Positions 1 to 64,000 of a stretch of DNA of 64,000 nucleotides are shown here, in pieces. How positions within the stretch are numbered: the stretch's first letter is position 1; each line of letters opens with the position of its first letter. The position numbers were made by a program, and so were the translations under genes. The stretch is from Edaphobacter paludis (GTDB lineage: Bacteria; Acidobacteriota; Terriglobia; Terriglobales; Acidobacteriaceae), in NCBI RefSeq assembly GCF_039993895.1, contig NZ_CP121194.1, positions 1,302,001 to 1,366,000 of the forward strand. Direction: 5' to 3'. Below the pieces are notes generated by a model. It saw nothing but the letters and a program-made list of their open reading frames with translations. It was not told the origin of the DNA and did no database searches.

Positions 1-607
1 GTTCGGATTCAATGCCGGTTCTGCGCTGTCGGCGGGTACGCTGGCGACTTCTGCCTTTGTGGCGACCCAGTTCGGCGCGGCGGCGGCGGTCATAGGCTGG
101 ACGGCGGTGGAGTGGATTCGCCAGGGCAAGCCCTCGGCGTTGGGTGCGATTTCGGGCGCAGTGGCCGGATTGGTCGCCATCACGCCCGCGGCAGGATTTG
201 TGTCGCCGATGTCGGCCTTGTGGATCGGCCTGATTGCCGGAGCGTTTTGCTTCACGATGGTCGCAAAGGTGAAGAGCTGGTTTGGGTATGACGACTCGCT
301 TGATGCATTCGGCGTCCATGGTGCGGGCGGAACGCTGGGGGCATTACTGACGGGTATCTTTGCGAACAGCGCGATTAATCCCATCTTTGGTCCCGGCAAG
401 GCTACGGGACTGTTTGAAGGGAACTGGCGCCAGTTGTTCCACCAGGCGTTCGGCGTGGGATTGGCCTGGACGATTTCGATCGTGGGAACGCTTATTATTC
501 TGTTCGTCGTAGACAAGACGATGGGCCTGAGAGTAAGCGAAGAAGACGAACGCGTCGGATTGGACCTGTCGCAACACGGCGAAGAAGGATACGATTGGGC
601 ACATTAG
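1..607 (+). CDS. amt: Ammonium transporter (AmtB/Rh family), C-terminal part
   Basis: The reading frame is already open at base 2, so the gene begins before the window; about 201 residues are visible. The product is an inner-membrane channel of the Amt/MEP/Rh family that carries ammonium into the cell. The Amt signature GFNAGSALS opens the fragment, several hydrophobic helices follow, and the pore histidine lies in VHGAGGTLGALLTG. The cytoplasmic tail ends in a charged segment (SEEDERVGLDLSQHGEEGYD). A PII gene starts 43 bases downstream, the conserved amt-glnK pairing in which PII plugs the channel when nitrogen is plentiful. glnD follows, so this is a nitrogen-sensing operon. Identification is firm; only the N-terminus is missing. 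Confidence 0.95.
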   Translation, partial: FGFNAGSALSAGTLATSAFVATQFGAAAAVIGWTAVEWIRQGKPSALGAISGAVAGLVAITPAAGFVSPMSALWIGLIAGAFCFTMVAKVKSWFGYDDSLDAFGVHGAGGTLGALLTGIFANSAINPIFGPGKATGLFEGNWRQLFHQAFGVGLAWTISIVGTLIILFVVDKTMGLRVSEEDERVGLDLSQHGEEGYDWAH

Positions 608-650
608 TATCGCTGTAGAAGAAATTGAAGGTGCGAGAGGATAGACGGCT

Positions 651-989
651 ATGCAGAAGATCGAAGCGGTGATTCAACCATCGAAGCTGGACGCAGTGAA
701 AGATGCGCTGGTGGAGATTGGCGTTGAGGGGATGACGATCACCGAGGCCCGCGGTCACGGGCGGCAGAAGGGGCATACCGAGTTCTATCGGGGCCGGGAG
801 TATTCGGTGGATCTGCTGCCCAAGGTGAAGCTCGAACTGGTGGTCAAGGACGAGATGTTGGACAGAGCCATTACGGCGATTACGACTGCGGCGCGGACCG
901 GAACGATCGGCGATGGCAAAATATTTGTCTCGAGGATCGATGAGGCCATTCGCATTCGCAATGATGAGCGGGGCGAGGTCGCGCTTTAG
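651..989 (+). CDS. glnK: Nitrogen regulatory protein PII (GlnB/GlnK)
   Basis: This 112-residue protein has the normal PII length. The T-loop carries Tyr51 in RGREYSVDL, the residue that GlnD uridylylates, and the C-terminal part has the GKIFVS element of the nucleotide-binding loop. PII trimers bind ATP/ADP and 2-oxoglutarate and report nitrogen status to Amt, glutamine synthetase control and other targets. Its place between amt and glnD favours the GlnK paralogue, but GlnB and GlnK cannot be separated by sequence alone. The start is supported by an AGAGGA purine stretch upstream of the ATG. Confidence 0.93.
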   Translation: MQKIEAVIQPSKLDAVKDALVEIGVEGMTITEARGHGRQKGHTEFYRGREYSVDLLPKVKLELVVKDEMLDRAITAITTAARTGTIGDGKIFVSRIDEAIRIRNDERGEVAL

Positions 990-1058
990 GGCGATCTGTA
1001 ACCATCAATGTTCTTCAGCAGCCTCTCTGGGCTTCAAGTTTTCTTTTGAGGAAACCGT

Positions 1059-3719
1059 ATGAGCACAATTGAGTCCACAGGCAGCGGGATGCGCGAGAAG
1101 TACCAGCGAAGAATGCTGGAGATTCGCGGCGCGTTCGATTCAGGAGCGTCGGGGGCTGCGACGATTGCTGCCCGGTCAAAGGCCATTGATGAGCTTGCGA
1201 CGGGGCTCTGGGCGCAGGAGGTCCAGCGCGACCGGAGGCTGGCCACCGGAATCGCGCTGGTCGCGATTGGTGGTTATGGCCGTGCCCAGCTATTTCCTTA
1301 CTCCGATGTTGACCTGCTGTTTTTGCTGGATGGCAGGCTGGCCGAGAAGGATGTGAAGGACGCGATTCGGCGTGTGAATCAGGAGATGTGGGACTCCGGG
1401 ATACGCATCTCTCCGGCGACGCGTAAGCTCGCGGAGTGCGAGCGGTTCGACGAGGAGAACGCTGAATTCGCGATCTCGCTGATGGACCATCGCCAGCTTG
1501 CCGGCGACGCTCTCCTTTACCGCAAACTGGCGACAGTGACCATACCCAAGCTGCTGCAGCGGGAGCAGAAGGGATTGATGGCCCGGCTGACGGAGTTGAC
1601 GCGGGCGCGCCATGCGAAATATGGCGACACAATCTTTCATCTGGAGCCGAACATCAAGGATTGTCCCGGTGGCCTGCGCGATATCCATGTGTGCGGTTGG
1701 ATGATGCTGCTGCGCGGAGTTGGGCCGGATGGGTCAGGCCGTGTAGGGGGAAGCGGAAACGCGGAAGAAGACAGCGAGTTTCTCAAGGCCGTGGAGTTTT
1801 TGTGGCTGGTTCGGTGTTTTTTGCACTACCGGCACGAGCGCGACGACAACTCGCTGGACTGGCAGGCGCAGGATGCCGCTGCCGCAGCAGGCGTTGGAAT
1901 GGGAATGGCAAGAGGAGCGCCACCGAATGTCGAAGCTGCGTACTGGATGCGGTTCTACTTCCGCCATGCGCGGCGGGTCGAACGGCGTGTATCGCAGATG
2001 ATGGAAGAGTCGCCCCTGGACAAGCCACGGTTGAAGCTGCTGGGGCTGAGGCGCGAACGGCGCACGGAGCCGTTGCAGCAGGGGTTTCGGGTAGAACGCG
2101 GGCACATCGTGCTGGACGCGCTGGTCGGGGATAGCAGTGGCGCTCCGGCGCATGATCCGGCGCAGGACCCGGACATTGTGCTCGACGTATTCGAGACCAT
2201 GGCGCGGACGGGATGCACGCTGGGTGAAGAAGCAGAGCAGCGGCTGCTGCTTGCGTTGCCGGTGCTCTCCGCGCACCTTGAAGAAGGTCCGGCGCTGTGG
2301 CAGCACCTGCAGCGTATCCTCACCGGACGGAACGCCGGAAATGCGCTGCGGACGATGCATGTGCTCGGCGTGCTGGAGCTCTTAATTCCCGAGTTTCACG
2401 GTATCGATGCTCTTGTGATCCGCGATGCCTATCACCGCTACACGGTGGATGAGCATACCTTTGTGCTGATCGACACGCTGCATGAGCTTGAGGTCGTGCA
2501 GGAAGGACCGATGGGGGAGTGGGCCGCGCAGTTCGGGCGTGTGCTGCGCGAGCTGCCGCATCCGGGACTGCTGTATCTGGCGGCACTGATGCACGACACT
2601 GGCAAGGGCCGCAGCACCGACGATCATGCGAAAGAGAGCATGACTATGGCGCAGAGCGTGCTGGAGCGGCTGGAACTCGATTCATACGAGAGCGGTATGG
2701 TGAGCAACCTGATTGCGAACCACCTGGAGATGTCGCTGGCTGTGCGCCGCGATATCTTCGACCGGCAGACGGTGCGGGCCTTTGCGAACAAGGTGCAGAC
2801 GCCGGAGGTCCTGCGGATGCTGGCGCTGTTTACCTATGCGGACATCAATGCGGTGCATCCCGATGCATTGACGCCGTGGAAGGCGGAGAATCTGTGGCGG
2901 CTTTACATCGCGACGTCGAACTACCTTGACCGCAATGTGGACGAAGACCGTGTGGGCGCGAAGGAAGAGAGCGAACTTGTGCATCGCGTCGCCGCGCTAT
3001 TGCCGGGGCAGCGTGCAGCGGTGTCTGAGTATCTCGATGGATTTCCTGAGCGTTATGTGCTGACGCGAACGCCGGAGCAGATCCGGACAAACTTCCTGAT
3101 GGCGACGAAGTTTGCGGAGGATCCCGTGCAGCTCGATTTTCGTCACGCGCCGGGAGTGAGCGAACTGACGCTGGTGACTCCGGACCGCGCGCTGCTGTTT
3201 GCGAATATGACGGGTGCGCTCGCGGCATGGGGAATGAACATCGTGACGGCGGACGCTTTTTCGAACCGGCATGGAGTCGTCGTGGACAGCTTCCGGTTCA
3301 CCGACAGCTTCCGCACGCTGGAGATGAATGCATCCGAGCATGAGGCGTTTGTGAAGAGCGTTCATGAGGTGATGACCGGCGCGCTCAACGTCGAAAAACT
3401 ACTGAGCGGGCGCAGGCGCGGCAGACGCAAGGTGCCGAAGGTGGTGGTGGAGTCGCGGGTCGAATTCGACGATGAGGCTTCGTCACACAGCACGTTGCTG
3501 GAAGTCGTCGCCCAGGACACGACCGGTCTGCTTCACGCGCTGAGTCTGACGCTGGCCCGGCAGAACTGCAATATCGAGGTGGCTCTGATCGATACTGAGG
3601 GGGAGATGGCAATCGACGTCTTCTATCTGACGCATAAGGGCACGAAGCTGAATCAGGCCGAGGAACGGGCACTGCGGCAGGCTTTGCTGCGGGCCATCGA
3701 AGAAAATGCCCAATCCTGA
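1059..3719 (+). CDS. glnD: Bifunctional [protein-PII] uridylyltransferase/uridylyl-removing enzyme GlnD
   Basis: This 886-residue cytoplasmic enzyme adds UMP to PII when glutamine is low and removes it when glutamine is high. The nucleotidyltransferase domain (about residues 60-200) shows GGYGRAQLFPYSDVDLL with the metal-binding DxD. A helical GlnD/GlnE-type region follows, with an HD phosphohydrolase domain (HDTGKG near residue 510) for UMP removal. Two C-terminal ACT domains (about 700-770 and 805-880) sense glutamine. Length is typical of the family. GAGGA lies 6-7 bases before the ATG. It forms a unit with amt and the PII gene upstream. All expected domains and key motifs are present. Confidence 0.96.
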   Translation: MSTIESTGSGMREKYQRRMLEIRGAFDSGASGAATIAARSKAIDELATGLWAQEVQRDRRLATGIALVAIGGYGRAQLFPYSDVDLLFLLDGRLAEKDVKDAIRRVNQEMWDSGIRISPATRKLAECERFDEENAEFAISLMDHRQLAGDALLYRKLATVTIPKLLQREQKGLMARLTELTRARHAKYGDTIFHLEPNIKDCPGGLRDIHVCGWMMLLRGVGPDGSGRVGGSGNAEEDSEFLKAVEFLWLVRCFLHYRHERDDNSLDWQAQDAAAAAGVGMGMARGAPPNVEAAYWMRFYFRHARRVERRVSQMMEESPLDKPRLKLLGLRRERRTEPLQQGFRVERGHIVLDALVGDSSGAPAHDPAQDPDIVLDVFETMARTGCTLGEEAEQRLLLALPVLSAHLEEGPALWQHLQRILTGRNAGNALRTMHVLGVLELLIPEFHGIDALVIRDAYHRYTVDEHTFVLIDTLHELEVVQEGPMGEWAAQFGRVLRELPHPGLLYLAALMHDTGKGRSTDDHAKESMTMAQSVLERLELDSYESGMVSNLIANHLEMSLAVRRDIFDRQTVRAFANKVQTPEVLRMLALFTYADINAVHPDALTPWKAENLWRLYIATSNYLDRNVDEDRVGAKEESELVHRVAALLPGQRAAVSEYLDGFPERYVLTRTPEQIRTNFLMATKFAEDPVQLDFRHAPGVSELTLVTPDRALLFANMTGALAAWGMNIVTADAFSNRHGVVVDSFRFTDSFRTLEMNASEHEAFVKSVHEVMTGALNVEKLLSGRRRGRRKVPKVVVESRVEFDDEASSHSTLLEVVAQDTTGLLHALSLTLARQNCNIEVALIDTEGEMAIDVFYLTHKGTKLNQAEERALRQALLRAIEENAQS

Positions 3720-3857
3720 GGTGTTTTTTGATAATCCGCTGCCCGTAGTAGGCCAAGTGGCATCGCAGAAGATATTTTGACAGGCAATCACGCAAATCTT
3801 TGCTTCCAGCATGAGAAAAAGTCGTCGGAAGGCAACATCGGTTTTATTATTAGAGAT

Positions 3858-4475
3858 ATGAGCACAGCACCCACTGAAACAACGAGCAGCGGCCGCCCAA
3901 CGACTGCGCCGCAAAAGAATGACCGCTATTTCTTCGGCGCTCTGGAGAGTTTTGGTAAAAACCGCGAAAAGCTTGAAGAAGTGAGCTGGGGCTACGACCA
4001 GCCCGAAGGCATCGTTCTGGCGTCGCTCGATGGCGCAATCAACTGGGTGAGGAAAAATTCCATCTGGCCCATGACGTTCGGCCTCGCGTGTTGCGCTATC
4101 GAGATGATGTCGATGGGTGGCTCGCGGTACGATATCGCGCGGTTTGGGGCGGAGGTCTTTCGGCCCTCGCCGCGGCAGAGCGATCTCATGATTATCGCGG
4201 GACGGGTCTCGCAGAAGATGGCTCCCGTGATCCGGCGGCTTTATGAGCAGATGCCGGAGCCAAAATGGGTCATCTCCATGGGGGCGTGCGCCACGTCAGG
4301 CGGCGTCTTCAATAACTACGCCCTGTTGCAGGGAGTCAATCAGGTGATCCCTGTTGACGTCTATGTTCCCGGGTGTCCGCCGCGTCCTGAACAGTTGTTG
4401 TACGCCATTACTTTATTGCAGGAAAAGATACAGCGTGAGCGTGGTTCTCTGAAAAAGACTTTGAATTTAGCATAA
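3858..4475 (+). CDS. nuoB: NADH-quinone oxidoreductase subunit B (NuoB), solitary
   Basis: NuoB carries iron-sulfur cluster N2, which hands electrons to quinone in respiratory complex I. The 205-residue product shows the ligand pattern [10 protein letters not shown], then GACATSGG and [10 protein letters not shown], so all four cysteines are present. The frame stays open upstream to a TTG at 3777, but the first 27 residues that would add do not look like the family. The ATG at 3858 gives the usual short N-terminus before the conserved core. No other nuo gene is nearby: glnD lies upstream and a secreted protein gene downstream. The gene is therefore separated from the main complex I operon, or is an extra copy; this window cannot tell which. 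Confidence 0.93.
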
Positions 4476-4612
4476 TAGGGCCAATCTGGGCTGGTTACTT
4501 GCAAGGTTCATTTATAGAGATAACTGGGATCTTTTTACGTTCCCGGCTGGTAAAGTATTGAAAAGATGGTCACCGGAAGGTAACTTTTTACTGGTATGGC
4601 TCACAACCCACG

Positions 4613-4656
4613 TAAGCCCTACTGAATCGAACTAAACTAACTAGCCGTAGGGCTTA
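4613..4656 (+). other. Leader hairpin upstream of the OmpA-like gene
   Basis: A 10-bp perfect inverted repeat (TAAGCCCTAC ... GTAGGGCTTA) with a 24-base AT-rich loop lies just before the OmpA-like gene. It is followed by TATAAAAAATG and then the ribosome-binding site. There is no T-tract, so it is more likely a 5' leader structure or protein-binding site than a terminator. The rest of the 4476-4689 spacer shows no gene. Confidence 0.45.
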
Positions 4657-4689
4657 TAAAAAATGAAAGATTTTAGCGGAGGAAGTTCA

Positions 4690-6318
4690 ATGGTTCATCG
4701 CCCGTTTCGTAGTGTTGGCCGGTTCGTACTGGCTGCATGTGCAGTCAGCCTTGGAGTAGCCACTCTGGGTGCACAGACAGTGCCCAGCACAACCGCCCCC
4801 TTGGGGCCTAACCCTTCGCGTGTAGATATCTTCACTGGTTACTCTTATTTTGGAGCCCATGGGCAGGTTAAGCCGGCGGGAATCAATTACTCCTCGGTCG
4901 ATCTTGGAGCTATCGGCAGCGGCGCCTACTATTTCAACAAGTATTTCGGCGGCGAGGTCAATTTCGTGGCGCATCCGGACGGCAATAACGATGGTCTGTA
5001 TTCGGCATCGGCAGGTCCGATCTTCCGCGCACCAATGCAGAACTTCACGCTCTTCGCGCACGGCCTAGTCGGCGGCGCCAAGCTTGGCGGACCGAACAGC
5101 GAACCACCATTCGCCTATCACGAGCCTTACACCTGGGGCCCGACCCTCACCGCTGGCGGCGGCATGGACTACGATCTGCCGTTCTTCAGCAACCGCTTCT
5201 CACTTCGTCTCTTTGAGGCGGACTACCGTTACGTTCACACCAGCTTCGGCCCCTATACTCCTCCCCCCACGGGTGGCGTTATGGGCGGGCGCGCCAATCT
5301 CAGCGGCGTGGATCTCAGCACCGGTATTGTGACGCACTTCGGCCACGTTATTCCGCCGCCGCCAGTCACGTACACCTGCGCTGTCTCTCCTGCACAGGGC
5401 TACCCTGGCGATCCTCTGACTGTCACCGGTACGGCTCTGAACCTCAACCCCAAGAAGACTGCCACCTACAGCTGGACTGCTGACGGCGGCACGATCACCG
5501 GCACGTCCAACGTTGCCAACATCGACACCAAGAATGCTGCTCCCGGAACCTACACGGCCAAGGGCCACGTAGCCGAGGGTAACAAGCCTGGCCAGATGGC
5601 AGATTGCTCGGCCCAGTACACGGTCCAGGCCTTCCAGCCGCCAACCATCAGCTGCTCGGCGAACCCCTCCAGCCTGAATCCGGGAGATTCTTCCACGATT
5701 ACGGCAGAAGGCGTCAGCCCGCAGAACCGTCCTCTGACCTATAGCTATAGTGCCACCGAGGGTACGGTCAGCGGCAACGGCAACACAGCAACGCTGAGCA
5801 CAGCCGGCGCAGCACCTGGCACGATTACCGTCACCTGCAACGTGGTTGACGATAAGGGTCAGACTGCATCGTCTACCACCAGCGTCACCATCGCCGCACC
5901 TCCGCCGCCGCCGGCTCCTACGGTCAGCACTCTCTGCTCGGTCAACTTCGAGCGTGACAAGCGCCGCCCGGTTCGGGTCGACAACGAAGGCAAGGCTTGC
6001 CTGGACGATGTATCCCTCAAACTGCAGCAGTCGTCGGACGCGAAGCTCGCGCTCGTCGGTAACGCTGCCAGCACGGAGAAGCATGGCGAGCACCTCGCCG
6101 CTGAGCGTGCTGTCAACACGAAGGACTACCTGGTCAAGGAAAAGGGCATTGATGCCAGCCGTATCTCGGTCTACACCGGTACACAAGACGGTAAGACTGT
6201 GACGACGACCCTTATCCCCGCCGGGGCCACGATGGACAGCACTGGTGTCACCGCTGTGGATGAGAGCGCAATGATGGCGAAACCTCATCACCATGCACGG
6301 CACCATGCAAAGAAGTAG
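4690..6318 (+). CDS. Secreted outer-membrane beta-barrel/Ig-like/OmpA-like protein
   Basis: This 542-residue protein starts with a signal peptide (basic N-terminus, hydrophobic stretch, cleavage near LGAQT). The next ~200 residues resemble an OmpA-type outer-membrane barrel with alternating aromatic strands. Two Ig/PKD-like repeats follow (about 225-320 and 325-405), each starting with a Cys-containing strand. A proline-rich linker APPPPPAP precedes a C-terminal segment with features of an OmpA-like peptidoglycan-binding domain (VNFERDKRRPVRVDNEG, then AERAVNTKDYLVKEKGIDA). The C-terminus is histidine-rich (HHHARHHAKK). GGAGG lies 7 bases before the chosen ATG; an in-frame ATG at 4663 lacks one. 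A role linking outer membrane and cell wall is inferred from architecture only. Confidence 0.75.
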   Translation: MVHRPFRSVGRFVLAACAVSLGVATLGAQTVPSTTAPLGPNPSRVDIFTGYSYFGAHGQVKPAGINYSSVDLGAIGSGAYYFNKYFGGEVNFVAHPDGNNDGLYSASAGPIFRAPMQNFTLFAHGLVGGAKLGGPNSEPPFAYHEPYTWGPTLTAGGGMDYDLPFFSNRFSLRLFEADYRYVHTSFGPYTPPPTGGVMGGRANLSGVDLSTGIVTHFGHVIPPPPVTYTCAVSPAQGYPGDPLTVTGTALNLNPKKTATYSWTADGGTITGTSNVANIDTKNAAPGTYTAKGHVAEGNKPGQMADCSAQYTVQAFQPPTISCSANPSSLNPGDSSTITAEGVSPQNRPLTYSYSATEGTVSGNGNTATLSTAGAAPGTITVTCNVVDDKGQTASSTTSVTIAAPPPPPAPTVSTLCSVNFERDKRRPVRVDNEGKACLDDVSLKLQQSSDAKLALVGNAASTEKHGEHLAAERAVNTKDYLVKEKGIDASRISVYTGTQDGKTVTTTLIPAGATMDSTGVTAVDESAMMAKPHHHARHHAKK

Positions 6319-6338
6319 ATAAGACGCAGTAAAGACAT

Positions 6339-6372
6339 AAAGGCTGACTGGGGTGATTCCCAGTCAGCCTTT
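6339..6372 (+). terminator. Rho-independent terminator after the OmpA-like gene
   Basis: A perfect 14-bp stem (AAAGGCTGACTGGG with CCCAGTCAGCCTTT) and a 6-base loop lie 20 bases after the stop codon. A-rich and T-rich ends make it a plausible terminator in both directions, separating this gene from the BNR-propeller gene. Confidence 0.85.
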
Positions 6373-6433
6373 GTGCTGAGTGCGATTATCGTGCTGCGGC
6401 TTATGCTTGTAACATTGAGCTTGTAAGAACTGG

Positions 6434-8509
6434 ATGAATACGTTGACTCGACGGTACAGATTTCAAATTTCTTTCCTTGTATTGTTTCTTGCTTTTACCT
6501 GCCTTCGCGGCAACGCTGCCACCTGGCTACCCTTCGGGCCTGATGGCGGGGACGCAAGAACTGTGGTTGCCGATCCACTGGACCCTTCGCATCTATATCT
6601 CGGCGCAGTTAATGGCTGGATTTACGAGTCCCACAACCGTGGTCAAGACTGGAAGCGTCTCGCGTTGGTTAGCGGTCGCGACGGTCTCGCGCTTGATTCC
6701 ATTGTCATCGACAAGGCGAACCCCAAGCACATTCTGGTTGGCGCGTGGATGTTGGGCGGCCGCGATGGCGGTCTTTATATCAGCAATGACGGAGGCGTCA
6801 CCTGGGTCAGCGACAATGAGATGAAGGGGCAATCGATTCGCGCTTTGGCTGCCTCCTCCTCCGATCCCAGGATTCTCGTAGCGGGTACGCTGCTTGGCGT
6901 ATATCGATCGTCCGATAGTGGTCTCCACTGGAAGTTGATCAGCCCCGAAGGCAGCAAGGAGCTGCATGAGGTGGAATCGATCGCCATCGACCCGGTCGAT
7001 CCGCAAATTATTTACGCCGGAACCTGGCATCTGCCGTGGAAGACGACCGACGGTGGCGAACACTGGAAGAACATTAAAGATGGAATCATCGACGACTCCG
7101 ACGTATTTTCGATCATCGTAGACCCAAAGCAACCCATGACTGTCTACGCCAGCGCCTGCTCCGGCATCTACAAGAGCGAAGACCAGGGTCTGAAATTTCA
7201 AAAGATCCAGGGCATTCCCTCGACCGCCCGTCGAACGCGCGTCCTGATGCAGGATCCGCAGCACCTGAACATAGTCTTCGCTGGGACGACGGAGGGCCTA
7301 TTCCGCTCGAGCGATTCGGGCAAGACGTGGCTGCGCACGACCGGACCTGAAGTCATCGTGAACGATGTGTATGTTGATCCAGCCGACGACAACCGTGTCC
7401 TTCTGGCGACCGACCGGGGAGGGGTGCTGGCCAGCAACGACGGCGGCATGAGCTTTCTGCCCTCGAATCGTGGCTTTTCCTCACGCCAGATCGTGGCTTA
7501 TGTGCAGGATGACGAGCACCCGGCGACGATCTACGTCGGTGTTGTGAACGACAAGGAGTGGGGCGGCGTCTTCGTCAGCAACAACGGCGGCCTCACCTGG
7601 GACCAAATCAGTGCGGGCCTGAATGGCAGCGATGTATTCAGCCTCGGCCAGGCCTCCGACGGCACGATTATCGCGGGCACCGGCCACGGCCTCTACAGAC
7701 TTCAAGGACAGCTGTGGAGCCGCGTCGACGATGTGAGTCTCCAAGCGCCACGAGAAGCCAAAGCCAGCCCCGCAGCACGAAGAAGCAAGCCTGGCGCGAA
7801 ACGTGCGAGCAGACCGGCGGTCGCTTTGGTCAGAAACTTTCACTCGGATTCATTGGGTGGCGTCAACGCAATTGCACGGTCGGGCGATACCCTCTACGCT
7901 GCCACAAACGATGGCCTACTGCAGAGCGTGACCGCAGGCCAGAGCTGGCAATTGACTCCTGGCCTGGAGAGGCAGAGCTGGCGGTTTGTCGCCGCGGCAA
8001 GAGCCATGGTGGCAGTCGCAAGCCTCAACAGCGTCGAACTGACGATCGATGGCGGCAAAAAATGGCAGACGGTCAGCCTGCCGGCTGCAGTCACGCAGCT
8101 TGCCGCCGTGGCCGTCGATGGCGCGGGTGGTCTGTGGATTGGGGGCCGCGAAGGGGTCTTCTTTTCTGAAGATGAAGGCGGGACCTGGCATACGTTGAGC
8201 CGCTTCTCCATTCATGATGTAACCAACCTTTTCTTCGACGCACGGGCAGAGCGCATCCTGATTACCGCCAACAACAGAAACACCATCGTCTACGGAGTCC
8301 ATCTGCCCGACAGAAAAGTGCAGTATTGGAATGCCGGCTGGTCGCTCCGTCTGGCCCGCCCCGTTGGAGACCATCTGGTGGGAGCAACCTTGTTTGACGG
8401 CATCGTCGTGCAGCCGCGTATGGTGGCATCGAAGGAAGTATCTACCAACACCGAAGCCTCGGCCACGACGGAGACTTCCACGAAGCCCGCAATCATTGCT
8501 CGACCATAG
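6434..8509 (+). CDS. Secreted BNR/YCF48-type beta-propeller protein
   Basis: The 691-residue product has a signal peptide (TRRYRF then a hydrophobic run ending near CLRGNAA). It then contains about ten Asp-box/BNR repeats of the form S-x-D-x-G-x-T-W, for example SNDGGVTW, SSDSGLHW, TTDGGEHW, SSDSGKTW, SNNGGLTW, TIDGGKKW and SEDEGGTW. Such repeats form seven- to ten-bladed propellers, as in sialidases, sortilin-like proteins and YCF48/HCF136. A low-complexity basic linker (about residues 440-465) divides the propeller into two halves. No sialidase catalytic residues are evident, so it is probably a binding or scaffold protein at the cell surface. mqnE starts 31 bases downstream, possibly co-transcribed by position only. 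Confidence 0.8.
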   Translation: MNTLTRRYRFQISFLVLFLAFTCLRGNAATWLPFGPDGGDARTVVADPLDPSHLYLGAVNGWIYESHNRGQDWKRLALVSGRDGLALDSIVIDKANPKHILVGAWMLGGRDGGLYISNDGGVTWVSDNEMKGQSIRALAASSSDPRILVAGTLLGVYRSSDSGLHWKLISPEGSKELHEVESIAIDPVDPQIIYAGTWHLPWKTTDGGEHWKNIKDGIIDDSDVFSIIVDPKQPMTVYASACSGIYKSEDQGLKFQKIQGIPSTARRTRVLMQDPQHLNIVFAGTTEGLFRSSDSGKTWLRTTGPEVIVNDVYVDPADDNRVLLATDRGGVLASNDGGMSFLPSNRGFSSRQIVAYVQDDEHPATIYVGVVNDKEWGGVFVSNNGGLTWDQISAGLNGSDVFSLGQASDGTIIAGTGHGLYRLQGQLWSRVDDVSLQAPREAKASPAARRSKPGAKRASRPAVALVRNFHSDSLGGVNAIARSGDTLYAATNDGLLQSVTAGQSWQLTPGLERQSWRFVAAARAMVAVASLNSVELTIDGGKKWQTVSLPAAVTQLAAVAVDGAGGLWIGGREGVFFSEDEGGTWHTLSRFSIHDVTNLFFDARAERILITANNRNTIVYGVHLPDRKVQYWNAGWSLRLARPVGDHLVGATLFDGIVVQPRMVASKEVSTNTEASATTETSTKPAIIARP

Positions 8510-8540
8510 CGCCGGGCTTTAGAAGGAATAGAATCGTACT

Positions 8541-9692
8541 ATGAGCCTTCTTTCAGCAGACGCCCGGCCGCAACACTCGTTCCAGACAGACGATGCATCC
8601 CTCCTGCCCATTGCGGAGAAGGTGCAGCGCGGCGAGCGTCTCAGCTTCGATGATGGCGTAACGCTCTATCGCAGCGGAGATATCCTGGCCGTGGGCTGGT
8701 TGGCCAATCTCGTCCGCGAGCGGATGCACGGCGACCTTGCCTACTTCAACGTCAATCGCCACATCAATCCGACCAATGTTTGTGTCGCCTCCTGCCGCCT
8801 TTGTGCCTTCGGACGCAAGAAGGGCGAAGCCGGAACGTACACAATGGCGCTCGAAGAAGCATGGGAGACAGCGGGCTCCGGCTACTCCGAGGCGATCACC
8901 GAGTTTCACATCGTTGGCGGTCTGCATCCGGATCTGCCCTTTGAGTACTTCATGGACCTGGTGCGCGGCCTAAAGCAGCGCTTCCCCAAGGTGCATATCA
9001 AGGCATTCACCATGGTCGAGGTGGCATTCCTTGCCAAGCGTGGCAAGATGACGATTCCCGAGACACTGCAACGTATGAAAGATGCCGGCGTGGACTCCAT
9101 GCCGGGCGGCGGTGCGGAGATATTCGCTGACCGCGTTCGCCACATCATCTGCGACCACAAGATCGACGGCGGTGAGTGGCTGGAAACCGCGAAGACGGCT
9201 CACCAGATGGGCCTGCGTTCCAACGCGACCATGCTCTACGGCCATGTCGAAAATGACGAAGACCGCGTAGACCACCTGCTGAAGCTGCGCGCAGTGCAGG
9301 ACGAGACGGGCGGCTTTCAGACCTTTATCCCTCTGGCCTTCCACCCCGACCACACCGCACTGGCACATATTCCGCGCACCACCGGAATGCTCGACATCAA
9401 GCAGATCGCCGTCGGTCGCCTCATGCTCGACAATTTCTCCCACATCAAGAGCTATTGGCAGATGGTCTCCCCGAAGATGGCACAGATTGCACTCCGCTTC
9501 GGGGCCGACGATATCGACGGCACCGTCGTCGAGGAGAAGATCTACCACGATGCGGGGGCGACGACTCCGCAGGGAATGCGTCGCGCCGACCTGGTTCGAC
9601 TCATCACAGAAGCGGGTCGTGTGCCCTTCGAGCGTGACACCCTTTATCGGGCGGTGACGCGAAGCGAAGACACGTTCACCGTTGCGGTTTGA
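8541..9692 (+). CDS. mqnE: Aminodeoxyfutalosine synthase (radical SAM), futalosine menaquinone pathway
   Basis: The enzyme adds a SAM-derived adenosyl radical to 3-[(1-carboxyvinyl)oxy]benzoate to give aminodeoxyfutalosine, an early step of the futalosine route to menaquinone. The 383-residue protein has the radical-SAM cluster motif CVASCRLC (Cys81, Cys85, Cys88) inside NPTNVCVASCRLCAFGR, and EFHIVGGLHPDLPFEYF, typical of the MqnE/MqnC/CofH group. The HINPTNVC context and length fit MqnE better than MqnC. No other mqn gene is in the window, so the pathway genes are scattered. The remaining uncertainty is MqnE versus MqnC. Confidence 0.83.
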   Translation: MSLLSADARPQHSFQTDDASLLPIAEKVQRGERLSFDDGVTLYRSGDILAVGWLANLVRERMHGDLAYFNVNRHINPTNVCVASCRLCAFGRKKGEAGTYTMALEEAWETAGSGYSEAITEFHIVGGLHPDLPFEYFMDLVRGLKQRFPKVHIKAFTMVEVAFLAKRGKMTIPETLQRMKDAGVDSMPGGGAEIFADRVRHIICDHKIDGGEWLETAKTAHQMGLRSNATMLYGHVENDEDRVDHLLKLRAVQDETGGFQTFIPLAFHPDHTALAHIPRTTGMLDIKQIAVGRLMLDNFSHIKSYWQMVSPKMAQIALRFGADDIDGTVVEEKIYHDAGATTPQGMRRADLVRLITEAGRVPFERDTLYRAVTRSEDTFTVAV

Positions 9693-9740
9693 GCGGGGAA
9701 CCATTCCTCAAAAATTCGCAATGAAAGAGGTCGGAGTACA

Positions 9741-9761
9741 TTCACTGAATCATTCAGTGAA
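9741..9761. promoter_or_regulatory. Perfect palindrome, TetR-type operator candidate
   Basis: Two exact 10-base arms, TTCACTGAAT and ATTCAGTGAA, flank a single C, giving a 21-bp perfect palindrome 49 bases after mqnE. Its size and one-base centre fit a dimeric TetR-family operator, but no TetR gene is in the window. The surrounding 9693-10030 spacer is AT-rich compared with its neighbours and holds no convincing gene. Confidence 0.5.
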
Positions 9762-10030
9762 CTGGGGAAAACACTTTCTGTAAAAGTTTGCCCTTCGCAA
9801 TCCTTTGCAGGAAAAGTTTTTCCTATTTGCATAAAACTCTGTCGCCCTTGCACTATAAAAACCCCATAAACAGGTAAATTCTTCGGCATCTTCATTTGGC
9901 ACGCCGCTTGCTATCTAACTTCTCGTAACGATACCAACTGCGATCGATTCGCTTGCATCTAAGGCGCAAACGATCACAACAATAGTTTTTTACCGGTTTG
10001 CCCTTTGGGCGAGCCCGGGAGAACCTCGCA

Positions 10031-10156
10031 ATGAAACGTAAGACTGCACTTCTTTTATCAGTGATCTGCCTTGCCACACTCTCGGTTTCTGCAGTGGCGG
10101 GCACCCTTGTATCCATTAGCGGCGGCAACTGCGGCGGCGAAGACATCGCTTCCTAA
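10031..10156 (+). CDS. Possible small secreted protein, 41 aa
   Basis: A short frame encodes a basic start (MKRKT), a hydrophobic core (ALLLSVICLATLSVSA) and a possible cleavage site at AVAG, then about 18 residues with CGG near the end. GGGAGA lies about 10 bases upstream of the ATG. It could be a real small exported peptide or the broken 5' end of a longer secreted protein gene. No family is recognised. Confidence 0.35.
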   Translation: MKRKTALLLSVICLATLSVSAVAGTLVSISGGNCGGEDIAS

Positions 10157-10298
10157 AGCAAAAAATATTCAGTTGGTCTGGTGGTAGCTGGTTGCAGCAA
10201 AGGCTGTGTGTATCGGGGTGATCGGAGTACTCGCTGACCTCCGCGATAGTCATGGCAGGTAATTCGCTTTACATCGCATGTCCATAAAAGGAGGCTTT

Positions 10299-10391
10299 AT
10301 GTACCTGTTGTTCATCCCATCCATGTGTGCAGTAGTCGTCATTGGCTTCATCCAACTCCGGGACCAGTTCACTGTAGCAAAATCGAAGTAG
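10299..10391 (+). CDS. Possible small single-pass membrane protein, 30 aa
   Basis: A 30-residue frame begins at an ATG directly preceded by AAAAGGAGG with a short spacer, one of the strongest ribosome-binding sites in the window. The peptide has one hydrophobic helix (about residues 2-19, LLFIPSMCAVVVIGFI) and a charged C-terminus ending in AKSK. This resembles small membrane proteins that regulate larger partners. Function is unknown. A terminator follows about 75 bases later. Confidence 0.45.
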   Translation: MYLLFIPSMCAVVVIGFIQLRDQFTVAKSK

Positions 10392-10465
10392 ATACTCCGG
10401 GCCCAAAATTTTTCACCTTACTTACCGCCCCAAACCCAGGTCTGTACGGATCGGTAAGTAGGCAA

Positions 10466-10500
10466 GAAGAGAGCCGGGCACAATCGGCCCGGCTCCTCTT
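10466..10500. terminator. Bidirectional terminator between converging genes
   Basis: A GC-rich hairpin (AGAGAGCCGGGC with GCCCGGCTCCTCT, one bulge) lies between the plus-strand small protein and the minus-strand beta-galactosidase. Purine-rich and T-rich flanks suit termination in both directions. Confidence 0.7.
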
Positions 10501-10519
10501 TGCCATCTGTGACCTTAAT

Positions 10520-12601
10520 TTACTTTGCCTGCAGGACTGCCACTCCGTAGTGGGGGAGCGATACGGTGCGGACTTCCTTGTCATCGAGAACGCTTCGCAT
10601 CGCCGATGGCAAGGTGACGGTCTGTGGTGCTTTATTGAAGTTGACGAGGATGAAGACCTTTTTGCCCTCTCCCTCGCGCGGATAGACATCGACGCCCATG
10701 GGCACCGGCCCTAACGCCGCGGTCACACCGCTGGTTTCGGCCATCCACTTGGCAGCTCTCAACATAGTTGCATCATCCATCCATGCGCCAATGTAAGTGA
10801 TCTGCCCTTTACCAACCTTGCGGGTAATCACAGCGGGCTGCCCATCCAGCCAGCCATTGCTCCTGCCATAGCGCATCAGCACCTTCGTATCCGGGGCTGA
10901 GGTGCTAAGCTGCTCCGCCCAGATCTTCGAAGTGGTATCGCCCCATATTCCGGTAACGGGAACCGTATCCTCGGGCTTGTCGTCGATGGCATAGAACTGA
11001 TCGACCCTTCCTCCGAGCAGTTCGGCCAGCGGACCAGGTTCGCGTTCCGGCCACAGCCCATTGTCTTCGTTCTTCATCCCAGTGCGCTGTCCCAGGACAA
11101 GGTGTCCGCCATTCTTCACGTAGGCGATGAGGTTTTCGGCCTCGGCCTCCGATATCACCTCAAGGCCCGGCGCAACCACGAGCTTGTAGCCGTCGAGCGG
11201 TGTGGTTGGAGGCACAATATCGATTGACTGAGCGACTTCCCGCAGCGGCTTGTAGTAGCTCACAATCTGCGTCACGGGATCGAAAGCCTGGTTGTGCCGT
11301 TGCCAGTTAATGGCCCACCGGCTGTCGTACGAGTGCAGAATCGCGACCTGTGAGTGGACGCTCGTTCCCGCCAGGGCCGAACCAGCTTTGGCAAACTCTT
11401 TCCCAATCTGTGCAACTTCGGAGTAGACGGGAACCGGCGTTCCATCGGCTCCGATAAGCGTGCCATGCAGCTCTTCCTGCCCATTCAGGTCGGAGCGCCA
11501 CTGCCAGTAGCTCACCGCATCCGCGCCATGGCCGACATCGTGCCATGCCATCGCCCGCACTTCGCCTTTATCGAGCACCGTATTTACCGGAGCCCAATTA
11601 ACAAATCCCGGCTGCGTCTCCATCACCCAGAAGTTCTTTCGCAGAAATCCCCGCGTCAGGTCATGCGCCGCTCCATTGCGGTACGGATCGAGATGGCCGC
11701 GGCCAACATAGTCGTCCCACGAAGCAAGGTCAAGGTCCTGAGAAACGGTGTAGTGATCGTAGCCGTCGAACCACCCCATCATGTTCGTTGTGATGAACTG
11801 CCGCCGGTCGCTGTTGGCGCGAATCACATCGAGCTGGTTCTTCTGGTAGCTCCGGTAGGTATCCGAGACGAACCGCTTCCAGCTCAGCAGCAGCCCCGGA
11901 TTGCCAGCCTTCTCTTCAATTGGAATCTGCGACCAGTCCGTGTATGTCTCGCTCCAGTAGGCCGTCGTCCAGCGTTCATTCAGATTATCGAGCGTCTTAT
12001 AGTGTGCCTTCAGCCAGTCCTGAAACTGCTTCTGCACGTCCGGCCCGTACGATTCGGCAGCGTATTCATTGTCGATCTGCCAGCCAATCACATTGGGGTT
12101 ATGCCCATAGCGCTCGGCCATCTTCTCCGCAATGCCACGGCAAAGCTCACGGTACTTCGGATTAGCCCAGTTGAACTGCTCGCGATTTCCATGCTCATCG
12201 CGGCGGCCATCTTCCTTGATGCGCAGCGTCTCCGGATACTTCTGCGTCAGCCACGCTGGAGGAGCAGCCGTCGGCGTTCCCAGAACAACGTAGATGTGAT
12301 GCTTCGCTGCATCGGCGATAGCATGGTCCACCCAGTCAAATTTATATACGCCCTCGGTCGGCTCGATTGATGACCAAGCAAACTCCGTGATGCGAACGAA
12401 GCGAATTCCGGCCTGCTGCATCAGGGTAAGATCAGCATCCCAGCGCGACTCGGGCCACTGCTCGGGATACCACGCGGTGCCAAGATAGATAGGCGGCTGT
12501 GCCTCAGGTTGCTGTTGTGCCTGCGCGGGCGAGCGCAATGCAAAAAAAATGAAAAGGCTTACAAAGGCGAGCGGAAGAAGTTTGCGGGTCGGCAGTATCA
12601 T
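10520..12601 (-). CDS. Secreted beta-galactosidase, glycoside hydrolase family 42
   Basis: The 693-residue enzyme should cleave terminal beta-galactosides outside the cytoplasm. A signal peptide (LLPLAFVSLFIFFALRSPAQAQ) precedes the GH42 TIM barrel, which starts with LGTAWYPEQWPE. The acid/base Glu179 lies in GWQIDNEY and the nucleophile Glu328 in VMETQPGFVNW. A trimerisation-like middle domain and a C-terminal beta domain follow. The ATG at 12601 directly precedes the signal peptide; the frame extends 19 residues further without purpose. Most GH42 enzymes are cytoplasmic, so export is notable. DUF4142, MFS and LacI genes lie upstream on the same strand and suggest a LacI-controlled galactoside region. 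Confidence 0.92.
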   Translation of the reverse strand: MILPTRKLLPLAFVSLFIFFALRSPAQAQQQPEAQPPIYLGTAWYPEQWPESRWDADLTLMQQAGIRFVRITEFAWSSIEPTEGVYKFDWVDHAIADAAKHHIYVVLGTPTAAPPAWLTQKYPETLRIKEDGRRDEHGNREQFNWANPKYRELCRGIAEKMAERYGHNPNVIGWQIDNEYAAESYGPDVQKQFQDWLKAHYKTLDNLNERWTTAYWSETYTDWSQIPIEEKAGNPGLLLSWKRFVSDTYRSYQKNQLDVIRANSDRRQFITTNMMGWFDGYDHYTVSQDLDLASWDDYVGRGHLDPYRNGAAHDLTRGFLRKNFWVMETQPGFVNWAPVNTVLDKGEVRAMAWHDVGHGADAVSYWQWRSDLNGQEELHGTLIGADGTPVPVYSEVAQIGKEFAKAGSALAGTSVHSQVAILHSYDSRWAINWQRHNQAFDPVTQIVSYYKPLREVAQSIDIVPPTTPLDGYKLVVAPGLEVISEAEAENLIAYVKNGGHLVLGQRTGMKNEDNGLWPEREPGPLAELLGGRVDQFYAIDDKPEDTVPVTGIWGDTTSKIWAEQLSTSAPDTKVLMRYGRSNGWLDGQPAVITRKVGKGQITYIGAWMDDATMLRAAKWMAETSGVTAALGPVPMGVDVYPREGEGKKVFILVNFNKAPQTVTLPSAMRSVLDDKEVRTVSLPHYGVAVLQAK

Positions 12602-12680
12602 CTGTGGGATTCTCCAAGGGCGTCCTGCCGCACAGCGGATGCGCGCCAGCAATGCCAATTAAGCGACGCATCCATACTAA

Positions 12681-12696
12681 TTGCAACGCGCTCCCA
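12681..12696. promoter_or_regulatory. Weak LacI-type operator candidate upstream of GH42
   Basis: TTGCAACGCGCTCCCA has an imperfect dyad around a central CG (5 of 8 half-site positions agree) about 80 bases upstream of the GH42 start. LacI-family operators often have this form. Support is weak and rests mainly on the position. Confidence 0.22.
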
Positions 12697-12769
12697 GCAT
12701 CTGCCGAACAACAGGAAGGACGCTCTCGAAGGAGCGCCCATCCTGCCTGATACTAGATTCGTGACCTTG

Positions 12770-13441
12770 TTATTTTGATGACACCTTATTCTTCTGGGCG
12801 ATCTGCTCGATCATGTGCAGGTGCTGGCCGATGACTTGCTCACCCTGCGAAACAACCTCTTTCAGCGCAGGGTTGGAGGTGTTTATCGCCTCCTGTTTGA
12901 ATTCCTTTTCATCCTGTTTATGGTCTTTCACCATGTTCTGGATGTAGGCCTTGTCGAACGCATCGCCATTCAGCGCACTGAGCTTGGCGACGGTCGATTT
13001 ATCTTTGGACGACAACGAGTCAGGCGGTTTGATGTTCATCTGCTGCGCCACCTGTTTCATCTCGTCACCAAGCTTCGTATGGTCATCGACCATCTTCTGT
13101 CCAAATTGCTTTACATCGGGATTGTTGCTCTTTTGCGCGGCGAGTTGCCCCATCTGAACTTCAGCCATGCCGCCTTCCAGTGCCTTGCGGACGAATGCCT
13201 TGTCCATCATCATGGCTGGACCATTCGGGTCCTGGTTGCTGGAGGGCTGGTCCATGGGAGACGCTCCCGGTTGCGCTCCGGGTTGCGGCATCGGAGTCGT
13301 CTGCTGGCTTGGAGAGGATTGTTGCGCGCCGCCGGGAGGCATCTGTGCGATCGCTGAGGCGCTGCTGAGAAACGCCGCACCTGCAAACAGCGCGAGACTG
13401 GCGCGTATGAGGCGGTTATTCATCTGACAACTAATTTTCAT
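12770..13441 (-). CDS. Secreted DUF4142 protein
   Basis: The 223-residue product begins with a signal peptide (SLALFAGAAFLSSASAIAQ), then a Gln/Pro/Ser-rich linker of about 55 residues. The DUF4142 helical bundle follows: DKAFVRKALEGGMAEVQMGQLA, QFGQKMVDDHTKL and IEQIAQKN. DUF4142 forms a four-helix ferritin-like fold of unknown function found in the periplasm of many soil bacteria. AGGAG lies 8 bases before the ATG at 13441, which decides this start over longer options. It lies between GH42 and MFS genes on the same strand, but its role in sugar use is unproven. Confidence 0.85.
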   Translation of the reverse strand: MKISCQMNNRLIRASLALFAGAAFLSSASAIAQMPPGGAQQSSPSQQTTPMPQPGAQPGASPMDQPSSNQDPNGPAMMMDKAFVRKALEGGMAEVQMGQLAAQKSNNPDVKQFGQKMVDDHTKLGDEMKQVAQQMNIKPPDSLSSKDKSTVAKLSALNGDAFDKAYIQNMVKDHKQDEKEFKQEAINTSNPALKEVVSQGEQVIGQHLHMIEQIAQKNKVSSK

Positions 13442-13544
13442 GGTTTTAGCTCCTGAACAGGGGTTCGAATAGCCATCCCGTAATGGAATGTTCCGTTCGC
13501 GATCCACACCTTACAGGTCGCATTCAATAGGGTGCATCGCAGCG

Positions 13545-14768
13545 TTATCCGGTTGCCTCTGCAGAGGAGCGGGCTTCGCACGTCGTTGTATCTATTGGTC
13601 TGTTTGTAATGCTGGTAGAGAGTAGCAATAGCAGGACCGCACCTGTAGCCGGGACGGCAAGCCCGGCGCGCAGTCCATGGAATTGTGTAGAGACCACACC
13701 GGTCAGCCACGGCAGCGTCGCTCCTCCAATTGAAGCTGCGGCAAAGACCCGGCCAAGCCGCGGATGGTTTCCCGTCCGTGCAAGAAAGAACGAAAGAATC
13801 AGGGGGTAGATTGGAGCAAGCGCAAGTCCGCTCAGAACCGTGAGTGTCACGACTCCGCCAGCACTAAGGTGTTTCGCGACGATCAGCGCGCCCTCCGTCA
13901 GGATGAGCAGCACGACGCTGCATCGGTAGAGCGACGCTTCGCCAAACAGGCTCGTCAGCGCAGCCAATAGCATCCGTCCCGTCATCTCCGCCACCCAGAA
14001 ATAGAGCGCGATTGACGAGGCCAGCAGCGCCTGGCTCGTGCGCACGCCGTAGCTTGGCAGCCAGCCTCCTAACGCATTTTCGATTCCTACATATAGGAGC
14101 ATTGCGGCAGAAAACATCAGGAGCGGGAGCAGCGGCAACGGCATCTGCCTCTTTATCTTCGCTTCCGCCGGCGACTCTGTTGCAGGGGGCACCACCTTTA
14201 CATCGTGAGGCAGAACGATCGCAAAGGCAGCCGCAAGAGCAAGACATCCGGAGAGCACAAAAAAGAAGAGTCTCACTCTGTTCGGACCGCATGCTCTCAC
14301 CAGCAGCGAACAACTGATTGCTCCCGCTCCCCACGCGACATTCAGCAGCGCAATCAGGCGTGTCCGTGCTGAAGGGATGGCGATGCCCGAGATTACATTT
14401 CCAGCGGTCAGTCCTGCGCCGAGTCCCAGCCCGACGCAGAACAATGCTATATGGGCGGCGCTGAAATCGGTCCACGCCATTAAGGCGCACCCCACCGCGC
14501 TCATGCACGCACCGTACAGCATGCTGGCCCGCAGATTGCGCGTGGCAAACCACGCTCCACAAAGCTGGCCTGCGAAGGTCGCCATAAACAATGTGCCGGC
14601 CTGGGCGTCCTTAATATCCCATCGCGCAATCAGGGCAGGGAGCAGAGGCCCCAGCATCACCGTCGCAACGCCGGCTACGAAGAAGTAGAAAAATACCGGC
14701 CCCAATGCGCGGAAGGCACCTGCCCGTGTTCTCGAAGCGTCTGTTATAGATGAGGTAGTGTCTGACAA
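13545..14768 (-). CDS. Major facilitator superfamily transporter
   Basis: This 407-residue protein has about twelve hydrophobic helices. Between helices 2 and 3 is FATRNLRASMLYG, a loose version of the MFS motif A region, and a charged loop (ESPAEAKIKRQ) lies near residue 200, the usual break between the two six-helix halves. It resembles the FucP-like sugar/proton symporter branch, which fits its place next to a LacI regulator (139 bases upstream) and upstream of beta-galactosidase. The substrate is not readable from sequence; a galactoside-derived sugar is a guess from context. The upstream spacer contains a degenerate GTCACCCTGACGAAGCGAA stretch like a common dispersed repeat. Confidence 0.85.
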   Translation of the reverse strand: MSDTTSSITDASRTRAGAFRALGPVFFYFFVAGVATVMLGPLLPALIARWDIKDAQAGTLFMATFAGQLCGAWFATRNLRASMLYGACMSAVGCALMAWTDFSAAHIALFCVGLGLGAGLTAGNVISGIAIPSARTRLIALLNVAWGAGAISCSLLVRACGPNRVRLFFFVLSGCLALAAAFAIVLPHDVKVVPPATESPAEAKIKRQMPLPLLPLLMFSAAMLLYVGIENALGGWLPSYGVRTSQALLASSIALYFWVAEMTGRMLLAALTSLFGEASLYRCSVVLLILTEGALIVAKHLSAGGVVTLTVLSGLALAPIYPLILSFFLARTGNHPRLGRVFAAASIGGATLPWLTGVVSTQFHGLRAGLAVPATGAVLLLLLSTSITNRPIDTTTCEARSSAEATG

Positions 14769-14907
14769 TTCATTGCTCTCACGTCGTCATCTTGGACGAA
14801 ATAGCTATACGCTGTCACCCTGACGAAGCGAACTATCCTCGCATTTGTTCTAGCTTATTTGAGATGGCTCATCGAGCTACGCGCGGAATTCTCACCGGCG
14901 AACGCGG

Positions 14908-15981
14908 CTAATGTTTGGATTTATGCGCCTTCGCAGGACGATCTTCGCGAATTCCGGCCGTGGATTCCCGCACTACCAGTTCAGGCTCGAACCATACGGC
15001 ATCAGGATAGGGTTCGTCCGGCGACTGAATTCGATTGACCAGCAGTTGAGCCGCTGTCCAGCCCATCTTGTGAAGCGGCTGGCGGATCGTAGTCAGCCGG
15101 GGATTGTAGTATTCGGCGACGATAATATCGTCGAAGCCAATGACGGAGATATCACGCGGGCAACTCAGCCCCACATCCTCGATAGCGCGAATAGCTCCAA
15201 TTGCCGCCGTATCGTTGAAGCAGAAGATGGCGGTAAAGTCTCGTGTGCGGGCGAGCAGCTCGCGCACCGGCGGATAACCCAGCTCAGGCGACCACGAATT
15301 CTTTTCAAGGTGAATGCATAGCTCCGGGCGGATGGTAATGCCGATTTCCTGCGCGATGCTGCAAATCGCCTCCCAGCGCGCCGCCGTATCGCTGACGTAC
15401 TTCGACCCCTTCATGAAGGCGATGCGGCGGTGCCCCAGATCGTATAGATGGCGCAACGCCATCTTCGCCGCGCGGTTATGGTCGAGCACAACGTTGGTCA
15501 AGCCGGGCGTCTTGCTGTGCGACGAGATGCCCACCACCGGTAGCGGCACCTTATGCCGGAGTTCCGTGTTCACCATCAGAAAGCCATCGACAGCGCGATT
15601 CATCAGTAGTTGCGGATACTCCTCGATCAGGTCGGGCCGTCCCAGATGGCTGACGGTGAAGTAGAGGAAGCCCTCTTGCAGCAAGTATTGTTCGACGCCG
15701 AGCATGACACCGGTGAAGTACCCTTCGCTAACCTCCGGCACAATCACGCCAACGGTATTGGTGACCCGCGTCCGCAACATGCGTGCATGGAGATTAGGAC
15801 GGTACTCGAACTTCTTCGCCGCCGCATGGACGCGTTCCTTGGTCGCGGCGGAGATCGATTTTGCCACCGGGGAATCGTTCAGCACGATGGAGACCGTCGC
15901 CGGAGAGAGGTCCAGATACTCGGCAAGGATCTTCAGCGTTACCGGCTTGCCGGCCTCGGATATTTTCTTCTTTCCTGTCAT
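14908..15981 (-). CDS. LacI-family transcriptional regulator
   Basis: The 357-residue protein has an N-terminal LacI helix-turn-helix (TLKILAEYLDLSPATVSIVLN, about residues 14-34) with the hinge region around RPNLHARMLRTR. A periplasmic-binding-protein-like sugar sensor domain follows, with VGVIVPEVSEGYFTG, FNDTAAIGAIRA and ISVIGFDDI. It probably represses the MFS-DUF4142-GH42 genes downstream on the same strand until the inducing sugar is present. A near-perfect palindrome 26-48 bases before its start codon suggests autoregulation. The inducer is unknown. Confidence 0.93.
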   Translation of the reverse strand: MTGKKKISEAGKPVTLKILAEYLDLSPATVSIVLNDSPVAKSISAATKERVHAAAKKFEYRPNLHARMLRTRVTNTVGVIVPEVSEGYFTGVMLGVEQYLLQEGFLYFTVSHLGRPDLIEEYPQLLMNRAVDGFLMVNTELRHKVPLPVVGISSHSKTPGLTNVVLDHNRAAKMALRHLYDLGHRRIAFMKGSKYVSDTAARWEAICSIAQEIGITIRPELCIHLEKNSWSPELGYPPVRELLARTRDFTAIFCFNDTAAIGAIRAIEDVGLSCPRDISVIGFDDIIVAEYYNPRLTTIRQPLHKMGWTAAQLLVNRIQSPDEPYPDAVWFEPELVVRESTAGIREDRPAKAHKSKH

Positions 15982-16006
15982 GGTTCTCCAAGGGAACTTT
16001 ATTGCG

Positions 16007-16029
16007 AGGTGTGCAACCTTTGTACACCT
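16007..16029. promoter_or_regulatory. Operator candidate for the LacI-family regulator
   Basis: Half-sites AGGTGTGCAA and TTGTACACCT, separated by 3 bases, match as an inverted repeat at 9 of 10 positions. The site lies directly upstream of the LacI gene and downstream of murA, where an autoregulatory operator would be expected. It lacks the classic central CG, so another regulator is possible. Confidence 0.5.
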
Positions 16030-16075
16030 TTCGGCCGCGAACGCCAGAACTTAAAGATCCCGCAGAAAATTCGAA

Positions 16076-17356
16076 TCATCTCTTACCGAAGACATCCCCC
16101 ATGCGGCGGATCTGCGCTCCAACTCCGCGCAGCTTCTCCTCCAGTCGTTCGTAGCCCCGGTCCATGTGGTAAACCCGGTCCAGAATCGTCTCTCCGTCTG
16201 CTACCAGCGCCGCCAGCACCAGCGAAGCCGAGGCCCTCAGGTCCGAGCACATCACGGCAGCCGACTGCAGCGGCGTCTTGCCCCGTACCGTGGCTGTCCG
16301 CCCCTGTACGGTGATGTTCGCGCCCATGCGGTTCAACTCCTGCACATGCATGAAGCGGTTCTCGAAGATGTTCTCCGTAACCACGGTCGTACCCTCAGCC
16401 TGCGTTGCCAGCGCCATATACTGCGCCTGCATGTCTGTAGGGAATCCTGGATACTCTTCTGTCGAAATATCCGCCGCCTTCAGATCGCCGCCGCTGCGAA
16501 CGCGAATATGATCGGTGCCCACATCGATCCGAACACCGCACTGCTCCAGCTTATTAATCAAGGCGCTCAGATGAGCAGGCTCGCAGCAATCGACATTCAG
16601 GTCGCCGCCGGTAATTGCTCCGGCAACAAGAAAGGTCCCGGCTTCGATCCGGTCAGGGTTGATGCGATGCCGCGCCCCATGAAGTTTAGTGACGCCGTGC
16701 ACGCGGATCGTGGATGTTCCCGCTCCTTCGATCTTTGCTCCCATCGCAACTAGAAGCGCCGCCAGATCAGTAACTTCGGGTTCACAGGCACAGTTCTCGA
16801 AGAGGCTCTCTCCCTCGGCGAGCGTGGCAGCCATCAGCAGGTCTTCCGTACCGGTAACAGTGATCTTGTCGAAGACAATATGTGCACCCTTCAGCCTGTC
16901 GGTGCGGGCTTCGAGATAACCATGTTCCTGGGTGATCGTTGCGCCCATCGCCTCAAGACCTTTGATATGCAAGTCGATAGGACGGCCACCGATGGCGCAG
17001 CCTCCCGGCATGGCAACTCGGGCGACTCCAGTGCGTGCGATGAGTGGGCCAAGCACAAGCGAACTTGCACGCATGGTCTTGACGATCTCATACTTCGCGA
17101 CCGGGTCCGAAAGCACAGCGCAGCGAATATGTGTGCGGTGTTGGGCGCGCCCGTAACCCAGTTCGACCTCAGCGCCCATGCTGGCCAGCAGCTTGCGCTC
17201 GGTCTCAATGTCGCGGACCTGCGGGATGTTTTCGAGGATGACCTCATCCTCGGTAAGAATGGCGGCGGCCATGCAGGGAAGTGCGGAGTTCTTGGCTCCG
17301 GAAACTTTGATCGTGCCGAGAAGCGGATTTCCGCCGCGTACAACAAACTTGTCCAT
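16076..17356 (-). CDS. murA: UDP-N-acetylglucosamine 1-carboxyvinyltransferase MurA
   Basis: MurA transfers enolpyruvate from PEP to UDP-GlcNAc, the first committed step of peptidoglycan synthesis, in the cytoplasm. The 426-residue protein has the expected length. It shows VRGGNPLLGTIKVSGAKNSALP at the start, with the substrate-binding Lys, and the active-site Cys in AMPGGCAIGGRPIDLH. This Cys form is normally fosfomycin-sensitive. Further family motifs are GTFLVAGAITGGD and YPGFPTDMQAQ. It is flanked by unrelated LacI and TonB-receptor genes, so it probably has its own promoter in the 73-base gap upstream. Confidence 0.97.
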   Translation of the reverse strand: MDKFVVRGGNPLLGTIKVSGAKNSALPCMAAAILTEDEVILENIPQVRDIETERKLLASMGAEVELGYGRAQHRTHIRCAVLSDPVAKYEIVKTMRASSLVLGPLIARTGVARVAMPGGCAIGGRPIDLHIKGLEAMGATITQEHGYLEARTDRLKGAHIVFDKITVTGTEDLLMAATLAEGESLFENCACEPEVTDLAALLVAMGAKIEGAGTSTIRVHGVTKLHGARHRINPDRIEAGTFLVAGAITGGDLNVDCCEPAHLSALINKLEQCGVRIDVGTDHIRVRSGGDLKAADISTEEYPGFPTDMQAQYMALATQAEGTTVVTENIFENRFMHVQELNRMGANITVQGRTATVRGKTPLQSAAVMCSDLRASASLVLAALVADGETILDRVYHMDRGYERLEEKLRGVGAQIRRMGDVFGKR

Positions 17357-17429
17357 CCTGCCAGTTTACGGGCCGCTGACGTGGAAATGAGTGCCTACGC
17401 TGGTACGGATTGCACGATTGCGGGAAAAC

Positions 17430-19790
17430 CTAGAATGCAAAGCTCAGACGAGCCTGATAGCTACGCGGTACACCTACTGCTGTCCCGGAGAAAAGGCTGG
17501 CGAAATTGATCACATTCACGCGATTGCCGAGATTATCGACGTGGAACTCCATCTGCATATCGCGGTCTCCGCGGCGCAGCAGATGGATTCCGCCGGACAG
17601 ATCGATCGAGGAAGAGGGGCGCACCCGACCTCGGTCAAAGTTGACGGCATCCACGATCTGGTCGCCGTACGCCTTTCTTAACTGGTCCTGATCGGTGTCC
17701 GAATCAAGCTCCACTGGAAGCCCGCTGTTGTATTGCGCGTGTGCGCCTGCCCACAGACGGGGCAGGGGAGTCCAGCGGACCTGTGCGCGAAGCGTATTGC
17801 GCTGGTCCTGGGAGATGGGAAAGCGGGACGTATCGGCAAGTTCGCCCACTCCTTCATCGCCGAGCAGAAGGCCGCCTGTAATAGGACCGGCGGCCGTGCC
17901 GTTCTGATTCGAGTAGCTCAGCTGTGCCGTCAAGTGGTGCGAATCCGGAACACTGAGAGTGATCTCTTCGCCATGGATGCGTGCACTTCTGGTTGTAATG
18001 GGAAAAGAAACCCCAGTGTTGAGGAGCGTATCGTCATCCGCATAGTTTTGAACGTCGCGCAGGAAGATGTTTGCCGTGATGGTGAGTTTATCTGCCACCG
18101 TATTCGAGAACCCGACCTCAAAGTAATGGGCGCGACTGGGTTCGACAGGGAGTCGCTTGACGAAGCTGCTGACTGAATCGAGTGCGGACGAACTGGCAAG
18201 CAATAGATTCTCGACGGCCGGAAATTGAAAGACGCGGTCATAAGAAGCATGCAGCGTGAGATGGGCCACAGGGAAGAAGCGAGAGACGGCAACCCGTGGA
18301 CTCCACGCATCGTCGTGAACTACAAAGGAATAGTTGTCATAGCGCAGGCCGGCTGCGACATTCCAGTTGCCGAAGTACACGTTGTCTTCAAGAAAAGCGG
18401 CGGGCTCAGAGTCCCAGTGCTGCGCCTGAAAATTGAGTTGCTGCTGCGTTCCCGGATCGAAATAAGCAGGGTCGGTGATGGTGTAATTGAGGCGCTCCTG
18501 CACATGGCGGAGTATGGAATCCGCGCCGACTTTCCAATTGTGGTTGCCGTGATGTCCGGCGACATCGAAACGCGCCCAGCCCTGGCGGAAGCCGCGCTGC
18601 TGATTCACGATGATCGGAGTGGACTGAGTATTGGATTGCAAACTGGCATCGGTGTCGAGAGCGCTTCCGGCGGCGGTCAGCAGCAGGTCAGGCGACACCG
18701 TATGCTGCCAGGAAGCGCTGCCGCCATATTGGCTGCTGTCGCGCGCCTGCCGCTGACCGGCTTGCTCCTGCACCGCTTCGTTGGGAACACTGGCGCGCAG
18801 AGAGGCCTGCGAAAAATCCAGATGAAGCGTATCGCTTTGCGAGAGTGTGATCTCTTCGTCGACCCGTGAATTTTGGGCGTTCGCGTGATTGCCGAAGTTT
18901 TCGAGCACAGGTGGATCGAGATAACGGTCGGTGCGATAGCCCTGGGCGAAGACCGCCAATTGCTGCCGTGCCGTGCCATAGCTTACGTCGACATCGCCGG
19001 TTGCCGTAGCAAAGCTGCCTCCGGAGATCGCAAGATTGCCATGCCATCCCCGCGCCGCTCCCGGCGCGGTTGTGATGTCGATGACCCCGCCGAGGCTGCG
19101 CCCATACTCCGCGGGAATTCCTGCCGTACGCACCTGCGCGGAGTCCACCTGGTTGGCCGGGATCGGCATGGCGAAGGCGGGCGAAAGGTTCTCTGTCCTC
19201 GGCACTCCATTGATCACCAGTTGGGTCTGATACTCCGAGCCTCGGGGATGCAGCACGCCATTGGCTTCAAAGATCCATCCCGGCTGGTCCGCAATGACGT
19301 CAAGGAAGCCTCTGCCGGGCTGCGACGGGAGTTTGGCGGCAATCTGGTCCTGTCCGATGGCAACCGCGGAACTCGCCTGAATTCCATCCAGCATATTTGC
19401 TGTGGACGAAACAGTGATGCTCTCTTGCACGGGAGCGACATCCAGACGAACTGTCATCCGCAACGGCAATGTTGATCGAACCTGAAACGGTAGTACTACG
19501 GGAGTGAAGCCGGTCGCGTCGATCTTAAGTGCGTAGTTGCCAAACAGAAGATGGGTGATATTGAAGCGGCCATCGCTTCCGGTCTCGAAGTGTTTCAAAA
19601 ATAGTCCGTTCTCGCCTTCCACTGTTCCACTTACCATCAAGGGGGTGGCGCCGGCAACGATCTCTCCGAGGACCTCGCCGCGTTCGCTCTGCGCGAAGAG
19701 GTGGGTGCTGAAACCTGTTACCACGAAGATAAGACAAACGATAGAGCAAAAGAACCGGAGTCGGGCAGTGTGTAGGAAAGAGAACAACAT
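17430..19790 (-). CDS. TonB-dependent outer-membrane receptor with carboxypeptidase-like N-terminal domain
   Basis: The 786-residue protein starts with a signal peptide (FFCSIVCLIFVVTGFSTHLFAQ). A CarboxypepD regulatory-like domain follows (about 38-115, GSDGRFNITHLLFGNYALKI), then the plug domain (about 125-250, including VINGVPRTENLSP). The 22-strand barrel ends with the aromatic terminus SYQARLSFAF. This is the Oar-like architecture common in Acidobacteriota and Bacteroidota. Such receptors import large ligands using TonB energy. The galactoside region lies beyond murA on the same strand, so a glycan ligand is possible, but no motif shows it. It is shorter than the typical ~1100-residue Oar proteins. 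Confidence 0.85.
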   Translation of the reverse strand: MLFSFLHTARLRFFCSIVCLIFVVTGFSTHLFAQSERGEVLGEIVAGATPLMVSGTVEGENGLFLKHFETGSDGRFNITHLLFGNYALKIDATGFTPVVLPFQVRSTLPLRMTVRLDVAPVQESITVSSTANMLDGIQASSAVAIGQDQIAAKLPSQPGRGFLDVIADQPGWIFEANGVLHPRGSEYQTQLVINGVPRTENLSPAFAMPIPANQVDSAQVRTAGIPAEYGRSLGGVIDITTAPGAARGWHGNLAISGGSFATATGDVDVSYGTARQQLAVFAQGYRTDRYLDPPVLENFGNHANAQNSRVDEEITLSQSDTLHLDFSQASLRASVPNEAVQEQAGQRQARDSSQYGGSASWQHTVSPDLLLTAAGSALDTDASLQSNTQSTPIIVNQQRGFRQGWARFDVAGHHGNHNWKVGADSILRHVQERLNYTITDPAYFDPGTQQQLNFQAQHWDSEPAAFLEDNVYFGNWNVAAGLRYDNYSFVVHDDAWSPRVAVSRFFPVAHLTLHASYDRVFQFPAVENLLLASSSALDSVSSFVKRLPVEPSRAHYFEVGFSNTVADKLTITANIFLRDVQNYADDDTLLNTGVSFPITTRSARIHGEEITLSVPDSHHLTAQLSYSNQNGTAAGPITGGLLLGDEGVGELADTSRFPISQDQRNTLRAQVRWTPLPRLWAGAHAQYNSGLPVELDSDTDQDQLRKAYGDQIVDAVNFDRGRVRPSSSIDLSGGIHLLRRGDRDMQMEFHVDNLGNRVNVINFASLFSGTAVGVPRSYQARLSFAF

Positions 19791-19888
19791 GCAGGTTTAT
19801 TCCTGACGGTAAGCGCTGCGATTTGACTCGATGGGCTCCCTAAATCATGATAACTGCGATATGGATTGCCGTAGAGTTCCTGCTTTTA

Positions 19889-19917
19889 TTGCTGGGTTTC
19901 CCTAGCGGTGCTATCCT
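19889..19917 (+). promoter_or_regulatory. Sigma-70-type promoter for rpsO
   Basis: TTGCTG and TATCCT are separated by 17 bases and lie 49 bases before the GTG start of rpsO. Both boxes match the housekeeping consensus at 4 of 6 positions or better. Confidence 0.55.
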
Positions 19918-19965
19918 AACGTAGACACTAAGAGTGGACTAGAAGACTAGGAGTAAAAGACATCT

Positions 19966-20232
19966 GTGCTGGCATCTGCTAAAAAGACAGACATTATTGC
20001 GAAGTTCCGTACACACGACTCAGATACCGGGAGTCCCGAAGTTCAGATCGCGATTTTAAGTGAGCGCATCGGCGAGTTGACGGAGCATTTCAAGACCCAC
20101 AAGAAGGACCACGGATCGCGCCGCGGGCTTCTCATGCTCGTGAGCAAGCGCCGCGGTTTGCTTGATTACCTGAAGAAGTGCGATGCCGACCGCTATCGCG
20201 AGGTAATCGATAAGTTGGGAATCCGCAAGTAG
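19966..20232 (+). CDS. rpsO: 30S ribosomal protein S15
   Basis: This 88-residue protein binds 16S rRNA early in assembly of the small-subunit platform. It has the full S15 pattern, including [39 protein letters not shown] and LLDYLKK. The gene uses a GTG start, supported by TAGGAG 10 bases upstream; no ATG fits. It is followed by pnp, the conserved rpsO-pnp order in which both transcripts are commonly processed and autoregulated. Confidence 0.97.
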
Positions 20233-20564
20233 CGCATTGTCTCCGGAGACACCGTTCAATCCTATGGAAGCATGCACGGCCCGCTCTCGTTCGGCTGCAA
20301 CTTCTCGTGCAAGGTCACGCAAGACCTTGTCGCTGAAGTCGCTGACGATGAGCGGGCGGTGTGCTGTCCAGGCATTTTCCGGAGCCGGACACTTGAACTT
20401 TGCGGAAGATCTATTACGGTGCAGCTTGCTGACGGCTCGATAGCCGGTTCAGCGGAGCTGCACTTTTTCGCGCCCGACAGGATGACGCGATACAACAGTT
20501 ATTGATAGATAGATAAACTCAAGTTCCTTTATATATAGATAGATAAACGAGAGAAGAGGGCAAC
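20233..20564 (+). other. rpsO-pnp intergenic region with 14-base direct repeat
   Basis: This 332-base spacer has no convincing gene; a 77-codon frame at 20272-20505 lacks a ribosome-binding site. Near pnp, the sequence ATAGATAGATAAAC occurs twice (20505-20518 and 20535-20548), 30 bases apart, in an AT-rich leader. PNPase genes in other bacteria are controlled through structures in this leader, so the repeat may matter for regulation. That is inference. Confidence 0.45.
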
Positions 20565-22988
20565 ATGAAGCAGGACGTTACAGTTGAGCTTGCCGGCGGC
20601 AAGCAGATTAAATTTGAGACAGGGCGCATGGCCAAGCAGGCCTCCGGCGCAGCGCTTACCACCAGCGGCGACAACGTAATTCTGGCGACTGCAGTCGCCT
20701 CGCCCGACCCCAAGGAAGGCATCGACTTCTTCCCCCTCACGGTTGAGTATCGCGAGTTCACCTACGCGGGTGGCCGCATCCCGGGCGGGTTCATCAAACG
20801 CGAAGGCCGTCCCAGCGAGAAGGAGATTCTGACCAGCCGTCAGATCGACCGTCCTATCCGTCCTCTGTTCCCTGAGGCCTTCCGCAACGAGACCCAGGTT
20901 GTTGCCTTCGTCTACTCCGCGGACAAGGAAAACGATCCCGACGTGCTCGGTATCAATGGCGCAAGCTGCGCGCTCGCCCTTTCGGATATCCCCTTTCACG
21001 GTCCTGTAGGTGCGGTACGCATCGGCCACATCGATGGACAGTACATCGTCAACCCCACCTATGCGGAGCGCGCCAAGAGCACGCTGAACATTATGGTTGT
21101 CGGCACCAAAGACGGCATCGTGATGGTCGAGTCCGGGTCAAAGGAGACCTCGGAGGAATCGGTTGTCGGCGCCATCGAGTTCGCTCATGTCGAGATCAAG
21201 AAGATCTGTGCAGCGATTGAAGATCTGGTCAGCCGCGCAGGCAAGACCAAGCGTCTCGTCACTGCGGTCGAGATCGATCACGAATATCTCAACGGCCTGA
21301 CTGCAAAGATTGGCGCGAAGTTGAAGGACGCGCTCGACACCCAGAAGCATCCGAAGTTCGAAAGCTACGCGCTGGTCAAGGAGATCAAGGACGAGCTCAA
21401 GCGCGACCTCCCCGAAGGCGATGCCGTGGCTGCGAAGAAGCTCAGCAAGTACTATGAGCTGCTCCGCGAAAACATCTTCCGCGAGCAGGTGCTGAAGGAG
21501 CGTATCCGCCCCGATCACCGCGCTTTCGATCAGATTCGCCAGGTCACAATTGAGGTTGGAGTGCTGCCCCGCGTCCACGGCTCCGCTCTGTTTACTCGCG
21601 GAGAGACCCAGGCCCTTGTCAGCGCGACACTCGGCACGACCGACGATGCGCAGCGCATGGAGAGCTACGAAGGCGAGCAGAAGCGTCGCTTCATGCTGCA
21701 CTATAACTTCCCGCCGTTCTCCGTCGGCGAAGTTGGTCGTATGACCGGCGTCGGACGCCGCGAGATTGGTCACGGCGCGCTTGCGTTCCGTGCCATCGAA
21801 GCTGTTCTGCCGGGCGAAGACGAATCGCCATATACGTTGCGCGTCGTCTCCGACATTCTTGAGTCGAACGGTTCCTCTTCGATGGCGACGGTTTGCGGCG
21901 CATCGCTTGCGCTGATGCAGGCTGGTATTCCCATCAAGGGATCGGTTGCGGGCGTTGCGATGGGACTCGTCAAAGACGGCGATAACTACGCCATCCTGAC
22001 CGATATCGCCGGTGCTGAAGACCACTACGGCGACATGGACTTCAAGGTTGCCGGTACGCGTAAAGGCATCACCGCGCTCCAGATGGACATCAAGATCATG
22101 GGCATCACGCCGCAGATCATGCGTGAGGCACTTGAGCAGGCACGTCATGGCCGTCTGTCCTTGTTGGACACGATGGATGCTGTGATCGCCGGCGCGCGCG
22201 AAGAGAAGTCGCAGTTTGCTCCGCGCATTCACACCATCCAGATTCCGACCGACAAGATTCGCGATCTCATCGGACCTGGTGGCAAGGTCATCCGCGGCAT
22301 CGTCGAGGCCACTGGGGTCAAGATCGATGTGGACGACACCGGTCGAGTCAACGTTGCTTCGAGCGACGCCGATGGACTGGCGCGCGCGATCCAGATGATC
22401 AGCGACATCACCGCAGTGCCCGAGGTTGGCAAAACTTATCTCGGTAAGGTGGTCCGGCTGGCCGAGTTCGGCGCATTCGTCGAGATCTTCCCCGGCACCG
22501 ACGGTCTGCTTCACGTCTCCGAGATCGCGGAGCATCGCGTCAAGGAGGTCAAGGATGAACTCCGCGAGGGCGACCAGATTCTGGTGAAGGTACTCGCCAT
22601 CGAAGGCAACCGCATCAAGCTTTCGCGCAAGGCTGTTCTGCGTGAGCAGCGCGCCAAGCTGGGGCTGCCCGAGCCGGGACAAGTCGGCATCGATGGTGCG
22701 GCCGAGGCTCACCCTCGTGCAGCAGCGTCGGAGGAGAATGCCGCCGATCTTGAAGATGGCGACTTTGACGATGACGGCGACGAGTTGGATGAGGAGCCTG
22801 ACTTCAACCAAGCGGACGAGGCTGTTCCCGCAACTGCCGGACAAGCCGCAGGCGCTCCTGCCGGACCCGGCGGACAGCGTCGGCCAGGCGGCGGCAGACG
22901 TCGTCGCAGCGGACGCCGCGGCGGACCAGGCGCAGGTGGTTCGGGCGGTGGTGCCCCTCGTACGGGCGGCAATAGTGGTAATCAGTAG
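20565..22988 (+). CDS. pnp: Polyribonucleotide nucleotidyltransferase (PNPase)
   Basis: PNPase is a trimeric 3'-to-5' phosphorolytic exoribonuclease of the RNA degradosome. The 807-residue protein has two RNase PH domains joined by a helical linker (FFPLTVEYREFTYAGGRIPGG in the first; HYNFPPFSVGE and DHYGDMDFKVAGT in the second). A KH domain (KIRDLIGPGGKVIRGI) and an S1 domain (YLGKVVRLAEFGAFVEIFPG) follow. After about residue 710 comes an acidic stretch (EENAADLEDGDFDDDGDELD) and then a Gly/Arg-rich basic tail, about 100 residues longer than E. coli PNPase. The tail may bind RNA or partners. It follows rpsO and ends at a strong terminator. Confidence 0.97.
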   Translation: MKQDVTVELAGGKQIKFETGRMAKQASGAALTTSGDNVILATAVASPDPKEGIDFFPLTVEYREFTYAGGRIPGGFIKREGRPSEKEILTSRQIDRPIRPLFPEAFRNETQVVAFVYSADKENDPDVLGINGASCALALSDIPFHGPVGAVRIGHIDGQYIVNPTYAERAKSTLNIMVVGTKDGIVMVESGSKETSEESVVGAIEFAHVEIKKICAAIEDLVSRAGKTKRLVTAVEIDHEYLNGLTAKIGAKLKDALDTQKHPKFESYALVKEIKDELKRDLPEGDAVAAKKLSKYYELLRENIFREQVLKERIRPDHRAFDQIRQVTIEVGVLPRVHGSALFTRGETQALVSATLGTTDDAQRMESYEGEQKRRFMLHYNFPPFSVGEVGRMTGVGRREIGHGALAFRAIEAVLPGEDESPYTLRVVSDILESNGSSSMATVCGASLALMQAGIPIKGSVAGVAMGLVKDGDNYAILTDIAGAEDHYGDMDFKVAGTRKGITALQMDIKIMGITPQIMREALEQARHGRLSLLDTMDAVIAGAREEKSQFAPRIHTIQIPTDKIRDLIGPGGKVIRGIVEATGVKIDVDDTGRVNVASSDADGLARAIQMISDITAVPEVGKTYLGKVVRLAEFGAFVEIFPGTDGLLHVSEIAEHRVKEVKDELREGDQILVKVLAIEGNRIKLSRKAVLREQRAKLGLPEPGQVGIDGAAEAHPRAAASEENAADLEDGDFDDDGDELDEEPDFNQADEAVPATAGQAAGAPAGPGGQRRPGGGRRRRSGRRGGPGAGGSGGGAPRTGGNSGNQ

Positions 22989-23007
22989 TATTTGTCTGGA
23001 AGATAAG

Positions 23008-23045
23008 AGAAGGGCCGCGCAGATTGCGCGGCCCTTCTGCTTTTT
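23008..23045 (+). terminator. Rho-independent terminator after pnp
   Basis: A perfect 13-bp stem (AGAAGGGCCGCGC with GCGCGGCCCTTCT), a 5-base loop and a downstream GCTTTTT tract lie 20 bases after the pnp stop. Confidence 0.93.
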
Positions 23046-23100
23046 ACGCAGCAACCTGCAACTTAGATCATGGCGACCGAAAGGCAGCGATAGAAGAATG

Positions 23101-23985
23101 AGACGTACGATCTGGATCGCGTTTGGTGCGCTGTGTGTCATGCTCTCGAGTTCGTGGCTGCTTCCCGCCGAGGACTTGAATGCATTGCCGATTGCGCAGC
23201 AAGGTTGTTTCTATGGGGTTGTTGGGTTGGCGGCGGGGATGCTTTCGTATCGGCAACTATGGGGGCGATTGAAGCGGCGGGAGTGGCTGTGTTTGCAATT
23301 GGCTGGACTGAGTGTTCTGCTGCTTGGTTTGCCCACCGTTCTTAGCGAATGGGTACGCGATGGGATGTCGGATATCAGCCGAGCGGCTCTCTTTGCTTTG
23401 GTGCCGTTCGTCGTTGTGGTGGTTGCGGCCGCGCGCGAACTGGAGCCTGGAGTGCGTCGCTTCTTTGTTCCCGCGTTGATTGGCTTTGGAGGCGCTTTAT
23501 TGCTGCTCCCGTTCAACTTTCCCATGTCGGTGCGCGGACAAGCCATGTTCGGCGTTCTTCTGCTGGTTATCGTTCTGGTCGGCTTTGCCAGTGAATGGAT
23601 CTATCGGCTGCTTCGCGGGTTCGGCATGATGGAGGCTTTGGCCGTAATCTGTCTTTCTAATGCCGTGTTTCTTGCGGCCTGTCACTTTGCAGGCTTGCCT
23701 TTTGCGGAGAGTTGGAGTGGAGCATCGGCTTTGATCTCAATTCACTCGCTGTACAGTTTGCTGGAGCTGCTTCTTCTGGTGTGGTTGCTGCGCGAGATGA
23801 CGCCTGTGCGTCTCGCTGCGCGGTATCTGGTGGTTCCACTTTTTACCGTGCTGGAAGGTCTTGTATTTTTGCGCCCTGCTCCGACGGTGCGGATGGGGGC
23901 GGGACTGGTTTTGCTGGTGTTTGGGGTTGGGTACATTCTGTTTTCGAGGGGTGGAGACTCTGATGCGGTGCTCTCGATTCGGTGA
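23101..23985 (+). CDS. Multi-pass membrane protein, possibly DMT/EamA-like
   Basis: The 294-residue product has about ten hydrophobic helices with short loops. The middle segment LPTVLSEWVRDGMSDISRAALFALVPFVVVVVAA resembles the helix 3-4 region of EamA/drug-metabolite transporters. The chosen ATG follows a TAGAAGAATG context just after the pnp terminator; an open extension upstream runs through pnp and is a shadow. The first helix ends near VMLSSSWLLPAE. Family assignment is tentative and the substrate is unknown. Confidence 0.6.
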   Translation, partial: RRTIWIAFGALCVMLSSSWLLPAEDLNALPIAQQGCFYGVVGLAAGMLSYRQLWGRLKRREWLCLQLAGLSVLLLGLPTVLSEWVRDGMSDISRAALFALVPFVVVVVAAARELEPGVRRFFVPALIGFGGALLLLPFNFPMSVRGQAMFGVLLLVIVLVGFASEWIYRLLRGFGMMEALAVICLSNAVFLAACHFAGLPFAESWSGASALISIHSLYSLLELLLLVWLLREMTPVRLAARYLVVPLFTVLEGLVFLRPAPTVRMGAGLVLLVFGVGYILFSRGGDSDAVLSIR

Positions 23986-24018
23986 CTTTCCTCTTGAGAG
24001 AGCGGTACACTTCCTTGA

Positions 24019-24429
24019 ATGGCTGCTTCCATGTACATCGTGGTCGAGGGTGAAGACCCGGGGTTCGATACCTTCGTGAATGGGCGTTCGCTGGCCCGGC
24101 ATGAGGACGCTCTTGAAAAGCTCGCGCTCAGTCTCGGGGTGCGTCCGCTGATTGAGTTCTTCTCTGCGGACGAGAACTCGATGGCGCTGCTGATCGAGGA
24201 GGGTGCAGGCGACCAGGAGTTGCTGCGAAAGCTTCCGCCGCCGCAATGGTATCCGCCTGCCGATGGCCTGAAGACGGTCCAGGCGCTTTTGCAGGCCCTA
24301 CGGGATGACCCCCAGCAGCTAGGGACCGAAGGGAAACAGGTGATCTCTGAACTGAAGGAGTATGCGGAGGTTCTCGAAAAAGCCCGGGACAGGGAGATGC
24401 GCTGGCATCTGGCCGTGAGCTGGCGCTAG
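24019..24429 (+). CDS. Hypothetical protein, 136 aa, cytoplasmic
   Basis: No family is recognised. The protein is acidic, has no signal peptide or membrane helix, and appears alpha/beta at the N-terminus (MYIVVEGEDPGFDTFVNG) and helical at the C-terminus (GTEGKQVISELKEYAEVLEKARDREMR). Translation may begin at the second ATG (24031). Codon use and GC content match the neighbouring chromosomal genes, unlike the transposon that follows. The gene sits just before a dispersed repeat carrying an IS1595-type insertion. Confidence 0.65.
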   Translation: MAASMYIVVEGEDPGFDTFVNGRSLARHEDALEKLALSLGVRPLIEFFSADENSMALLIEEGAGDQELLRKLPPPQWYPPADGLKTVQALLQALRDDPQQLGTEGKQVISELKEYAEVLEKARDREMRWHLAVSWR

Positions 24430-24460
24430 TTCGGCGACGTTTTTCTGGCGTTATGTAAGT

Positions 24461-24514
24461 ACCCCCCCTCCCCGTACTTAGGTCCTAAAGTCTTCAAAAT
24501 AAATGACCTAAGTC
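24461..24514. repeat. Dispersed repeat, copy A, left part
   Basis: A C-tract, GTACTT and AAAGTCTT, ending in CCTAAGTC, match the copy at 34889-34944. The repeat is interrupted here by the transposon at 24515-27371 and resumes at 27372. Confidence 0.75.
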
Positions 24515-24538
24515 GGTATAAATATATTTGACTAACCC
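24515..24538 (+). repeat. Left terminal inverted repeat of IS1595 element 1
   Basis: It begins GGTATAAATATA followed by TTTGACTAACCC. It pairs with 27348-27371 (reverse complement GGCATAAACATA then CTTGCCTAACCC). Confidence 0.88.
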
Positions 24539-24563
24539 ATATATTCCTGCTATCGTTCTGTCT

Positions 24564-25559
24564 ATGGAAAGCCCAAAGACATTACTCGAAGCGATTCAAT
24601 ACTTTAGCGATGAGCAGACTTGTATCGACACCGTTGCGATGATGCGCTGGCCGGAGGGTGTGCGGTGTGGTTACTGTGATGCCGACAAACCTTATTACCT
24701 GAAGACTCAGAAGCGGTGGAAGTGCCGCTCCTGCCGCAAACAATTCTCGGTGAAGGTGAACTCAATCTTTGAGGATTCTCCTATCTCGCTTAAGAAATGG
24801 CTCCCCGCGCTCTGGCTCTTGGTCAATTGCAAGAATGGCGTCTCCAGCTATGAGATTGCCAAAGATTTAGGCGTCACTCAGAAGTCGGCATGGTTCATGC
24901 TCCAACGGCTCCGGCTGGCCCTCAGAGCGCGGGATTTCAGCTTCAAGATGGGCAGCGGTGAGGGCGGGGCGGTTGAAGTGGACGAAACCTTCATCGGCGG
25001 CAAACCAGCGAACATGCACAAGGAACGGCGGCTCAGAATCGCCCGTATCCAGAGCCAGCAAGCGCGGACGGTCAATAATTATGGCCGTGCTGGTAAAGCT
25101 GCCATCATGGGCATGTACGACCGTGAGGCTAGGCAGGTGAGGGCAACCGTCGTCCCCAACGTCAAGCGTGAGACTTTACAGAATGAGATTCTGGCCAATA
25201 TCGAACACGGCTCTGTGATCTATAGCGATCAGGCTGTTTCCTATAACGCGCTACACGAGAAGTACGTCCATGAGACCGTGAGCCATGTAGACGCTTACGT
25301 GCGCGGTCAGGTGCATACCAACTGCTTAGAGAACTTCTGGTCGCTCACCAAGCGCACCTTACGCGGAACCTACGTCGCTGTAGAGCCATTCCACCTAGAC
25401 CGCTATGTTGATGAGCAGGTATTCCGTTTCAACCATCGCGCCACCCGCGATAACCCATTGAACGATGCTGACCGCTTCTATATCGCACTCTCTCAGGTCG
25501 CAAACAAGCGTCTCACCTATGCCGAGCTAACCGGCAAGGTGGGTACGACGCAAGCCTAA
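24564..25559 (+). CDS. IS1595-family (ISXO2-like) transposase
   Basis: This 331-residue transposase has an N-terminal zinc ribbon (CGYCDADKPYYLKTQKRWKCRSC, two CxxC pairs). A helix-turn-helix-like part follows (SSYEIAKDLGVTQKSAWFMLQRLR). The ISXO2-type DDE domain then begins with EVDETFIGGK. The next acidic position is probably YSDQAVSYNALH, and the last lies in TNCLENFWSLTKR. Length and order match the family. The ATG at 24564 lies 50 bases inside the left end; an in-frame start at 24528 would lie inside the terminal repeat. The gene appears intact. Confidence 0.93.
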   Translation: MESPKTLLEAIQYFSDEQTCIDTVAMMRWPEGVRCGYCDADKPYYLKTQKRWKCRSCRKQFSVKVNSIFEDSPISLKKWLPALWLLVNCKNGVSSYEIAKDLGVTQKSAWFMLQRLRLALRARDFSFKMGSGEGGAVEVDETFIGGKPANMHKERRLRIARIQSQQARTVNNYGRAGKAAIMGMYDREARQVRATVVPNVKRETLQNEILANIEHGSVIYSDQAVSYNALHEKYVHETVSHVDAYVRGQVHTNCLENFWSLTKRTLRGTYVAVEPFHLDRYVDEQVFRFNHRATRDNPLNDADRFYIALSQVANKRLTYAELTGKVGTTQA

Positions 25560-25738
25560 CCCTTACTTTGCAAAGCGCGGCCCGAAGCCGAAGATTTAGG
25601 CTTGGGGCCTTTGGGTTGGCGCACGGATTCGATGGCCGATTGGTCGTGGAGCATGGCCGTCAATTCCGGCTTCGTCACCGTCATCACTGAACGTAAGGCG
25701 TCGTTGAATCTCGCCATTTCTGGCGTGGAGGATTTCAT
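25556..25738 (-). CDS. Small basic IS1595 passenger protein, 60 aa
   Basis: The frame runs against the transposase gene and overlaps its stop by 4 bases. The protein has MARFNDALRSVMTVTKPEL near its start and a Lys/Pro/Ser-rich tail (PKGPKPKSS). A similar F-x-x-x-L-R motif followed by K and EL occurs in the 63-residue passenger of the second element at 44590. No clear ribosome-binding site is seen. Function is unknown; a small DNA-binding or accessory role is a guess. Confidence 0.5.
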   Translation of the reverse strand: MKSSTPEMARFNDALRSVMTVTKPELTAMLHDQSAIESVRQPKGPKPKSSASGRALQSKG

Positions 25739-25778
25739 GCGGCTATGATAGCGCAATCCTGAAAGGGAGGTCTCTTGA

Positions 25779-26075
25779 ATGGCACGTAAGAGAGGAAGTA
25801 GCGTGCCTCCGCACGTTCAAATAGCAATTAACATTTTTGAGATTGCTGATCTTTGCAGGCGCGAGAATAATGCTTTGCGAAGCATTTTGCGTAAGCAGGG
25901 TCTATCTGACGCAGCAATTCGGAGTAGAGTGCAGCGCCTGCTCCAAAAGCCGGAAGCTGACGAGACCGGAGCGCAACTCCTGAAGCTAGTATGCGAAGAA
26001 AGTCTGAAGCGCTATCAAGACATCGATCTTGCAGGTTGGCTTTCAAAAGCTGAGATAAAAGGTAGACCTCAATAG
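25779..26075 (+). CDS. Hypothetical passenger protein, 98 aa
   Basis: No family is recognised. The protein is rich in helix-forming residues, with RRENNALRSILRKQGLSDA and AIRSRVQRLLQKPEADE suggesting an amphipathic helical fold, and has no signal peptide. A good ribosome-binding site (AGGGAGG) lies about 11 bases upstream of the ATG. It lies inside the IS1595 element, between the antisense 60-residue gene and a terminator, and has lower GC than chromosomal neighbours. Confidence 0.6.
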   Translation: MARKRGSSVPPHVQIAINIFEIADLCRRENNALRSILRKQGLSDAAIRSRVQRLLQKPEADETGAQLLKLVCEESLKRYQDIDLAGWLSKAEIKGRPQ

Positions 26076-26152
26076 ATTCGCCTTGATTCACAACATGCTC
26101 CATGCGAAGATTCGCGTAGAGCGATCACGCCCGATTGCCCATCAAAGATCAG

Positions 26153-26186
26153 AAACGGCCACCCCTGGCAGGGTGGTCGTTTTATT
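26153..26186. terminator. Terminator between converging passenger genes
   Basis: A 12-bp stem (AAACGGCCACCC with GGGTGGTCGTTT, one G-T pair) and a 6-base loop are followed by TTATTTTA. It separates the plus-strand 98-residue gene from the minus-strand genes. Confidence 0.8.
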
Positions 26187-26432
26187 TTAATCCTCTGTCT
26201 GCCGTTTGAATACTGCGTGATACATCCACGGATTCGCAGAATCTATCCCTTTCCACTTCTGCGCCATGGGTAGCGCGGGCAGAAACGAAACCAGCTCCCA
26301 TCCATCCGCACCCATCTCCTTTAGGTGCGATTGAATAATTTCGCCGCTGGGAGGAGAATCTTCGAGATCCCCCTCGAACGGAACCTCATATTCCGTGTTA
26401 ATCGTGATAACGCTGTATTCCCACTTAACCAC
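26187..26432 (-). CDS. DUF4177-like small protein, 81 aa
   Basis: The protein begins VKWEYSVITINTEYE and contains IQSHLKEMGADGWELVSFLPA, the pattern of DUF4177-type proteins (WEY start, then GxxGWELVS), and ends with a beta-rich segment (MYHAVFKRQTED). The start is GTG, fixed by AGGAGG six bases upstream. It lies 29 bases after the HEPN-like gene on the same strand, so the two are probably co-transcribed. The molecular function of the family is unknown. It is a passenger of the IS1595 element. Confidence 0.7.
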   Translation of the reverse strand: MVKWEYSVITINTEYEVPFEGDLEDSPPSGEIIQSHLKEMGADGWELVSFLPALPMAQKWKGIDSANPWMYHAVFKRQTED

Positions 26433-26461
26433 TCAATACCTCCTACGGCGCGATGTCACTG

Positions 26462-27334
26462 TCATTCTACTTTTAATGTCTTATATGGAGATTCAGCGAG
26501 TGTTTTCATTAGACCTGCAACGCGCTGCATAGCGTCCATTGCGTTGTGTTTGTTGTAGTGTCGGCGAGTGTGCATTACATCATTACGGTAGAGGTCTTTT
26601 AGATGCGAAAGGGTCTCTCCGCAGTCTGAATAGAAGCGCAATCTATCGTTCTGCGGATAGCTCTTTGGCTCTTGGCGTAATTCTCTCTTGGTCTTGTCAA
26701 TCGCAGCTAAGACTGTTTCCCAAGTCGCAAATTCTACAGGCAAAGGCTTTTTCCCATCGGTCAACTCAATATCTAACTGGGCTGCAACATGACGTAATCC
26801 AAACTCGGCCACACGCATGGAATGGAATACCGAGCCAGTATTTAGATTTGCAGCATATGCGTTACCTGCCTCCAACATATCTTCAGAAGCTTCGGGGAAA
26901 CTCTTTAGTAGGTCGTTCCCAAATACGCAGGGTGCCCTGTAAAACTTGCTCAGTTCGGGAGACATATAAAAGAACTTGCGATTTCTAAGCAAGTCAATCA
27001 GACTGTGTTGAAGAGAGCGAATAAGGGCTTCAATCTCAATGTGTGAGGTCTGCCCAAAATCTTCATCGATCAGGTCTTGCAAATGGTAAATCTGGGCTTC
27101 TAGTCCGGCGTCAAAGTTGAGGACAGGCGAAAATTTTCGCAGATCGACGAGGACTGCTTCGAGTCGTTCCATTGTTCGACGATCCTTTACATACCCATCT
27201 GAGGTGTAGTTTAAGGACTCGTAGAACCTTAGGCGATCTAGGATCGCAACCAGATCGCTGAGCTTTATTTCGTACATAAGTTCATATAGGGATAGCAGAT
27301 TATGCTGCTGCTCGTTCCCTCCCAAGATCAGCAT
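26462..27334 (-). CDS. HEPN-like passenger protein, 290 aa
   Basis: The protein is largely helical. The C-terminal half has the pattern VFHSMRVAEFGLRHVAAQL, followed 55 residues later by YRNDVMHTRRHYNKHNA. The R-N-x3-H motif (Arg250-His255) matches the Rx4-6H active-site motif of HEPN RNases. The N-terminal half (LSDLVAILDRLRFYESL, long helices) is unassigned. The ATG at 27334 has AAGGCGG 6 bases upstream and lies 38 bases inside the right end of the transposon. Its promoter must therefore overlap the terminal repeat or lie outside. A toxin, defence or nucleic-acid function is inference; HEPN-like domains also occur in inactive proteins. Confidence 0.65.
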   Translation of the reverse strand: MLILGGNEQQHNLLSLYELMYEIKLSDLVAILDRLRFYESLNYTSDGYVKDRRTMERLEAVLVDLRKFSPVLNFDAGLEAQIYHLQDLIDEDFGQTSHIEIEALIRSLQHSLIDLLRNRKFFYMSPELSKFYRAPCVFGNDLLKSFPEASEDMLEAGNAYAANLNTGSVFHSMRVAEFGLRHVAAQLDIELTDGKKPLPVEFATWETVLAAIDKTKRELRQEPKSYPQNDRLRFYSDCGETLSHLKDLYRNDVMHTRRHYNKHNAMDAMQRVAGLMKTLAESPYKTLKVE

Positions 27335-27347
27335 AACGAACCGCCTT

Positions 27348-27371
27348 GGGTTAGGCAAGTATGTTTATGCC
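27348..27371 (-). repeat. Right terminal inverted repeat of IS1595 element 1
   Basis: On the minus strand it reads GGCATAAACATA then CTTGCCTAACCC, matching the left end at 20 of 24 positions. The duplicated target CCTAAGTC follows at once. Confidence 0.88.
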
Positions 27372-27475
27372 CCTAAGTCCGGACTTGAGTCGGGACTCAG
27401 GTCAAGTTAGGCTAAATGAAAAAGCCCGGCTAGTGCCGGGCTTCTCTTTTACCTTCTGATCTAATTATATCGGGG
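27372..27475. repeat. Dispersed repeat, copy A, right part, with hairpin
   Basis: The repeat resumes with CCTAAGTCCGGACTT and includes the AAGCCCGGC/GCCGGGCTT hairpin (27422-27443) with CTCTTTT. It ends with TAATTATA, matching 34937-35055. The shared tail reaches the position of the RAYT stop codon in copy B. The following 27476-27720 holds no supported gene. Confidence 0.72.
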
Positions 27476-27720
27476 CTGTCAATAGGCTGAAACTGTGGGT
27501 GGGAGCTAGTTTCCAGATTGCTGGCAATTCGGATGTGAAAAGCCATTGTCGGATTACCTTCCAGTTCGCCAATTTGAGAGGTGAACTTGCCGAAAAGTCG
27601 ACATTTCAGGAAGTTCGCGCGCTGTCTTAGCAGGCTTGTCGAGGGATTATCACTAGCTCTCCCAAGAATGCAGTTTACTGGCTCTGCGATTCGCTTTGTC
27701 GAGGGCATCGGTGTTTCATT

Positions 27721-27750
27721 TTGACACGAGAAAACGACGTGTGCTAGATT
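27721..27750 (+). promoter_or_regulatory. Sigma-70-type promoter for the PEP-CTERM gene
   Basis: A perfect -35 box TTGACA and TAGATT are separated by 18 bases and lie 43 bases upstream of the PEP-CTERM start codon. Confidence 0.6.
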
Positions 27751-27793
27751 CGGTTCCCGGCCCAGGAGACAATTTTCAAGATGAGGAACCCTT

Positions 27794-28345
27794 ATGAAAG
27801 TATTGCTTTCCGCTATCTTACTGATCGCCGGAGCAGGTTTGGCGAAGGCTGACACTATCGAGACGATCACCTTCAATCTGGGTGATTTGCATCCTGGATC
27901 AACGCTCTCAGCCACTTTCGACGTGCCCACTTTGATCCCTGGAACTGGGGTGACGCAGAACGTCACCTATTCTTTCAGCGATCCTTTGGACTATGCCGAA
28001 GGAAGTCTGACGGGGCCGACGGGAGGAACGTTGGCGGGAACGGTCTCGATTGACCCCAACACGCCGATCAGCAACTATGTCGTAAATTTCTCCGTCCCGG
28101 TATTTTTCAACCCCACCGGTAACATGTTTGATCGGGAAAACGTCCTTTCCGAGGATGGCCTTGCGGAATGTGCATCTTTTCCGTGCACAGCTACCGGACA
28201 ATTCGAAGACAGTATGGCCTTTTCTAACGGTGTGTACACTGTCGCTCCCGCAGCCACGACTCCTGAGCCATCTTCCTTCTTATTGCTGGCTACCGGTCTC
28301 GGGGGAGCGAGTCTTCTTTACGCGAGCCGCAAACGTTTCGCCTAG
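27794..28345 (+). CDS. PEP-CTERM sorting-domain protein
   Basis: The 183-residue secreted protein has a signal peptide (KVLLSAILLIAGAGLAKAD) and a beta-rich middle. The C-terminal PEP-CTERM tail consists of TPEPSSFLLL, a hydrophobic helix and the basic end YASRKRFA. In bacteria with exosortase (EpsH), this tail is cleaved and the protein is sorted to the envelope or extracellular matrix. GATGAGGAA precedes the ATG and a good promoter lies further upstream. Two Cys in ECASFPCTA may form a disulfide. The middle domain is not recognised. No exosortase gene is in the window. Confidence 0.85.
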   Translation: MKVLLSAILLIAGAGLAKADTIETITFNLGDLHPGSTLSATFDVPTLIPGTGVTQNVTYSFSDPLDYAEGSLTGPTGGTLAGTVSIDPNTPISNYVVNFSVPVFFNPTGNMFDRENVLSEDGLAECASFPCTATGQFEDSMAFSNGVYTVAPAATTPEPSSFLLLATGLGGASLLYASRKRFA

Positions 28346-28374
28346 ACCATTTCCACTAGCTACAAAAATTGTGT

Positions 28375-28548
28375 CTAGATCGCAGTCGACGCTTCCGCTA
28401 ACCTCAATTTTTTGCGAAATCGCCGGATGAGCAGCACGAACATTCCGGCCGTCATCAGGACTGCGGTTGAAGGTTCTGGAACGGTGGTAGTCGTAAGTAC
28501 GTCGCTCTGCGATGGCAGCGAATAATTCATATCCAACCAACGATTTCG
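28375..28548 (-). pseudogene. Remnant of a second PEP-CTERM protein (C-terminal tail)
   Basis: On the minus strand an open stretch of 57 codons encodes LDMNYSLPSQSDV, then TVPEPSTAVLM, a hydrophobic helix and IRRFRKKLR. This is a complete PEP-CTERM sorting tail. An in-frame stop (28549-28551) cuts it off upstream and no body of the protein is found. It faces the intact PEP-CTERM gene tail-to-tail. It is probably the decayed 3' end of another family member. Region 28549-28746 shows no gene but holds an inverted repeat. Confidence 0.6.
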
Positions 28549-28695
28549 CTATTTATCAGACCAGATCCGTGAACGAGGGTCGCCGGGCGCGCAAACACGC
28601 AGCTTCCCCAGTACGGCGACTCCCCATGGTTGCGTATGGAACGAAGGTGTGCCGTCCGAAAGATGCGGAGCCTGCGAGACAACGTTTTTGTTTAG

Positions 28696-28734
28696 GCATC
28701 GTTGATCGATGTTCAGTATGTCGATCAACGATGC
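28696..28734. repeat. Perfect 14-bp inverted repeat
   Basis: GCATCGTTGATCGA and TCGATCAACGATGC flank an 11-base loop, 12 bases past the end of the minus-strand dienelactone hydrolase gene. The position suits a terminator on the minus strand, but there is no clear T-tract. A protein-binding site is the alternative. Confidence 0.55.
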
Positions 28735-28746
28735 ACTCCAGTTCGG

Positions 28747-29520
28747 TTAATCTTTGCGATAGATGGTGGTCAGGTCGCCCTGGCCTAGTTTGCGGTGGAA
28801 GAGGTTGAAGACCAGACCGTAGAGGCTGTAGGCAAGCTCGGGATCGTAGCGGGGGCCTTCGTCGCGCATGAAGGCGTGGGCTCCGTTGACCTCGTGCCAG
28901 CTCAGGCGGGTGCCAAGCTCGTTGAGCCGGGCAAGGACTTTGAGGCGGCCTTCGAGGGAGATGTGGGGGTCTTGTCGGCCCCAGATCATGAGTAGTTCGC
29001 CCTTGATGTCGGCGGCGCGCTGGAGGGAGTCGTCGCTCATGCCTTTACCGAGGCTGCCTTTGTGGATGTCGGTAGCGTAGAAGCAGGCGGTGGCGAGGAC
29101 TTCGGGATTCATGGCGGCGCGGAAGGCGAGGTGTCCGCCCAGGCAGATGCCGAGCGCTCCGATGTGTCCGGTGCAGTCGAGGCGGGACTTGAGGTGGTCG
29201 ATGGCGGCGCGGGCGTCGGCGTCGTAGCTTTCGATGGTTTTGGTGGTCTTGAGGGCGTTGCCGCGGTCAGAGCCAGCTTGATCGTAGGCGAAGACGGTGC
29301 CTGCGGGTTCGAACTCGTGATAGACCTCGGGCATGGCAACGATGTAACCCTGTCCCCCGAGCAGGCAGGCGGTGCGGTGGATGGGCGCGGTGATCTGGAA
29401 GATCTCAGAGTAGAAAACTATGCCGGGGTAGCGGCCGGGTGCGGCAGGACGGACGATGTGGGTGCGCATGGGTCCGTTGGGGGTGGGCAGGTCTACGTGT
29501 TCGTCGCTGATGATGATCAT
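28747..29520 (-). CDS. Dienelactone hydrolase family protein
   Basis: The 257-residue alpha/beta hydrolase has the DLH nucleophile motif GALGICLGGHLAF with Cys in place of Ser. The acid lies in LLMIWGRQDPHIS and the His in VNGAHAFMRDE. The N-terminal part contains GIVFYSEIFQI with the conserved Glu. Known members hydrolyse dienelactone in aromatic degradation, but many are general esterases, and no aromatic pathway genes are nearby. The ATG is preceded by AGAGG. It is transcribed away from the SCO-like gene, leaving about 140 bases between them for promoters. Confidence 0.9.
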   Translation of the reverse strand: MIIISDEHVDLPTPNGPMRTHIVRPAAPGRYPGIVFYSEIFQITAPIHRTACLLGGQGYIVAMPEVYHEFEPAGTVFAYDQAGSDRGNALKTTKTIESYDADARAAIDHLKSRLDCTGHIGALGICLGGHLAFRAAMNPEVLATACFYATDIHKGSLGKGMSDDSLQRAADIKGELLMIWGRQDPHISLEGRLKVLARLNELGTRLSWHEVNGAHAFMRDEGPRYDPELAYSLYGLVFNLFHRKLGQGDLTTIYRKD

Positions 29521-29663
29521 GTTTTCCTCTGGGCTGATGGGAAAGAGCGGTTTCTTATACTTTGTCTCCTTATGCTACTCAAGGCTGAAGTCTTCGGGTA
29601 CCTCAGAATCAAATGCGGTGGGGCAACGGCGTAGCATGGAGAGAGAGTCGGTTGGAGGGTGCT

Positions 29664-30524
29664 TTGATTGGGTTTCGGCGTTTTGGGGTTCTGGCGGTAG
29701 CGGGTCTGGGTCTGTTGGCAACAGGGGCGTATGCGCAACAGATTGGTATGGACAAGCCGATGGGGACGATGGCGCAGCATACGCCGGACTATCTGAAGGG
29801 TGCGGGTCTGGTGGAGCGGTTAAATCAGCCGCTGCCGTTGGCGACTGCTTTTGTGGACGATGCGGGGAAGCAGGTCACGCTGGGCCAATATTTTCATCAG
29901 CGACCGATTGCGCTGGCGCTGGTCTATTTCAAGTGTGGGATGCTTTGTCCGCAGGTGCTGCATGGCATGGCTGCCGGGTTGAAGGGGACGGGGCTGACGG
30001 CGGGGAAGGACTATGACGTTGTGGTGGCTAGTATCGATCCGATGGACACACCGGCGGATGCGGCTGTGGCGAAGAAGACGTTTCTGGCTGGGATCGGGCA
30101 GCCGGGGGCGGGTGACAGCGTTCACTTTTTGACCGGGCAGGAGCCTTCGATTACGGCGCTGAGCGAGGCTACAGGGTTTCACTACGTTCGGGTGCCGGGG
30201 CCGGATGGGAAGATGGACCAGTTCGCTCATTCGAGCGTGATCATGTTTGCCACGCCGGAGGGAAAGATGTCGGAGTACCTGGCGGGGATTGATTACCCGA
30301 CGAGAGATGTGCGGCTGGCGCTGGTGAATGCGTCGCACCTGAAGATTGCTACGGCCAAGGATTTGTTTCTGCTGTACTGCTGCAACTATGTTCCGTCGTC
30401 GGGAAAGTACACGGTAGCAGTGCTGCGGATACTGGGACTGGCGGCGATGTTGACGCTGATTGGAATTGGATTGGGATTCTATTTCCTTAGCCGGAAGAAG
30501 CCGATGTCGGGTGCGGCGGCTTAA
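29664..30524 (+). CDS. SCO1/SenC-like membrane-anchored thioredoxin-fold protein
   Basis: SCO proteins deliver copper to the CuA site of cytochrome oxidase or act as thiol reductases outside the inner membrane. The product has a signal/anchor (GFRRFGVLAVAGLGLLATGAYA). The CxxxC copper site is in YFKCGMLCPQVL, the distal His in DQFAHSSVIMF, and there is a C-terminal membrane helix (ILGLAAMLTLIGIGLGFYFLS). A TTG at 29664 with GGAGG just upstream is preferred. An ATG at 29613 gives 17 extra residues but no ribosome-binding site. The second helix and LLYCCNY motif are typical of the SCO branch near bacterial oxidase operons, but no oxidase genes are here. Confidence 0.85.
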   Translation: MIGFRRFGVLAVAGLGLLATGAYAQQIGMDKPMGTMAQHTPDYLKGAGLVERLNQPLPLATAFVDDAGKQVTLGQYFHQRPIALALVYFKCGMLCPQVLHGMAAGLKGTGLTAGKDYDVVVASIDPMDTPADAAVAKKTFLAGIGQPGAGDSVHFLTGQEPSITALSEATGFHYVRVPGPDGKMDQFAHSSVIMFATPEGKMSEYLAGIDYPTRDVRLALVNASHLKIATAKDLFLLYCCNYVPSSGKYTVAVLRILGLAAMLTLIGIGLGFYFLSRKKPMSGAAA

Positions 30525-31558
30525 GAGCTAGTTCGAGCCTCGATGATGGAGACGTCCATCTCGGCTACGGGAATGAATTGCACTGTGGTGAATCCTGAGG
30601 CTTGAAGCAGGGTGGACCACTCGGCTGCGCTGCGCTCTTTGCCTCCGGTGACGGCGAGCATGTTGAGGTCGCTGAAGAGACGTCTCTGCAGTTGCGGGTT
30701 GGGTTCGGAGATGATGTCGGGCAGGACGAATTCGATGATGAGCAGGCGGGCGTCGGCGTCCATAACGTCTCGGCAGTTGCGAAGAACCTCGGCGGCAGCG
30801 GTATCGGTGTAGCCGTGTAGGACGTGCTTGAGGATATAGGTGTCCGCGCCGCGGGGGACTTCGGTGCGCAGGTCCGCGGCGATTAGTTTGCATCTGGCGG
30901 AGAGATCGTTGTTCTGGAAGCGGGGTTTTGCGGCTTCGATGGATTCGGGGCGGTCTACCAGCATTCCTTGGAGATGAGGGGACGTGGACAGGATGGCTGC
31001 GAGAAGGGAACCGCCGCCGCCACCGAGATCGGCTATGACGTGACGGCTGGCGAAGTCCCACCGTTTTGCGATGGGTAAGTAATTTTCTGTCGGGGCAGTT
31101 CCCATGACGGCGCGGAAGATGGCGTTGGCGTCGGGAGCGGTAGCCCAGTGCGAGGTGATTCCTTGCTGCTGCATGATCTGCATGGCGGTGTCGCCGGTGC
31201 GAATGCAGTCGGTGAGGTGAGACCAGTTATCGGCGAGGAGATCGGACCAGAAGACGACGCTGGCCCAGGCGGAGTTCGGTGCGTCTTTGCGGAGTGGTTG
31301 GCCGAATGGAGTCAGGGCAAAACGATGGGGAGCGGACTCGGTTGTGATGCCGAGGACGGCGAGGGCGCGGAGGAGACGATAGAGCGAGGCGGCATTGGCG
31401 TTGCAGGTTTGAGCGAGTTCCTCGACGGTACGCTCGTCGTTGCCGAGTGCGTCAGCTATGCCGAGACGGGCGGCGGCGCAGAGGATGCAGCTGCGCGAGT
31501 AGGACATCGCCATGTCGACCAGTTCGGTGTTTGCGGTGACGTTGCCGATTGCGCTCAT
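30521..31558 (-). CDS. SAM-dependent O-methyltransferase (family 2-like)
   Basis: The 345-residue protein has an N-terminal winged-helix dimerisation domain (ARLGIADALGNDERTVEELA, SLYRLLRALAVLGI). A Rossmann methyltransferase domain follows with the SAM loop VIADLGGGGGSLLAAIL, then LVDRPESIE and ILKHVLHGYTD. The His in the latter matches the catalytic base of plant-type O-methyltransferases and CrtF/hydroxyindole methyltransferases. The substrate cannot be told. The stop overlaps the converging SCO-like gene by 4 bases. CGGAGC precedes the ATG. It seems to be transcribed alone, behind a terminator shared with the GH51 gene. Confidence 0.88.
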   Translation of the reverse strand: MSAIGNVTANTELVDMAMSYSRSCILCAAARLGIADALGNDERTVEELAQTCNANAASLYRLLRALAVLGITTESAPHRFALTPFGQPLRKDAPNSAWASVVFWSDLLADNWSHLTDCIRTGDTAMQIMQQQGITSHWATAPDANAIFRAVMGTAPTENYLPIAKRWDFASRHVIADLGGGGGSLLAAILSTSPHLQGMLVDRPESIEAAKPRFQNNDLSARCKLIAADLRTEVPRGADTYILKHVLHGYTDTAAAEVLRNCRDVMDADARLLIIEFVLPDIISEPNPQLQRRLFSDLNMLAVTGGKERSAAEWSTLLQASGFTTVQFIPVAEMDVSIIEARTSS

Positions 31559-31625
31559 GGATCGCTCCGGGCTTTTGAATTTGGCCTGTTCAGATTAGAT
31601 GATGCTGACGCGATTGCAGATAAGA

Positions 31626-31669
31626 ACGGCCCATCCTTGCGCCTCGATGAGGACGAAAGGATGGGCCGT
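31626..31669. terminator. Hairpin terminator between GH51 and methyltransferase genes
   Basis: A perfect 13-bp stem (ACGGCCCATCCTT with AAGGATGGGCCGT) and an 18-base loop lie 12 bases after the GH51 stop. This insulates GH51 from the methyltransferase gene downstream on the same strand. Confidence 0.75.
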
Positions 31670-31680
31670 GTTGGGTTGAA

Positions 31681-33579
31681 TTAGTTGAGGTCGAGATCGA
31701 GGATCTGGATGGAGAAGCGCGGGACCGTGTGAGTGAAGGTGGAGGCAGCGTTCGAGATCGTGCTGACGACGGGAACGATGCGCGTGGGGTCGGTAATGGT
31801 GTTGGTGGCTTCGGTGGTGGGTGCGCCGAGGGTGGTGACGTGGGCGTTGCTGCGTACTTTTGCGCCGGAGAGGTTGATGCTGACCGACTGCGGCTGAGAT
31901 GAGCCGTTGACCAGCTTGACGATGACGCGGCGGTGTTTGGTATCGAGGGTTACGGAGTCGAAGAGGCGCGGGTTGGTAGCGTCGAGCTTCGCGTCGAGGA
32001 CGTGATCGCCGACGTGCGTGCTGAACATGGCCTGAGCGTAGTAGCTGGGCGAGCCGTAGCTGTTGAGTGCGTCGTAGCCGATAAGGTCGCTGGGCCACTG
32101 CATGCCGCCGGGGTTGACGTTGACGAAGAGCGGAGCGTAGCTGGCGAGGACGATGATGTCGCTGTTGCGCTCCATGCCGGTCATCCATGCGGCGTCGCCG
32201 AGGGCTGCGCCCATGTTGGTGGTGGGAGATCCTTCGCGGGTGGCCCACTCGCCGACCATGACTTTGGGACCGTTGCGGTCGGTGTTGTCGTAGTGATGGA
32301 CGTCGTTGAAGAACTCCTGGGCAGAGCGGTAGAAGTGGTCGTCAACGATATCGGGACGAATGCCGGTGACCGGTGCGGTGGCGATGATCTGGATGTCGGG
32401 ATAGGCGGCCTTGATGGCTTTGTAGAACTGAGCGTAGCGGCCGCTGTAGCTGCCGGATTTATCGAACCAATCTTCGTTGCCTACTTCGATGTAGTTGATG
32501 TGGAAGGGTGCGGGATGGCCGTCTTTGGCGCGGATGGCTCCCCATTTGGTGGAGGTGCTGCCGGTGGCGTATTCAATCTCGTCGAGGGCGTCCTGAACGT
32601 AGGGCTCGAGGGCGGGACCGGCATCGACGTGCTCCTGGCGCATGGAATATCCGGCGTAGACAGCGAGAAGAGGCTGCATGTGCAGGTCTTCACACCACTC
32701 GAAGAATTCGAGCAGGCCAAGGCCGTCGGAGGAGTGGTAGTTCCAAGGGCTGGGGTGGGTGGGGCGATCGACGAGCGAGCCGATGGTCTTCTTCCACTCG
32801 TAGCGCTCGTTGATATGGTCCCCTTCGAGGTAGTTGCCGCCGGGGAAGCGCAGGAAGGCGGGGTGCATGGCGGCGAGCTTCTGCATGAGGTCGATGCGGT
32901 TGCCGTTGGCAGTGTTCTGATAGGTGGGCGGGAAGAGGGAGACGAGCGAGAACCAGGCGGTGCCGGAGTGCTCGACCGAGATTGTGAGGTGGTTGGCGGC
33001 GGAGGCGGTGACGGCTCCGGATTTGAGGGTGTACTCGTAGCGGTGCCAGTCGGCGCTGAGGGCGGGGACGGTGGCGGTGGCTTCGATGGCGCCGGTGTCG
33101 TTGTTGATGAGACGGATGGTGACGGCACCGATGCTGGCGCTGTCGGCCTTCGCGTAGAAGGAGCCGTGGAATTGCTCGGACGGATGGACGGGGATGCCCC
33201 AGTAGCCGTTGTTGACGATGCCTGCTTCAGATTTGGGGGCGGCGTTGTCGACGGTGAGTTTGAGGCTGAGGGGAAGCGCTTCGCTGGGGCCGGTGTTCTT
33301 GTCGATGGCCATGGCGGCGCGGGCGTTGCCGTTCTGCAGGATCGTCCAGTCTGCGGTGCTGGGGCCGCGATTGGATTGGAAGGTGCGGTTGTTGACCAAC
33401 TCAGCGTAGAGGCCGCCATCGTAGGAGTAATTGATCTCTTCCGTCATTAGGCCGTAAAGGGTGGGGCTGACGGCGGCGATGGGCTTGGCAGTGTCGATGG
33501 TGAGCGTGGCGGGCTGCTGAGCCATGGCGGCGAGAGGCAAGCCGGCAAGGAGGACTGCGGCGAATTTTCCGAGGCGCAT
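31681..33579 (-). CDS. Secreted alpha-L-arabinofuranosidase, GH51
   Basis: The 632-residue enzyme removes arabinofuranosyl side groups from plant hemicellulose and pectin. It has a signal peptide (FAAVLLAGLPLAAMAQ), then a jelly-roll region (about 80-215). The GH51 barrel carries acid/base Glu369 in EVGNEDW and nucleophile Glu444 in MVGEWAT. FLRFPGGNYLEGDHI is also a family signature. The C-terminal beta-sandwich is typical. AAGGA precedes the ATG. A LacI-like operator candidate lies about 35 bases upstream. Together with the secreted GH42 it points to growth on plant polysaccharides such as arabinogalactan, which is inference. Confidence 0.93.
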   Translation of the reverse strand: MRLGKFAAVLLAGLPLAAMAQQPATLTIDTAKPIAAVSPTLYGLMTEEINYSYDGGLYAELVNNRTFQSNRGPSTADWTILQNGNARAAMAIDKNTGPSEALPLSLKLTVDNAAPKSEAGIVNNGYWGIPVHPSEQFHGSFYAKADSASIGAVTIRLINNDTGAIEATATVPALSADWHRYEYTLKSGAVTASAANHLTISVEHSGTAWFSLVSLFPPTYQNTANGNRIDLMQKLAAMHPAFLRFPGGNYLEGDHINERYEWKKTIGSLVDRPTHPSPWNYHSSDGLGLLEFFEWCEDLHMQPLLAVYAGYSMRQEHVDAGPALEPYVQDALDEIEYATGSTSTKWGAIRAKDGHPAPFHINYIEVGNEDWFDKSGSYSGRYAQFYKAIKAAYPDIQIIATAPVTGIRPDIVDDHFYRSAQEFFNDVHHYDNTDRNGPKVMVGEWATREGSPTTNMGAALGDAAWMTGMERNSDIIVLASYAPLFVNVNPGGMQWPSDLIGYDALNSYGSPSYYAQAMFSTHVGDHVLDAKLDATNPRLFDSVTLDTKHRRVIVKLVNGSSQPQSVSINLSGAKVRSNAHVTTLGAPTTEATNTITDPTRIVPVVSTISNAASTFTHTVPRFSIQILDLDLN

Positions 33580-33608
33580 GAATGGGTCCTTCGTGAATTA
33601 GGCGGTGA

Positions 33609-33620
33609 GAGAACGTTTAC
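33609..33620. promoter_or_regulatory. LacI-type operator candidate upstream of GH51
   Basis: GAGAACGTTTAC contains the palindromic core AACGTT with partly matching flanks, the form of many LacI/GalR-family operators, 30-41 bases before the GH51 start codon. No matching regulator is adjacent. Confidence 0.35.
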
Positions 33621-33708
33621 TTCGGGGTGCACAACGATGCTACCCGAATAAAGGCGCTTTGGGCGCGGAGATTTTTTTCTTGGGATTGAATTTATCTTGA
33701 ATTGAGCC

Positions 33709-34356
33709 TTAATTTATGGCTCGATCACGGGGAAGGAAGCGGGAGGAGGGGAAGCCGTTGAAGCGGAGAATGAGGCAGTTGCGGGCTTCGCCGATGTAGA
33801 GGATGGCTTCGTGGAAGATGCTGTATTCGGGTGGCCAGGAAGCGGCGTGGGTGCTCCAGTTGATATAGAGGCTGGGCTGGTCGACGTTGAAGGTGTTGAC
33901 GACGAGGGCGGCGCGGGGAAGATGGCTGGGGGAGCTGATGATTTCGGCGGAGTTCATGTCGTACTGATGCATGATGCTGGCGGAGTAATAGATGTTCTGG
34001 ATCGTGTTCTGGGCCTGCACGTCTTCGAGGATTGCCGATGCGGGGACGCCCTGGCTGCGGGCCAATTCTGCCATGACGTCGGCTTCGATGTATTGGTTGT
34101 GGGCGGCGGCGCCGGTCATGAGGATGTACGGGGCGACTCCCGCTTTGTACTCACGCACACCTTCGAGGACACGCTCGCGCTCCTCGGGCGAAGGGGTGCC
34201 GTCGGCGTTGGCGGGATAACCGAGGACGATGAGCGTGTCGAAGTGAGAGGCGGCGGTGTTGTGTGTGGGGATGGTGAGATAGATGCCGGCAGCGAAGAGC
34301 GCGATCGCAAAGACAGCGGCGCCAAAGTAGAAGAGGATTCGGGTGAGGATCTTCAC
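33709..34356 (-). CDS. DUF218 (YdcF/SanA/ElyC-like) membrane protein
   Basis: The product has one N-terminal membrane helix (ILFYFGAAVFAIALFAAGIYL) and an outward-facing DUF218 domain: FDTLIVLGYPANADGTPSPEERERV, ILMTGAAAHNQYIEADVMAE, TIQNIYYSASIM and IISSPSHLPRA. Family members act in envelope homeostasis and vancomycin tolerance in Gram-negatives. The start is uncertain. The GTG at 34356 follows the upstream stop by 13 bases and begins right before the helix. An ATG at 34440 would overlap the upstream gene by 71 bases with a low-complexity N-terminus. Confidence 0.8.
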   Translation of the reverse strand: MKILTRILFYFGAAVFAIALFAAGIYLTIPTHNTAASHFDTLIVLGYPANADGTPSPEERERVLEGVREYKAGVAPYILMTGAAAHNQYIEADVMAELARSQGVPASAILEDVQAQNTIQNIYYSASIMHQYDMNSAEIISSPSHLPRAALVVNTFNVDQPSLYINWSTHAASWPPEYSIFHEAILYIGEARNCLILRFNGFPSSRFLPRDRAIN

Positions 34357-34369
34357 GGAGATTAGGGTA

Positions 34370-34768
34370 TCAGGCAATGGCTTGCTGGATAAGGACTTCG
34401 AGGCCGCTGATGGGCTTGAGAAGATCGTCGTTGAGGGCATAGCGGCTTTGCAGGTAGCGAGGATCGTTGAAGCTTAACCAGACTTTGCCTTCGGTGTCCT
34501 GCCAGGCCAGAGCTTTGAGGGGAAGATCGATGGCCGCGAGAGGAGCGGCGAGCATGATCGGTGTGCCGCCCTGGGGATTGCCGAAGATGAGGAGTTGCGT
34601 CGGCGGCATGGTGAGGCCGACTTTTGCGGCTTCGCCGCTGTGGTCGATGCGGGCGAAGATGGTGATGCTCTTCGCGCGGAGGATGGACTCGAGGCGATCG
34701 AGGGTTTCGGGGACGGTGTAGGGGCTGGGGTGGGAGATGAGGCCGTTGGGTGTGGCGGGGATCGGCAT
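34370..34768 (-). CDS. DUF302 family protein
   Basis: The 132-residue protein shows the DUF302 pattern. It begins with VPETLDRLESILRAKSITIFARIDHSGEA, continues with TQLLIFGNPQGGTPIM, and ends with PLKALAWQDTEGKVWLSFNDP. The fold is known but the function is not; it occurs fused to redox or DNA-repair proteins in other bacteria. AGGAGC lies 8 bases before the ATG at 34768, preferred over an ATG 26 codons upstream. It probably forms an operon with the DUF218 gene, 13 bases downstream. Confidence 0.87.
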   Translation of the reverse strand: MPIPATPNGLISHPSPYTVPETLDRLESILRAKSITIFARIDHSGEAAKVGLTMPPTQLLIFGNPQGGTPIMLAAPLAAIDLPLKALAWQDTEGKVWLSFNDPRYLQSRYALNDDLLKPISGLEVLIQQAIA

Positions 34769-34888
34769 AGGTTTGCGCTCCTGATATCTCTTGGTGCGAG
34801 TTATTGATGGTGTCGCATAGCTTGCGTCAATGTCCAGCCCAAACATAGCTTCTGGATAATGATGACTTCGGTTTGCTGGTCATGGGGT

Positions 34889-35055
34889 ATCCCCCCCCCC
34901 GTACTTTTTCCGCAAAGTCTTGGAATGAAAAGGTTTAAGTCTGGACTTCGGTATGAGGTGGGCATACTTGGGCCTGGACCTAAGCCTTTGGTGGGTTAAA
35001 TGCGAAAGCCCGGCGGATGGCCGGGCTGAATCTTTCCCTCTATGGATTAATTATA
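34889..35055. repeat. Dispersed repeat, copy B (uninterrupted), beside the RAYT gene
   Basis: The element runs from a C-tract and GTACTT through AAAGTCTT and TTTAAGTCTGGACTT to the AGCCCGGC/GCCGGGCT hairpin (35007-35027). It ends in TTAATTATAG at the RAYT stop codon. Copy A at 24461-24514 plus 27372-27475 has the same order but is split by the transposon. The hairpin also serves as a likely terminator for the RAYT gene. Confidence 0.75.
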
Positions 35056-35575
35056 GCTGGCGGGTCAAGTGTTTTGGTTGGTCGGCGATCCGTCGGCTGA
35101 AGGTCCAGTGGGATTCGATCTCTACCGGAGCGATTTCTCCGGTGAGCCAATGCCGGAAGCTGCTCCATGGCCAGTCTTCGGGTCTTTGAACGAGGCCGCG
35201 CTCGACTGGGTTGCGGTGAATGTAGCGGAGCTTTTCGACGAGCTTGGCCTGTGTCAGTACGTTGAAGTCGTGGTAGCGGCGTTGCCAGAACTGTTGGCGG
35301 TCGCCTTTGAGACGTTTGGAGGTTTGTGTTTTCAGGGCGCGGAAGATGTCTTCGAGCTTTGATTGTTTGGGCTCGCCGAGCAAGAGGTGAACGTGCTCGG
35401 GCATGAGGACGTAGCCGAAGACGTAGAAACAGTGGCGTTGGCGGAGCTGTTCGAAGGTTTCGAGGAAGACTGTGCGGGAGTGGTCGTCGTTGAGGTACGG
35501 AAGACGCTGGTAACAACTGAAGGTCACGAAGTGATCGTGGCCGAAGCCATGATAGCGCTTGAGACGGCTCGGCAT
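35051..35575 (-). CDS. REP-associated tyrosine transposase (RAYT), Y1 HUH family
   Basis: The 174-residue single-strand transposase resembles the IS200/IS605 TnpA fold. It has HFVTFSCYQRLPYL, the HUH-type motif MPEHVHLLL, and LRYIHRNPVERGLVQRPEDWPWSS, whose upstream helix holds the likely Tyr nucleophile. RAYTs are normally single-copy domesticated enzymes that spread REP palindromes rather than themselves. REP-like hairpins lie directly 5' of the gene (35611-35861) and a dispersed repeat at its 3' end. The ATG at 35575 avoids a 15-codon extension that would translate the REP. Confidence 0.9.
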   Translation of the reverse strand: MPSRLKRYHGFGHDHFVTFSCYQRLPYLNDDHSRTVFLETFEQLRQRHCFYVFGYVLMPEHVHLLLGEPKQSKLEDIFRALKTQTSKRLKGDRQQFWQRRYHDFNVLTQAKLVEKLRYIHRNPVERGLVQRPEDWPWSSFRHWLTGEIAPVEIESHWTFSRRIADQPKHLTRQL

Positions 35576-35610
35576 GTACGGAAGTATATCGGACGAGGAA
35601 TGAAGGTTTG

Positions 35611-35861
35611 GGTGCCCCATTCATGCGCGTTCTTTGCGTATGAGTGGGGTGTCGTCAGAGATGTCTGCGGCGGTACGACCCCACTCATGACGATAGAGCC
35701 GTCATGAATGGGGCACCCAGATCTGGTGAGTGGGCCACCCGCCGACGTCCTCACAATCGTTCGCGATGATGTAGCCGATTGAATGGGGTGTCCCCAGAGA
35801 TGCCTGTGGTGGTACGACCCCACTCATGACGATAAAGCTGTCATGAATGGGGCACCCAGAT
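35611..35861. repeat. REP-like hairpin cluster upstream of RAYT
   Basis: Two about 80-base direct repeats (35642-35722 and 35782-35861) each contain CCCCACTCATGAC and GTCATGAATGGGG as a 13-bp stem (12 pairs). A third hairpin (CCCCATTCATGCG/CGTATGAGTGGGG) lies at 35615-35647. Within each unit GAGTGGGGT-type and ACCCCACTC-type segments could also pair, giving alternative folds. Confidence 0.78.
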
Positions 35862-35884
35862 GTGATAGTGCCCAGATGTGGTAG

Positions 35885-37873
35885 CTAACTGAATAAGAAT
35901 TCTTTGGTGCGGAGTTCTTTTACGGTGTCGCGGAGTTTGGCTGCTTTTTCGAATTCGAATTTTTTGGCGGCTTCGCGCATGTCGGATTCTAGTTTGCCTA
36001 TGTAGGTGTCGAGTTCCTGCTGGGTGGAGAAGTCGGGCATGCCTTCGGCTTCGTCGGTGAGGTCGGCGTAGTCGGCTTTGAGGATTCCGGCGAGACCCAT
36101 TTCGAGTGGGCGGATGATGCTCTCCGGGGTGATGCCGTGTTCTTCGTTGTAGGCGACTTGCTTTTCGCGGCGGCGGTCGGTCTCGTTGATGGCGCGCTGC
36201 ATGGAGTCGGTCATCTTGTCGGCGTAGAGGATGGCGCGACCTTCGAGGTGGCGGGCGGCGCGGCCGATGGTTTGAATGAGGGAGCCTTGCGAGCGGAGGA
36301 AGCCTTCTTTGTCGGCGTCGAGGATGGCGACTAAGGAGACTTCGGGGAGGTCGAGGCCTTCGCGCAGGAGGTTGATGCCGATGAGGACGTCGTACTCGCC
36401 CTTGCGCAGGTCGCGGAGGAGCTTGATGCGCTCGAGGGTTTCGATCTCGGAGTGCATGTAGCGGCAGCGGACTCCGACCTCGGTATAGTAGCTGGCGAGG
36501 TCTTCGGACATGCGTTTGGTGAGGGTGGTGACCAGGACGCGCTGGTTTTTTGCGGTGCGGTCGCGGATCTCGGCGAGGAGATCGTCGATTTGTCCCTTGA
36601 CGGGGCGGATCTCGACTACGGGATCGATGAGGCCGGTGGGACGGATGATCTGCTCTACAACTACACCGGCGGCTTTGGTGAGTTCGTAGGGGCCGGGGGT
36701 GGCGGAGACGTAGATGATCTGGCCGGTGCGGGACTCGAACTCTTCGAAGCGCAGGGGGCGATTGTCGAGCGCGGAGGGCAGGCGGAAGCCGTAGTCGATG
36801 AGGTTCTGCTTGCGGCTGCGGTCGCCGTGCCACATGCCGTGGAGTTGAGGGACGGTGACGTGAGACTCGTCGATGAAGATGAGGAAGTCCCGGGGGAAGT
36901 AGTCGAGCAGCGTCGGCGGCGGTTCGCCGGGGAGGCGGCCGGACATGTGGCGGGAGTAGTTCTCGATGCCGTGGCAGTAGCCTACGGATTTAATCATCTC
37001 GAGGTCGAAGCGGGTGCGCTGGTGGATGCGCTGGGACTCGACGAGGCGGCCCTCTTTTTCGAGCTGCGCTTCCCACTCGAAGAGCTCTTCGAGGATGGAT
37101 TCAGAGGCGGCTTTTTTGCGCTCGGGCTGGACTACGTAGTGGGACTTTGGGTAGATGGGGAGGCGGGAGTATTTTTGGCGGACGCTGCCGAAGAGGGGGT
37201 CGATCTGCGAGAGCGAGTCGATCTCGTCGCCGAAGAGCTCGATGCGGTAGGCGTTTTCGTCGTAGGTGGGATAGACCTCGATGATGTCTCCACGGACACG
37301 GAAGGTGCCTCGGCGGAAGTCGACGTCGTTGCGCTCGTAGAGGATTTCGACCAGGCGGCGGGTGATGTCTTCGCGCTTGATCTTCTGGCCTTTTTCGAGG
37401 AGGAGCAACATGCCGTAGTAGGCTTCGGGTGAGCCGAGGCCGTAGATGCAGGAGACGGAGCTGACGATGATGCAGTCGCGGCGTTCGAAGAGGGAGCGTG
37501 TGGCGGAGAGGCGGAGCTTGTCCAGCTCTTCGTTGATGGTGGCCTCTTTTTCGATGAAGAGGTCGCCGGAGGGGATGTAGGCTTCGGGCTGGTAGTAGTC
37601 GTAGTAGGAGACGAAGTATTCGACGGCGTTGTTGGGGAAGAAGGTCTTGAACTCGTGATAGAGCTGGGCGGCGAGGGTTTTGTTGTGCGCGAGGATGAGG
37701 GCGGGGCGGTTGGACTCGGCGATGACCTTGGCCATGGTGAAGGTTTTGCCGGAGCCGGTGACGCCGAGCAGGACTTGATCTTTCTCTCCGGCGTTGAGAC
37801 CGCTGACGAGTTCGTCGATGGCTCGGGGCTGGTCGCCCTGGGGTTTGTAGGTGGTGGAGAGCTGGAAGTCCAT
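35885..37873 (-). CDS. uvrB: UvrABC excinuclease subunit B
   Basis: UvrB is the damage-verifying helicase of nucleotide excision repair and loads UvrC. The 662-residue protein has the Walker A motif [13 protein letters not shown] and the beta-hairpin that clamps DNA ([21 protein letters not shown]). It also has [11 protein letters not shown], helicase motifs ([34 protein letters not shown]) and the C-terminal UVR helix hairpin ([15 protein letters not shown]). Length is normal. lexA lies about 6 kb away, but no SOS box was recognised here. The REP cluster lies 24 bases past its stop. Confidence 0.98.
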
Positions 37874-37909
37874 CTTTGTAGGATAGAGGAATCAGCGTGG
37901 AGGTTGTGA

Positions 37910-38497
37910 ATGAGTGACGGAACTGAGCTTTGGTTGATTCGGCATGGGGAGACGGAGTGGAGTTTGAACCGGAAACATACCAGCCGGACGGATGTTGGGT
38001 TGACGGAGCATGGGCGGCAGCGGGCTGAGGAGTTGCGGGATTATCTTGCCGGAACGGAGTTTGCGGCGGTGTTTACAAGTCCGATGAAGCGGGCTCGGGA
38101 GACTTGCACGATAGCCGGGTTTGGGGATGTCGCCAAGGTGGATGAGGGGTTGATGGAGTGGGACTATGGGGTGCATGAGGGGAGGACGACGGCGGAGATT
38201 CGGGCGGAGTCGCCGGGATGGTCGGTTTGGAAGGATGAGATTGTTGGCGGAGAGACCGTGGAACGGGTGGGCGAGCGGGCAGATAGTGTGATTGAACGGG
38301 CTTTGGCGGCTGGTTCAGGCGGGCGTGTGGCTTTATTTGCACATGCGCATATCTTGCGGATATTAGGGGCGCGTTGGATTGGGCTGGAGGCGCGGAAGGG
38401 GGAGTTGTTTGTGTTGGGAACAGGGAGCGTGAGTGTGTTGGGGTGGGAGCGGGAGACGCGGGTGATTGAGGGCTGGAACCGGGGGTTTGAGGGGTAG
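37910..38497 (+). CDS. Histidine phosphatase family protein (phosphoglycerate mutase-like)
   Basis: The 195-residue cytoplasmic enzyme has the LIRHGETEWSLN motif with the catalytic His in RHG. It also shows LTEHGRQRAEEL, TSPMKRARETC, the acid in GLMEWDYGVHEG, and the second His in ALFAHAHILRIL. This is the cofactor-dependent PGM/acid phosphatase superfamily; the substrate may be a sugar phosphate or another small phosphoester. GGAGG lies 6 bases before the ATG. It is divergent from uvrB with only 36 bases between starts, so promoters overlap. Confidence 0.92.
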   Translation: MSDGTELWLIRHGETEWSLNRKHTSRTDVGLTEHGRQRAEELRDYLAGTEFAAVFTSPMKRARETCTIAGFGDVAKVDEGLMEWDYGVHEGRTTAEIRAESPGWSVWKDEIVGGETVERVGERADSVIERALAAGSGGRVALFAHAHILRILGARWIGLEARKGELFVLGTGSVSVLGWERETRVIEGWNRGFEG

Positions 38498-38503
38498 CTG
38501 GGA

Positions 38504-39730
38504 TTAGTGTCCGCCTGATATATGTTCGGGGCGGACGCCCATGCCTATGAATCGCGCCATGAAGCGGCGGAAGCTGGGATGAGGGGATAAGAGTCGGAGG
38601 ACCAGTGGGGGTTTGATCGCGGCGGGGTGGCCGAGGGTGCGGTTCAGGAAGTAGTGAACCATGACCTGAAAACGCTGAGCAATTCGGGTGGGGAGTTCAC
38701 GGCGGCTCTGGACGTGAGCGAGGGTGAGTTCGGTGACGATGCTGGTTTTGAGCGGGGGCGCGAGGATGCGGGCCGCGGCCACGGCATCCTGAATGGCGAG
38801 GTTGATGCCAATGCCGCCTACGGGGGACATGGCGTGAGCGGCGTCGCCGATGCAGAGGAGACCCGGGCTGTGCCAGCGGGTGAGGTGGTTGACCTGGATG
38901 GAGAGCAGTTTGAGCTGATCCCAGCTGGTGATTTCGTTGACGCGATCGCTTAAGAACGGGACGAGGCGCACGAGGGAGTCGCGGAAGGCGTCGAGCCCTT
39001 CGGGCTGGACGCGGGTGACGAAGGTGTCCTTGGCGATGATGAAGCCGCACTGGTAGTAGTCGCCGCGGTTGATGAGGATGAGGAAGTTGCCGAAGTTGAT
39101 ATTGCCGAGAGCGTTCTCGGGCTCGCCGTCGCGGCGGGGGAGCCGGAACCAGAGGATGTCGATGGGCGCTCCGGTGTCGTGGACGGGAAGATGGGCGGCG
39201 GTTCGGGTGGTTGCGTGACGGCCGTCGCAGCCTACGACAAGCTTGGCATGAATTTCGACTGGACCTGCGGGGGTGTTGGCGCGGACTCCGGTGACGCGGT
39301 TGTGGGACTCGATGAGACCGGTGACCTCGTGCTCCATGAGGAGGTGAAATGTGGGGAGTTTAGTGGCTTGTGCGGAGAGGAAGTTGAGGAAGTCCCACTG
39401 GGGCATGAGCGCGATGAACTTTGCTTGCGTGGGAAGTTGGCTGAAATCGCTGATGGGCAACGGCTGACCGCCGATGGCGATGGTCAGGCGGGTGAGTTGC
39501 TGGTGCGGGAGGCTAAGGAATTGGTCGAGCAGACCTAACTCGTACAGCAGTTGGAGCGTTGCAGGGTGGATGGTGTCGCCACGGAAGTCGCGGAAGAAGT
39601 CCTTGTGTTTTTCGAGGACGGTGACTTCGATTCCGGCGCGGGCGAGGAGGAAGCCGAGCATGATGCCGGCGGGGCCTCCGCCGACGATGCAGCATGCGGT
39701 CGTTGAAGACGTGCTGGGAATTGCGGCCAT
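38504..39730 (-). CDS. FAD-dependent monooxygenase/oxidoreductase
   Basis: The 408-residue flavoprotein has the FAD-binding GxGxxG motif in IVGGGPAGIMLGFLLARAG, then LVVGCDGRHATTR (the DG motif) and LLCIGDAAHAMSPVGGIGINLAIQD (the second FAD contact). This is the aromatic hydroxylase/UbiH/PHBH group, which usually hydroxylates aromatic or quinone-like substrates with NAD(P)H. The substrate is unknown. No ubiquinone genes are nearby, and menaquinone synthesis is indicated elsewhere in the window, so a UbiH role is unlikely. It converges with the phosphatase gene. Confidence 0.88.
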   Translation of the reverse strand: MAAIPSTSSTTACCIVGGGPAGIMLGFLLARAGIEVTVLEKHKDFFRDFRGDTIHPATLQLLYELGLLDQFLSLPHQQLTRLTIAIGGQPLPISDFSQLPTQAKFIALMPQWDFLNFLSAQATKLPTFHLLMEHEVTGLIESHNRVTGVRANTPAGPVEIHAKLVVGCDGRHATTRTAAHLPVHDTGAPIDILWFRLPRRDGEPENALGNINFGNFLILINRGDYYQCGFIIAKDTFVTRVQPEGLDAFRDSLVRLVPFLSDRVNEITSWDQLKLLSIQVNHLTRWHSPGLLCIGDAAHAMSPVGGIGINLAIQDAVAAARILAPPLKTSIVTELTLAHVQSRRELPTRIAQRFQVMVHYFLNRTLGHPAAIKPPLVLRLLSPHPSFRRFMARFIGMGVRPEHISGGH

Positions 39731-39775
39731 TGTGCCGCAAGAGTAGCAAGGGGTAGGTGGCGAGTCAAAGTGAAA

Positions 39776-40486
39776 TTATGCGGAGGGATCGATGCCGAGA
39801 ACGGTGAGCCAGTCCGTGGGAGTGTGGGCGAGGTGGTCGGGTGGAGTGGTCGCCAGGGACTGGGGTGCGAGGCCGAAGGTGCAGCCGATGGATCGTGCTC
39901 CGGCGTTGCGGGCGGTGAGGATGTCGACATGGGAGTCGCCGACCATCAGGGTTTCTGCCGGGGAGATCGTTTGGCCGGTGATGGCGGAGGCTTCGGCGAT
40001 GAGGGTGAGGAGGCCGTGGGGATCTGGCTTTTTGGTGTGGAAGCTGTTGCCGCCGTAGTTCTGGAAGAAGAATGGCGTGAGGCCGAAGTGGGCGCAGATG
40101 TCGCGTGAAGGGTTGACGGGTTTGTTGGTGAGGACGGCCATCAGGGTTGCTGGCCACGCTGCGCGGATGGCTTCGAGAGAGGCGAGAACGCCGGGGTATA
40201 GGTAGGTGAAGTCGAGTTTGTGGATGCGGTAGTAGTCGAGGAAATATGTCAGGACTTCGGCCACGTATTCTTCATCGTGGACGTCGCCTTCGGGGTCGCC
40301 GAGGGCGCGGCGGACGAGCATGGAGGCGCCGTCGCCGATGTAGCTGGCGATGACAGGCTCGGGGAGAGGCGGCTTATTGAAGTGGGCCAGGGCGGCGTTG
40401 ATGGAGTTGCAGAGATCGACGCTGGAGTCGATGAGAGTGCCGTCAAGATCGAAGACGATGAGGCGGGGTTGGGATGGGGATGCCAT
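39776..40486 (-). CDS. gph: Phosphoglycolate phosphatase-like HAD hydrolase
   Basis: The 236-residue protein belongs to HAD subclass IA. The nucleophile motif is IVFDLDGTLIDSSVD, a helical cap follows, motif II is AVLTNKPVN, the Lys is in HTKKPDPHG, and motif IV is TLMVGDSHVDILTARNAG. These match Gph, which clears 2-phosphoglycolate from DNA repair and oxygenase side reactions, though related phosphatases share them. The gene is divergent from the carbonic anhydrase gene, with about 60 bases between starts. It is separated by 45 bases from the FAD oxidoreductase downstream. Confidence 0.87.
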   Translation of the reverse strand: MASPSQPRLIVFDLDGTLIDSSVDLCNSINAALAHFNKPPLPEPVIASYIGDGASMLVRRALGDPEGDVHDEEYVAEVLTYFLDYYRIHKLDFTYLYPGVLASLEAIRAAWPATLMAVLTNKPVNPSRDICAHFGLTPFFFQNYGGNSFHTKKPDPHGLLTLIAEASAITGQTISPAETLMVGDSHVDILTARNAGARSIGCTFGLAPQSLATTPPDHLAHTPTDWLTVLGIDPSA

Positions 40487-40546
40487 TTCTTAACGATAAT
40501 CGACGGGACTGCGGTAAGCTCTGTGCGGGCGTTCAGGAGGCAAATG

Positions 40547-41224
40547 ATGAGCGATTTGAGGAGCAATGATTGGACGCGCCGTAGGTTTATGACAGCTGTT
40601 GCGGCGAGTGGCGTTGCAGGTGCGGCGATGATCCGTGGCGTCGAGGTGCAGGCGAAGTCATCGATTGGGGTGGATGAGGCGATACGGGAATTGACGGCGG
40701 GTAATGAGCGGTTTGTGGCAGGAAAGCTCACCTCATTTGACCTTGACCTCAAGATATTGCGGGAACGGACGGTGGAAAAGCAGGAGCCGTTTGCGGCAAT
40801 CCTATCGTGCGCGGATTCTCGTGTTCCAGCCGAGCTGGTTTTCGATCAGAGTATCGGACACCTGTTTGTGACGCGGGTGGCGGGAAACATGATCACTCCG
40901 GAGATTATTGGCAGTCTGGAGTATGGCGTGGCTGTGCTTGGGGTCAAGGTGATTCTGGTGCTGGGGCATGCGAAGTGCGGCGCGGTGAGTGCGGCGATGA
41001 AAGCGCAGGAGGTCCCGGGACAGATCAGCGTGCTCTATCAACACATCGTACCGGCGATCAGAGAGATTGAGGACGTTGAGTCTGCGGTGAAGGCGAATGC
41101 CAGGTTTCAGGCCAGCCTGCTGCGCGAGAGCTCAACCGTAATTGCCAAAGCAATCAAGGATGATGGGTTGAGGGTCGCAGCGGGATACTACGACCTTGGG
41201 ACTGGCAAGGTTACAGTGCTCTAA
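40547..41224 (+). CDS. Beta-class carbonic anhydrase with Tat signal
   Basis: The enzyme interconverts CO2 and bicarbonate. The 225-residue protein has zinc ligands in SCADSRVPAE (Cys, with the Asp-Arg pair) and LVLGHAKCGAV (His and Cys). The N-terminus has a twin-arginine motif, TRRRFMTAVAASGVAGAAMI, so the folded, metal-loaded enzyme is exported to the periplasm. This is uncommon for this class but known in some bacteria. AGGAGG lies 6 bases before the ATG at 40547; the ATG at 40544 is also possible. It ends one base from the converging DUF4097 gene. Confidence 0.93.
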   Translation: MSDLRSNDWTRRRFMTAVAASGVAGAAMIRGVEVQAKSSIGVDEAIRELTAGNERFVAGKLTSFDLDLKILRERTVEKQEPFAAILSCADSRVPAELVFDQSIGHLFVTRVAGNMITPEIIGSLEYGVAVLGVKVILVLGHAKCGAVSAAMKAQEVPGQISVLYQHIVPAIREIEDVESAVKANARFQASLLRESSTVIAKAIKDDGLRVAAGYYDLGTGKVTVL

Positions 41225-42076
41225 CTATTTGATATCAATATCGCCGGAACCGGTGTTGGCGCGGATCACGGGGCCGCCACCGTTGACGGTGCCATTGACG
41301 TGGTGCTTATTAATTTCTCCCTGCATGGCGATGGGTTGAGCCGTATTGACGGAACCGGAGCCGGTGCTGGCGTTGAGAGTGTAACGGGCAGAGGAGCCGA
41401 GGGTCAGTTGGATGGAGCCTGAGCCAGTGTCGAGTTTCCAATCGGAGTTCGGCTGGCCGCTGGCTTCGATGTTTCCGGAGCCGGTGCCGGCTTTGAGTCC
41501 GCCCGAGAGTCCATTGAGATGGATGGAGCCCGAGCCGGTCTGGGCGCGGACGTCACCGCTTGCGGTTTGCTGAAGGTAGATGTCGCCTGAGCCGGTCTGC
41601 AGGTCTGCGGGGCCGGGAATGCCTTCGGCACGAACTGTGCCCGAGCCGGATTGCGCCTTGAGGGTAGAACCTGCGTCATGGATTTCAACATCTCCCGAGC
41701 CAGTGGTGGCGCGAATGTTTGAAGCATGAGGAAGGGTGACTTCGTAGTCGATGCTGATGTTCTGAAAGAGTTCGTGGGAGTGGTTGTCGCCAATGGTAAT
41801 GTCGTTGCCGTTTTGAGTGATAGGTGGGTTGTTGGCAATCTGCTGGACACGAGCGTCGCTGTTGCCGCTGAACCATGAATTGCTGGCATGAACATGGCCG
41901 ACGACATGGACCTGATTGTCGGAGCCGGGGCGCAGATGAATGTAGCCCGAGCCGGTGGAGATGGCGACGCTGGGCGCGGCGGTGACGTTGAGAGTGCGGT
42001 CGAAGTCTTTGCCCGCGGCGAAAGCGGTAGCTGCGGCGAGGGTGAGGACGGCGGCGGTGAGGATGCGCATTTTCAT
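41225..42076 (-). CDS. Secreted DUF4097-type beta-helix protein
   Basis: The 283-residue protein has a signal peptide (LTAAVLTLAAATAFAAGK) and then repeats of about 20 residues built on TGSG followed by I/V-x-I/L (TGSGYIHL, TGSGDVEI, TGSGDIYL, TGSGSIHL, TGSGNIEA, TGSGSIQL and TGSGDIDI). Such repeats form a right-handed beta-helix. DUF4097 proteins are surface or periplasmic and of unknown function. AGGAG lies 5 bases before the ATG. It is separated by 36 bases from the efflux adaptor gene upstream on the same strand and may be co-transcribed with it. Confidence 0.88.
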   Translation of the reverse strand: MKMRILTAAVLTLAAATAFAAGKDFDRTLNVTAAPSVAISTGSGYIHLRPGSDNQVHVVGHVHASNSWFSGNSDARVQQIANNPPITQNGNDITIGDNHSHELFQNISIDYEVTLPHASNIRATTGSGDVEIHDAGSTLKAQSGSGTVRAEGIPGPADLQTGSGDIYLQQTASGDVRAQTGSGSIHLNGLSGGLKAGTGSGNIEASGQPNSDWKLDTGSGSIQLTLGSSARYTLNASTGSGSVNTAQPIAMQGEINKHHVNGTVNGGGPVIRANTGSGDIDIK

Positions 42077-42112
42077 GGGGACTCCTTAAGTTGGGGGCGA
42101 AGCCCTGATCTT

Positions 42113-43321
42113 CTATTGCTGGAGGATGACGGGATCGCCTGCGTTCAGGCCGGAGAGGAGCTCGGTCTTGGTGCCGTTGGAGATGCCGGCTTTGATGGCG
42201 ACTTTGCGCCTGCCATTTTTCTGTTTCGGATCGGGAACTTCGACGGAGGCATTGCGGTCTTTATCGTAGATAACCGATTGTTCGGGAACGGTGAGGATAT
42301 TTTTGTGCTCCTCAAGAATGATTTCGGCGTTGGCGGTCATATTGGTCTTAAGTTCACCGCCGGGATTGTCGATGGAGACCCGCACCTCAAAGGTGGTGAC
42401 GTTGTCCTTTTCCACACCGAGGGGGGCGATCTTGGTGACTTTGCCGTAAAAGGTTCTGTCCTTGAAGGATTCGACCTTGATGCGCGCGGGCTGGCCGAGA
42501 TAAACCTTGCCGATGTCAGACTCGTCTACCTTGCCCTGCACGTAAACCTGGGTCGTGTCGCCTACGGTCATGACGAGGGTCGCGGTCGAGCCGAGGACGA
42601 GGATGGAGCTGACGGCATCGCCGACTTCGACGTCGCGGGAGAGGACAGTCCCGTCCATGGGCGCGGTGATGAGGGTGTAGCTGAGCTGTTCTTCAAGCTG
42701 CCGGAGTGAGGCTTTGGCCTGGTTCACCTGGGCCTGAGCCTGGCGGAGTTTGGAGTCATCAACCGTGATCTGGGCGATAGCCTTATCGCGAGTGTTAGCG
42801 GCGAAGAGATATTTCTGCTGAGCATCGTCGAGGGATTGCTTGGAGACGACACCCTCTTTAGTCATCTGCAATGCACGCTCGTAGGTATTCTTGTACATCG
42901 GCAGGTCCGGGGCTTCGGCGTTGACCTTGTCGTACTCGATGGAGGCGGAGGCAGCGTGGGCATTGGATTCAGCGGCGGCCAGCTGGGCCTTCTGGGCCTC
43001 GACCTGGGCGAGAATTTCAATCTGATCGAGCTGGGCGAGCAACTGGCCCTGATGGACGTGGGCGTTGATGTCGACGAACAGCTTGGTGACGATGCCGCTG
43101 GCTTTGGATTTGACCTCGACTTTGGTGATGGGCTGGACTTTACCGGTGGCGACAACTGATCGGGCGATGTCTCCGCGTTCAACCTTGGCGAGTTGGGAAG
43201 GATCTATTTTTGTGCCGCTGCCAGTGGTGGCAAAGGCAATGCCGATGGCGGCGGCGACGATCAGGACGGCAATGCTGCCCCAGATCCATAATTTTCGTTT
43301 ATTTTTTTGCGATGTCGCCAC
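42113..43321 (-). CDS. Periplasmic adaptor subunit (HlyD/MacA/RND type)
   Basis: The 402-residue membrane-fusion protein has an N-terminal anchor helix (LWIWGSIAVLIVAAAIGIAFA). It then has the lipoyl half (VKSKASGIVTKLFVDINAHVHQGQLLAQLD), a long coiled-coil hairpin (about 105-200), the second lipoyl half (LITAPMDGTVLSRDVEVGDAV) and beta-barrel domains. Such adaptors link an inner-membrane ABC or RND pump to an outer-membrane channel. No pump gene is adjacent. MacA-like features and the lone adaptor suggest an ABC partner encoded elsewhere. The start is GTG, with CGGAGC upstream. Confidence 0.88.
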   Translation of the reverse strand: MATSQKNKRKLWIWGSIAVLIVAAAIGIAFATTGSGTKIDPSQLAKVERGDIARSVVATGKVQPITKVEVKSKASGIVTKLFVDINAHVHQGQLLAQLDQIEILAQVEAQKAQLAAAESNAHAASASIEYDKVNAEAPDLPMYKNTYERALQMTKEGVVSKQSLDDAQQKYLFAANTRDKAIAQITVDDSKLRQAQAQVNQAKASLRQLEEQLSYTLITAPMDGTVLSRDVEVGDAVSSILVLGSTATLVMTVGDTTQVYVQGKVDESDIGKVYLGQPARIKVESFKDRTFYGKVTKIAPLGVEKDNVTTFEVRVSIDNPGGELKTNMTANAEIILEEHKNILTVPEQSVIYDKDRNASVEVPDPKQKNGRRKVAIKAGISNGTKTELLSGLNAGDPVILQQ

Positions 43322-43504
43322 TTGGTTGCTCCGAGGAACATTGATTGGACTGAATAAGAAACGTCTCGGAGAAGTTTACGCAGAATGTGGAAGGATGGTT
43401 CCGTTGTCGATGTGAAAAATGCTCCCGGAATGCTCGGAGCGCACACAATTATGAGTGCCGGTATCAACCGGTATCTCGACGAGTCAGAGGATTCTGAGGA
43501 TCAC

Positions 43505-44110
43505 TCAGGCGTATTTGCGGAGGACGCCCAGCACTTTGCCTTGGATCCTGACGTTGGCGGCAGGGGCATAGATGGGGGCCATTTCAGCGTTGGATGGCTG
43601 CAAGCGGATCATGCTGCCTTCGCGATAGAAACGCTTGAGGGTGGCGTCGGCGCCGTCAATGAGGGCGACAATAATCTCGCCCTCTCGGGCAGTGCGGGTG
43701 CGCTCGACGAGGACGTAGTCGCCGGAGACGATGTGCTCATCGCGCATGGAGTCGCCGCGGACCTCGAGGGCAAAGACTTCGCGGTTGCCGATGATGTCGT
43801 TGAGGGAGATGCTCTCCGCGGTTTCGATGGCTTCCACAGGCTGGCCGGCTGCGATGCGCCCGAGCAGGGGGAGGCGGTCGGAGCCTTTTTTGCCGGTTCG
43901 GGCAGGCAGGACGTCGATGGAGCGGCTGCGATTGTGAGCGCGTTGCAGCATCCCCTTGTTTTGCAGATTGGTGACGTGTTTATGCACGGTGGCTAGTGAA
44001 CTAAGGCCGAGGCCACTGGCGATCTCCTCATAAGACGGTGAGTAGCCGTTCTTTTGTGTGAAGCCGGAGAGGAAGTCGAGAACCTCTTTTTGTCGCCGTG
44101 TGATAGCCAT
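43505..44110 (-). CDS. lexA: LexA repressor
   Basis: LexA represses SOS genes and cleaves itself when RecA filaments form on damaged DNA. The 201-residue protein has the winged-helix DNA-binding domain (SPSYEEIASGLGLSSLATVHKHV), the Ala88-Gly89 cleavage site in GRIAAGQPVEA, the Ser in VRGDSMRDEHI and the Lys in ATLKRFYRE. All catalytic parts are present. The recognition helix looks unlike E. coli, so its box cannot be predicted. A transposon lies 42 bases upstream of the start codon, directly beyond the -35 box. Confidence 0.97.
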   Translation of the reverse strand: MAITRRQKEVLDFLSGFTQKNGYSPSYEEIASGLGLSSLATVHKHVTNLQNKGMLQRAHNRSRSIDVLPARTGKKGSDRLPLLGRIAAGQPVEAIETAESISLNDIIGNREVFALEVRGDSMRDEHIVSGDYVLVERTRTAREGEIIVALIDGADATLKRFYREGSMIRLQPSNAEMAPIYAPAANVRIQGKVLGVLRKYA

Positions 44111-44116
44111 GCGGAG

Positions 44117-44144
44117 ATTGTAGCGAATAAAAAGCGAATTGCAA
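44117..44144 (-). promoter_or_regulatory. lexA core promoter, abutting a transposon
   Basis: On the minus strand TTGCAA (44139-44144) and TACAAT (44117-44122) are separated by 16 bases. The predicted start of transcription falls at or within a base or two of the lexA ATG, with no ribosome-binding site visible, suggesting a leaderless mRNA. The target duplication of the IS1595 element begins immediately upstream of the -35 box. Confidence 0.55.
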
Positions 44145-44152
44145 TACCTTTA

Positions 44153-44182
44153 AATGATTATCCCTTTGACTCACGTTGAGCG
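44153..44182 (+). repeat. Left terminal inverted repeat of IS1595 element 2
   Basis: The end begins AATGATTATCCC then TTTGACTCACGTTGAGCG. It matches the reverse complement of 46281-46310 at 28 of 30 positions. TTTGACT stands at the same offset (13-19) as in element 1. Confidence 0.93.
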
Positions 44183-44260
44183 GGTTCTCACTAAACAAGT
44201 AGAAATAGTCTTGACACGGAAAGGCTTCATCCACTGTGTCAACTTATTTTTCGACTGTAA

Positions 44261-44572
44261 TTATCCCTGCAAAGGGTCATTTAGGAACGGTGTCGGTTCC
44301 AAGTCCGACAAACCCACAAATTCGACATTCTCCGTTGTTACGTGGGTGGTCGAACCGCATGTTGAGCCATCATCGCAAAGATAGGGGCAGGTTTGGAAAC
44401 CCCCTAGTTTTTGTTCCTGTTCTAGTTTGGTTCGCAACTCTTCGATTTGAGCGTCGGCGGGGAGATCCACGAAGTCAACTTGGAGCATTCTTCCGCAGTT
44501 CCAGCACTTTACTCCGTAGACACGCTTTTCGAGTTTATCGGTGGGGATTCGAGACTGGACTGATTGGCTCAT
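44261..44572 (-). CDS. Zinc-ribbon passenger protein, 103 aa
   Basis: The cytoplasmic protein has a first CxxC pair in VKCWNCGRML and a second Cys cluster in TCPYLCDDGSTCGSTTH, which could bind one or two zinc ions. The stretch ADAQIEELRTKLEQEQKL between them is probably helical. No family is recognised. It is divergent from the small basic gene at 44590 with only 17 bases between the start codons. It lies inside the IS1595 element and has lower GC than chromosomal neighbours. A DNA-binding or adaptor role is possible but unproven. Confidence 0.6.
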   Translation of the reverse strand: MSQSVQSRIPTDKLEKRVYGVKCWNCGRMLQVDFVDLPADAQIEELRTKLEQEQKLGGFQTCPYLCDDGSTCGSTTHVTTENVEFVGLSDLEPTPFLNDPLQG

Positions 44573-44589
44573 ACGCGGAAGAATAACGC

Positions 44590-44781
44590 ATGGAAGACGA
44601 AACTCTCTACGATAAAGATAAATTTGACGCTGTTCTACGCCGCATGGTGAACATGAAACCCATGACGGTCAAGGAACTAAGCGCAAAGCTAAAGGTCGAG
44701 AAAGCGGCCAAAGCCACCAAAGAAGCGGAAGCCTTGAGAGCAAAAATAGCTGAAAGACGTGTCCAGAAAATGGACAAATAG
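44590..44781 (+). CDS. Small basic passenger protein, 63 aa
   Basis: The protein has DKFDAVLRRMVNMKPMTVKEL, then a Lys/Ala/Glu-rich helix (LKVEKAAKATKEAEALRAKI) with coiled-coil character. The F-x-x-x-L-R motif followed by K and EL resembles the 60-residue passenger in the first IS1595 element (25556-25738). The ribosome-binding site is weak (GGAAGA about 7 bases before the ATG). Function is unknown. The following 44782-45074 contains one further candidate frame on the minus strand. Confidence 0.5.
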   Translation: MEDETLYDKDKFDAVLRRMVNMKPMTVKELSAKLKVEKAAKATKEAEALRAKIAERRVQKMDK

Positions 44782-44932
44782 GTTCTGAGAATAGACACAA
44801 TCCGGTACCTATTCCTTTGCGCGGGAACCACCCACGGCAGCGATTCAACACAGCAGGTCTACATTGCCTTACGGCTTTTTAGTTTTCACCCAATCTGAGT
44901 AATCCAACCCAGACCAGAAGGATGCGTCATCA

Positions 44933-45067
44933 CTAGTAAATAACGGCTTTGTAGTCAGCCTCTCGCTGTAGAGGAAGGGTAGGCCCCGTGACTACTTTGC
45001 ACTGCGTGGTGCCGGGACCGAGCAAAAATTTGGCCGATAAAGCCTCCAATCCGCCGTTTCCGGTCAC
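44933..45067 (-). CDS. Possible small protein, 44 aa, inside IS1595 element 2
   Basis: A GTG-started minus-strand frame encodes TGNGGLEALSAKFLLGPGTTQ and ends in PLQREADYKAVIY. It begins about 8 bases after the transposase stop on the same strand. Composition looks protein-like, but there is no ribosome-binding site and no family. It may be chance or a decayed passenger. Confidence 0.25.
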   Translation of the reverse strand: MTGNGGLEALSAKFLLGPGTTQCKVVTGPTLPLQREADYKAVIY

Positions 45068-45074
45068 CCGCAGT

Positions 45075-45986
45075 CTAGAACGTCAGATCCTTATAGGGCA
45101 ATGGCTTTTTGTTGAGCATGTTGGTCAATGCCATATCGAATAGCCAAGGCTGCATCTTGCGGCGATTGTATCTCCAACAAAATTCACCCAGGTAACGATC
45201 CAGATGGTCGGCACTGAGTTTGTGATAGTTGCCGACGATACCCCGTTTGAAGAGTGAAAAGGCGTTCTCGACTGTCTGTGTTCGCGTCCAGTTTTTATCT
45301 TTCAATTCTTCTGCATGGTTGCCGCGTTCGTGTTTTGCTCTGGGAATAGCGCCTTTGTAGAGTTGGTTGCCGTCGGTCACGATCTTTGGGGTTTCAGGAT
45401 CAATTTTGGTGTTTACCGTTTCCCGAATGTTTTCCAATGACGCCCGATTGACGCGCTGCATGTGAATCTGGCCATCGCGTTCAGCCAACCCGAGCACTAC
45501 CGCTTTCGCGTTCTTACCTGCTTTCACGCCGTGTAGCCGTTTGCGGCCGCCAACATACATCTCATCCATTTCAACAGTTGTAGCTGGTCCGCCAACCTTG
45601 AAGCTAGGATCTTCCTGCATGGCTTCTCTGATGCGATGACATACATACCAAGCGGTCTTGTAGCTCATCGGAACATGACGCCGAACCTGATTAGCTGAAA
45701 TGCCTTTCTTCCCCTCCACCATGAGGCAAAGCACGGCAAACCATTTCGTTAGTGGCAGGTGAGAGTCATGAAATAGCGTATTGGCTGTTGCACTGAATTG
45801 CAGCCCACACTCCGCACATTGGAAGAGTTTGCGCGGTTTACCAGTCTTTCCCTTAGCTTCGATCAGCCAGCAACGGTCATGGTCACAAGCTATGCACCGA
45901 ACCCCATGAGGCCAGCGCGTCTTTATCAAGTGCAACAGCGCCATATCTTCATTGGGGAATTTCTTAGCCAGAGAGTAGAGATTCAT
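45075..45986 (-). CDS. IS1595-family (ISXO2-like) transposase
   Basis: The 303-residue transposase has an N-terminal zinc ribbon (VRCIACDHDRCWL, then LFQCAECGLQF), a helical part (ISANQVRRHVPMSYKTAWYVCHRIR) and the ISXO2-type catalytic domain starting at VEMDEMYVGGRKR. Later acidic positions are probably VTDGNQLY and TVENAFSLFKRG. It differs clearly from the transposase at 24564, so the elements belong to different subgroups. The frame is intact. An 80-residue gene ends 11 bases upstream on the same strand, so the two are likely co-transcribed. Confidence 0.93.
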   Translation of the reverse strand: MNLYSLAKKFPNEDMALLHLIKTRWPHGVRCIACDHDRCWLIEAKGKTGKPRKLFQCAECGLQFSATANTLFHDSHLPLTKWFAVLCLMVEGKKGISANQVRRHVPMSYKTAWYVCHRIREAMQEDPSFKVGGPATTVEMDEMYVGGRKRLHGVKAGKNAKAVVLGLAERDGQIHMQRVNRASLENIRETVNTKIDPETPKIVTDGNQLYKGAIPRAKHERGNHAEELKDKNWTRTQTVENAFSLFKRGIVGNYHKLSADHLDRYLGEFCWRYNRRKMQPWLFDMALTNMLNKKPLPYKDLTF

Positions 45987-45997
45987 GAATTGCCTTC

Positions 45998-46240
45998 CTA
46001 TTTCGCCTGCGTTGCTTGAGAAAATGTCTCGGATGTCTCTTGAGGATCGGGAACGAGTACAACATGCTTGGACGCTCGCAGCCTCTCCAGTTCCGCCAGA
46101 TATAACTTGTCAAACTCAGGTGAAATGCGCGAGAGAGCTATTCGGGTCGCGTGAGCAACGTCAAAAGCAAGTTCCGCGAAGGCTATCGGTGTCAGTGCTT
46201 GTTCTTTCATTGAAGCGATTAGTTGGTCTATTTCGTTCAT
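45998..46240 (-). CDS. Hypothetical passenger protein, 80 aa
   Basis: The protein is helical and acidic to neutral (EIDQLIASMKEQALTPIAFAEL and EFDKLYLAELERLRASKH are the visible helices), with a C-terminal tail rich in Thr/Gln. No family is recognised. It is the first gene behind the right inverted repeat and is followed 11 bases later by the transposase, suggesting joint expression and a role in transposition or its control. That is inference from position. Confidence 0.55.
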   Translation of the reverse strand: MNEIDQLIASMKEQALTPIAFAELAFDVAHATRIALSRISPEFDKLYLAELERLRASKHVVLVPDPQETSETFSQATQAK

Positions 46241-46280
46241 GGCTAAAACTCTTTCTAATTACCGAACCATAATGCTCTTT

Positions 46281-46310
46281 CACTCAACATGAGTCAAAGG
46301 GATAATCATT
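46281..46310 (-). repeat. Right terminal inverted repeat of IS1595 element 2
   Basis: On the minus strand it reads AATGATTATCCC then TTTGACTCATGTTGAGTG. The duplicated target TACCTTTA follows. Confidence 0.93.
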
Positions 46311-46347
46311 TACCTTTATTAGTTTCTCGTTTTTGCAGGTACCAAAG

Positions 46348-46390
46348 ATGGGTCATTTATTCCATAATTCCCATTTTGAAATTGACCCAT
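46348..46390. promoter_or_regulatory. Inverted repeat upstream of response regulator
   Basis: ATGGGTCA and TGACCCAT form perfect 8-base arms 27 bases apart, with extra matching T/A bases inside. They lie about 100 bases before the response regulator gene, in native sequence just outside the transposon. It may be an operator. Confidence 0.35.
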
Positions 46391-46489
46391 GCAAAATATT
46401 TCACATTCGCCTTGTCACCTCGTTCCCGATCAACCAAGGTAGTTACACGCCGTCGGAGATTGGAACACGACGGGTTGGGAGGCAAGAAC

Positions 46490-47233
46490 ATGCAGGTATT
46501 GATTGTTGAAGATGATTTGGCCTTGGGATCGTTTCTACAGAAGGGGATGAAGCTGGAGGGACATGATGTGGAGTGGGTCGGGGACGGAGAGGCGGCACTG
46601 CTCCACGCCGAAGAGCACCGCCCGGACCTGATGGTGCTGGACCTGAGCCTTCCGCGGAAGGACGGAACCGAGGTACTGGCAGAGATGCAGGGCCGTTTCA
46701 ATGAGATGGCGGTCCTGGTGCTGACCGGACGGAGCCAGGTTGAGGAGAGGGTGAAGTGCCTGAATCTCGGCGCGGATGATTGCCTCTTGAAGCCGTTCAG
46801 CTTTCATGAGTTGACTGCCCGGTGCCGGGCGCTGCTGCGACGGCGTGAGCAGTTTGCCGATCCGATGCTGCGGCACGGTGACGTTGAACTGAACCGCATG
46901 GATCGGCGGGTGGCGCGGAGTGGAGTTGGAGTGGAGTTGACGGTGAAGGAGTTCAACCTGCTGGAGTTTCTGATGTTGCGGCGCGGGCGATGCTGTAGCC
47001 GGACTGAGCTGCTCAAGGAGGTCTGGCATATGTCCCCGGATGCAGGGACAAATGTTGTTGATGTGTACATCAATTACCTGAGAAAGAAACTGAGCGCGGC
47101 GAGCGGAGGCCTCGATGCGGGATACTCCGTTATTGAGACGGTGCGCGGCGAGGGGTATCAGATGGGCAGCGTGAAAAGGCTGTCGCAGCGGGTCAACGAG
47201 TTTCCGCGGCGCGCGGTATTTGCCAGTGCCTGA
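46490..47233 (+). CDS. OmpR/PhoB-family response regulator
   Basis: The 247-residue regulator has a receiver domain (QVLIVEDDLALGSFL at the start, phospho-acceptor Asp in LMVLDLSLPRKDG, Thr in VLTGRS, Lys in CLLKPFSFHELTAR). A winged-helix DNA-binding domain follows (about 130-230; LTVKEFNLLEFLMLRRGRCCSR, VVDVYINYLRKKL). GGGAGG lies 7 bases before the chosen ATG; an open extension upstream runs into the transposon end and is not real. The gene is followed by a kinase-like stub and a sigma-54 activator and precedes the flagellar genes, so it may feed into motility control. Confidence 0.93.
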   Translation: MQVLIVEDDLALGSFLQKGMKLEGHDVEWVGDGEAALLHAEEHRPDLMVLDLSLPRKDGTEVLAEMQGRFNEMAVLVLTGRSQVEERVKCLNLGADDCLLKPFSFHELTARCRALLRRREQFADPMLRHGDVELNRMDRRVARSGVGVELTVKEFNLLEFLMLRRGRCCSRTELLKEVWHMSPDAGTNVVDVYINYLRKKLSAASGGLDAGYSVIETVRGEGYQMGSVKRLSQRVNEFPRRAVFASA

Positions 47234-47486
47234 TGCGGGGAAACAGCTCCAGGCAGGCCTTGCGGCGCGGATGGATGATGCGCTTCACGAGCTTTGCCAA
47301 CCGTTGACGGTTCTTCAATGCAGGCTGGCGATGGGCGAGTTGATCGGTGGCCCGGATGCTATGCGCAATGCGATTGCCGAAGCCTTGGTGCAGTGTACGC
47401 GGGTAAACCTGGCTGTGGAGTTAATGCGTGGGATATTGCAGCGCGCTTTGCAGGCAGATCGAGATGAGCAGGAGAGGATGAGGTGA
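47226..47486 (+). CDS. Histidine-kinase DHp-like stub, 86 aa
   Basis: The protein consists of little more than an H-box-like helix (MDDALHELCQPLTVLQCRLAMGEL, where HELxQPL matches HisKA kinases) and a second helix (AEALVQCTRVNLAVELMRGIL), as in a dimerisation/phosphotransfer domain. There is no ATPase domain or sensor. The start is uncertain: GTG 47226 overlaps the response regulator stop, and ATG 47271 is possible. The stop overlaps the next gene by 4 bases (GTGA), so the three genes are probably translated together. It may be a phosphotransfer protein or a remnant of a kinase. Confidence 0.6.
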   Translation: MPDAGKQLQAGLAARMDDALHELCQPLTVLQCRLAMGELIGGPDAMRNAIAEALVQCTRVNLAVELMRGILQRALQADRDEQERMR

Positions 47487-48805
47487 ATCAGATGGGCGCA
47501 GGACAGGTGATGTTGGCGGGTGTGGGCGGAGTGGATGCGGCAATGCGAACGGTTGTGCTGGCGAGCGCGGATGCAGGACTACGGCAGCGGTTGCGGCGAT
47601 CGCTGACGGACCTGCGGTGGCAGGTGCGTGAAGCGAGCGGCGGCGCTGAGGCGATGGCGCAGTTGGAAGCTTCGCGCCCGGAGGCGCTGCTGGTGGATAG
47701 CTGGCTACCTGATCTCGAGGTAGGTGAGTTCGCCGGGCAGGTGAGGATGATGTATCCGGCGATGGAGATGCTGCGGGTGGATGGCGGCGTGGATGGTGGG
47801 GCGCGCAGTCCGAGGAGGAACGAGTTGCTCCATGCGTTGCGGGAGGCGCAGAGTGCTCCGCTGAACGATACGGCGGCGTGGAAGGCTGCTCCTGTGTCTG
47901 TGCCTCGGATTGCGGCACGAGCGCCCGCGGTAGCAAAGAATTTTGATCAGGAGGCGGCGAGGCGCGCACTTTCGGTTCTGCTGGGAGGCGATGAGCCTTT
48001 GCGGCAGGAGAGTGTTGCGGGAAATGCATTGCAGGATAACGTTCTGTTGCCAGAGATGGTGGGTTCGAGCGAGTCGATGCGGGAGCTGGCGCGATTGATT
48101 CGTTTGGTGGCTCCGCGTTCGACTACGGTGCTGATCGAAGGGGAGACGGGGACGGGCAAGGAGGTTGTAGCGCGGGCGTTGCATAGATTAAGTGAACGCG
48201 CGGGGAAGCCGTTTGCGGTGCTGAATTGCGCGGCCATTCCAGAGGCTCTGCTGGAGGCGGAGTTGTTTGGTCATGCTCGCGGTGCGTTTACTGGAGCGGT
48301 GCAATCGCGAACGGGACGAATCGAGGCGGCACATGGAGGGACGCTGTTTCTGGATGAGATTGGCGAGATGCCGATGGCGTTGCAGGCGAAGATGCTGCGC
48401 TTTCTGGAGTGCGGAGAGTTGCAACGCGTAGGTGACAATGAGACGGTGCGCGTGGATGTGCGGGTGATTGCGGCGACGCATCAGCCCTTGCAGCAGAGAT
48501 CCGAAGAGCGCACATTTCGATTAGATCTTTATCATCGGCTCGCTGTGTTCCCGGTGGAGGTTCCTGCGCTGCGCGACAGGATGGAAGATATTGGTGCATT
48601 GGCCGAGCATTTCCTCGAGAAGATGGGGCAGGAGATGCCACGGAAGCGGTTGAGCGTGGAGGCTGAGGCCAAGCTGCATGAGCATCACTGGCCAGGAAAT
48701 GTGCGGGAGCTGATGCATGTGTTGGAGAGAGGTGCGATTCTTTCCGGTGACAGGATGGAGATTGGCGCGGAAGAGATTCGATATCGCAGGGCAACACGGG
48801 ATTAA
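47483..48805 (+). CDS. Sigma-54-dependent activator (NtrC/FlgR-like)
   Basis: The 440-residue protein has a divergent receiver domain (about 20-105; the putative acceptor Asp is in LLVDSWLPD, while other acidic residues are weak). A full AAA+ domain follows, with Walker [11 protein letters not shown], the sigma-54 contact loop GAFTGA (about residue 267), Walker [11 protein letters not shown] and the arginine finger region [14 protein letters not shown]. After [10 protein letters not shown] it ends at [11 protein letters not shown] without a Fis-type helix-turn-helix. This is like FlgR of Helicobacter, which works without DNA binding. The GTG start has AGGAGAGGA upstream. Sigma-54-like promoters precede flgB, fliK and fliL. 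Confidence 0.9.
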
Positions 48806-48841
48806 AGGGTAAAGAAAGTCAGTGACTTGCCGATAGATAAG

Positions 48842-48870
48842 AGCGCTCTCATCCGAGGGCGCTTTTGTTT
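48842..48870 (+). terminator. Terminator after the sigma-54 activator gene
   Basis: A 9-bp stem (AGCGCTCTC with GAGGGCGCT, one G-T pair), an ATCC loop and TTTTGTTT end the regulatory operon. The flgB promoter begins in its T-tract. Confidence 0.75.
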
Positions 48871-48886
48871 GGGCGTTGACCTGCAT
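48869..48886 (+). promoter_or_regulatory. Sigma-54-type promoter for flgB
   Basis: TTGGGCGTTGACCTGCAT has GG and GC elements (48871-48872 and 48883-48884) exactly 10 bases apart, the strict sigma-54 spacing. A start about 12 bases downstream leaves room for the GGAGGTG site of flgB. Confidence 0.65.
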
Positions 48887-48911
48887 AGGTAATCGCGTGG
48901 AGGTGACGAGT

Positions 48912-49274
48912 ATGGAAGTGACTACTCCTTTGAGCGATGCGCTGAACCGGTATTTGGATCTGACCAGCGAGCAGATGAAGTTGACGGCGAGCAACATGGC
49001 CAATGTCGATACGCCTGGCTATAAGACTGAGGGCTTCAATTTTGAGCAGCAGTTTATGCAACAGATGAATGGCAGCGAGCAGGCGGACTTTGGTGCGGGG
49101 GCGACGGTGCAGGATGTTGACGGTCTGGTGGCGCGGCCGGATGGCAACAATGTCTCGATGGATCGCGAAGGAATGCAGATGGCGAAGTCACAGTTGCAGT
49201 TTCGGCTGGGCGTGGAACTGCTGAAGCAGCAATTTACGAATGTGATGGATGCAATTCACGCGGAGGCGAAGTAG
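48912..49274 (+). CDS. flgB: Flagellar basal-body rod protein FlgB
   Basis: The 120-residue proximal rod protein is exported through the flagellar secretion system. It has the N-terminal rod/hook motif TASNMANVDTPGYKTEGFNFE and a C-terminal helix (LQFRLGVELLKQQFTNVMDAI) for coiled-coil packing. GGAGGTG precedes the ATG at 48912, which rules out upstream starts. It is the first gene of the flagellar block, behind a sigma-54-like promoter and the terminator of the regulatory operon. Length is close to family average (about 130). Confidence 0.95.
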   Translation: MEVTTPLSDALNRYLDLTSEQMKLTASNMANVDTPGYKTEGFNFEQQFMQQMNGSEQADFGAGATVQDVDGLVARPDGNNVSMDREGMQMAKSQLQFRLGVELLKQQFTNVMDAIHAEAK

Positions 49275-49277
49275 GCA

Positions 49278-49787
49278 ATGAATTTATTTGGCGTGATGGA
49301 TGTAAGTGCGTCGGCGTTGAAGGCAGAGCGGGTGCGGGCTGAAGTGGTCGCCTCGAATATGGCGAACGCAGAGACGACACGGACACCGGAGGGCGGCCCT
49401 TATCAGCGGCATCATGTGGTCTTCGAGGCGGAGGGTGATGCGAGTTTTCAGCACTCATTGATGAGCCAGATGGGTGGCGTTCTCAGCGATGGGGCTGATG
49501 GGTTCGGTTCCGGTTTTAGCAGCTTGTCCGGCGACGTAACCGCAGCGGGTGAAACACCAGGCGGGGTTGCGGTAACGGGAGTGATCGCGGACAACAGCGC
49601 TCCGCTGCGTAGATACGATCCGCAGCATCCCGATGCGGGACCTGATGGATTTGTGGCTTATCCGGACATCAATCCGCTGACGGAGATGACGGACCTGATG
49701 GGCGCGACACGATCGTATGGGATGAATGCTTCCGCAGTTCAGGCAGAGAAGAACATGGTCACGTCATCACTGGACATTTTGAAGTAG
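49278..49787 (+). CDS. flgC: Flagellar basal-body rod protein FlgC
   Basis: The 169-residue rod subunit starts with MNLFGVMDVSASALKAERVRAEVVASNMANAETT, the axial-protein N-terminal motif. The middle region (about 70-115) is glycine-rich. It ends with the C-terminal motif (NPLTEMTDLMGATRSYGMNASAVQAEKNM). It starts 3 bases after flgB and precedes fliE by 24 bases, the standard flgB-flgC-fliE order. It is somewhat longer than typical (about 140) because of the glycine-rich middle. Confidence 0.95.
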   Translation: MNLFGVMDVSASALKAERVRAEVVASNMANAETTRTPEGGPYQRHHVVFEAEGDASFQHSLMSQMGGVLSDGADGFGSGFSSLSGDVTAAGETPGGVAVTGVIADNSAPLRRYDPQHPDAGPDGFVAYPDINPLTEMTDLMGATRSYGMNASAVQAEKNMVTSSLDILK

Positions 49788-49811
49788 AGAAAAGCAAAAG
49801 GGGCTTGAACA

Positions 49812-50138
49812 ATGATTGACGCTGGAACAATTGCCGGGGTGATGAAGGGGATTCAGGGTGGGGCCGGATCCGCGGGCTTTCTGGATACCACAACGAATAC
49901 AGCAGCGAGCGCGGGTGACGCGCCCTTTGCCGGGATGTTTCAAACGATGGTGCAGCAGACGAGTGCTTTGGACAAGAAAGCTTCGCAGGCAGTGACCGGC
50001 GTGTTGACAGGGCAGGGGGTAGAGATTCATGACGCGATGATCGCGACGCAGAAGGCTGATATGGCTTTTGAGCTGGCGTTGCAGGTGCGCAACAAGGCGG
50101 TGGCGGCGTACCAGCAGATGATGGGCATGCAGTTCTAA
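49812..50138 (+). CDS. fliE: Flagellar hook-basal body protein FliE
   Basis: The 108-residue protein joins the MS ring to the rod and is the first rod substrate exported. The family pattern is present: FAGMFQTMVQQTSALDKKASQ, VEIHDAMIATQKADMAFELALQVRNKAVAAYQQMMGM at the C-terminus. The gene follows flgC and precedes fliF with 26 bases between. No signal peptide is seen, as expected for type III export. Confidence 0.95.
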   Translation: MIDAGTIAGVMKGIQGGAGSAGFLDTTTNTAASAGDAPFAGMFQTMVQQTSALDKKASQAVTGVLTGQGVEIHDAMIATQKADMAFELALQVRNKAVAAYQQMMGMQF

Positions 50139-50164
50139 CGAACCTGAAGGATTGCTGAGGCGAG

Positions 50165-51964
50165 ATGGCGGAGACGGAACGAGCAGGGCTGGAGAGGACT
50201 GGGCAACAGGGCGCTGCCTTGGCGGGCGACGGCCCCGTCGAGAAGGCGTCGGCGATGGCTTCGGCGATGCGGCAGCGTTTGATGGCGATGCCTGCCGGCA
50301 AGCGGACCTGGCTGATTGCATCGGCTGCATTTCTGGCGGCGGCATGTGTCGGCATGATGTGGTTTGTGCAGCGTCCGGACTGGCGTGTATTGTTCAGCGG
50401 TCTTGATGGGAAGGACACGCAGCAGGTATCGCAGGAGCTTGCAGCAGCGAGTATTCCTTTTGAGATGACCGCGGATGGGACAGGCGTTGAAGTGCCAGCG
50501 GACATGCTGGACAAGGCGCGGATGGAGGTTGCGGCGAAGGGAATGCCGCAATCGGGTCGGCTGGGGTTTGAGTTATTCGACAAGCCTAACTGGGTGGGGA
50601 GTGAGTTCGACGAACGAGTCAATTATCAGCGAGCGCTTGAGGGAGAGTTGGAGCACACGATTGAGACGCTGGATGTGGTTCGGTCGGCGCGAGTGCATCT
50701 GGTGCTACCGCAGCAGAGTCTGTTCGCGTCGGAGGAGAAGATGGCGAAGGCTTCCGTCGTGCTGAAGTTGAGGCGTGCGACGGTAGCTCCGGAGCAGGCC
50801 GATGCTATTCGCAGCCTGGTGGCTGGGGCGGTCGAAAATCTGAGCCCGGAACAGGTGACGCTGGTGGATGCGGATGGGCGGGCGAACTTGAAGCCGAGAT
50901 CGGGAGACGCCAGCAAGGACGAGGCAGAGCAGGAGATGGAGGCGAAGCTGGTCGCGATGCTCGAGCCGCTTGCGGGGCATGACAATGTGCGGGCGACGGT
51001 GAACGTCAGTTACGACGAGGGCAGCGAAGAACGGACAGACGAAGTCTACGATCCGAGCCAGACGGCAACGCTGAGTATGCAGAAGAAGGAACAGGTTTCG
51101 GCGCTGCCTGCTACAGCCTCGGGGGTACCAGGGACGGCGAGCAATTCTCCAGGGGGCGCACCGGCGGGTTCGGTGGCAGGCTCGCAGGCGGCTGCTGCTC
51201 CGGGAACTCCACCCTTGTTGCAGAAGCAGGCGCTGCCGGTTTATCCGCAGCAAGGTAATGGAAGAGACCAAAGCATTCAGGAAGAGAACGGCACGTATGG
51301 AGTGACGAAGCATCTGCTGCATTCGGAAGAAGGGCCGGGGCGAGTGCGAAGAGTGACTGCGGCTGTGGTCGTAAATGATCGTGCGATGACAGAGGGTACG
51401 GGCAAATTAGAGCACACGGTGTGGAAGCCGAGAAGCGCTGATGAGATGCATCGGCTGGAGCAACTGGCACAGGCAGCGGTGGGTTTCGATCCGCGACGGG
51501 GCGACCAGGTTGTGATGGAGAACATCAGCTTCAGCACGAATGCGGCGGAGATGAAGCCGCCGGTGATGGATAGGGTGATGGAAGAGACGCGCACGCTTGC
51601 AGCCTCACAGCCGGGAATGATGCGGACGATATTGATAGGAGTATGCGGCATCCTGCTGGTGATGTTTGTGCTGCGTCCGGTGGCGAGACAGATGACTGCA
51701 ACGCTGCGTGAGCCAATAGTGCTGACCGCAGGGGCGAAGGCTTCGGCTGCCTTAGGAGGTCAGCAGGAGCGGATGCTGGCAGCGGAGCCGGAGTGGAGCG
51801 CGGACGATACCGATCATGGGGCAATCCCGCTGCCGGTCAAAAGCAGGGCGCAGCGGCAGCAGCAGGGGATCTTCGACCATGTATCCGAGCATATTCGGCG
51901 AGAGCCCGTACAGAGTACGCGGCTGCTCGAGGCGTGGATCGGTTCAACAGAGGACGGTGAGTAA
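50165..51964 (+). CDS. fliF: Flagellar MS-ring protein FliF
   Basis: The 599-residue inner-membrane ring protein has a first membrane helix (about 40-62, LIASAAFLAAACVGMMWFV). A periplasmic ring-building region follows (YscJ-type domain, LFSGLDGKDTQQVSQELAAA and VRSARVHLVLPQQSLFASEE). A Gly/Pro/Ala-rich linker lies around 310-350. The second helix is at about 485-507 (ILIGVCGILLVMFVL), and the C-terminal FliG-binding tail ends in LEAWIGSTEDGE. The start of fliG overlaps its stop by one base. Length is normal. Confidence 0.96.
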   Translation: MAETERAGLERTGQQGAALAGDGPVEKASAMASAMRQRLMAMPAGKRTWLIASAAFLAAACVGMMWFVQRPDWRVLFSGLDGKDTQQVSQELAAASIPFEMTADGTGVEVPADMLDKARMEVAAKGMPQSGRLGFELFDKPNWVGSEFDERVNYQRALEGELEHTIETLDVVRSARVHLVLPQQSLFASEEKMAKASVVLKLRRATVAPEQADAIRSLVAGAVENLSPEQVTLVDADGRANLKPRSGDASKDEAEQEMEAKLVAMLEPLAGHDNVRATVNVSYDEGSEERTDEVYDPSQTATLSMQKKEQVSALPATASGVPGTASNSPGGAPAGSVAGSQAAAAPGTPPLLQKQALPVYPQQGNGRDQSIQEENGTYGVTKHLLHSEEGPGRVRRVTAAVVVNDRAMTEGTGKLEHTVWKPRSADEMHRLEQLAQAAVGFDPRRGDQVVMENISFSTNAAEMKPPVMDRVMEETRTLAASQPGMMRTILIGVCGILLVMFVLRPVARQMTATLREPIVLTAGAKASAALGGQQERMLAAEPEWSADDTDHGAIPLPVKSRAQRQQQGIFDHVSEHIRREPVQSTRLLEAWIGSTEDGE

Positions 51965-53052
51965 TGAGTGCAGCGATACAGATGCGAGAGGCTGAGAGTG
52001 TGCGGCATAATCCGCTGCTGTTGCCGGCGGAGTCAGGATTCGCGCCAGCGGAGATTCCGGGATTGCGAAAAGCCGCCATCCTGATGGTGGCGCTGGGAGA
52101 TGAACTTGCGAAGACTCTGTTTCTGAGCTTGTCCGAGGCGGATGTCCGGCGGGTGACCGAGGAAATTACGCGGTTGGGAGAGATTCCGGCGCAGCAGTTG
52201 ACCCAGGTACTGACAGAGTTCTACGGCTTGCTGGAGACGCAGCAATACATGGTGCGTGGTGGGCCGGAGTATGCGCTGAAGCTGCTGACCGAGGCGTTTG
52301 GGTCGGGCAAGGCCGAGGACCTGCTGGCGCAAGTTAGGAAGATCAGGGAGCGGACCAACGGGGACATGGCAAAGCTGCAGAAGATGGACCCACAGCACCT
52401 GAGTAAATTTTTGGAGACAGAGCATCCGCAGACGATTGCTCTGGTGCTGGCGCATCTGGATGCGAAGCGGGGATCGGCGGTGCTGATGAGCCTTCATGGC
52501 CAGATGCGCGTGGAAGTGGTACGCAGACTGGCCGAGATGCGGCAGTTTTCGCCGGAGATGGCGCAGACAGTTGCCCTTGTATTGCATAAGCGGATGGAGG
52601 GAGATGGAACGAGTGGAAGAAAATCCTACTCAGGCTTTAAAGCGGTGGCGGAGCTGCTGAACCGGTTGGACCAGATCGAGAGCAAGGGAATTCTTGAAGA
52701 GATTGAGCATGACGAACCGCAACTGGCCATTGGGATCAGAAACCTGATGTTTACGTTTGAAGATCTGGTGACGGTGCCGCCGGAGAGCATCCGCGAGTTT
52801 GTTGCGGCCGCCGACAAGAAGGTGATGGCACTGGCGTTGAAGGGCGGACGCGACAACGTGAAATCTCACCTGTTCAAAGCAATGAGTTCGAGGGCGGTGG
52901 AGATGCTGAAGGAGGATATGGAGGTGATGGGGCCGGTGCGGCTGAAGGATGTCAATCATGCGCAGCAGGAGTTGCTGGCCCTGGCGCGGCAGCTTGAAAG
53001 TGAAGGCCGCATGATTCTGAAGATGGAGGTGGACGATGACCTCGCTATCTGA
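51964..53052 (+). CDS. fliG: Flagellar motor switch protein FliG
   Basis: The 362-residue protein is the rotor component that meets the stator. It shows the N-terminal domain (GLRKAAILMVALGDELAKTLFLSLSEADV), the EHPQT motif (FLETEHPQTIALVLAHLD) in the middle, and the C-terminal torque domain with charged helix DLVTVPPESIREFVAAADKKVMALALKG. The stop overlaps fliH by 17 bases and the start overlaps fliF by one, so translation is coupled. Assignment is firm. Confidence 0.97.
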   Translation: MSAAIQMREAESVRHNPLLLPAESGFAPAEIPGLRKAAILMVALGDELAKTLFLSLSEADVRRVTEEITRLGEIPAQQLTQVLTEFYGLLETQQYMVRGGPEYALKLLTEAFGSGKAEDLLAQVRKIRERTNGDMAKLQKMDPQHLSKFLETEHPQTIALVLAHLDAKRGSAVLMSLHGQMRVEVVRRLAEMRQFSPEMAQTVALVLHKRMEGDGTSGRKSYSGFKAVAELLNRLDQIESKGILEEIEHDEPQLAIGIRNLMFTFEDLVTVPPESIREFVAAADKKVMALALKGGRDNVKSHLFKAMSSRAVEMLKEDMEVMGPVRLKDVNHAQQELLALARQLESEGRMILKMEVDDDLAI

Positions 53053-53788
53053 GAACGCGGAGGACGTGGGCTCATACAATCCTCTGCCGGGAATGCCTGA
53101 CAGATGGATCAAGGATGCAAGGAAAAGCAAGAACGTATCCAGGCTTGAGTTTCATACGCTCGATTGGCTGGAAAAGGATGCAGCTCAGGATGTGGATACG
53201 GCGGCGCCTTTGAATGCGGCGGAAGCTTCCATCGAAGAGCGAATCGCGGAGATGGAGCGGCAGTTGAAATTGCAGCAGCAGGAAGCGCTTGCGGAGATTG
53301 AGGCGGCGCAAAGAGTAGCGAGAGTCGAGTCGCGGCAGGAGTGGAAAGAGGAGTTGGAAGAGCGAGTAGCAATGGAACGTGCTCGCGTGGCGCGAGTTTG
53401 TGATGAGTTTGGAAGGGAACGCGCTCGTTACTTTTCCGATGTAGAGGGTGAAGTTGTGAAGCTGGCGTTGGCGATTGCGGCACGTGTGTTACATCGCGAG
53501 GCCAACCTCGATCCGCTGTTTCTCACTGCAGCGGTGCGAGTTGTGCTGGAGAAGGTGGCGGACCAAAGCACGATGCAACTGCGTGTGCCTGCCGAAGAGG
53601 TGGAGAGATGGAAAGAAGCCATGTCGGCTGATGCGGAATCGAGATTGCAATTCATCGGAGAAGAGCGGATGAGTGCGGGGGAATGCGTTCTTGAAACGAG
53701 TGTCGGGAGAGTGGAACTGGGTGTGAAGGCCCAGTTGGAAGAGATTGAAAAGGGATTCTTCGATCTTCTGCAGCAGAGGCCAGCTTGA
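53036..53788 (+). CDS. fliH: Flagellar assembly protein FliH
   Basis: The 250-residue protein regulates the FliI ATPase and docks it to the export gate. It has a charged N-terminus, a long Glu/Gln/Arg/Ala-rich helical region (about 65-135, IEERIAEMERQLKLQQQEAL) and the FliH/YscL domain (FSDVEGEVVKLALAIAARVLHREANLDPLFL). It lies between fliG (17-base overlap) and fliI (stop/start overlap), as in other flagellar operons. Sequence similarity in this family is low, so identification rests on both pattern and place. Confidence 0.88.
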   Translation: MTSLSENAEDVGSYNPLPGMPDRWIKDARKSKNVSRLEFHTLDWLEKDAAQDVDTAAPLNAAEASIEERIAEMERQLKLQQQEALAEIEAAQRVARVESRQEWKEELEERVAMERARVARVCDEFGRERARYFSDVEGEVVKLALAIAARVLHREANLDPLFLTAAVRVVLEKVADQSTMQLRVPAEEVERWKEAMSADAESRLQFIGEERMSAGECVLETSVGRVELGVKAQLEEIEKGFFDLLQQRPA

Positions 53789-55113
53789 TGCTGGTCGTGC
53801 ATCCGGCAAAGGAGAGGCTCTCCTCGTATTTCACGCGGCTGGCAGATCGTTCAGCATGGCGTTGGAGTGGACGTGTGGTAGAGGCTAATGGGCAAACCAT
53901 CGAGGCGGAGGGTCCTCTGTGTTCGGTGGGTGAGTGCTGCGAGATATTGGATGGAGACGGCAGACGGCACCGCGCGGAGGTGATTGGCTTTCGCGGACGG
54001 CATGTGTTGGCGATGCCGCTTGAGGCGACGCAGGGAATTCGCTATGGCGACACGCTAAGGGCAATGGGCGTTACACCTGGGATTGCGGTTGGGGAGGAGA
54101 TGGAAGGACGAATTTTGAATGCGCTGGGTGGGCCGCTGGATGGTTTGCCAGCGCCGAGAGTAGCGCAGATGTGGCCGCTCGATGGCGCAGTACCTCACCC
54201 GATGGAGAGAGAGCCGATTCGCGAGCCATTACAAACGGGACTGCGCGTGCTGGATGGGATGTTGACGGTCGGCCGTGGGCAGAGAATAGGCATCTTCGGT
54301 GGCTCGGGTGTGGGCAAGAGCACTCTGATTGGAATGATGACGAGAAATACCGCGGCGGACCTGACTGTAGTGGGACTGGTCGGTGAGCGTGGGCGCGAGG
54401 TGCGAGAGTTTGTCGAAGATTCATTGGGCGAGGAGGGACGGCGGCGTTCGGTAGTGCTGGTGTCTACTTCGGACCAGAGTCCGCTCTTGCGGATGCGAGC
54501 GGCAATGGCGGCTACCTCTGTTGCGGAGTTTTACGCTGCACGGGGAAAACATGTGCTACTGGTGTTGGACTCATTGACCCGGTATGCGATGGCGGCGCGG
54601 GAGATTGGTTTGGCTGCGGGAGAGCCTCCTGCCAGCAAAGGGTATACGCCGTCGGTGTTTGCGCGGCTGGCAAAGCTGGTGGAGCGCGCGGGGAATTTTC
54701 AGAATGGCAGTATTACGGCGTTCTATACGGTGCTGATGGAGGGAGATGACCAGCAGGACCCTGTGGTGGACGCCGTGCGTTCACTCTTGGACGGACATGT
54801 GGTTCTGTCGCGATCAATGGCGGCTGGGGGATGGTATCCGCCGGTGAATGTTCTGGATTCGTTAAGCCGTTTGATGCCTGCGGTCACGACACCGGAGCAT
54901 CGGGGAAAGGCGGCGATGGCACGGAGACTGCTCGCGGCCCACGCCCGGTCAGAGGACCTGATTCGCATTGGGGCGTACAAAACAGGGACAGACGAAGAAC
55001 TGGATCGTGCGATGCGCGCGATGCCCGTATTGCGTGAGTTTCTCGAGCAGGGAAGCCAGGAGCGCGTGACGATGGAGCAAAGCGTGACTCGATTAAACGC
55101 AATGGAACTCTAA
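53788..55113 (+). CDS. fliI: Flagellum-specific ATPase FliI
   Basis: The 441-residue cytoplasmic ATPase powers or assists type III export. Walker A GGSGVGKST lies at about 171-179. It also has VVGLVGERGREVREFV, Walker B VLLVLDSLTRYAMA, and the type III-specific GEPPASKGYTPSVFARL. It is homologous to the F1 beta subunit. The ATG at 53788 overlaps the stop of fliH; a TTG one codon earlier is unlikely. FliJ follows 2 bases later. Confidence 0.97.
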   Translation: MLVVHPAKERLSSYFTRLADRSAWRWSGRVVEANGQTIEAEGPLCSVGECCEILDGDGRRHRAEVIGFRGRHVLAMPLEATQGIRYGDTLRAMGVTPGIAVGEEMEGRILNALGGPLDGLPAPRVAQMWPLDGAVPHPMEREPIREPLQTGLRVLDGMLTVGRGQRIGIFGGSGVGKSTLIGMMTRNTAADLTVVGLVGERGREVREFVEDSLGEEGRRRSVVLVSTSDQSPLLRMRAAMAATSVAEFYAARGKHVLLVLDSLTRYAMAAREIGLAAGEPPASKGYTPSVFARLAKLVERAGNFQNGSITAFYTVLMEGDDQQDPVVDAVRSLLDGHVVLSRSMAAGGWYPPVNVLDSLSRLMPAVTTPEHRGKAAMARRLLAAHARSEDLIRIGAYKTGTDEELDRAMRAMPVLREFLEQGSQERVTMEQSVTRLNAMEL

Positions 55114-55115
55114 CG

Positions 55116-55598
55116 ATGCATTCGCGGGTAGATGCGCTAAAGCGGCTGATGTCTCTCTACGTCCGCATCGAAGAGATGCATTCGATAGAACTGCAGCGGA
55201 CGACCGCAGCGGTTAAAGAAGCGGAGCAGGCAATTGATGCGCAGGAGGAGACGGCGCGCTCTTCGAGTTACCTTGGTCGCGATGCGCTGATTGCAGGGGA
55301 CCAGATGGATTGGGCGGCAGCCCGCACACAGCGGGAGGTCGCGGAATGGAAGCAGCAACGATTGCAGCAGATTCGATTGGAACGCGAGATGTTGAGTGAA
55401 CAAGCGGGAAGAATGTATCGCTCAAGCCATCTTCGAAGTGAGCAGATTCGACATGTCGTCGATGATGCGGCAATGCAAATTGCGAGCAAAACAGATCGGC
55501 AGGCTCAGGCGGCACTAGATGACCGATTTCTTGCTCGACGAAGATGGACGGACGCACGCGAAGATTTGCGTGCAGCGGCAGAAATAAATATTTCCTAA
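55116..55598 (+). CDS. fliJ: Flagellar export protein FliJ
   Basis: The 160-residue protein is almost entirely helical coiled coil (LKRLMSLYVRIEEMHSIELQ, AVKEAEQAIDAQEETARSS, QREVAEWKQQRLQQIRLE). It is the stalk-like partner that fits into the FliI hexamer and escorts chaperones. Sequence conservation is low in the family, so the call rests on the coiled-coil pattern and its position directly after fliI. A sigma-54-like promoter lies in the spacer after it. Confidence 0.82.
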   Translation: MHSRVDALKRLMSLYVRIEEMHSIELQRTTAAVKEAEQAIDAQEETARSSSYLGRDALIAGDQMDWAAARTQREVAEWKQQRLQQIRLEREMLSEQAGRMYRSSHLRSEQIRHVVDDAAMQIASKTDRQAQAALDDRFLARRRWTDAREDLRAAAEINIS

Positions 55599-55616
55599 TG
55601 TTTTCAGCGGTCATTT

Positions 55617-55634
55617 CGGCGCGTGAAATGCACT
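55617..55634 (+). promoter_or_regulatory. Sigma-54-type promoter candidate for fliK
   Basis: TCGGCGCGTGAAATGCAC has GG (55619-55620) and GC (55631-55632) exactly 10 bases apart. Transcription would start about 55644, just upstream of the AGAGGAAGAG site of fliK. The match is weaker than at flgB and fliL. Confidence 0.45.
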
Positions 55635-55662
55635 TCGTTGATAGAGCGTAAGAGGAAGAGAC

Positions 55663-57423
55663 ATGCTGACAGCAACGACGGTTTTGACGTCACTCGGCAC
55701 CGATTTGGTGAACGTTCGTGCTCCGGCCGAACGCGCTAATTCCGCTGACATTTCTTTTGCGAGAAGCTTTGATGAGAGCTCGGCTCTTGCGGTCGGTGTG
55801 CCATCGCAGACTGCCGATCAAAAGCTGAAAGATATTGTCGAATCTGAAAGTAGCGTTCCTGTGAACAGCGCTGGGAACAGCCGAAGAGCGACTGCTGCTG
55901 TTGCCGACCTAAAGATGAAGCAGGATGCGAACGCTGGAGACGAGACGCAGAAGGAATCTACTGCCGCAAAGAGCGGATACTCATTCCCGAGCCAGAAAGG
56001 CACAGCACCTACAACCGTCGGAGTAATAATTCCTTCAATGGGCGTAACTGTTCAGCATGGCCAAAGATCGGATAAGGATTCGTCACCACCCATTTCAATG
56101 GAGATGTCTGAGGTCCCGATTCCATCGGAGGATGTGAAGGATCTCGATCATAAAAATGTGTCATCAGTCATTGACGACACGAAGACGGATGCTACGAAGA
56201 TAATCGCAGAGCTTCAGACGGATGGGACTGATTCGCAAGTAGCCGATATTCCAGGGAAGCAGGTCACGCCTGTCACCCAGAATCTCAAAGAGACGCCCAC
56301 GTTAAATAAAGACCAAGGAAAGGTGTTAACTAAAAGAGAAGCAAATGACCACGGCCGCTCTGTAAAAACGGAGAAAAGCGCCAAGGCCGAAAAGGGAAAA
56401 GCTGTTCTGGTTGTGGAGAATGCGACGGCAGTCGAAGCGCAGCCCGTTGCTACCACGTCTCCTGTTTCCATACCGATCATGGTGCCTTCGGTAGATGGAC
56501 CACAGCATGGGTCGAAAGCCGTTGCTGAAGATGGTGCGGTCTCCTCTACAAGTTCGTCGGCGCCCACTTGCGGTGTCGGAACAACGGCGGTAAAGCCTGA
56601 CGGGCACGACACAAAGACTGAGGACATCAAGAAAACGGATGACGGCACCGTGAAAACACAAGGCCCCGTTTTGACGGATAATTCTGTCTCACGGAAGACA
56701 GGAGTTGATGAACCAAAGACAGCGTTGGCTCCGATCAAGGCGACCGACGGTGAGAATGCAGACACCAAGAGTACGGCGCAGCCTCTGGCAGTTAGCGTTG
56801 CGGCCCATGGTGAGTTAAGGGTGGCCGGAGTTCCTGGCGGTGGTGCTGCACACGTGATTGCTACGGGCAGCGCGCAGACGACGGAGGCCAGCACCCATAC
56901 GGCGACCGGGCAGTCCGGCTCGGGTGTGATTGACAGTGCGGCGTCGACGGACGCTACGCATAAGACATTGATGGCGACGCCCACGTCGCTCGAAATCGGC
57001 GTTGTCAATGGAACACACGGATGGCTGAAGATTCGCGCTGACATGACAGATGGTGGCGTGGTGAATGCATCCTTGTCGACGGCTACATCGTCGGGACAGG
57101 AGATGCTGCATCGGGAACTTCCCTCGCTGACAGCGTATCTCCAGACTGAGCGGGTTGCGGTAAACGCGGTTGTTATACAGCCGCCGATGGCGTCGGGTAC
57201 TGACTTCCGGGGATTTGACGGGGGAAGGAACGGTAATGGACAAGGGTCGGCTCAGCAGAGCGGTAATCAAGGAGGAGACAGCCGGCAGGGAGCAGCGAGC
57301 TCGGCTCCGAATCGCGTTGAAAAGGAGGGATTTTATAGCGGCGTGAGCGGAGTGGGAGGAGATGAATTGTTGTCATTAGCCTCGCTCGCGGGCGGAGGAA
57401 ATTGGCTGAACGTAAGAGCCTGA
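55663..57423 (+). CDS. fliK: Flagellar hook-length control protein FliK-like
   Basis: The 586-residue protein has a long disordered region (about 1-420) rich in Ser, Thr, Asp, Lys and Ala. A more folded C-terminal part follows (HGWLKIRADMTDGGVV, then HRELPSLTAYLQTERVAVNAVVI), which fits the FliK C-terminal switch domain. A Gly/Asn/Gln-rich tail ends it. FliK measures hook length and switches the export gate through FlhB. The position between fliJ and flgD supports the call; similarity itself is weak. AGAGGAAGAG precedes the ATG. Confidence 0.75.
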   Translation: MLTATTVLTSLGTDLVNVRAPAERANSADISFARSFDESSALAVGVPSQTADQKLKDIVESESSVPVNSAGNSRRATAAVADLKMKQDANAGDETQKESTAAKSGYSFPSQKGTAPTTVGVIIPSMGVTVQHGQRSDKDSSPPISMEMSEVPIPSEDVKDLDHKNVSSVIDDTKTDATKIIAELQTDGTDSQVADIPGKQVTPVTQNLKETPTLNKDQGKVLTKREANDHGRSVKTEKSAKAEKGKAVLVVENATAVEAQPVATTSPVSIPIMVPSVDGPQHGSKAVAEDGAVSSTSSSAPTCGVGTTAVKPDGHDTKTEDIKKTDDGTVKTQGPVLTDNSVSRKTGVDEPKTALAPIKATDGENADTKSTAQPLAVSVAAHGELRVAGVPGGGAAHVIATGSAQTTEASTHTATGQSGSGVIDSAASTDATHKTLMATPTSLEIGVVNGTHGWLKIRADMTDGGVVNASLSTATSSGQEMLHRELPSLTAYLQTERVAVNAVVIQPPMASGTDFRGFDGGRNGNGQGSAQQSGNQGGDSRQGAASSAPNRVEKEGFYSGVSGVGGDELLSLASLAGGGNWLNVRA

Positions 57424-57491
57424 ATGGATGTCCTGTTCAACCGCTTTTGTAAGTGAAGCAACTACGAACGACTTAATTGGAAAGGATGAAG

Positions 57492-57821
57492 ATGAGCGCA
57501 TTACAGATGAATTCGATTACGGGAGCAGGATCGGCAGCGGCAGCTAGAGTTGCTTCAGCGTTGGCGCCGAAAGACACCAGCGGGACAGGGGGGGCGGCAG
57601 CAGGCAGCACGACAAATTCCGCGTCATCCTCGGCAACGATCACATCGGCCGATTTTATGACGCTTCTGGTGACGGAACTGAAAAATCAGGATCCTACACA
57701 GCCCACAGATCCGAATGCCTATATTCAGCAACTGGTGGGCGTGAACAGCCTGCAGCAGTTGATTTCAATCAATCAGGATCTGACACCGGTGACGACACCT
57801 GCGCCAACGACCGGAACGTAG
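57492..57821 (+). CDS. flgD: Short FlgD, hook assembly scaffold
   Basis: The 109-residue protein contains the FlgD N-terminal core (ITSADFMTLLVTELKNQDPTQPTDPNAYIQQLVGVNSLQQLISINQDL) but ends soon after it with a Thr/Pro tail. The Tudor/Ig-like domains that form the hook cap in ~220-residue FlgD proteins are absent. There is no sign of a frameshift in the 90 bases before flgE. Of three possible starts, the ATG at 57492 has the best-spaced purine stretch (AAGGATGAAG). The position between fliK and flgE supports the call. Confidence 0.88.
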   Translation: MSALQMNSITGAGSAAAARVASALAPKDTSGTGGAAAGSTTNSASSSATITSADFMTLLVTELKNQDPTQPTDPNAYIQQLVGVNSLQQLISINQDLTPVTTPAPTTGT

Positions 57822-57911
57822 GATTCGGCATAGAGACGGAACAAGAAAGACGCAGCTCGACGGCAGCGGACAACGATAACGAAGATATAACCAGGAGCAA
57901 GGAGAGCGACG

Positions 57912-59348
57912 ATGGGATCATTTTCAACGGCTTTGAGTGGTTTGAATGCTGACTCGGTGGCGCTGAACACGATTGGAAATAATTTGGCGAACCTGAATAC
58001 AACTGCTTTCAAAAAGCAGACAACGAATTTTGAAGACCTCTTTTATCAGCAGATTGGCGAAAACGGATCGAACGACGCGTTACAGGTCGGTGTCGGCACA
58101 AAAGTGGCAAGCACGACGACGAGCTTTCTGCAGGGAAGTGTCAACCCGACGAGCGATTCAAAAGACATGATGTTGACCGGAGATGGTTTTTTCGTTGTGC
58201 AACAGAATGGTGTTCAGTCTCTGACGCGGGCTGGTGCTTTTCAACTCGACGCAAATGGCAACCTAACGACGGCCGAAGGGGAGAATGTGATGGGCTACAA
58301 CGCCGCGAACGGTGTTATCAGTGGCAGCAGTGCACTGGGAGCCCTAGTGCTACCGACTGGATCCACTGAATCAGCGAGGGCAACCCAAAACTTCTCGCTG
58401 ACAGCAAATTTGAATGCCAGTGCTGCTGTGGGAACTTCGTTTTCTACTCAGGGGGTACAAGTATTTGATTCACTCGGACAGACACATCAGGCGACGCTCT
58501 CGTTTACTAAAACTGCGGCGAATACCTGGAGCTATGATGTCACGCTCCCTCCGGGCGATTTTACGGGAGTTGCGACAGGGAATACGGGCACGTTGACGTT
58601 TGATTCGTCGGGCAACCTGCTTATGCCGACCGCAGCCGCGTGGCCGGCAGCCACCGCTGCAACTCCGGGAACTACCATTTTGGACTCCAACGGCAACTTA
58701 GAAAGAGTGACGTCAATCAACGGTACAGGCACTACCGGAGCTGCGGCCCCGGCATGGAGTACGACTGTTGGAGCGTCGACTACGGACAACGCCGGAGCAA
58801 ACCAGGTAGTGTGGACAAATCTGGGCCCCGCAAGTTCTATTGGAAACCCTCTTACGTTCCCTGGTCTGCCGAATGGAGCAAGCAATCTCAGCTTCAAATG
58901 GAATTTGGATGATGCCAATGGCAATCCGACGATCTCTCAAACTACGGCAGCCTCGGCAGGCAGCGCAAGCAGCCAGGATGGGTTTACAAGTGGCGTGTAT
59001 AACGGGTTTTCAGTCGATTCGAGTGGAATCATCACGGCCAGCTACAGCAATGGGCAAAAGCAAACAGTTGGCCAGGTAGCTGTGGCAACGGTGGCAAATA
59101 ATCAGGGCCTGACTGTCACCGGCAATAATAACTTCGCTACGACGGCAGCTTCCGGTCAGGCGAACGTTGGAGTTGCGGGGACTGGCTCTCGGGGAACGAT
59201 TACGGACAGCGCATTAGAACTGTCGAATGTCGACATATCCTCCGAGTTTGCCGATCTGATCGTGGCGCAGCGTGCCTTTGAGGCGAACTCGAAGACGGTG
59301 ACTACGTTCGATACGGTGACGCAGGACACACTTGCGATGATTCGATAA
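57912..59348 (+). CDS. flgE: Flagellar hook protein FlgE
   Basis: The 478-residue protein begins with FSTALSGLNADSVALNTIGNNLANLNTTAFKKQ, the hook/rod N-terminal motif, followed by the FlgE-specific SFLQGSVNPTSDSKDMMLTGDGFFVV. It ends with LELSNVDISSEFADLIVAQRAFEANSKTVTTFDTV. In the middle (about 250-306) is a segment with GTTGAAAPAWSTTVG and VVWTNLGP, a pattern common in phage tail and surface proteins; it looks like an inserted surface domain. AAGGAGAG precedes the ATG. It is the last gene before a hairpin. Confidence 0.93.
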   Translation: MGSFSTALSGLNADSVALNTIGNNLANLNTTAFKKQTTNFEDLFYQQIGENGSNDALQVGVGTKVASTTTSFLQGSVNPTSDSKDMMLTGDGFFVVQQNGVQSLTRAGAFQLDANGNLTTAEGENVMGYNAANGVISGSSALGALVLPTGSTESARATQNFSLTANLNASAAVGTSFSTQGVQVFDSLGQTHQATLSFTKTAANTWSYDVTLPPGDFTGVATGNTGTLTFDSSGNLLMPTAAAWPAATAATPGTTILDSNGNLERVTSINGTGTTGAAAPAWSTTVGASTTDNAGANQVVWTNLGPASSIGNPLTFPGLPNGASNLSFKWNLDDANGNPTISQTTAASAGSASSQDGFTSGVYNGFSVDSSGIITASYSNGQKQTVGQVAVATVANNQGLTVTGNNNFATTAASGQANVGVAGTGSRGTITDSALELSNVDISSEFADLIVAQRAFEANSKTVTTFDTVTQDTLAMIR

Positions 59349-59367
59349 GCATCATTGCAGCGCTCAT

Positions 59368-59406
59368 GAGGCGGGTGCAGCTTGAAAGATCGAGTGCGCC
59401 CGCCTC
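59368..59406. terminator. Hairpin after flgE
   Basis: GAGGCGGG and CCCGCCTC form an 8-bp stem with a 23-base loop 20 bases past the flgE stop. There is no T-tract, so termination is uncertain. The remaining spacer to 59535 holds the fliL promoter. Confidence 0.45.
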
Positions 59407-59503
59407 GTCCGACTCTGTCAGGTCGCGTCAGTCGTAGTGACGACGTAACGCTCGGTTCTGGTCGTTTGATCCTGAAGATTCACTAATGTTCGAGCAGAAC
59501 AAA

Positions 59504-59521
59504 TTGGCGCTTGACTTGCAT
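59504..59521 (+). promoter_or_regulatory. Sigma-54-type promoter for fliL
   Basis: TTGGCGCTTGACTTGCAT has GG (59506-59507) and GC (59518-59519) 10 bases apart and the strong TTGCAT -12 element. A start about 59531 leaves only a few bases before the fliL ATG, so the mRNA may be almost leaderless. Confidence 0.65.
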
Positions 59522-59535
59522 CGTTGTTCAGCATC

Positions 59536-60081
59536 ATGGCTACTTCCATTCCAGTTACTGACACAGCTTCATCTTCTCCTGGGGTCGCTGCCACTGGACC
59601 GGTTAGGCCATCGATTACATACTTACTGATTGCGATGCTGATTGGCGCAGCGATTGCATCCCTGGCATTTGGCGGTGTTGTTTATTACTTTGCACGATCG
59701 GGACGGTTGTCAATACGCAGAGATGCTGCCCCAACCACGCGGATTCCATCCGAGCCCAGTACACACCTTCTAGTGCTTGATCCGCTCCTTGTGAACCTGG
59801 CCGGTGAGGGTGCCTATTTGCGGTTATCCGTAAGCTTGCAAGTGGCAGATACCCCCGCGAAGAAAGAATCCGGAACGAAGAATGACAAAAGTGGAGACGA
59901 GGCAATCGCGGCGGTTCGCGACACGGCCTTGACCGTTCTCGGCAGGCAAACGGCGGATGGCCTGCTCGCGCTGGATGGCAAAGAGCACTTAAAAGTCGAG
60001 CTAAAAAAAGCTCTTGCCGAACACAATGCTGATTTGAAAGTCACCAAGATATTTTTTACGGAATTTCTGGTGCAACGGTAG
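59536..60081 (+). CDS. fliL: Flagellar basal-body-associated protein FliL
   Basis: The 181-residue protein has a short cytoplasmic N-terminus, one membrane helix (about 31-54, LLIAMLIGAAIASLAFGGVVYYF), and a periplasmic domain. This contains LLVLDPLLVNLAGEGAYLRLSVSLQV and ends in KVTKIFFTEFLVQ, as in FliL. FliL surrounds stators and increases torque. The ATG at 59536 has no clear ribosome-binding site, in line with the very short predicted leader. fliN follows instead of the usual fliM. Confidence 0.85.
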   Translation: MATSIPVTDTASSSPGVAATGPVRPSITYLLIAMLIGAAIASLAFGGVVYYFARSGRLSIRRDAAPTTRIPSEPSTHLLVLDPLLVNLAGEGAYLRLSVSLQVADTPAKKESGTKNDKSGDEAIAAVRDTALTVLGRQTADGLLALDGKEHLKVELKKALAEHNADLKVTKIFFTEFLVQR

Positions 60082-60128
60082 CCATCGTACATCTGCGCGT
60101 ATGACCAGCAGATCAAGTGGAGAGAGTG

Positions 60129-60461
60129 ATGACGGAGACGGGACTGATGGCACACGCGGCAGCCGCGTCGAACGCTGAGGTGAAGCCAGAGGCAAATCCG
60201 GAGATGCCCTGGATGTCGCGAATCGAAGAGCACTCTTCGTGGCCGATTCTGTCGCAACTGGCTGTGACGATGACAGTCGAAATACCGCTAAGCCGGTTCA
60301 AGGTGCAGGACCTGCTGGGATTGAAAGAAGGACAGATTTTTCAAAGCGCTTCTCCGGACACGGAGGACGTACCCCTGAAAATTGGCGACGTGCAACTGGG
60401 TTGGACCGAGTTTGAAGTGGTGGAACAGAAGATCGCCCTTCGACTGACGCGCCTGGTTTAG
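60129..60461 (+). CDS. fliN: Flagellar motor switch protein FliN
   Basis: The 110-residue protein carries the SpoA/FliN domain: LAVTMTVEIPLSRFKVQDLLGLKEGQI and LGWTEFEVVEQKIALRLTRLV. With FliM it forms the C-ring of the motor. Here FliM is not encoded next to it. GGAGAG lies upstream of the ATG at 60129; a GTG four codons earlier is less likely. Length fits a single-domain FliN. Confidence 0.85.
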   Translation: MTETGLMAHAAAASNAEVKPEANPEMPWMSRIEEHSSWPILSQLAVTMTVEIPLSRFKVQDLLGLKEGQIFQSASPDTEDVPLKIGDVQLGWTEFEVVEQKIALRLTRLV

Positions 60462-60485
60462 CGGTGCCAGGAATATAAGACCGGG

Positions 60486-60821
60486 ATGATTTTAGAGATT
60501 GGGAATGGAGCAGGAATGCAATTTCCGCAAGACGCAGCTCGAACGGGTCGAACAAGGGTTTCGCCAAATGTTGGTGGCATTGGCGCATGGCTGCTGGATC
60601 TTCTACGAGGTATACGTAGCGAGCGTCAATCTGCGATGAGGCAAATGCATTTACTGGAGACACTGTCGCTCGGCGGGAAAAAGACATTGATGCTCGTGAG
60701 CTGTGGGGGGGAACGCTTTCTAGTGGGGGGTGGGTTGGAAAGTGTCGAGACGATTGTGCCGCTAAAGAGCGAAATTTCGCTGGACGTCACGGCGAGAAAG
60801 TCGGATGGCCCATGTCTTTAG
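60486..60821 (+). CDS. fliO: FliO-like flagellar export protein
   Basis: The 111-residue protein has the FliO pattern MHLLETLSLGGKKTLMLVSCGGERFLVGG. The usual N-terminal membrane helix is not clear (IGAWLLDLLRGIRSERQ is short and charged at its end). FliO helps assemble the FliP ring. It overlaps fliP by 10 bases. The position in fliNOPQR supports the call despite low conservation. Confidence 0.75.
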   Translation: MILEIGNGAGMQFPQDAARTGRTRVSPNVGGIGAWLLDLLRGIRSERQSAMRQMHLLETLSLGGKKTLMLVSCGGERFLVGGGLESVETIVPLKSEISLDVTARKSDGPCL

Positions 60822-61726
60822 CTCACCGGCGGCGTCGATGTTGCGTGCTGCTGCTTGTGTTGGGAAGTGTGTCCCCGAAGCTCCATGCGCAGCAGGTCCA
60901 GAGTTCTCGATTTCTTGTTGCTTTTGTCTCCCCCGAGTCGTTCTGGGTAAACCACGCACCTGAAGCTGTGAAGTCCGTGCATGGTAATGGACAGAAATCT
61001 GCTGGAGCGGTGAGAGGCAAGATCAACAAGAGCCAGAGCTCCATTTCAGGGGTTGCTCCGGCGTCGAACGGTAAAGATTCGATTACGCAGGCGATTGAGG
61101 CAAACAGAAGCGTGCCTTGGTCGATCGTTCTGGGTCTCACGCTGTTGACCTTGCTCCCGGCGATACTTTTATCGATTACGCCGATGGTGCGACTACTTGT
61201 CGTATTTCACTTTCTGCGGCAGGCCCTGGGGACACAGACTGCCCCATCAAACCAGATCCTGATGGGGCTGGCGCTGATGATGACCTGGTTTCTGATGCAG
61301 CCGGTGTTGCAGAAGGTAGAACAGGTTGCGGTGGTGCCTTATCAGGCCGGGACCATTTCAGGGATGGAGGCCATGGATCGTGGTCTCGCTCCGGTCAAGC
61401 AATACATGCTTCGGTACGCGCGCGAAAAAGATCTTGAGGTCTTCGCTGCGGCAGGGATGGGGACACGACCCCAGTCTCGGGAGGATCTTCCAATCCAGGT
61501 AGTCGTGCCGGCTTACATCCTGAGCGAGCTGAAAGCGGGGTTCCAGATTGGGGCGGTGCTGTTTCTTCCGTTTCTGCTCGTAGACCTGGTGGTGGCGAGC
61601 GTAACGACATCGGTAGGCATGATGCAACTGCCTCCGGTGGTGATCTCTACCCCCTTGAAGATTCTGTTGTTCGTGATGGTCGACGGATGGAACTTGTTGG
61701 CGCACCAGTTGATTAAAAGTTTCTAA
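60812..61726 (+). CDS. fliP: Flagellar type III export gate protein FliP
   Basis: The 304-residue protein has a signal peptide (RCCVLLLVLGSVSPKLHAQ), then an unusual ~70-residue polar segment. The conserved FliP body follows: SIVLGLTLLTLLPAILLSITPMVRLLVVFHFLRQALG, NQILMGLALMMTWFLM and PAYILSELKAGFQIGAVLFLPFLLVDLVVAS. FliP pentamers form the core of the export channel. The family is usually about 245 residues, so the extra segment between signal and first helix is notable. It overlaps fliO by 10 bases. Confidence 0.95.
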   Translation: MSLAHRRRRCCVLLLVLGSVSPKLHAQQVQSSRFLVAFVSPESFWVNHAPEAVKSVHGNGQKSAGAVRGKINKSQSSISGVAPASNGKDSITQAIEANRSVPWSIVLGLTLLTLLPAILLSITPMVRLLVVFHFLRQALGTQTAPSNQILMGLALMMTWFLMQPVLQKVEQVAVVPYQAGTISGMEAMDRGLAPVKQYMLRYAREKDLEVFAAAGMGTRPQSREDLPIQVVVPAYILSELKAGFQIGAVLFLPFLLVDLVVASVTTSVGMMQLPPVVISTPLKILLFVMVDGWNLLAHQLIKSF

Positions 61727-61746
61727 TCTTTATTTCCGAGGCCGAA

Positions 61747-62016
61747 TTGGGACCTGACCAGACAGTCGAAATGATGAGAAAGGTGCTTATGGAGGCGATG
61801 ATGCTGAGCGCGCCGCTGTTGGTGGCGGCTTGCCTGGTAAGCCTCGTAGTCAGTCTTCTGCAGACGCTGACCAGCGTGCAGGAGCAGACATTGACCATTG
61901 TTCCGAGATTAGTGGTTGTGTTCGTTGTGACGATGGCGACGCTCCCCTGGATGGTGCATCGGTTAGTAAGTTTTACGGTGCGTATGTTCACCGACTTCCA
62001 CAGGTACCTGGGATAG
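61747..62016 (+). CDS. fliQ: Flagellar export gate protein FliQ
   Basis: The 89-residue protein has two membrane helices (APLLVAACLVSLVVSLLQTLT and IVPRLVVVFVVTMATLPWMV) with the family motif QTLTSVQEQTLTIVPR between them. It is part of the FliPQR export gate. The start is TTG (61747), supported by CCGAGG upstream and by the FliQ N-terminus (TVEMMRKVLMEAM). It lies 20 bases after fliP. Confidence 0.93.
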   Translation: MGPDQTVEMMRKVLMEAMMLSAPLLVAACLVSLVVSLLQTLTSVQEQTLTIVPRLVVVFVVTMATLPWMVHRLVSFTVRMFTDFHRYLG

Positions 62017-62023
62017 AGCCGGC

Positions 62024-62806
62024 ATGAACGCTGAGACGAATACGTTGATACAGGATTGGCCGCAGTTTCTGATAGCGGCGGTGCTGGTGATGATTCGGTT
62101 AAGCGGCCTGATGATGTTTGCCCCGGTGTTCTCCTCTGCGGCGATCGCGCCGCGGATCAAAGCAGGATTTGTCATTGCTATGACGGTGCTGCTGGCGCCC
62201 GCCATCGCGACGGTACCTAACGCGAGGGCCACGCTGGATGTGCAGGCGGTGCTGGGCGAACTGGGTGTGGGGTTGGTCTTTGGCCTTTCGCTGATGTTGC
62301 TGACAGAGGCGCTCATGTTTGCGGGGATGCTGCTGGGAATGCAGTTCAGTTTTTCGCTGGTGAATCTGATGGATCCGAACTCCATGATCGAAACGCCGGT
62401 TCTGGGACAGATGCTCAATTGGTTAGGCGTTCTTGTCATCATTGGTTCTGGATTGGATCGGAGCCTGCTGGCGGCATTGGTGCGGAGCTTTCGAATCGTA
62501 CCTGTGGGGCAGGCAGTGATTCAAGCAAAGACTGGTGCCGGATTGGCGATGATGGCTGGCGGGATATTTTTGGCGGGGTTGCAACTTGCGGCACCCGTGA
62601 TTGCAGCAGCGCTTGCTGTCGAGATGACAATTTCGCTGGTGGGACGACTATCGCCGCAGCTACCGGCGATGGTGATGAGTATTCCACTGAAGACGATGGT
62701 GTCTTACGCCGTTCTGATCGGAAGCCTGGCGGTGTGGCCGGGATGGATCGAGCACCACTTCACAGCGTTGCTCGACGCGGCCGGAAAATTGGTGGCAACC
62801 CTATGA
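62024..62806 (+). CDS. fliR: Flagellar export gate protein FliR
   Basis: The 260-residue membrane protein has about six helices and the FliR signature RLSGLMMFAPVFSSAAIAPRIKAGFVIAMTVLL, then LMFAGMLLGMQFSFSLVNLMDP and AVEMTISLVGRLSPQLPAMVM. Together with FliP and FliQ it closes the export gate. It starts 7 bases after fliQ and its stop overlaps the flhB start (ATGA). Confidence 0.95.
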   Translation: MNAETNTLIQDWPQFLIAAVLVMIRLSGLMMFAPVFSSAAIAPRIKAGFVIAMTVLLAPAIATVPNARATLDVQAVLGELGVGLVFGLSLMLLTEALMFAGMLLGMQFSFSLVNLMDPNSMIETPVLGQMLNWLGVLVIIGSGLDRSLLAALVRSFRIVPVGQAVIQAKTGAGLAMMAGGIFLAGLQLAAPVIAAALAVEMTISLVGRLSPQLPAMVMSIPLKTMVSYAVLIGSLAVWPGWIEHHFTALLDAAGKLVATL

Positions 62807-63948
62807 GTGAAAAGGGAACAGAACAGGCCACACCCCAACGGAAGAAGAAGGCGAAAGAAAAGGGAGACGGCGTTCGCAGTCGTGAACTCCTCTCCGCGAT
62901 TGCGATGCTTGGCGGCGTGTTGATGCTTGGAGCTACAGCACATGGATTTGTCTCAAGTTGGGGGAAGGTCTATTCAGAAAGCCTGCACTCCGCGGCCGTG
63001 GGCGAGGTGAATGGTGAGCAGCGGTGGAATGAGGCAATTCGAAAGATGCTCGAGCCTGCGCTGTTGCCCGTGGGCCTTGTTCTGGCCGCGAGCTTTACCG
63101 GAGCGCTGATGGCTGGCGTGGCCCAGGCAGGAGGTGTAGAGATTCATCCGAATGCAATTGAGCCGCAGTTCTCGAAGCTAAATCCAGCTACTAATCTGGG
63201 TCATCTGTTCAGTCTGCGGTCTGCCACACGGGTGATGAAGTCGCTGGTGCCCGCTGCTGCGATGGTCATGCTTGGATGGAGCGCGCTAAAGGCGCTGATG
63301 CTGCCGATGCCGGTGATGAGTCTGGTGCGGCTTCCGGCTACGTTTTCGGCGGCGTACGGGCTGGCGTTAGATGCGGCATGGATCACGCTTGCGTGGTCGG
63401 CGCTGGATTATGCGATCGAGTGGAGAAGCTGGAATGAGCGGCTCAAGATGAGCAAGCAGGAGATGCGCGAAGAGATGAAGGATGCGATGGGAAATCCACA
63501 AATTAAGGGACGAATCCGGCAGATACAAAGGGCGATGCGCAAGCGCAAAGTGAAGGCGGACATGTCGAGAGCAAGTGTTGTCATCACCAACCCCACGCAT
63601 TATGCAGTGGCTCTGGAGTTCAGCTTCGAGACGATGCAAGCCCCTGTCGTGCTGGCGAAGGGGCGCGACCTGCTGGCCGCGGAGATTCGTGAAGAGGCGC
63701 GCTGGGCGGGAATTCCAATTATTGAAAATCCTCCATTGGCGCGCAGTCTCTACAAAACTGTCGAGCAGGGGCAATCGATCCCATTTGAACTCTACGCAGC
63801 AGTGGCAGGAATCTTGGCATATCTGTATCGACAAAAAGTAGAAGAACGAATGAAACGGGAACGTCAGGCCCAGCAGGCACAACAGGAAGCCGGGCATCGA
63901 GGAACGGTTGGACTGGTTGGATTGCGCGGTTACGGAGGTGGGATGTGA
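62803..63948 (+). CDS. flhB: Flagellar export switch protein FlhB
   Basis: The 381-residue protein has four membrane helices (about 25-215) and a cytoplasmic domain with the self-cleavage motif N263-P-T-H in VVITNPTHYAVALEF. Cleavage switches substrate class from hook to filament under FliK control. The N-terminus SEKGTEQATPQRKKKAKEKG is typical. The ATG overlaps the fliR stop by 4 bases. The C-terminal tail is Glu/Gln/Arg-rich and ends in GLRGYGGGM. Confidence 0.96.
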   Translation: MSEKGTEQATPQRKKKAKEKGDGVRSRELLSAIAMLGGVLMLGATAHGFVSSWGKVYSESLHSAAVGEVNGEQRWNEAIRKMLEPALLPVGLVLAASFTGALMAGVAQAGGVEIHPNAIEPQFSKLNPATNLGHLFSLRSATRVMKSLVPAAAMVMLGWSALKALMLPMPVMSLVRLPATFSAAYGLALDAAWITLAWSALDYAIEWRSWNERLKMSKQEMREEMKDAMGNPQIKGRIRQIQRAMRKRKVKADMSRASVVITNPTHYAVALEFSFETMQAPVVLAKGRDLLAAEIREEARWAGIPIIENPPLARSLYKTVEQGQSIPFELYAAVAGILAYLYRQKVEERMKRERQAQQAQQEAGHRGTVGLVGLRGYGGGM

Positions 63949-64000
63949 GTGAAGCGTTGATAAAGAAGAGCGGGACTTGGGAAGCCACCAAGCTAAGGCC
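63945..64000 (+). CDS. flhA: Start of next flagellar gene, probably flhA (partial)
   Basis: A GTG overlapping the flhB stop (GTGA) with GGAGGTGG upstream opens a frame encoding SEALIKKSGTWEATKLR before the window ends. In most flagellar clusters flhA follows flhB, which is the only reason for the name; the visible residues are too few to confirm it. Confidence 0.5.
   Translation, partial: MSEALIKKSGTWEATKLR

Follow-up and report, generated by a model that had tools for sequence, protein, structure and literature searches.

A compact IS1595-family cargo transposon beside lexA in Edaphobacter paludis, with a convergently encoded small protein resembling the transposase tail

The window analysed here is a 64,000-nucleotide stretch of the Edaphobacter paludis genome (contig NZ_CP121194.1, positions 1,302,001 to 1,366,000), in which two IS1595-family loci lie 20 kb apart. 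The second of these, element 2, occupies the gap between a response-regulator gene and a gene that we take, from its sequence, to be lexA (Table 1). The four genes named in the initial annotation are all present, namely those of the transposase, a zinc-ribbon-like protein, a small basic protein and an 80-aa protein. The zinc-ribbon-like gene and that of the small basic protein are divergent, with 17 bp separating their start codons.

Table 1. Features of element 2 and its insertion site (positions in the window)
Feature	Position	Strand	Remarks
IS1595-family cargo element	44153..46310	.	2,158 bp; inverted ends and exact 8-bp duplication; empty site in relatives
Target-site duplication, lexA-side copy	44145..44152	.	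TACCTTTA
Target-site duplication, second copy	46311..46318	.	TACCTTTA
Terminal inverted repeat, far side	44153..44180	.
Terminal inverted repeat, transposase side	46283..46310	.	holds an inward TTGACT -35-like hexamer
IS1595-family transposase, 303 aa, zinc ribbon and DDE domain	45075..45986	-	Pfam, NCBIfam, structure model
Transposase C-terminal tail, residues 279-303	45078..45152	-	helix 279-292, loop, short helix 298-301 (model)
Tail-mimic protein (putative; the small basic protein), 63 aa	44590..44781	+	opposite strand to transposase; likeness to transposase tail
Zinc-ribbon-like protein, 103 aa, cargo	44261..44572	-	look-alike in L042; no Pfam family
80-aa helical protein just upstream of transposase	45998..46240	-	ORF list; small ORF here in many relatives
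TTCGC-N6-TTCGC repeat in lexA promoter, TTCGCTTTTTATTCGC	44123..44138	-	6 bp outside duplication; putative LexA operator
lexA (presumed), 201 aa	43505..44110	-	start codon 34 bp from duplication

The transposase is matched by PF12762 (IS1595-type DDE transposase; 2.8e-27, 96 bits against a cut-off of 27), PF12760 (N-terminal IS1595 zinc ribbon; 2e-9, 37.7 bits against 25.4) and NF033547 (1.6e-52, 178.5 bits against 75). Its model (pLDDT 90.4) has an RNase H-like integrase fold, and a fold search with it recovered only the integrase-like core. Element 2 further conforms to the IS1595 family in its short inverted ends and in a target duplication of 8 bp. The ends agree at 27 of their first 28 and 28 of their first 30 positions; a repeat finder counts 29 of 30, having taken in two bases of the duplication. 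Chance cannot account for an exact 8-bp duplication that abuts such matching ends on both sides of an IS1595 transposase, and the element initially proposed at 44145-46318, with 28-of-30 ends and an exact duplication, is borne out by the ends, the duplication and the empty site in relatives.

The joined flanks of element 2 align through the junction with the empty locus of a relative (G033), at 82% over 474 columns (26 gaps). Once the element and one duplicate are taken out, the start codon of lexA is 213 bp from that of the response-regulator gene, the same spacing as in G033. Element 2 was thus shown to have moved as a unit into this gap, duplicating 8 bp. The empty site is evidence of past movement only; the transposase ORF is intact. 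A genome-wide search recovered the exact ends once, and related elements proved common; with the site empty in relatives, the locus does not combine absence of other copies with strict vertical conservation. TTGAC is present in the transposase-side end of all 43 elements that we could delimit. A promoter scan found 2 promoters where 2.1 were expected; neither promoters nor terminators outnumbered those in shuffles, and Rfam gave no family.

Elements 1 and 2 have distant transposases, as first noted (33% identity), and for this reason two elements 20 kb apart cannot show passenger turnover. Turnover is seen across the 43 delimited elements of the lineage of element 2 (1,579-4,541 bp, median 2,476; elements that extend past the transposase by more than some 5 kb escaped delimitation). 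Among their cargo ORFs of at least 60 aa, blastp at 1e-5 forms just 11 small groups, one of which is confined to one element; these counts are rough, as the ORF choice was greedy and mechanical. The extra genes inside the ends differ between relatives, and element 2 is a compact IS1595-family cargo transposon ('transporter IS'). One relative in the same genome (L042, transposase 67% identical) appears, judged by eye, to share the zinc-ribbon-like and small-protein genes, and a blast link also joins the zinc-ribbon stretches of the two elements, via ORFs on the other strand; cargo is therefore partly inherited. The initial suggestion that these transposons trade passengers holds for this turnover, and fails for the small basic protein, which is not a passenger, and for the inherited part of the cargo.

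Zinc-ribbon-like small ORFs number 10 in 78.0 kb of elements and 9 in 214.1 kb of flanks, a weak difference (binomial p 0.014) obtained with a pattern that missed the window's own protein and counted some doubtful ORFs. A search of 298 other genomes of the class gave nothing related to the 80-aa protein. In 37 of the 78 transposase loci compared, some small ORF has its end close to the start of the transposase; few of these ORFs are mutually alike, some are surely spurious, and their sequence is barely conserved. Clear defence genes occur in the cargo of some relatives (Abi_2 in L103, PD-Lambda-2_C in L113, SieB in L042). An enrichment of cargo in such genes was not supported by the flank control: at E<=0.001, 53 cargo ORFs (of 95 with at least 85 aa) gave 19 PADLOC families and 53 flank ORFs (drawn from 112, loci L042-L061) gave 30, with best matches of 1.1e-74 (AbiD) and 2.1e-49 (PD-Lambda-2_C) in cargo against 6.7e-27 in flanks.

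The small protein behaves differently from the cargo. Its gene is found at E<1e-4 in 56 of the 78 transposase loci, opposite to the transposase in 55 of these; six of the 78, all positive, entered through a search with the small protein itself, and without them the count is 50 of 72. It lies within the ends of 33 of the 43 delimited elements, none of these 33 having entered through that search. In a 73-row tree, its absences make up one 16-row clade (100/100) and five scattered rows, four of which have less than 1.5 kb of downstream sequence. Since the 16 transposases of that clade lack the partner, transposition does not need it everywhere. In its own frame the gene shows a pN/pS of 0.41, with 49% of changes at third and 20% at second positions; the mirror antisense frame gives 0.58, which counts against our reading. 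A search of 396 genomes of the phylum gave 18 small-protein matches at E<=0.01, of which 14 lie beside an IS1595 transposase, some of them being the seed elements. Its constancy in loci, tree and delimited elements led us to reject the reading of the small protein as mere cargo. It is a conserved core partner gene, encoded convergently with the transposase, and the lineage mostly keeps this two-part core while other genes change.

What does the small protein look like? By profile comparison, it resembles the C-terminal helix-loop-helix of the transposase: hhalign places its profile on the transposase tail with a score of 30, whereas 200 column shuffles reach no more than 15.9. When the tail profile was searched alone, 33 of the best 40 matches outside transposase frames were small-protein ORFs, with modest single E-values (six such ORFs below 0.01, the window's own at 0.0026). 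The two predicted loops have matching borders (transposase 292/298, mimic 21/27). Likeness of mimic and tail within elements was not above that across elements (p 0.17, n=46), and the windows for the covariation test took the shared F and P as their anchor, which makes the register control circular; the case for mimicry is made by the hhalign shuffles and the tail-alone search. A sequence search of solved structures gave no match to the small protein, and a search of plasmids for relatives of the small proteins gave none either, the latter a weak test given the very short queries. From 338 plasmid records with an IS1595 match, 21 were fetched, 11 of them being examined by annotation only; the 10 scanned for tail-like ORFs gave a loosely similar motif in 2 (Mesorhizobium, Methylobacterium). 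No matching ends with an 8-bp duplication were found around the transposase of element 1, a result that does not confirm this element as intact. Its clade, the second one, likewise has a constant small convergent gene (18 of 19 matches beside an IS1595 transposase), and the likeness of that gene to its own transposase tail is not significant, as 9 of 200 shuffles reach the score; tail mimicry is unsupported in that clade.

The Tn5 inhibitor (Inh), a product of the transposase gene itself, holds the C-terminal interaction part of the transposase, forms mixed complexes with it and spoils the complex. Our best guess is that the small protein is likewise a regulator, probably an inhibitor. While the DNA complex assembles, the transposase tail would pack against its own subunit or an adjacent one, the mimic would fill the groove of the tail instead, and transposition would be damped as copies and mimic build up, as in the mixed complexes of Tn5. 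If the tail is indeed an interaction part, the mimic would share that part with its transposase and work as Inh does. Unlike Inh, it carries the tail motif only and has a gene of its own, on the strand opposite the transposase gene. The mimic could instead be a positive cofactor, or could bind whichever host protein the tail binds, as in recruiting a host factor or target, a possibility that we take seriously while thinking it unlikely. Within its clades the mimic is retained by almost every element, which is not required of a pure inhibitor, and a long helix with many Lys and Arg residues is predicted for its C-terminal half; against this role stands the sister clade without any copy of the mimic.

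The second question is where element 2 landed. The TTCGC-N6-TTCGC repeat is plausibly the LexA operator, given its place in the lexA promoter. A perfect repeat lies at an offset of exactly 6 bp from the duplication in 6 of 45 elements and at another offset in none; a seventh element has it at offset 6 with one mismatch, and the same tolerance admits one match at another offset (17). Four of the six perfect cases are at the lexA promoter, element 2 included, with differing flanking 8-mers, and two at the mraZ promoter. Two elements (L035 and L111), inserted at lexA in the opposite orientation to the window element and L059, were added because of that location, with ends set from one side; without them, four perfect cases and one near match remain among 43. 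The other 38 of the 45 elements are away from the repeat, and P values for it are optimistic, since it was first noticed in these flanks. In the E. paludis genome, lexA and mraZ are the only sites of the exact form TTCGCTTTNNNTTCGC. A loose form is present at 9 places, about as many as expected by chance, and it follows that either the T-rich spacer or the promoter has to play a part. The landing site is shown not to be random: it lies 6 bp from the repeat in the lexA promoter, a position that a small number of relatives in other genomes share. Tn7 at attTn7 likewise keeps a set distance from the chromosomal sequence it recognises, and this fixed offset is the trait that the two have in common. 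Unlike Tn7, element 2 has no known dedicated targeting gene, and only 7 of the 45 elements, one with a mismatch, are at the repeat. A search of mostly open-access literature on LexA motifs gave no mention of this landing site.

These insertions could also be those of a plain IS1595 element with swapped passengers and a taste for AT-rich promoter edges, an explanation that we consider rather doubtful. The target duplications are 63% AT, and 11 of 86 flanks (shared loci not collapsed) have an outward TTGAC no further than 20 bp away, the background being 1.7%; therefore promoters in general may attract insertions. A general taste would not, however, fix the offset to the base in six of six perfect cases with different 8-mers and in both orientations.

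We find it improbable that the small-protein gene belongs to the ordinary passengers or is antitoxin-like, its likeness to the tail being no more than an amphipathic helix that happens to precede a Pro. The sequence is short and no Pfam, NCBIfam or PHROGs family assigns it a role: 23 members gave no match of weight, the best single-member E values (0.0053, 0.0069 and 0.03, respectively) each falling on a different family. Both directions of the profile search and the shuffles speak against chance, and the position and orientation of the gene stay constant while other cargo changes. That the insertions at one locus descend from a single old insertion is very improbable, for although the window element and L059 share genus and orientation and the transposases of L044 and L049 are near-identical, the duplicates are identical within each of these four elements and wholly different between the members of each pair, L035 and L111 are reversed at lexA, and 18 of 29 other lexA loci examined in the genus have a short spacing with no room for an element.

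Taken as a whole, the account that we favour, a cargo transposon with a tail-mimic core that lands beside the repeat, the mimic and LexA playing the roles suggested here, is on balance probably correct. The transposition complex would recognise the repeat as LexA operator, or LexA bound there, and insertion at this offset would leave the promoter of lexA itself in place, with an element end beside an SOS-controlled promoter. In its strongest form, the proposal is that the lineage steers insertion via the SOS regulator, its complex recognising LexA on the lexA and mraZ operators and inserting at the 6-bp offset, with assembly tuned by the stand-alone tail mimic; this we regard as speculative and rather unlikely.

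Among known elements, the closest in build are the transporter IS MTnSag1 and tISCpe8, the latter a lincomycin resistance element, which have an IS1595-type transposase, 25-bp inverted ends, 8-bp duplications and extra internal genes (PMC5704250, as far as its available text goes). Element 2 has in common with them the transposase type, inverted ends, 8-bp duplications and internal extra genes; that text mentions no conserved convergent tail-mimic gene and no landing at TTCGC-N6-TTCGC. The single-gene IS1595 insertion sequences of Xanthomonas and Ralstonia have the same transposase family, yet are of about 1000 bp with one ORF, according to the available part of PMC11092175, against at least 1.58 kb for our 43 delimited elements. 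No account of a convergent accessory gene, a tail mimic or passenger genes was found in a search of mostly open-access literature on IS1595.

A separate gene for a tail-only mimic would give a minimal handle on the assembly and restraint of an IS1595 transposase, and base-precise, repeated landing at the lexA promoter would make repressor-guided targeting directly testable in an element with one transposase. Together, mimic and targeting would help explain how elements of 1.6-4.5 kb carry and exchange single genes, some of them known defence genes, and how they land beside a promoter without breaking it. Were insertion steered through the SOS regulator, mobility and cargo exchange would be tied to the DNA-damage state of the host.

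The element lying between lexA and a response-regulator gene (these names, like mraZ below, we take from reading their sequences) is firmly a member of the IS1595 family. Its limits were correctly described in the initial annotation: the terminal 30 bases of the two ends agree at 28 positions and an exact duplication, TACCTTTA, stands on both sides. Its GC content is 49%, against 59% in the surroundings. The genome is a single 4.04-Mb contig. Searched with a 21-base stretch of the ends and up to 3 mismatches, it matched only at the element's own two ends; the genome-wide search thus gave no other copy of these ends, but it did give a relative, L042 (G000:C1:2085985), whose transposase is 67% identical and which has its own ends and duplication, ACCTTAAG. 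The other IS1595-family element of the window, element 1, is a far cousin (33% transposase identity), in keeping with the distance first proposed between the two transposases. Intact ends of element 1 were not confirmed by a search around its transposase for matching ends and an 8-bp duplication. Near it lies a DUF4177 protein, and by eye a look-alike small protein is present at the transposase locus L057.

Coordinates of the features within the window
Feature	Position	Strand	Basis
Element at lexA	44153-46310		inverted ends and duplication
Target duplication	44145-44152 and 46311-46318		identical on both sides
Small basic protein, 63 aa	44590-44781	+
Landing site at lexA	44123-44152		TTCGC-N6-TTCGC at offset 6
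Element 1 transposase	24564-25556	+
Element 1 small convergent protein	25556-25756	-
DUF4177 protein	26187-26432	-	1.9e-6

Comparison across the genus shows that the element is a transposed unit which moved into its present site. A lexA search of 41 genomes gave 30 loci that could be read, the window's own included. The response regulator is within reach at 22 of them, with a start-codon spacing of 213-425 bp in 18 and about 1.32 kb in 4; at the other 8, among them the window's own, it was not found in the fetched stretch. Deleting the element leaves a spacing of 213 bp, the same as in G033, another genome of the genus, whose sequence aligns with the joined flanks right across the junction, at 82% over 474 columns.

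Within the family, 78 of 398 genomes, our own counted, have a transposase relative at E<=1e-60. We read 78 transposase loci; at 38 of them the ends together with an exact 8-bp duplication allowed automatic delimitation. Five further elements were added, L054 on the basis of a 9-bp repeat and the other four on that of an exact 8-bp duplication. The resulting 43 elements measure 1,579-4,541 bp (median 2,476); a transposase takes up about 0.9 kb, which leaves space for additional genes in every one of them. The cargo ORFs of at least 60 aa form 11 small blast groups, one of them within a single element, and the remaining ORFs are unshared. Named products include SieB (L042), an aspartyl-protease-like protein (L046), Trypsin_2 (L061 and one other element), Abi_2 (L103), PD-Lambda-2_C (L113), proteasome-like proteins, Gp49 and HTH proteins. 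We claim no enrichment in defence genes, because 53 control flank ORFs gave 30 PADLOC families and 53 cargo ORFs only 19. On the 4.1-kb element L113, the PD-Lambda-2-like defence component is accompanied by a cll-like protein. On Roseomonas and Methylobacterium plasmids (L084, L086), a hypothetical gene, a PIN/VapC-type gene and the gene of a 61-62-aa protein come after an IS1595 transposase; in Alphaproteobacteria this may be a cargo element of a similar kind.

The small basic protein had been listed as swapped cargo, a reading that does not survive: with its profile, relatives at E<1e-4 are detected at 56 of the 78 loci, or 50 of 72 without the six that came in through the small-protein search and are all positive (L067, L068, L069, L074, L078 and L079). 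Among the 43 delimited elements, none selected through this protein, 33 carry the gene, always between the ends. In 55 of the 56 cases it lies downstream of the transposase in opposite orientation, with a stop-to-stop gap of 5 bp or less in 22 pairs (20 of which overlap by 19-46 bp), of 6-600 bp in 17, and larger in 16. The transposase tree holds 73 rows, 5 of the 78 having been removed by frame or length filters and 4 rows selected through the small protein being included; the protein is present in 52 rows and absent from 21. Sixteen of these 21 group together in a single clade (100/100), and for 13 of the sixteen either the element is delimited or the downstream sequence exceeds 1.5 kb; the other five are scattered, four being read over less than 1.5 kb. 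The frame itself is under coding constraint: across 51 sequences pN/pS is 0.41, with 49% of changes at third and 20% at second positions, against 0.58 (mirror antisense) up to 1.76 in alternative frames. Across the phylum (396 genomes) there are 18 matches at E<=0.01, of which 14 adjoin an IS1595 transposase; the other four include both weak ones from outside the family. These comparisons show a conserved partner gene of the transposase. The exchange of passengers suggested for this lineage stands for the mostly unshared cargo, and not for this core gene.

In the first clade, that of the window element's relatives, the small protein resembles the tail of the transposase, as judged by profile comparison. 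Position unprompted, the comparison placed FDAVLRRMVNMKPMTVKEL of the small protein on the tail FDMALTNMLNKKPLPYKDL with a score of 30.3 (E 2e-4 for that single comparison); core columns alone gave 30.0 (7e-5), reversed column order gave 12.5, and 200 column shuffles reached 15.9 at best. Conversely, the six-frame fragments of the 78 loci, 11,926 in all, were searched with a profile built from the final 26 residues of the transposase. Its best 40 matches beyond transposase frames comprise 33 small-protein ORFs, 4 further transposase pieces and 3 others, and 54 of the 56 small-protein ORFs are among the 249 matches listed, with modest E-values (below 0.01 for 6 of them; 0.0026 for the window's). 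The predicted structures are alike as well: helix 279-292, loop and helix 298-301 in the transposase (block-mean pLDDT 92-96 up to residue 300), and helix 9-21, loop and helix 27-61 in the small protein (mean pLDDT 85.9, pTM 0.44), the loop borders differing by exactly 271 residues and the first-helix starts lying one residue apart. The remainder of the transposase has an RNase H-like integrase fold (Z 12.7 and rmsd 3.5 over 128 residues to the best match, 6rwl); with model residues 133-282 covered, the tail sits immediately after the shared core. Tails and mimics of the same element are no more alike than cross-element pairs (p 0.17, n=46), which speaks against a tight pairing of the two. At L048 (oriented locus 6908-7867, minus strand) a 311-aa protein carries the mimic motif as its C-terminal part; its start looks by eye like a proteasome-type hydrolase, no Pfam family being named; proteasome-like cargo occurs in the clade devoid of the partner gene.

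In the second clade, that of element 1, the small convergent gene is just as constant: searching 200 genomes of the family with it gave 19 matches, 18 beside an IS1595 transposase. The small-protein profiles of the two clades resemble each other at E 0.0013 (single comparison). We nevertheless claim mimicry for the first clade only, because the second-clade protein is only marginally similar to the tail of its own transposase (the score is equalled in 9 of 200 shuffles) and the tail profile did not single this protein out.

The transposase-side ends carry an inward TTGAC at the same place in all 43 elements (TTGACA in 27), so that the -35 box of the transposase promoter probably comes from the end itself. 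TTGAC is found in 30 of the 43 far ends, and inside the elements at 1% per 13-base window; a promoter scan of the window element remained at chance level.

The landing site also follows a pattern. The window element's duplication adjoins a -35-like hexamer of the lexA promoter, and in G588, another species of the genus, the related element L059 occupies exactly the same nucleotide position, its duplication being GAAGCTTC instead. A lexA search across the 78 loci gave two more outside the genus, L035 and L111, in opposite orientation and with the end again 8+6 bp from the same repeat; L044 and L049 are likewise positioned beside mraZ, with differing duplications. We examined 87 outward flanks of 45 elements, which comprise the 43 delimited ones as well as L035 and L111; for these two the ends were set from one side. 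Perfect TTCGC-N6-TTCGC occurs six times, always at offset 6 and nowhere else in offsets 0-28, and at none of 28,779 background positions; one mismatch adds a seventh at offset 6 (L124) and one match at offset 17. Without L035 and L111, four perfect cases and L124 remain among 43 elements. The seven at offset 6 are the window element, L059, L035, L111, L044, L049 and L124. The repeat was first noticed in these flanks, so that formal P values are too small, and elements paired at one locus are related to each other. Chance does not explain the fixed offset together with unrelated 8-mers and both orientations, and the flanks show a fixed landing adjoining one repeat for a minority of elements, 38 of the 45 being located elsewhere.

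Exact TTCGCTTTNNNTTCGC is found at two places in the genome, the promoters of lexA and of mraZ. Since a looser form is present at 9 places, some of them within genes, the bare repeat is insufficient. It is a direct repeat whose 11-bp period fits a LexA box of the Alphaproteobacteria type, GTTC-N7-GTTC. Another landing locus is shared by L094, L103 (inverted), L107, L123 and in part L091, beside promoter-like outward sequence, and L113 and L122 have a flank in common. Outward TTGAC within 20 bp is seen in 11 of 86 flanks against a background of 1.7%, shared loci not being collapsed.

We do not claim a place for the small protein in a known inhibitor class. It may act through the groove that would hold the transposase tail, with damping a more likely role than helping, and insertion could be guided by LexA or by the repeat, its putative operator.
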